A DNA stretch of 16,734 bases from Burkholderiales bacterium (GTDB lineage Bacteria; Pseudomonadota; Gammaproteobacteria; Burkholderiales; Casimicrobiaceae). Positions within the stretch are counted from its first letter, which is position 1. Each line of letters begins with the position of its first letter. Below the pieces are notes generated by a model. The model had not been told where the DNA came from. It searched no databases and worked only from the letters and a program-made list of their open reading frames with translations. Shown here piece by piece: positions 1-16,734 of this stretch. Made by a program: the position numbers and the translations under genes. Location: assembly GCA_025354075.1 (NCBI GenBank), contig JANXNO010000019.1:1-16734 (forward strand). Reading direction: 5' to 3'.

Positions 1-1851
1 CAAAACTTTTTTAACGTAGTCGCGTGTTTCGTTGAACGGAATGGACTCGGCGTAGATCGCGCCCTCAAGCGGTCCGTCGGCCCGCCACGCACGGGCCCGG
101 CCCGGCCCGGCGTTGTACGAGGCGGCAGCCATCGGTTCCGATCCACCCATCTGGTCAAGCACGGTACGCAGATAAAACGCTCCGAAACCGGTATTCACGG
201 CCACGTCCGCAAGTTGACTTGGACGATAGTCGGTCGCCTTCATTTGCGCCGCAATCCACTTGCCGGTGGCAGGCATCACCTGCATCAAACCTAGCGCACC
301 CGCGCTTGACACCGCCTCCGCCCAAAAGCGTGATTCCTGCCTAATCAAACCGAATACCAGCGACTGGTCGAGCGCCGCTTGTATCGCTGCTTTCTTGATT
401 TCGGCGGCGTACGGCATCTGATAACGCAGCCCAAAATCATGCTGCGTTTTTGTGCGCTCAGCGGTGTTGATCGAGCGATCCCAAATGCTTTTGCGTCGCA
501 TCCATTCCGCAGCGACCAACGAGTCCGCATCGTTGAAGTCTTTCACCACGCTGTACCACTCGCGCGCCGCGTCAGCACGCAAACCCAACTCGGAGAGTTT
601 AAGTACGCGTTTGGCGGCTGCGGACTGGTCGAAGCGCTTAAACGCTGCTGGCGTTGGCATCACGGCACCGGCTTTCAGCGTGAGCGGCGCGGGCAATGGC
701 GCGCTAATTTCTTCAGCAGCGAGCAGACCATAAAAATTGAATTCCTTCGCAAGATCGGCATAGATCGCCTGCGCGCCCGGCTTGTCGGAAAGCTCGGTGA
801 GCGCACGCGCCTTCCAGTATTTCCACGCTGGATCGGCCACGCCCGTTTGTGCCGCAGAGGCCACAGGGCTCATCGCGTTGATCGCGCGCAACACCTCGCT
901 CCATGCGCCTGCACGCAAGGCTGCACGCGCGATCCACGCGGCCTGCCAGTCGCCAAGGCGCGTCATCGTTTGCTCATCGCCCGCACGTTTGAACCACGTC
1001 ATCGCTTCCGCGATATCGAGCCGACGCGCGCTGGCGTAGGCTAATTGCCCCGCTGCGTAACGCTGCTCTTCATCGGTGAATTTGCTGCGAATGCCCGACC
1101 ACACCGAGCGCGCCTTTGCAGCGTCGGCGCGAGCCAGCCTGGTCAAGGCATACAGCCCCGCCTGCCGGTGCGCCCGCGAGGACCATGCAAGGCCCGCATT
1201 CAAATATGACTCAGGTGAGGAATGGGCGCGTTGCAATGCTTCGGTGCTCGGGCGATTGTCGGCTGACAGCCCTTCAGCAGCGCGAGCACCGGCTAAAAAA
1301 GTGCCGCCGTCCGCCGTGGTGCGAAATCGCCACAACGCGTCGTCCGCTGTCACTTGATTGCGTCGCGCCAGAGCCGAGAACGCATCAGCACACGCCTCGG
1401 TCAGCCGCTCTTCCCACACGCCGCGTGGCACCGATAATGGGTCTTTCGAATCGGTCTTCGCGGCAAGCGTCGTGCGGTAGCAGGCGATCTCGCTGTCTTC
1501 GGTTTCAAAGCCGCGCGCGGCTTGCGCAAAACTCTCCCAATTGCCCGTTTTGCCCAGCTGCTTGAGCCAATCCACACGCAGCCGATCTGCAACAAACTCG
1601 CCTGCATGCTTTTGCAGAAAGCGCTCAACGTCTGCGCCGATGCCCGCGTTATCAAGCTGCAAGCGCAGCGACCAGTAGTCAACGTAGCCTTCCAGCAGGT
1701 CACCACGCGTTTGCGGCACCGCAGCGTTCACGCGCCGCAGGTCGCCAAGGCGAAACCCTTCTGAAGCGTCCTTGACCGCAGCGTCGGTGGCGTGAGCGGA
1801 AAGCGACGCCAGCAGCAGCGAGGCAATGAAGGGTGTACGGAAACAAGTCAT
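1..1851 (-). CDS. slt: Soluble lytic murein transglycosylase (Slt70-like), 3' end cut by window edge
   Basis: The reverse strand is open from an ATG at 1851 to the window edge (617 codons, no stop). The N-terminus ([21 protein letters not shown], cleavage probably after A21) looks like a Sec signal peptide, so the protein should act in the periplasm. A long helical region follows (about residues 25-470), as in the superhelical ring domain of Slt70. The C-terminal part is a GH23 lysozyme-like fold: [10 protein letters not shown] with catalytic Glu506, [13 protein letters not shown] (517-529) and ASYNAGPGR (577-585). Family members cleave the MurNAc-GlcNAc bond of peptidoglycan with formation of 1,6-anhydro-MurNAc. 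E. coli Slt70 is about 645 residues, so only some 30-50 residues should be missing. The gene is divergent from purE with 77 bp between the starts. Identification is secure at family level; the start is the first ATG giving a sensible signal peptide. Confidence 0.93.
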
Positions 1852-1928
1852 ACCGCTATTTTCTGCGAAGACGCCGTCAACGTACACCTGACATGGGCAA
1901 GACATGCCGGTTCGTTAGAATTCGCAGC

Positions 1929-2450
1929 ATGCAAAACGGGGCAATCAGCGCAGGTGCAGTGGTCGGGGTCGTCATGGGTTCATCGTCGGACTGGGACGTG
2001 ATGAAACACGCCACCGAGATGCTGGAACGCTTTGGCGTCAATTTCGAAGCGAAAGTCGTGTCGGCGCACCGCACGCCCGACGACATGTTCAGCTACGCCG
2101 ACTCTGCCCATGAGCGCGGCATCCGCATCATCATCGCGGGTGCAGGCGGCGCAGCGCATCTACCCGGCATGCTCGCCGCGAAGACTACAGTGCCGGTGCT
2201 CGGCGTGCCGGTGCCGTCAAAATATTTGCGTGGCGAAGACTCGCTGTTGTCCATCGTACAAATGCCCAAAGGCGTGCCGGTCGCAACGTTCGCCATCGGC
2301 GAAGCGGGCGCAGCCAACGCAGCCTTGTTTGCGGTCGCCATGCTCGCCATCTCTAACAAAGCACTGGCGCAACAACTGCTGTCCTTCCGCGACGAACAAA
2401 CCGCCAGCGCACGCAGCATGCTGGTGCCGCCGGTGTTGGCCGACAAATAG
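1929..2450 (+). CDS. purE: N5-carboxyaminoimidazole ribonucleotide mutase PurE (class I)
   Basis: The 173-residue protein interconverts N5-CAIR and CAIR in de novo purine synthesis, in the cytoplasm, and normally works directly after PurK. It shows the class I PurE pattern: VVMGSSSDW (14-22) for phosphate/substrate binding, SAHRTP (45-50) with the catalytic His47, [11 protein letters not shown] (71-81), [10 protein letters not shown] (111-120) and IGEAGAANA near the C-terminus. The length is normal for a bacterial PurE octamer subunit. An in-frame ATG further upstream (1833) would add 32 Arg-rich residues unlike the family and would overlap the start of the divergent slt gene, so the ATG at 1929 was chosen. 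The stop codon TAG is followed almost at once by the purK start, which points to one transcript and probably translational coupling. No clear PurR operator was seen upstream. Confidence 0.96.
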
Positions 2451-2452
2451 TG

Positions 2453-3589
2453 ATGCTTGAGCCGGGTACGTGGTTGGGCTGCCTTGGTGGCGGTCAACTG
2501 GGCCGCATGTTCGTTCACGCCGCGCAGGCCATGGGCTATAAGGTCCTTGTGCTCGACCCGGACGCGACCGGCCCCGCCGCGCAAGCCGCCGATGATGTGA
2601 TCGTTGCAGCGTACGACGACATGGACGCGATTGCTGCGTTCGGCAAACGCGTTGCTGCCGTTACCACGGAATTTGAAAACGTGCCCGCAGCATCGCTTGA
2701 AGCGCTCGCGGCGATGGTTCCCACGCGACCCGGTGCCGCAGCGGTGCGCATCGCGCAGGATCGGCGCAAAGAAAAGCGATTTTTTGTCGAACACGGATTG
2801 CCTGTCGGCCAATTCGCCGGCATCGAACGCGCCGAAGACTTGCGCGATGCGCCGGCGCATTTGTTCCCCGGCATATTGAAAACGGCAACGCTGGGCTACG
2901 ACGGCAAAGGCCAGCAACGCGTCACGTCCACCACGCAGGCACTGCTCGCATGGATGAGCATGAAGCAGGCCCCGTGCGTGCTCGAAGCGATGATTCTGTT
3001 CGAGTGCGAAATTTCGGTGCTGGTCGCGCGCACGGCAACCGGCGAAGTCCGCGTGTGGCCGGTGCAGGAAAACCAGCACGTCAACGGCATTCTCGACCTC
3101 ACGATCGTGCCTGCGCGGCTTGATACGCTGGTGTTGGAGCAAGCGCAAACACTAGCGCGAAAGCTGGTCGAAGCACTCGATTACGTCGGCGTGTTGTGCG
3201 TGGAAATTTTCGTCACCGCAGATGGCTTGTTGTTAAACGAAATCGCACCCAGACCGCACAATTGCGGCCACTACACCATAGAAGCCTGCCAGACCTCGCA
3301 GTTCGAGCAACAGGTGCGTGCGCTAGTCGGCGCGCCGCTCGGCGACCCATCGTTAGTGCAGCCCGCAGTGATGGTGAATGTATTGGGGGACGTGTGGTTT
3401 GATGGGGCTTTGCCGATACAGCCCGCGTGGGACGAGGTGCTAGCTTTGCACGGTGCGCATGTGCATCTTTACGGTAAAGCTGAGGCGAGAAAAGCGCGCA
3501 AAATGGGGCATGTGACTTGTGTGGCGACGACGCTAGAAGAGGCGTTGGCCAAGGCGGTTGAGGTGAAGCGGATTCTGCGGATTCCGTAG
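2453..3589 (+). CDS. purK: N5-carboxyaminoimidazole ribonucleotide synthase PurK
   Basis: This 378-residue ATP-grasp enzyme makes N5-CAIR from AIR, bicarbonate and ATP, the substrate for PurE encoded just upstream. Family landmarks are visible: the N-terminal Rossmann-like motif LGGGQLGRM (11-19), TEFENVP, the ATP-grasp stretch ILKTATLGYDGKGQ, ENQHVNGILD, and the active-site segment NEIAPRPHNCGHYTIEAC followed by TSQFEQQVRAL. The Cys in HNCGHY stands where I recall Ser in many homologues. The purE stop and the purK start are fused as TAGTGATG: ATG at 2453 is preferred, but the GTG at 2450, which overlaps the purE stop by one base, would add a single Met. Arrangement and spacing indicate a purEK operon. 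The stop codon abuts a large repeat arm that begins at the very next base, so the operon probably ends there. Confidence 0.95.
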   Translation: MLEPGTWLGCLGGGQLGRMFVHAAQAMGYKVLVLDPDATGPAAQAADDVIVAAYDDMDAIAAFGKRVAAVTTEFENVPAASLEALAAMVPTRPGAAAVRIAQDRRKEKRFFVEHGLPVGQFAGIERAEDLRDAPAHLFPGILKTATLGYDGKGQQRVTSTTQALLAWMSMKQAPCVLEAMILFECEISVLVARTATGEVRVWPVQENQHVNGILDLTIVPARLDTLVLEQAQTLARKLVEALDYVGVLCVEIFVTADGLLLNEIAPRPHNCGHYTIEACQTSQFEQQVRALVGAPLGDPSLVQPAVMVNVLGDVWFDGALPIQPAWDEVLALHGAHVHLYGKAEARKARKMGHVTCVATTLEEALAKAVEVKRILRIP

Positions 3590-3936
3590 CCGCGCGAAGC
3601 GCGGCGTAGTCCCCTCTCCCCTCGCGGGAGAGGGCTAGGGTGAGGGGGCGCTTCGAATGATGTGGTGCTTATGCCACGCGCCGGTTTCGCCTGAGGGCAA
3701 GTTACTTTTTTGCTTCGCCAAAATAAGTAACCAAAAAAAGGCGACCCCGACGATTGGCCTGATCCTGCGATGCTCAGAAAAAAGCGGAACGAAAAAAACT
3801 CGCTATCGCTCAAACAGTTTTTCGTTCTGATCGCTTTTTTCCTCCGCTTCTCGGGGCCAATCAACGGGGACCCTTCGAACCGATATTTGATCGCTACGCG
3901 ATGAAGATTACGAAGGCCCGGATGCGCACATCCAGC
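3590..3936. repeat. Left arm of a ~350 bp inverted repeat pair flanking the alarmone synthetase gene
   Basis: This gene-free stretch fills exactly the space between the purK stop codon and the convergent alarmone-synthetase stop codon. Its reverse complement matches 5061-5413. The core 3758-3900 against 5100-5241 differs, by eye, by three substitutions and one single-base indel; outer parts are more diverged but alignable. Inside are several hairpins: 3590-3604 (CCGCGC-GAA-GCGCGG), 3612-3634 (CCCTCTCCC-CTCGC-GGGAGAGGG), an A-run/T-run hairpin at 3778-3840, and GGATG-CGCA-CATCC near 3920-3933. Open frames crossing the arm give odd low-complexity proteins and were not accepted as genes. No transposase is present. 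The CCCTCTCC/GGAGAGGG motif is of a type common in dispersed beta- and gammaproteobacterial repeats. It may also serve as a bidirectional terminator. Confidence 0.88.
3778..3840. terminator. Candidate bidirectional terminator hairpin in left repeat arm
   Basis: A run of six A (3778-3783) precedes GCGGAACGAAAAAAAC. After a short middle part the partly complementary GTTTTTCGTTCTGATCGC leads into six T (3835-3840). The imperfect stem, bordered by A on one side and T on the other, has the shape of an intrinsic terminator in both directions. It lies between the convergent purK and alarmone-synthetase genes. The same structure is present at 5160-5221 in the right arm. Confidence 0.45.
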
Positions 3937-4980
3937 TTACGCTGCAGCAAGTTTTTCAATTCTCGCTAGCGCTGCAAGAAACTGCTCAGTGTCGAGAAAG
4001 TAGTTGGGGTAAGCTCGCCTTAGCGAGTCAATGGATACCGTACTGACCAACACAGTCTGCATGTCCGAATGGCTTAGCGCGACTTTCTCCGCCTCTGCAT
4101 AGGCTGCGTTCGCCTCGTCCAATCGCTTCTTGCCGAACGAACTTATCGTAACTGTTCGTTCAACTGCGTCAAGCACTATTAGATGAAAATTGCCGCCAAC
4201 ATTGCTTGAGGTAATGGCATTCGCGGCGACAGCAAAGGCATTTAGTTTTCGCCGGACGTCTAGCGCCTTCTCAAGCTCCACACAGCGCTTGTAAATATTG
4301 CTGGGCGATTGGCCGGCAAATTGGTCGGCAACGGGGCACTTTTCGATGAGAGCAAATGCACTGCCAACCACCTTGAAGTAGTCCAGCCAGTCTTCTGGCC
4401 CTTCATTGGATTTCAATGCCTGATTCAAAAACGATCCAATGGTCTCGACTGCGGTCGCCCAAGCATGCTGGAGGCGAGTTCGAATCTGAAGTTCAAGACA
4501 CAGTCCGTTGTAGTCCGGTGCTTGGTCATTCTTGTATTTGTAAATTAAGTGAAGGCTTCGATAACCGGATGTCTTTGGCGTTTGAATGTAGTCGTCTGTA
4601 TCAATTAGTTCGTGTGCGAGGCTGCCATTGGTGTAAATCGCATGCAACTTTCTTACTTGGGCTACCGAGCCGACTACCGCGCGTAGCCCACCAATGTCTT
4701 GCATCCTCGCAAGCTGCATGCCGCTGTTGTTCTCCAATTTTTTGATAATTGAAGGCAAGCGCTTCATACGTGTCGCTACAAGCGCATCAGCACAGACTTT
4801 TTTCAGCCGCCAGCGTAACGTTGCCTGAAACGTGTTCATGGGATACGCGTGACACGCTCGCCAGTGGTTGATCAGAACGAGTGCCTCTGCCATTGCGTGC
4901 GAAGTCTTGTTCGGCACAATCAGAACTCCGCCTGCTCGGTTGACCTGACCACGGGTAAAGTTTGGAATGGTGTAAGACAT
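3937..4980 (-). CDS. Stand-alone RelA/SpoT-type (p)ppGpp synthetase domain protein
   Basis: The 347-residue protein contains a RelA/SpoT nucleotide pyrophosphokinase domain (about residues 55-185). Visible are RMKRLPSIIKKL (71-82), QDIGGLRAVV with metal-binding Asp95, DYIQTPKTSGYRSLHL (130-145) with the nucleotide-stacking Tyr140, and LELQIRT with catalytic Glu163. All expected catalytic positions are therefore present. There is no HD hydrolase domain and no TGS/ACT regulatory region, so it is neither full-length RelA nor SpoT. Residues 186-347 form a mostly helical extension I do not recognise. Family members move pyrophosphate from ATP to GDP/GTP; toxic relatives make ppApp or modify tRNA. 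An in-frame TAA 12 bp upstream excludes a longer protein from ATG. Base composition is lower than in neighbours (52 of 120 bases are G/C at 4501-4620, against 35 of 60 at 2581-2640), and inverted repeats flank the gene, suggesting transfer. No antitoxin-like partner gene is visible. Confidence 0.87.
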   Translation of the reverse strand: MSYTIPNFTRGQVNRAGGVLIVPNKTSHAMAEALVLINHWRACHAYPMNTFQATLRWRLKKVCADALVATRMKRLPSIIKKLENNSGMQLARMQDIGGLRAVVGSVAQVRKLHAIYTNGSLAHELIDTDDYIQTPKTSGYRSLHLIYKYKNDQAPDYNGLCLELQIRTRLQHAWATAVETIGSFLNQALKSNEGPEDWLDYFKVVGSAFALIEKCPVADQFAGQSPSNIYKRCVELEKALDVRRKLNAFAVAANAITSSNVGGNFHLIVLDAVERTVTISSFGKKRLDEANAAYAEAEKVALSHSDMQTVLVSTVSIDSLRRAYPNYFLDTEQFLAALARIEKLAAA

Positions 4981-5060
4981 GCGCGAAGTTTAAGGTGAAA
5001 ATTACTCCTATAGCGCGCGATGCTCTGGCTTGGCATCAAGCTTCGTGCTCGGCTTCAGCA

Positions 5061-5413
5061 GAGCTCGGATGCTCGCATCCGAGCGTTCGTAGCCCGCATC
5101 GCGTAGCGATCAAATATCAATTCGATGGGTCCCCGTTGATTGGCCCCGAGAAGCGGAGGAAAAAAGCGATCAGAACGAAAAACTGTTTGAGCGAAGCGAG
5201 TTTTTTTCGTTCCGCTTTTTTCTGAGCATCGCAGGATCAGGACAAGCGTCGGGGTCGCCTTCTTTGGGTTACCTTTCTTGGCGAAGCAAGAAAGGTGACT
5301 GCCCCCGCGGCATGAGCGGGATCGTGGCAAACGGACATCTCCGTTCAACGAGCCACCCTCACCCTAACCCTCTCCCGCTTGCGGGAGAGGGGACTACGCC
5401 GCGCTTCGCGCGC
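5061..5413. repeat. Right arm of the inverted repeat pair flanking the alarmone synthetase gene
   Basis: This is the inverted partner of 3590-3936. It lies in the 465 bp gene-free stretch between the alarmone-synthetase start (4980) and the CoA-transferase start (5446). It contains a perfect 10 bp hairpin at 5063-5084 (GCTCGGATGC-TC-GCATCCGAGC), the A-run/T-run hairpin at 5160-5221, and a perfect 11 bp hairpin at 5368-5391 (CCCTCTCCCGC-TT-GCGGGAGAGGG). The outer end is GACTACGCCGCGCTTCGCGC, matching the purK-proximal end of the left arm. The 80 bp between 4981 and 5060 is not repeated and must hold the promoter of the synthetase gene if that lies outside the arm. No credible coding frame or transposase was seen. 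Confidence 0.88.
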
Positions 5414-5445
5414 TATGCCAAGTGCGTTGCCGCGATAATCCCCTC

Positions 5446-6441
5446 ATGTCCAAGCCCCTCTCCGGCCTCCGTGTTCTTGATCTCACTCGCCTGCTTCCCG
5501 GCCCGGCGTGTACTCGTATGCTGGCTGAGTGGGGCGCGCAGGTCATCAAAATTGAACCGCCTGAGGGTGACTATGCCAATCGTCTTGGCTTGCCGCCCGA
5601 CGCGCCGCCCGAGCAAATCGCGCCGCTCTACTCTATCGTCAATCGCGGCAAATCGTTTGAGCGTCTGGATTTGAAGTCCGATGCGGGTCGGGCACGATTG
5701 CTGGCTTTGGTGGCTAATAGTGATGTGCTGGTTGAAGGCTTTCGGCCTGGGGTGATGGCGCGTCTTGGACTCGGGTACGAAACTTTGCGGGAACACAATG
5801 CGGCACTTGTTTACTGCGCGATCACGGGCTATGGCAGTAGCGGCCCATGGGCGATGCGTGCGGGGCATGACATCAATTATTTGTCGGTCAGTGGCGTGCT
5901 CGATCAGGTGGGCGAGCGCGGTCGTCCGCCTTCGATTTCCAACTGGCAGATTGCCGATCTGGCGGGCGGTGCGCTCGCGTCGGCGGCGCGGATTTGTGCG
6001 GCGCTGGTGCAGGCCAAAGCAACGGGTGTCGGGTCGTTTGTGGACGTGTCGATGACGCACGAGGTGGCGCGGCTCAATATCATCGCGGAGCATGGATTAG
6101 CGCTTGATGCGGTCAAACCGCGCGGTGAGGATTGGCTGACCGGCGGTTGGCCTTGCTACGCAATTTACCGGACGTCAGATGAGCGTGTTATGGCAGTCGG
6201 CGCGCTGGAAGAAAAGTTTTGGCATGGGCTGTGTGATGCGCTCGACAAGCCGCATTTGAAGGCGTTGGGTTGCTCCGAAGGCGTGGTGGCATTGCGCGTG
6301 CGCAAGGAGCTTGCCGATTGCTTTGCCGTGCAAACGCTTGTCCAGTGGACCGAAATCTTCGATGTTTTGGACTGCTGCGTGACGCCGGTGCTTACACTTG
6401 CCGAAGCAAAACAACATCTACTTTTCAAGGATTCCCTATGA
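5446..6441 (+). CDS. CaiB/BaiF-family CoA transferase / alpha-methylacyl-CoA racemase-like protein
   Basis: The 331-residue protein begins with the family opening [19 protein letters not shown] and continues with [28 protein letters not shown] (99-112) and ITGYGSSGP. The pattern [12 protein letters not shown] (139-150) with His141, ADLAGGAL with Asp171, and Glu255/Glu256 before KFW fit the His/Asp/Glu set of alpha-methylacyl-CoA racemases better than a true carnitine- or formyl-CoA transferase, though the families overlap. It would act on branched 2-methylacyl-CoA thioesters in the cytoplasm; the real substrate cannot be read from sequence. A GTG at 5422 would add eight residues, but ATG 5446 begins the family N-terminus ([13 protein letters not shown]). 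The stop overlaps the start of the SDR gene (ATGA), so the two are co-transcribed. The right repeat arm ends about 30 bp before this start. Confidence 0.88.
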
Positions 6442-7205
6442 GCACGTTCGTCGGAAACGGCAAAGTCGCCATCATCACCGGCGCGTCAGCAGGCATCGGC
6501 AAAGCCTCTGCCGTGGCGCTGCTGAAGGCGGGCTACAGCGTCGCCTTCGCGGGGCGTCGTCAGGCGGAGCTTGAGGCGGCCGTGGCGTCTGCGGGCGAAG
6601 ATGCCGTTCGTGGCATCGCGGTGGTGACGGATGTGTGCGATCCGGCATCGGTGAAAGCATTATTTGAGAAGACCGTCGCTGCGTTTGGTCGCGTTGATGT
6701 GATCTTCAACAACGCGGGGATTGGTGCGCCCGCCGTGATGCTTGAGGACATCACGATTGAGCAGTGGAAAGCCGTGGTGGACACCAACTTGTCCGGCGCT
6801 TTTTACTGCACGCAAGAGGCCTTTCGTGTGATGAAAGCGCAGACACCGCGTGGCGGCCGCATCATCAACAACGGCTCCATTTCGGCGCACGCGCCGCGCC
6901 CCAATAGTTCGCCTTACACCTCAACCAAACACGCGATTACCGGGCTCACCAAAACGACGTCGCTCGATGGTCGAAAATACGACATCGCGTGCAGCCAGAT
7001 TGACATTGGCAATGCCGCTACCGAGATGACCGAGCGCATGGCCAAAGGTGTGATGCAAGCCAACGGCGAGATGGCGATTGAGCCGCGCATGGATGTGAAG
7101 CACGTGGCGGACGCCATCGTTCACATGAGCAATTTACCGTTGGAAGCGAATGTGCAGTTCATAACGATTATGGCGACCAAAATGCCGTTTGTTGGACGCG
7201 GCTAG
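6438..7205 (+). CDS. Short-chain dehydrogenase/reductase (SDR)
   Basis: The 255-residue classical SDR has the dinucleotide-binding motif TGASAGIG (14-21), NNAG (91-94), the structural Asn in TNLSG (116-120), a catalytic Ser in NGSISA (145-150) and YTSTK with Tyr160 and Lys164. The Arg-Arg pair after the second strand (AGRRQ) suggests preference for NADP(H). It should oxidise or reduce a carbonyl/hydroxyl group, perhaps on the CoA thioester handled by the preceding racemase/transferase; that link is inferred from the ATGA overlap of the two genes. The frame is open further upstream inside the CoA-transferase gene, but the family N-terminus (VAIITGA) sits properly only with the ATG at 6438. The gene ends 31 bp before the convergent diguanylate cyclase gene. 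Confidence 0.93.
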
Positions 7206-7236
7206 CCGACCGATAGTGCGGTGTCGCGCCTTGCGT

Positions 7237-8397
7237 TCACGCAGCGCGCGGCTTGACTTCGCGCAGTATTTTTCTGGCTTTTGAGCGATACAACGCGCGG
7301 TCGGCATTGCGCAGCCCCTGTGTAAATTCACGGCTCACACCGGCGAATCGGGCTGAGCCATGACTGACCTTACACGACACCGCCGCAGGGGATGCAATCG
7401 CCAGCAGCGTAGGCAGTCTGGCTTTGAGCGTGACGATCCATTCGCTCGAAAATGCCCGCGCAGTCACGGGTTCCACCACGCAAAATTCATCACCACCCAG
7501 TCGGGCTATGACCGACCCGGCAGGAGCCTCCGCAACCAACGCTTGAGCAAACGTCTTCAGCAGAATATCGCCCGCTTCGTGGCCAAAGCCATCGTTGACG
7601 CGCTTGAAATGATCAATGTCAAATACGGTGACCACGCCGCTGCGCTTCGCGGGCCATGTGTTCAACGTGTCGCGCAGGCCGAGGCGATTGAGCACGCCGG
7701 TTAAGTTGTCCTCAGTGGCGAGGCGCCGGAGCAGCGTTTGCTTTTCGGCAAAGCAGATCAGCAAAATGCCGACCAGAAACATCAAAATCAAGAATCCTGC
7801 GATGCTGAAAACCAGCGCATTGATGGGGGTACGCGCTACGGCCGTGGCGGGTGCGCTGCCCAAAATCACGGCGGCACCACGTGCAAGCAGCAAAAGTACC
7901 AACAGCGCGTTTGCCACCAGTAAAAAGCGAGCCGGAAAGTGGTAATACCCGTGGTCTAGCAACCTCAACGCCGAAAGATTCAGATAGGTCACTACCAGCA
8001 GGCAAGCAAGCTGGCAGATCACGCGCGCTGGCAGGCTCGGCCACACGAACACAAACAACACACTGCCCAGCACCGAAACAAGAACGATGGGGGCGATTCG
8101 CAACAGCAAGGGCGGCTTGCCCACTACGTGGCGCAGACCCACGTAGAGCAGGCATGCGCCGACAATGGTCAGCGGGTTGCTGATGGCTACGGCCCACGAA
8201 GCATCGAGGTAGGCCTGCAGCGTGTTGAGCGTGTAGCCCGCCGTCAGGCAAAACGCGGCACCCACCCACCACGACAGGGAGCGCGTCCAGTCGCCCACGC
8301 GCGCGAGCAGCGCAATCACGGCGGTCACAGCAAGACCAGCCAGGCCGAAGGCAACGCCTACCGTGGCAGGATCAACGCTGTACAACCAGTGTGTCAT
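7237..8397 (-). CDS. Membrane-bound diguanylate cyclase (GGDEF domain)
   Basis: The 386-residue protein has about six to seven hydrophobic membrane segments in residues 10-217, then a GGDEF domain (about 225-380). The domain shows NLTGVLNRLG, VFDIDHFKRVNDGFGHEAGD with metal-binding Asp260, an intact GGDEF active site (301-305), and NADRALYRSKA. It should condense two GTP to cyclic di-GMP at the inner membrane, with the membrane part as an unidentified sensor. The inhibitory I-site (RxxD, nine to six residues before GGDEF) is absent: these positions read PAGS, so classical product inhibition is not expected. The start lies 9 bp after the stop of the upstream HAD gene, indicating co-transcription. 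No EAL domain is present. Confidence 0.9.
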   Translation of the reverse strand: MTHWLYSVDPATVGVAFGLAGLAVTAVIALLARVGDWTRSLSWWVGAAFCLTAGYTLNTLQAYLDASWAVAISNPLTIVGACLLYVGLRHVVGKPPLLLRIAPIVLVSVLGSVLFVFVWPSLPARVICQLACLLVVTYLNLSALRLLDHGYYHFPARFLLVANALLVLLLLARGAAVILGSAPATAVARTPINALVFSIAGFLILMFLVGILLICFAEKQTLLRRLATEDNLTGVLNRLGLRDTLNTWPAKRSGVVTVFDIDHFKRVNDGFGHEAGDILLKTFAQALVAEAPAGSVIARLGGDEFCVVEPVTARAFSSEWIVTLKARLPTLLAIASPAAVSCKVSHGSARFAGVSREFTQGLRNADRALYRSKARKILREVKPRAA

Positions 8398-8406
8398 GGG
8401 TTACTG

Positions 8407-9069
8407 CTACGAAAAAAGCGAGTGCAGGGCGGGGTCGTTGAAGTCGTCGATGACGTGGATGACGTGTGCTGCGTCGGAACCCATCGCCTCAATTTGCGCG
8501 CGGTTCAGCGTGGTGGTGACGACCACGCAGGCCATGCCCGCCCGTCGCGCCGCCTCGATTCCCGCAGGTGCGTCTTCAAAAACAACACATTTGCCAGGTG
8601 CCGCATTTAAGTTGGCGGCGGCTTTTAGAAAGATCGCCGGGTCGGGCTTGCCGCGTGGCACATCGGAACCGCCGACGACCGCCTGAAAGTTGGGGCGCAG
8701 GTTGAGCCCGTCAAGCACCAGATCCAGATTGTCAGGTGGCGCAGCGCTGCCGATGGCACGCCCGTAACCGGCTTCAATGCTGCGCTGCAGGAAGGGCATC
8801 ACGCCAGGCAGCGTTCGCATGTGCGGACGATAGAGCTCGCGGTAGCGCGATTCTTTGGTCTCTGAGAGCGTCACCAGCTCGGTTACAGGCACTTCGCGCC
8901 CGAGCAGGCGCGGAAAAATCTCTCGGTTAGTGAGTCCGGCTGACCAGGTAAAAAATTCGTCTGGGTTGACTGCCAGATTCAGGTCCGAAAGCAGGGTTTG
9001 CCATGCCATCTCGTGAAAGGGCATGGTGTCGGCAAGGGTGCCATCCATATCAAAAATAAACGCGCGCAC
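8407..9069 (-). CDS. HAD-superfamily hydrolase, beta-phosphoglucomutase-like subfamily
   Basis: The 220-residue cytoplasmic protein shows all HAD motifs in order: FDMDGTLADTMPFH (6-19) with nucleophile Asp7 and acid/base Asp9, IGSAAP (motif II), RGKPDPAIF (motif III Lys) and VFEDAPAGIEAARRAGM (motif IV). A helical cap lies between motifs I and II. DMDGTLADTMPFHEMAW is typical of the phosphatase/beta-phosphoglucomutase group, so it may dephosphorylate a small phosphorylated sugar or interconvert sugar phosphates; the substrate is unknown. It is the first gene of a two-gene minus-strand unit with the diguanylate cyclase, and is divergent from the amino-acid-binding protein gene with 140 bp between the starts. 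Confidence 0.9.
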   Translation of the reverse strand: MRAFIFDMDGTLADTMPFHEMAWQTLLSDLNLAVNPDEFFTWSAGLTNREIFPRLLGREVPVTELVTLSETKESRYRELYRPHMRTLPGVMPFLQRSIEAGYGRAIGSAAPPDNLDLVLDGLNLRPNFQAVVGGSDVPRGKPDPAIFLKAAANLNAAPGKCVVFEDAPAGIEAARRAGMACVVVTTTLNRAQIEAMGSDAAHVIHVIDDFNDPALHSLFS

Positions 9070-9148
9070 TGAACAGACTTCCTTGTGTACAAACGGCCAA
9101 CAAAACGTCGAAATCGCGCGAAACCAACGCTGGATGGGGATTTCCGCG

Positions 9149-9177
9149 TTGACAGCTGATTAACTTCTAAGCATAAT
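9149..9177 (+). promoter_or_regulatory. Sigma-70-type promoter of the binding-protein gene
   Basis: A perfect -35 box TTGACA (9149-9154) is separated by 17 bp from CATAAT (9172-9177), which matches five of six -10 consensus bases. Transcription would start near 9184 and leave a leader of about 26 nt holding the ribosome site GGAGG (9195-9199) before the ATG at 9210. This is the strongest promoter-like sequence seen in the window. Confidence 0.75.
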
Positions 9178-9209
9178 CCATGGGTTTTTCTCTCGGAGGA
9201 TTCCGCCAC

Positions 9210-10499
9210 ATGAAACCAATTAATAAATTCGCTAATCAATTTGCTCTGGCCGCAACCGCAGTCGCAGTTGCAGCAACCCTCGCCGCCTGCGGCAAAAAAG
9301 AAGAGCCTAAAGCAGCAGCACCCGCCGCTGCCCCAGCTCCTGCTGCCGAAATGGTCGTCAAGATCGGCCACGTTGGCCCGACTTCCGGTCAAATCGCTCA
9401 CCTCGGTAAAGACAACGAAAACGGCGCACGTCTGGCTGTTGAAGAAGCCAACGCCAAGGGCATCACTGTTGACGGCAAGAAAGTCAAATTCGAACTGTTG
9501 ACCGAAGACGACGCTGCTGACGGCAAGCAAGCAACGCAAGTTGCCCAGAAGCTGATGGACGCAAAAGTCGTTGGCGTGGTGGGTCACCTGAACTCAGGCA
9601 CCTCGATCCCGGCCTCGGCTATCTACAACGCTGCAGGTGTTGCCCAGATTTCGCCATCCGCCACCAACCCAAAGCTGACCAATCAGGGCTTCAAGGGCGT
9701 GTTCCGCATGGTTGCTAACGACGTAGCCCAGGGCACGGCGATCGGTAACTTCGCTGTCAAAGGCATGAACGGCAAGAAAGTTGCCATCATCGATGACAAA
9801 ACAGCGTACGGCGTCGGTCTGGCTGACGAAACCGAAAAGGCCGTTAAAGCCGCCGGTTCCGCCATCGTGATCCGCGAAGCGCTTGCCAACGAGAAAGAGC
9901 AAGACTTCAAGGGCGTTCTGACCAAAGTTAAGGCCAAAAACCCTGACGTGATCGTGTTCGGCGGCATGGACGCTCAAGCGGGCCCAATGCTCAAGCAGAT
10001 GAAAGCACTCGGTATCAAGGCCAAGTTCATCTCTGGCGACGGCGCACAATCTGCTGAGCTGATCAAGCTCGGCGGCGACGCATCGGAAGGCGCTTACGCG
10101 ACGACCGCGGGTCTGCCGAAAGAGAAAATGCCACAGGGCGCGGCTTTCTACGACAAGTTCAAAGCCAAGTTCAATGCTGACGTTCAGGTTTACGCACCGT
10201 TCACCTACGACGCTACCAACGTGCTTATCGCTGCTATCGCTAAGGTCGGCACCGATCCAGCCAAAATCATCGACGCTGTCAAAGCAACGTCAATGGACGG
10301 CGTGACTGGCAAGATCGCGTTTGACGACAAGGGTGACATCAAGGACGGCGCTGTGACCGTGTTCCAGGTCAAAGGCGGCAAATGGGAAACCGTGCAAATC
10401 GTCGGTGGCCCTGCTGAAGCTGCCCCAGCAGCAGCGGCACCTGCCGCAGCGCCTGCTCCAGCAGCCGCAGCTCCAGCCAAAGAAGAAAAGAAGAAGTAA
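9210..10499 (+). CDS. livK: Branched-chain amino-acid ABC transporter substrate-binding lipoprotein (LivK-like)
   Basis: The 429-residue protein has the type I periplasmic-binding fold of LivJ/LivK: VKIGHVGPTSGQIAHLGKDN near the start, GHLNSGTSIPAS, QISPSATNP, FRMVANDVAQG, VAIIDDKTAYGVGLADE and FGGMDAQAG. The signal peptide ends with LAAC, so Cys27 is probably lipidated; the mature protein would be membrane-anchored rather than free like E. coli LivK. Ala/Pro-rich linkers lie on both sides of the domain: about residues 34-46, and a C-terminal tail (399-429) ending KEEKKK. An ATG at 9180 is also in frame, but GGAGG (9195-9199) and the signal peptide support 9210. The gene has its own promoter and terminator, and its repetitive codon choice suggests high expression. 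Likely partners are LivHMG encoded from 14637; ligand specificity (Leu/Ile/Val or another amino acid) is not determined. Confidence 0.92.
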   Translation: MKPINKFANQFALAATAVAVAATLAACGKKEEPKAAAPAAAPAPAAEMVVKIGHVGPTSGQIAHLGKDNENGARLAVEEANAKGITVDGKKVKFELLTEDDAADGKQATQVAQKLMDAKVVGVVGHLNSGTSIPASAIYNAAGVAQISPSATNPKLTNQGFKGVFRMVANDVAQGTAIGNFAVKGMNGKKVAIIDDKTAYGVGLADETEKAVKAAGSAIVIREALANEKEQDFKGVLTKVKAKNPDVIVFGGMDAQAGPMLKQMKALGIKAKFISGDGAQSAELIKLGGDASEGAYATTAGLPKEKMPQGAAFYDKFKAKFNADVQVYAPFTYDATNVLIAAIAKVGTDPAKIIDAVKATSMDGVTGKIAFDDKGDIKDGAVTVFQVKGGKWETVQIVGGPAEAAPAAAAPAAAPAPAAAAPAKEEKKK

Positions 10500-10514
10500 T
10501 TCTTCCAGCTTCAC

Positions 10515-10544
10515 AAAAACGGCACCTTCGGGTGCCGTTTTTTT
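10515..10544 (+). terminator. Intrinsic terminator after the binding-protein gene
   Basis: Perfect 12 bp stem AAAAACGGCACC / GGTGCCGTTTTT with a TTCG tetraloop, running into a T tract and starting 15 bp after the stop codon. The form is classical for a Rho-independent terminator. In the rest of the gap to 10702 a second short hairpin (AAGCCC 10573-10578 with GGGCTT 10589-10594) is visible, but it has no obvious role. Confidence 0.93.
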
Positions 10545-10702
10545 GACTGTTTTCTTTACAGCTTTTTTGCTTAAGCCCCTGCGTATTTGGGCTTCGCTTC
10601 ATAATTAGCAAAAAGTCGATAATTGGCGATATTTAGCACTAAGCCCATGCGGAATATGGGTTTGTGAGAAAAGTTGTGGGTGTTTTTGCCGACTCACGTT
10701 GC

Positions 10703-11164
10703 CTAAATCGGCAACGGACCGCCGTCCTTCACCGCCTCAATCACCGCATAGGTTCGCGTTTCGCGCACACCGGGAAACTGCCATAGCCGTCGACTGGCAA
10801 ATTCGCGATACGCCTCCATGTCACGCACCCGCAGTTTGATCAGGTAATCGAATCCGCCCGCCACCATGTGGCATTCGCTGATCTCGGGATGGGTCAGCAC
10901 GGCCGCTTTGAACGCATCAAAAATGTTCGGCGTGGTGCGATCCAGCAGCACTTCCACGAATACCGTCATGCCGCAGCCGAGCTTCGTGGCATCGAGCTTC
11001 GCCTCGTAGCCGACAATAAAGCCATCGCGTTGCAGCCGTTGTGTGCGCGCCAGCACCGCAGTCGGCGACAGCGACACCGTCTCGGCGAGCTTCAAATTGC
11101 TGATGCGCCCGTCGTGTTGCAGGGCAATCAGAATCTTTCGATCAATGGCGTCAATTTCGGGCAT
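10703..11164 (-). CDS. Lrp/AsnC-family transcriptional regulator
   Basis: The 153-residue protein has an N-terminal winged helix-turn-helix (IDRKILIALQHDGRISNLKL, then LAETVSLSPTAVLARTQRLQ and DGFIVGYEA) and a C-terminal RAM ligand-binding domain (about residues 65-150, with VAGGFDYLIKLRVRDMEAY). Family members form dimers to octamers and respond to amino acids. Its divergent position next to putA is that of PutR-type activators known in alphaproteobacteria, so proline-dependent control of putA is the natural inference. No gene symbol is given because Lrp, BkdR and PutR types cannot be separated by eye. The ATG at 11164 fits the family N-terminus; no strong ribosome site is visible. The short AT-rich region upstream probably holds operators for both genes. 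Confidence 0.9.
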   Translation of the reverse strand: MPEIDAIDRKILIALQHDGRISNLKLAETVSLSPTAVLARTQRLQRDGFIVGYEAKLDATKLGCGMTVFVEVLLDRTTPNIFDAFKAAVLTHPEISECHMVAGGFDYLIKLRVRDMEAYREFASRRLWQFPGVRETRTYAVIEAVKDGGPLPI

Positions 11165-11203
11165 GCCGACACATTATTATTCTGTTAGATGGACGAATTT
11201 TAG

Positions 11204-11246
11204 TGAATAAATAATCGAAAACAAAAATAACATAGTGATTTATTCA
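11204..11246. promoter_or_regulatory. Inverted repeat in the lrp-putA intergenic region, candidate Lrp-type operator
   Basis: TGAATAAAT (11204-11212) and ATTTATTCA (11238-11246) are exact reverse complements with centres 34 bp apart. They lie in the AT-rich space between the regulator and putA; the second half overlaps the proposed GTG start of putA. Lrp-family proteins bind AT-rich, spaced palindromic sites, so this is a plausible operator, but binding is inferred. Confidence 0.4.
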
Positions 11247-13880
11247 GCAAATCCTGAGTTCAGTCCATTTGGCTCTGACATCAAGCGAATCATCATGCGC
11301 CTGCCCCAACCTTACCGTGAAGAACTGGCGATTGTTCGCCGCAACGTCGCCAGTGCCGCCGCCGTGCTCGACTGGCCGCAAATCATCGACGCCGCCCGAC
11401 CGTGGGTGACCGCCGTTCGCGACAACCCGCCACCGTTCTGGGCAATGGAAAGTTTGCTCAAGGAGTATCCGATCTCCAAACCCGAAGGCCTCGCGCTGAT
11501 GCGCCTCGCCGAGGCGCTACTTCGAGTGCCTGATTCGGCGACGGCCATCGCGCTGACCGCCGATCAACTGGGCCGCGCCAACTTTGATGGCACTGGCGAC
11601 GGCATGATGTCTCGCCTTTCGAATTCCGTAATTGGGTTGTCGAAAAAGACGCTACCCGAGGCGGATCATCCGTCGGGCCTGTTCGGCAAGCTGGGCGCAA
11701 AAACGGTCGTTGCCGCAACGGTGCGTGCGGTGCAATTGCTGGCCAAACAATTCGTACTCGGACAGACGATTGAAGAGGCCTTAGCTGAAGCGAAATCGCA
11801 ACGAAAAGAATCAGATTACCTGCGCTTCAGCTTTGACATGCTTGGCGAAGGCGCCCGCACGATGGAAGACGCGGATCGATATTTTGCAAGCTACGAGCAC
11901 GCGATAAAAAACCTCGCAAAAGCGCATGCCGCCTCACCCACACAAGGCCCGGAAGACTCGGACGGCATATCGATCAAGCTCTCCGCGCTACATCCGCGTT
12001 ACGAAGACGCGCAGCGCGATCGCGTGATGAATGAGCTGGTGCCCCGCGTGTGGCAACTCTGCGAAATGGCCGCCGCGGCGCAGATCAATTTGACGATTGA
12101 TGCAGAGGAAGTTGATCGCCTCGAACTCTCGCTTGATGTGTTCGAAGCGTTGTTGAAACAGGTGCAGGCGAAGTGTCCGCAATGGCGCGGTTTTGGTCTG
12201 GCGTTGCAGGCGTACCAGACGCGCTGCCTCGAACTGATCGAGCACGTCGGCGCTCTGGCGCGGCAGTACAACGTGCGGCTGATGTGCCGTCTGGTCAAGG
12301 GCGCGTACTGGGACAGCGAGATCAAGCGGGCGCAGGAAATGGGCTTGCCAGCGTATCCGGTGTTCACGCACAAACAGCATTCCGATTCGAGTTATCTCGC
12401 CTGCGCCGCGTCGCTGCTCAAACAGAAGGATGTGTTCTTTCCGCAGTTCGCCACGCACAACGCCGGCACGATTGCTGCCATTTTTCAGATGGCGAAACAG
12501 TTCGATGCGCCGTTTGAACTCCAGAGGTTGCACGGCATGGGGACTGGCGTATATCGCGAGATTTTTCGCTCTGGCAGCGGCTCCGGCAACCGAGAAAAAT
12601 CCACACAAACCGTACGTATCTACGCGCCGGTCGGCTCGCACGGCGACCTGCTCGCCTACCTCGTTCGCCGCTTGCTTGAGAACGGTGCCAACTCGTCGTT
12701 CGTGCATCAGCTCTCCGATGACACGGTGGATATCGACGAGCTACTGGCCACGCCGCTGACCGTTGCCGAGACAACCGATCTGCCGTTGCCGAAAGACATC
12801 CTGTTGCCGCGCGTCAATAGCGCTGGCGTTGATCTAACAGTCGAGTCAATGCGTGCGCCGCTGCTCGCCGCGTACGCGTCCGTGCAAGTCGCTCACCCTG
12901 CCGACGCGTCCGCGCAGCAAGCCGCCGATGCCATGCGCACGGCGCACGCAGCGTTCACGGCGTGGCGTGACGTGCCCGTCGCCAACCGCGCGATGATGTT
13001 GCGCCGGGCCGCCGACGCGATGCAGGCGGAGCTGCCGCGATTCTGCGCGCTGCTGGTTAAAGAAGCGTTAAAAACTTGGGGCGACGCCGTCTCCGAAGTG
13101 CGCGAAGCGATTGATTTTCTGCGTTATTACGCGGATGAGGCCGAGCGGATCTGCGCGCCGATCAAATTGCCTGGTCCGACCGGCGAGGACAACGTGCTGC
13201 GCCTGCACGGTCGCGGTGTGTGGGTGTGCATCAGTCCGTGGAATTTTCCGCTGGCGATATTCATGGGGCAGGTCGCCGCCGCACTGGTGACCGGCAACGC
13301 AGTGGTTGCAAAGCCAGCGGAGCAAACCCCAGCGGTTGCTATCGAGGCGGTGAGTTTGTTGCACGCGGCGGGTGTGCCTGTCGATGCCCTGCAAGTCATC
13401 ACAGGTCTAGGTGAAACGGTCGGTGCCGCGCTGGTCGCGCACGAAAAAGTGGCAGGTGTCGTGTTCACTGGCTCCACGCAGGTCGCCAAAATCATCCAGC
13501 GCAGCCTCGCCAACAAAGACGGCCCGATCGTTCCGCTGATCGCGGAAACTGGTGGCATCAACGCGATGCTGGTGGACTCCACTGCCCTGCCTGAGCATGT
13601 GGCAGATGGAGTCGTGCAATCCGCCTTTCGCTCGGCGGGCCAGCGTTGTTCGGCGCTGCGGCTGTTGTGCCTGCATGAAGAAGTGGCCGACAAGGTCATC
13701 CACATGCTGCACGGTGCGGCGAAAGAATTGACAGTTGGCGCTACGCAGCATTTGGCAACTGATGTCGGGCCTTTGATTGATAGTGATGCGTTTGCTGGCA
13801 TCAGCGCGCACGTGGAGCGGCTGAATTCTGTAGGAGCGGCTCTGCCGCGACCTGATTCGGGCGCTACGGGTCGCGGCTGA
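11235..13880 (+). CDS. putA: Bifunctional proline dehydrogenase / P5C dehydrogenase PutA, truncated by an in-frame stop
   Basis: This 881-residue open frame holds the FAD-dependent proline dehydrogenase domain (roughly 150-520; RLVKGAYWDSEIKRAQ, YPVFTHKQHSDSSYL, LHGMG, RIYAPVGSHGDLLAYLVRR) and most of the NAD-dependent P5C dehydrogenase domain (ISPWNFPLAIFMGQ, VFTGSTQVAK, Glu771 in AETGG, catalytic Cys805 in GQRCSALR). PutA oxidises proline to glutamate at the membrane. There is no N-terminal ribbon-helix-helix DNA-binding domain, so it is a type A PutA, consistent with a separate regulator next door. The frame ends at TGA 13878 inside a palindromic insertion at 13830-13891; the family sequence resumes in the same frame at about codon 890. 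The last 17 residues (from SVGAALP) come from the insertion. A GTG at 11235 is chosen because PFGSDIKRIIMRLPQPY, before the first ATG (11295), looks like family sequence; no good ribosome site is visible. Confidence 0.88.
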   Translation: MIYSANPEFSPFGSDIKRIIMRLPQPYREELAIVRRNVASAAAVLDWPQIIDAARPWVTAVRDNPPPFWAMESLLKEYPISKPEGLALMRLAEALLRVPDSATAIALTADQLGRANFDGTGDGMMSRLSNSVIGLSKKTLPEADHPSGLFGKLGAKTVVAATVRAVQLLAKQFVLGQTIEEALAEAKSQRKESDYLRFSFDMLGEGARTMEDADRYFASYEHAIKNLAKAHAASPTQGPEDSDGISIKLSALHPRYEDAQRDRVMNELVPRVWQLCEMAAAAQINLTIDAEEVDRLELSLDVFEALLKQVQAKCPQWRGFGLALQAYQTRCLELIEHVGALARQYNVRLMCRLVKGAYWDSEIKRAQEMGLPAYPVFTHKQHSDSSYLACAASLLKQKDVFFPQFATHNAGTIAAIFQMAKQFDAPFELQRLHGMGTGVYREIFRSGSGSGNREKSTQTVRIYAPVGSHGDLLAYLVRRLLENGANSSFVHQLSDDTVDIDELLATPLTVAETTDLPLPKDILLPRVNSAGVDLTVESMRAPLLAAYASVQVAHPADASAQQAADAMRTAHAAFTAWRDVPVANRAMMLRRAADAMQAELPRFCALLVKEALKTWGDAVSEVREAIDFLRYYADEAERICAPIKLPGPTGEDNVLRLHGRGVWVCISPWNFPLAIFMGQVAAALVTGNAVVAKPAEQTPAVAIEAVSLLHAAGVPVDALQVITGLGETVGAALVAHEKVAGVVFTGSTQVAKIIQRSLANKDGPIVPLIAETGGINAMLVDSTALPEHVADGVVQSAFRSAGQRCSALRLLCLHEEVADKVIHMLHGAAKELTVGATQHLATDVGPLIDSDAFAGISAHVERLNSVGAALPRPDSGATGRG

Positions 13881-13891
13881 GCCGCTCCTAC
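13830..13891. repeat. REP-like palindromic element inserted in putA
   Basis: Two 22 bp arms (13831-13852 and 13869-13890; GTAGGAGCGGCTC outermost) flank a 16 bp loop and pair with one mismatch; G13830/C13891 extends the stem. GTAGGAGCGGC with GCCGCGACC is the style of REP elements known best from pseudomonads and xanthomonads. The 60 bp unit is a multiple of three, so the putA frame is kept on both sides. The only stem mismatch, T13878 against T13843, makes the in-frame TGA at 13878-13880; a perfectly complementary base (A) would read AGA, arginine. No clear target duplication is seen. Confidence 0.88.
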
Positions 13892-13901
13892 CGTTTCGAA
13901 C

Positions 13902-14312
13902 ATGGATGCGGCGACCCACACCATCGGCCCGCACATTTTTGAGATTGGCAGCATCGCCGACGTTAAGCAGGAAATCTTCGGCCCGGTGCTGCAAATCGTT
14001 CGCTGGTCGGGCGATCCGCACGCGGTGATTGATCAGATCAATGCGCTGGGTTACGGTCTGACGCTAGGCATCCAGACCCGCATCGACAGCCGTGCCGAGA
14101 GCCTCGCTCATCGTGCGCGCGTCGGTAATGTCTACGTCAATCGCAATATTATCGGCGCAGTCGTGGGCGTGCAGCCGTTTGGTGGTGAGGGTTTGAGCGG
14201 CACCGGGCCCAAGGCGGGCGGGCCGTTCTATCTGCCGCGCTTTTGCGGTGAGCAAACCATCACCATCAACACGGTCGCAGCGGGCGGCAACGTCACGCTG
14301 CTGATGGCATAG
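13902..14312 (+). CDS. putA: C-terminal fragment of PutA (P5C dehydrogenase end), downstream of the in-frame stop
   Basis: These 136 residues continue the aldehyde-dehydrogenase domain of PutA in the same frame as the upstream part: IGPHIFEIGSIADVKQEIFG, GYGLTLGIQTRID, VGNVYVNRNIIGAVVG, VQPFGGEGLSGTGPKAGGP and a typical type A PutA ending (FYLPRFCGEQTITINTVAAG). They hold the EIFGP cofactor-side motif and the oligomerisation strand, without which P5C dehydrogenase is not expected to be active. The ATG at 13902 has no visible ribosome site, so independent translation is doubtful. The fragment is either a decayed gene end or is reached by readthrough of the TGA. Without the 60 bp insert the whole gene (11235-14312) would encode about 1005 residues, the usual size of a type A PutA. 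Confidence 0.8.
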   Translation: MDAATHTIGPHIFEIGSIADVKQEIFGPVLQIVRWSGDPHAVIDQINALGYGLTLGIQTRIDSRAESLAHRARVGNVYVNRNIIGAVVGVQPFGGEGLSGTGPKAGGPFYLPRFCGEQTITINTVAAGGNVTLLMA

Positions 14313-14636
14313 CTCGTGCATTGCTACGCACGGTATGCCGGTTAGCGTTTTCAGCATAAACAGGTGCCCTGAATAAAGGCAGAATACTGCACATTCGTGA
14401 AATGCGGTGCTCTGGGAGGACGCCCATTTCAACCTTGATTACTAGTGCCGTGAATAACAAATTTTTGAAACATAAAAACACCGCCTTTTCGCGCCATGCG
14501 TCGTTGCAAATGCTCACAATAGTCGGCTATTGTTCCGCTTTGCGCCTAGCCTGACACGAAAATTCGGCACTTTTCTTGTTCCAAAATTTATGACCTACGA
14601 CACGAGTCAACGATAAATCTTTAAGCGGGGAATTTC
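14313..14636. other. Gene-free stretch between putA and livH
   Basis: No credible coding frame was found in these 324 bp. A weak hairpin without T tract (CGTGC 14315-14319, GCACG 14328-14332) follows putA. The middle is occupied by the palindromic element at 14444-14571. The last 65 bp before livH are AT-rich and should hold the operon promoter, but no convincing -35/-10 pair could be assigned; a modest ribosome site (GGGGAA, 14627-14632) precedes the livH ATG. Confidence 0.7.
14444..14571. repeat. Palindromic repeat-like element (MITE- or REP-like) upstream of livH
   Basis: AGTGCCG (14444-14450) and CGGCACT (14565-14571) form inverted ends of a 128 bp unit. Its centre is a hairpin: ACAATAG (14516-14522), TCGG loop, CTATTGT (14527-14533), extended by GCAAATGC / GCTTTGC with one bulged base. 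The composition resembles a dispersed repeat I remember from beta- and gammaproteobacterial intergenic regions, but no second copy is present in the window, so repeat status is inferred. Confidence 0.5.
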
Positions 14637-15542
14637 ATGTCAATCGACGTATTGCTGCAGCAAATCGTCAACGGCCTAGTGGTGGGCAGCGTATACGCGC
14701 TGGTCGCTCTGGGCTACACGATGGTTTACGGCATTTTGCAGTTGATCAATTTCGCGCACGGCGAGATTGTGATGATCGGCGGGCTCACCTCGGTGTTCAC
14801 GTCCAAATGGTTGTTGTCGATGGGCGTGCCCTCGCTGCTGGCGCTGCTAATCGCCATTCTGGTGGCGATGGTGGTGTGCGCCGTGGTGGGTGTGGCCATC
14901 GAGCGCGTTGCGTACCGACCGTTGCGCAATGCACCGCGACTGGCCCCGCTGATCACCGCGATTGGTGTGTCGATCCTGTTGCAACAGCTTGCCATTCTGG
15001 TATTTGGGCGCAACTATTTCACGTTCCCTGAACTGATCTCGAAAGATCCGATTTCACTCGGCCCAATCACGGTGACGATGAATGAAATTGTGATCTTAAT
15101 GGCGTCGGTTGCGCTGATGGCCGCACTACTGTGGCTGGTGCACAACACCAAAATCGGCACAGCGATGCGTGCCACCGCCGAGAATCAGAAGGTCGCCGGA
15201 TTGATGGGCATCGACATCAACAAAATCATCGCGATTACGTTTGCCATCGGCTCCGGACTCGGTGCGATTGCCGGTGTGATGGTCGCCTCAAATTACGGGC
15301 AGGCACATTACTACATGGGCTTCATGTTGGGGCTGAAAGCCTTCACCGCTGCGGTGATGGGTGGCATCGGCAACTTGTGGGGCGCGATGGTTGGCGGGCT
15401 GATTTTGGGTCTGGTTGAAAACGTTGGCCTAATATTTGTGCGCGGTGACTACAAAGATATCTTCGCGTTCGTGGTGCTGGTGCTGGTGCTCATCTTCCGT
15501 CCGCAGGGGCTGATTGGTGAGCGTGTAGCGGAGAGGGCTTAA
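14637..15542 (+). CDS. livH: Branched-chain amino-acid ABC transporter permease LivH
   Basis: The 301-residue inner-membrane protein has the LivH opening (LLQQIVNGLVVGSVYALVAL, then GYTMVYGILQLINFAHGEIV) and about eight hydrophobic segments. The family loop AMRATAENQKVAGLMGIDIN (about 178-197), which contacts the ATPase subunits, and the C-terminal FRPQGLIGE are present. With LivM it forms the translocation path for branched-chain or related amino acids supplied by a LivK-type binding protein. The ATG at 14637 follows GGGGAA at suitable distance. livM begins two bases after the stop, so the genes are one operon. Length is normal for the family. Confidence 0.95.
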   Translation: MSIDVLLQQIVNGLVVGSVYALVALGYTMVYGILQLINFAHGEIVMIGGLTSVFTSKWLLSMGVPSLLALLIAILVAMVVCAVVGVAIERVAYRPLRNAPRLAPLITAIGVSILLQQLAILVFGRNYFTFPELISKDPISLGPITVTMNEIVILMASVALMAALLWLVHNTKIGTAMRATAENQKVAGLMGIDINKIIAITFAIGSGLGAIAGVMVASNYGQAHYYMGFMLGLKAFTAAVMGGIGNLWGAMVGGLILGLVENVGLIFVRGDYKDIFAFVVLVLVLIFRPQGLIGERVAERA

Positions 15543-15544
15543 CC

Positions 15545-16615
15545 ATGGCAAAGCTCTTTGAAAATAAACGCAATCAAATGATCGGCATCGTCCTCCTCGG
15601 CGTGCTGATTTTGATCCTGCCGTTTTTGGCAGGCATGCTCGGTCAGGCATGGGTTCGCATCCTGAACGTCACACTGCTCTATGTGATGTTGGCGCTCGGT
15701 CTGAACGTGGTGGTCGGCGTGGCGGGGTTGCTCGACTTGGGCTACGTCGCGTTCTACGCGGTCGGCGCGTATACGTGGTCGCTGCTGGCATCCGCGCATT
15801 TCAATTTGCACTACCCGTTTTGGGTGTTGCTGCCGCTGGGCGCGTGTCTCGCGGCGCTCGCAGGCTTGATGCTCGGCGCACCGGTGCTCAAGTTGCGTGG
15901 CGATTACCTCGCTATCGTGACCTTGGGCTTCGGCGAGATTGTTCGAATATTGATGAACAATTTCGATAAAGTAGGCCTGCCCTGGTCGGATGAAACCTAC
16001 AACATCACCAACGGGCCGCGTGGTATCACGGGGATTGATGGCCTGCACTTTTTCGGGTTTGAATTGCGAAAAGGGCTTGATGTTTTTGGCTTCAACGTCA
16101 CCGGCTTGCAGCTCTACTACTTTGTGTTTTTGGGCTTCGCTATTCTCTCGGTGATTGGCGTCTATCGCTTGCAGCACTCGCGGCTGGGACGCGCGTGGCA
16201 AGCGTTGCGCGAAGATGAAATCGCAGCCAAAGCGATGGGTATCAACACCCGCAACATCAAGCTCGCCGCGTTCGGATTCGGCGCGCTGACCGGCGGTTTG
16301 GCCGGTGGTTTGTTTGCATCGATGCAAGGCTTTGTCAGCCCGGAATCGTTCGGTTTGCTGGAGTCGATCATGATTCTGGCGATGGTGGTGCTGGGTGGTA
16401 TGGGCCATATTCCCGGCGTAATTTTGGGGGCCGTGTTGTTGTCGGCGATGCCTGAAGTCATTCGCTACGCAGCCGATGAAAACGTGCAGCAGAAGATATT
16501 TGGCATCGTGCTGATCGCGCCCGAGGTGTTGCGCAACCTCATCTTTTCGCTCGCGCTGATTCTCATCATGCTGTTCAAGCCTGCGGGCCTGTGGCCGTCA
16601 CCGGAGAAGAAATAA
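15545..16615 (+). CDS. livM: Branched-chain amino-acid ABC transporter permease LivM
   Basis: The 356-residue inner-membrane permease has the expected LivM features: LNVTLLYVMLALGLNVVVGV, AGLLDLGYVAFYAVGAYTWS, LRGDYLAIVTLGFGEIVRIL, and the cytoplasmic loop LGRAWQALREDEIAAKAMGI, where the EAA-like contact to the ATPase lies. Then follow FGFGALTGGLAGGLFASMQG and a C-terminal LFKPAGLWPS. About nine to ten hydrophobic segments are visible. It partners LivH encoded 2 bp upstream. The stop overlaps the livG start by one base (TAATG), indicating translational coupling. The start is ATG 15545; no other start fits the spacing. Confidence 0.95.
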   Translation: MAKLFENKRNQMIGIVLLGVLILILPFLAGMLGQAWVRILNVTLLYVMLALGLNVVVGVAGLLDLGYVAFYAVGAYTWSLLASAHFNLHYPFWVLLPLGACLAALAGLMLGAPVLKLRGDYLAIVTLGFGEIVRILMNNFDKVGLPWSDETYNITNGPRGITGIDGLHFFGFELRKGLDVFGFNVTGLQLYYFVFLGFAILSVIGVYRLQHSRLGRAWQALREDEIAAKAMGINTRNIKLAAFGFGALTGGLAGGLFASMQGFVSPESFGLLESIMILAMVVLGGMGHIPGVILGAVLLSAMPEVIRYAADENVQQKIFGIVLIAPEVLRNLIFSLALILIMLFKPAGLWPSPEKK

Positions 16616-16734
16616 TGGCTGACATGCTCTTCACCGCAGACGCTGTGACCAAGCGCTTTGGCGGAGTCACCGCGCTCGACAATGTGTCGATGCAAATTCC
16701 ACGCAGCTCCATCTTCGGCCTCATCGGCCCAAAT
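16615..16734 (+). CDS. livG: Branched-chain amino-acid ABC transporter ATP-binding protein LivG, 5' part
   Basis: Only 40 codons are inside the window. They read MADMLFTADAVTKRFGGVTA, then LDNVSMQIPRSSIFGLIGPN, the usual N-terminus of LivG up to the first residues of the Walker A loop (GPNGAGKTT in the family), which the right edge cuts. LivG hydrolyses ATP on the cytoplasmic side together with LivF to power LivHM. KRFGGVTALDNVS is characteristic of LivG rather than LivF. The ATG overlaps the livM stop. Confidence 0.93.
   Translation, partial: MADMLFTADAVTKRFGGVTALDNVSMQIPRSSIFGLIGPN

Follow-up and report, generated by a model that had tools for sequence, protein, structure and literature searches.

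A GTAG-REP-like palindrome with an in-frame stop codon in a PutA loop that holds repeat-derived peptides in many relatives

Within the putA gene of an uncultured bacterium of the Casimicrobium group, a palindrome made of two inverted, GTAG-tagged REP-like units lies in frame, and the apical loop of its second unit is a TGA stop codon. The explanation that best covers the whole, and that we regard as very probable, is that a REP doublet was captured in a tolerant loop of the enzyme and that the TGA is a private and very recent change. The copy number of the repeat, the palindrome, the preserved frame, the open versions in relatives and the variability of the loop are established, while the stop is the least secure part of the finding. 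A preliminary description of this DNA had overlooked that the stop coincides with the loop of a REP hairpin, and that many relatives have peptides derived from repeats in this PutA loop.

The putA locus and its palindrome

The window, that is, the whole stretch of 16,734 nucleotides that was analysed, lies within one contig of a draft genome of 689 contigs (4.38 Mb, about 91% complete). The nearest protein relatives include two Casimicrobium-named homologues, P0048 and P0065. The features concerned are the following.

10703..11164, minus strand: Lrp/AsnC-type regulator, divergent and adjoining putA (context)
11235..13880, plus strand: putA up to the in-frame stop, with the DNA-binding and proline dehydrogenase domains and the beginning of the P5C dehydrogenase domain
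13830..13891, no strand: REPIN-like palindrome within putA, 62 bp
13830..13852, plus strand: 5' GTAG-tagged REP unit, loop TCT
13869..13891, minus strand: 3' inverted REP unit, loop TGA on the plus strand
13878..13880, plus strand: in-frame TGA, apical loop of the 3' REP hairpin
13881..14312, plus strand: remainder of the putA reading frame, with the last portion of the P5C dehydrogenase domain and the first in-frame ATG at 13902

The likely start of putA is the ATG at 11295 (alternative GTG at 11235), which gives about 861 amino acids up to the stop instead of the 881 residues proposed previously. According to Pfam, the proline dehydrogenase domain lies entirely upstream of the TGA and the aldehyde dehydrogenase domain is cut by it, with positions 16-334 of 461 before and 365-459 after. 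The frame of the ORF 11235-13880 stays open beyond the stop as far as 14312, in agreement with the preliminary description, in which the frame is kept, so that both dehydrogenase domains characteristic of PutA stand in one frame, although the stop splits the second. Between 9180 and 16615, putA is flanked by a gene for an ABC amino-acid binding protein, the divergent regulator and two branched-chain permease genes, and this neighbourhood is possibly a cluster for proline uptake and use. Elsewhere in the window, long inverted repeats at 3591-3948 and 5052-5412 (four pairs, 87-100% complementary) enclose a minus-strand ORF (3937-4980) with a RelA_SpoT domain; together these are perhaps a small mobile unit. 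The ends of these inverted repeats contain a second repeat, of the CCCTCACCCCAACCCTCTCCC type.

Of the 23 positions in the arms of the putA palindrome (13830-13852 and 13869-13891), 22 are paired, T13843 opposite T13878 being the only mismatch. That mismatch had been noted before, in a stem given as 22 bp and an insert given as 60 bp; the arms are 23 bp long and the palindrome spans 62 bp, and an exact length of the insert cannot be fixed because the loop also varies in length among relatives without a palindrome. As RNA, the 62 nucleotides have a folding energy of -50.7 kcal/mol. Each REP unit folds as GCGGC-nnn-GCCGC, a stem of 5 bp with a loop of 3 nt (GCGGC-TGA-GCCGC in the 3' unit), and GTAG stands at one end of both short palindromic units, as in the GTAG REP superfamily. 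The stem is one pair short of the 6-13 bp given for that superfamily (PMC3733652), and we therefore name the element GTAG-REP-like and place it in none of the 24 GTAG families. Two inverted REPs and a spacer that form a hairpin together correspond to a REPIN.

The REP arm pattern has 101 matches in the genome of the window (53 + 48), against 5 for the reversed control pattern, and the same inverted-arm layout and spacing recur in 29 of 38 fetched loci. The repeat is thus, like other GTAG REPs, high-copy and mostly intergenic. The inverted-repeat scores of PutA linkers also stand apart: 20 for the window, 21 for L014/L042 and 16 for L015, with 11 as the best of the remainder (n = 107, a set that includes contig duplicates and counts the window twice). 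On both grounds the palindrome is not a chance feature, and its earlier description as REP-like is borne out. At 2 of the 29 paired loci a long frame crosses the pair (DedA 5' side, folD 3' end), neither being a clear gene interruption; widespread coding insertion of these REPs in this genome was accordingly rejected. Translated in the putA frame, the consensus REPIN reads VGAALPR...GRGRAAP, a peptide that is also found in homologues; of its other two frames, one stops at once in the 5' arm.

An ancestor would have acquired the GTAG-REP doublet in the tolerant loop, in a frame that both arms leave open, and would have retained it as about 20 residues of protein, presumably as a neutral peptide. 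Entry by RAYT-driven REP transposition is conceivable, and it is here that the explanation has one of its weaker points. RAYT genes score above the cut-off in 13 of 17 genomes of the genus, the window's own not being among them; that genome has two RAYT fragments only, the better with 77 bits against a cut-off of 80. No REP was found in the contig loci of these fragments, and the four RAYTs of G005 have no neighbour within 20 kb among its 75 listed arms, so that the adjacency of REPs and RAYT genes known from REPINs was not seen in the two genomes tested. Two tandem RAYT-like fragments with near-identical starts (L170 and L171) were observed on contig 435 of G000.

The stop codon and the frame behind it

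The mismatch is no odd defect of the stem. Its position belongs to the 3-nt loop of the small REP hairpin, and the two arms of a copy differ in this triplet in 19 of the 29 paired genomic copies; it is the most variable spot of the element, and an arm mismatch per se is therefore ordinary. What distinguishes the window is the codon. In the register of the stop, the 29 other paired copies have AGA (17), AAA (4), ACA (3), ATA (2), CGA, GGA and AGC (1 each), and none has a stop. The comparison of other copies at 13878 that had been proposed thus gave the outcome anticipated, and agrees with the claim that the disruption hinges on one base. A TCA triplet is found in a single one of the 50 listed exact arms (a list typed by hand), namely the 3' arm of the window itself; inspection by eye showed none in the other arms listed beyond these 50. 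G009, a different genome, has one TCA arm, with one mismatch. As none of the 29 paired copies has the stop and the single TCA of the exact arms is its own, the T at 13878 is a private change.

The homologous proteins agree with this. The eight other homologues with the same form of insert (type A, see below) that were listed have no stop at this codon; by eye, their residues are R in four, S, A and T in one each, and a shifted one (G). No broken insert was seen elsewhere among the 107 linkers and the 120 homologues, the latter being the 120 top-ranking ones among 8000 scored candidates. The window's protein forms a homologue cluster of one sequence, on one contig.

Behind the stop, 136 codons are still conserved. 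Their dN/dS is 0.018 against L010 and 0.031 against L039, compared with 0.061 and 0.075 upstream, and by eye P0002 differs from the window in two residues from ATHTIG to the end. The stop must therefore be very recent, artefactual or bypassed, and a long-standing pseudogene was rejected, as no relaxation follows the stop. A reservation attaches to three of nine pairwise comparisons (L041, L015, L043), where dN/dS is higher after the stop and synonymous distances are near saturation.

In the preferred explanation, the TGA would be a very recent state of one base only, located in the 3' REP unit's loop. That it is a new loss-of-function change, by which the P5C dehydrogenase domain loses its final part, we hold to be somewhat better than an even chance. 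The main competitor is a sequencing or assembly error in the metagenome-assembled contig, the cellular PutA being full length and containing the peptide. This is a real but lesser possibility, to which the fragmented draft, the single sequence, the fully conserved C-terminal part and the open type A homologues lend weight; on the other hand, there is no sign of poor sequence quality, and a point change is plausible for a base at the element's most variable place. T13878 is known from assembled sequence, in which a recent mutation and an error look alike. Of the four options raised in the preliminary description (recent mutation, sequencing error, readthrough, or an in-protein repeat caught before or after decay), a repeat caught after decay fits best, since the insert appears old, is open in relatives and has a private stop.

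It is improbable that the stop is real but bypassed, by readthrough of the TGA or by a restart at ATG 13902, so that the cell still produces P5C dehydrogenase, working or split. The conserved frame and an ATG 22 bases after the stop would suit such a bypass, as would the lack of a spare P5C dehydrogenase: the genome has four further aldehyde dehydrogenase matches, and the three that were examined are piperidine-6-carboxylate, methylmalonate-semialdehyde and phosphonoacetaldehyde dehydrogenases (the genome being about 91% complete). However, the same methionine stands inside the unbroken P0003 protein and hence did not arise as a start, and a recent stop accounts for the same conservation. An old, selected truncation that keeps proline dehydrogenase only seems scarcely credible: the cut does leave that domain intact, but constraint behind the stop is not relaxed and no relative among the homologues and loci read has the stop. 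We give equally little credence, or hardly more, to a palindrome that is not a captured mobile repeat and is retained in putA for a function in mRNA or DNA. Its hairpin is very stable, and in L014 (genome G007, 79% complete) no exact REP arm pair was found other than the putA copy, the pattern having 4 hits there against 4 control hits. Against such a function, L044 and L045 have the palindrome in decayed form, many relatives lack it, and homologues have unrelated peptides at the site. G007 does have RAYT genes, although putA holds its only exact arm pair.

A PutA loop with changing contents

The palindrome occupies a loop of the P5C dehydrogenase domain whose length varies. This loop is shorter and different in the nearest PutA proteins of solved structure (3haz, 4q72). 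In a model of P0003, residues 852-869 have no secondary structure and a pLDDT below 50, and they are preceded by a helix at 834-851; the model is weak (mean pLDDT 68.9, pTM 0.50), which counts as a point against the preferred explanation.

Open versions of the insert exist in the same frame and place, with the peptide VGAALPR...GRGRAAPT. P0003 has the loop and flank in common with the window (PRPDSxATGRG, APTVSNMDAATHT), without a stop and with Ser at the stop position. L014/L042 and L015 hold open palindromic copies in the same frame, L015 being a single-contig genome. Of the 16 genomes of the genus in which PutA has a close match, 3 show a strong palindrome at the site, two more (G003, G011) a decayed REP-like one and the remainder none; for G004, a draft with two putA copies on contigs C88 and C224, one copy was read. 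In a family-wide look at 13 loci, no repeat-like linkers were found beyond the genus. The repeat of L050 is weakly multi-copy, with 3 matches including itself.

Among 65 close homologues, which form the clade of the window, 30 have a repeat-like peptide at the loop, 21 of the REP type and nine resembling an unrelated palindromic repeat, five of these clearly so. By our own pattern labels, nine are of type A, five of B, seven of C (A, B and C being REP-like forms), nine of D and eight relic-like, and 27 have none. Type D can be read, by comparison of peptides, as an unrelated palindromic repeat in translation (PSPQPSP and GEGWGE from CCCTCACCCCAACCCTCTCCC); by motif, both arms are recognised in 5 of 9, one in 3 of 9 and neither in 1 of 9. 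The CCCTCACCCCAACCCTCTCCC-type repeat has 96 pattern matches in the window's genome and none for the control. A further type, CHAGLDPAS...WIPGQARDD, occurs in 4 of the 120 homologues (P0079, P0085, P0106, P0119) and in L086, whose own genome has 21 matches, itself included. The motif set, which was drawn from these same linkers, falls within the linker in 29 proteins (P0028 and P0048 placed by eye) and outside it in one (P0034, residue 17).

On a tree of 78 homologues, type A requires nine changes for nine rows and type D six, and these may be gains or losses. Sister pairs with support of 98-99 differ in their contents: P0009 (A) and P0022 (D), P0025 (D) and P0027 (A), P0042 (A) and P0054 (none). 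A difficulty for the preferred explanation is that P0002 is closer to the window by identity, yet lacks the insert, and that a clade of P0001 with P0003, which share it, is disfavoured (p-AU 0.0135, the pair having been picked after the tree was seen). A single old insertion therefore needs several losses, or local recombination. P0024 and P0031 show four differences outside the loop block, while within it 13 of 52 aligned residues differ, plus length, which from the sequences suggests recombination or a chimeric assembly in the loop.

It could be imagined, as a proposal more doubtful than not, that this one loop is a recurrent site of capture and exchange for unrelated palindromes: GTAG-REPs in at least three forms, the CCCTCACCCCAACCCTCTCCC type, and a third type in other Burkholderiales. 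Such repeats would enter in frame, live on as protein, shrink or be exchanged, with transposition or recombination across repeats as the mechanism, and would occasionally kill the enzyme when the repeat's own loop changes.

Relation to known palindromic repeats

One site of a well-studied enzyme offers a natural series of empty loop, fresh palindrome, decayed peptide, other repeat and stop. With natural orthologues at hand, it becomes testable whether a palindrome within a protein alters it or is carried as a neutral passenger. Moreover, the free loop of a REP hairpin turns into a codon under selection once the repeat sits in a gene. A literature search, in which the term PutA also matches "putative", found no work on repeats inside PutA.

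GTAG REPs are described as having a GTAG end, a small hairpin with a variable loop, stems of 6-13 bp, and a high copy number in mostly intergenic positions; some lie in frame inside genes, where dimers encode 20-30 residues, and recB has a REP at roughly one position in two Xanthomonas species, but not the same REP in both (Di Nocera et al. 2013, PMC3733652). The putA element resembles them in its GTAG end, small variable-loop hairpin, high copy number and in-frame copy, and differs in its stem of 5 bp with a 3-nt loop. The gene is also another one, the words proline, putA and dehydrogenase being absent from the main text of that paper, and compared with the cases it describes the putA loop has many more carriers, a second repeat type and a stop in the REP loop. 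REPINs, two inverted REPs and a spacer in one hairpin, were defined in extragenic space (Bertels and Rainey 2011, PMC3116915); the putA palindrome has the same architecture, but is coding and, in its own genome and G005, is a repeat without RAYT adjacency. Rickettsia palindromic elements lie in frame in genes for working proteins (cited via PMC3733652), whereas the present case concerns another organism and another repeat sequence, and here one gene loop recurs across species. In-frame intragenic REPs are thus already known, and putA is a new and unusually recurrent case. Events of this kind, in which a tolerant protein loop keeps a REP doublet in frame, are ordinary; what is unusual is the richness of the natural series at this single site.
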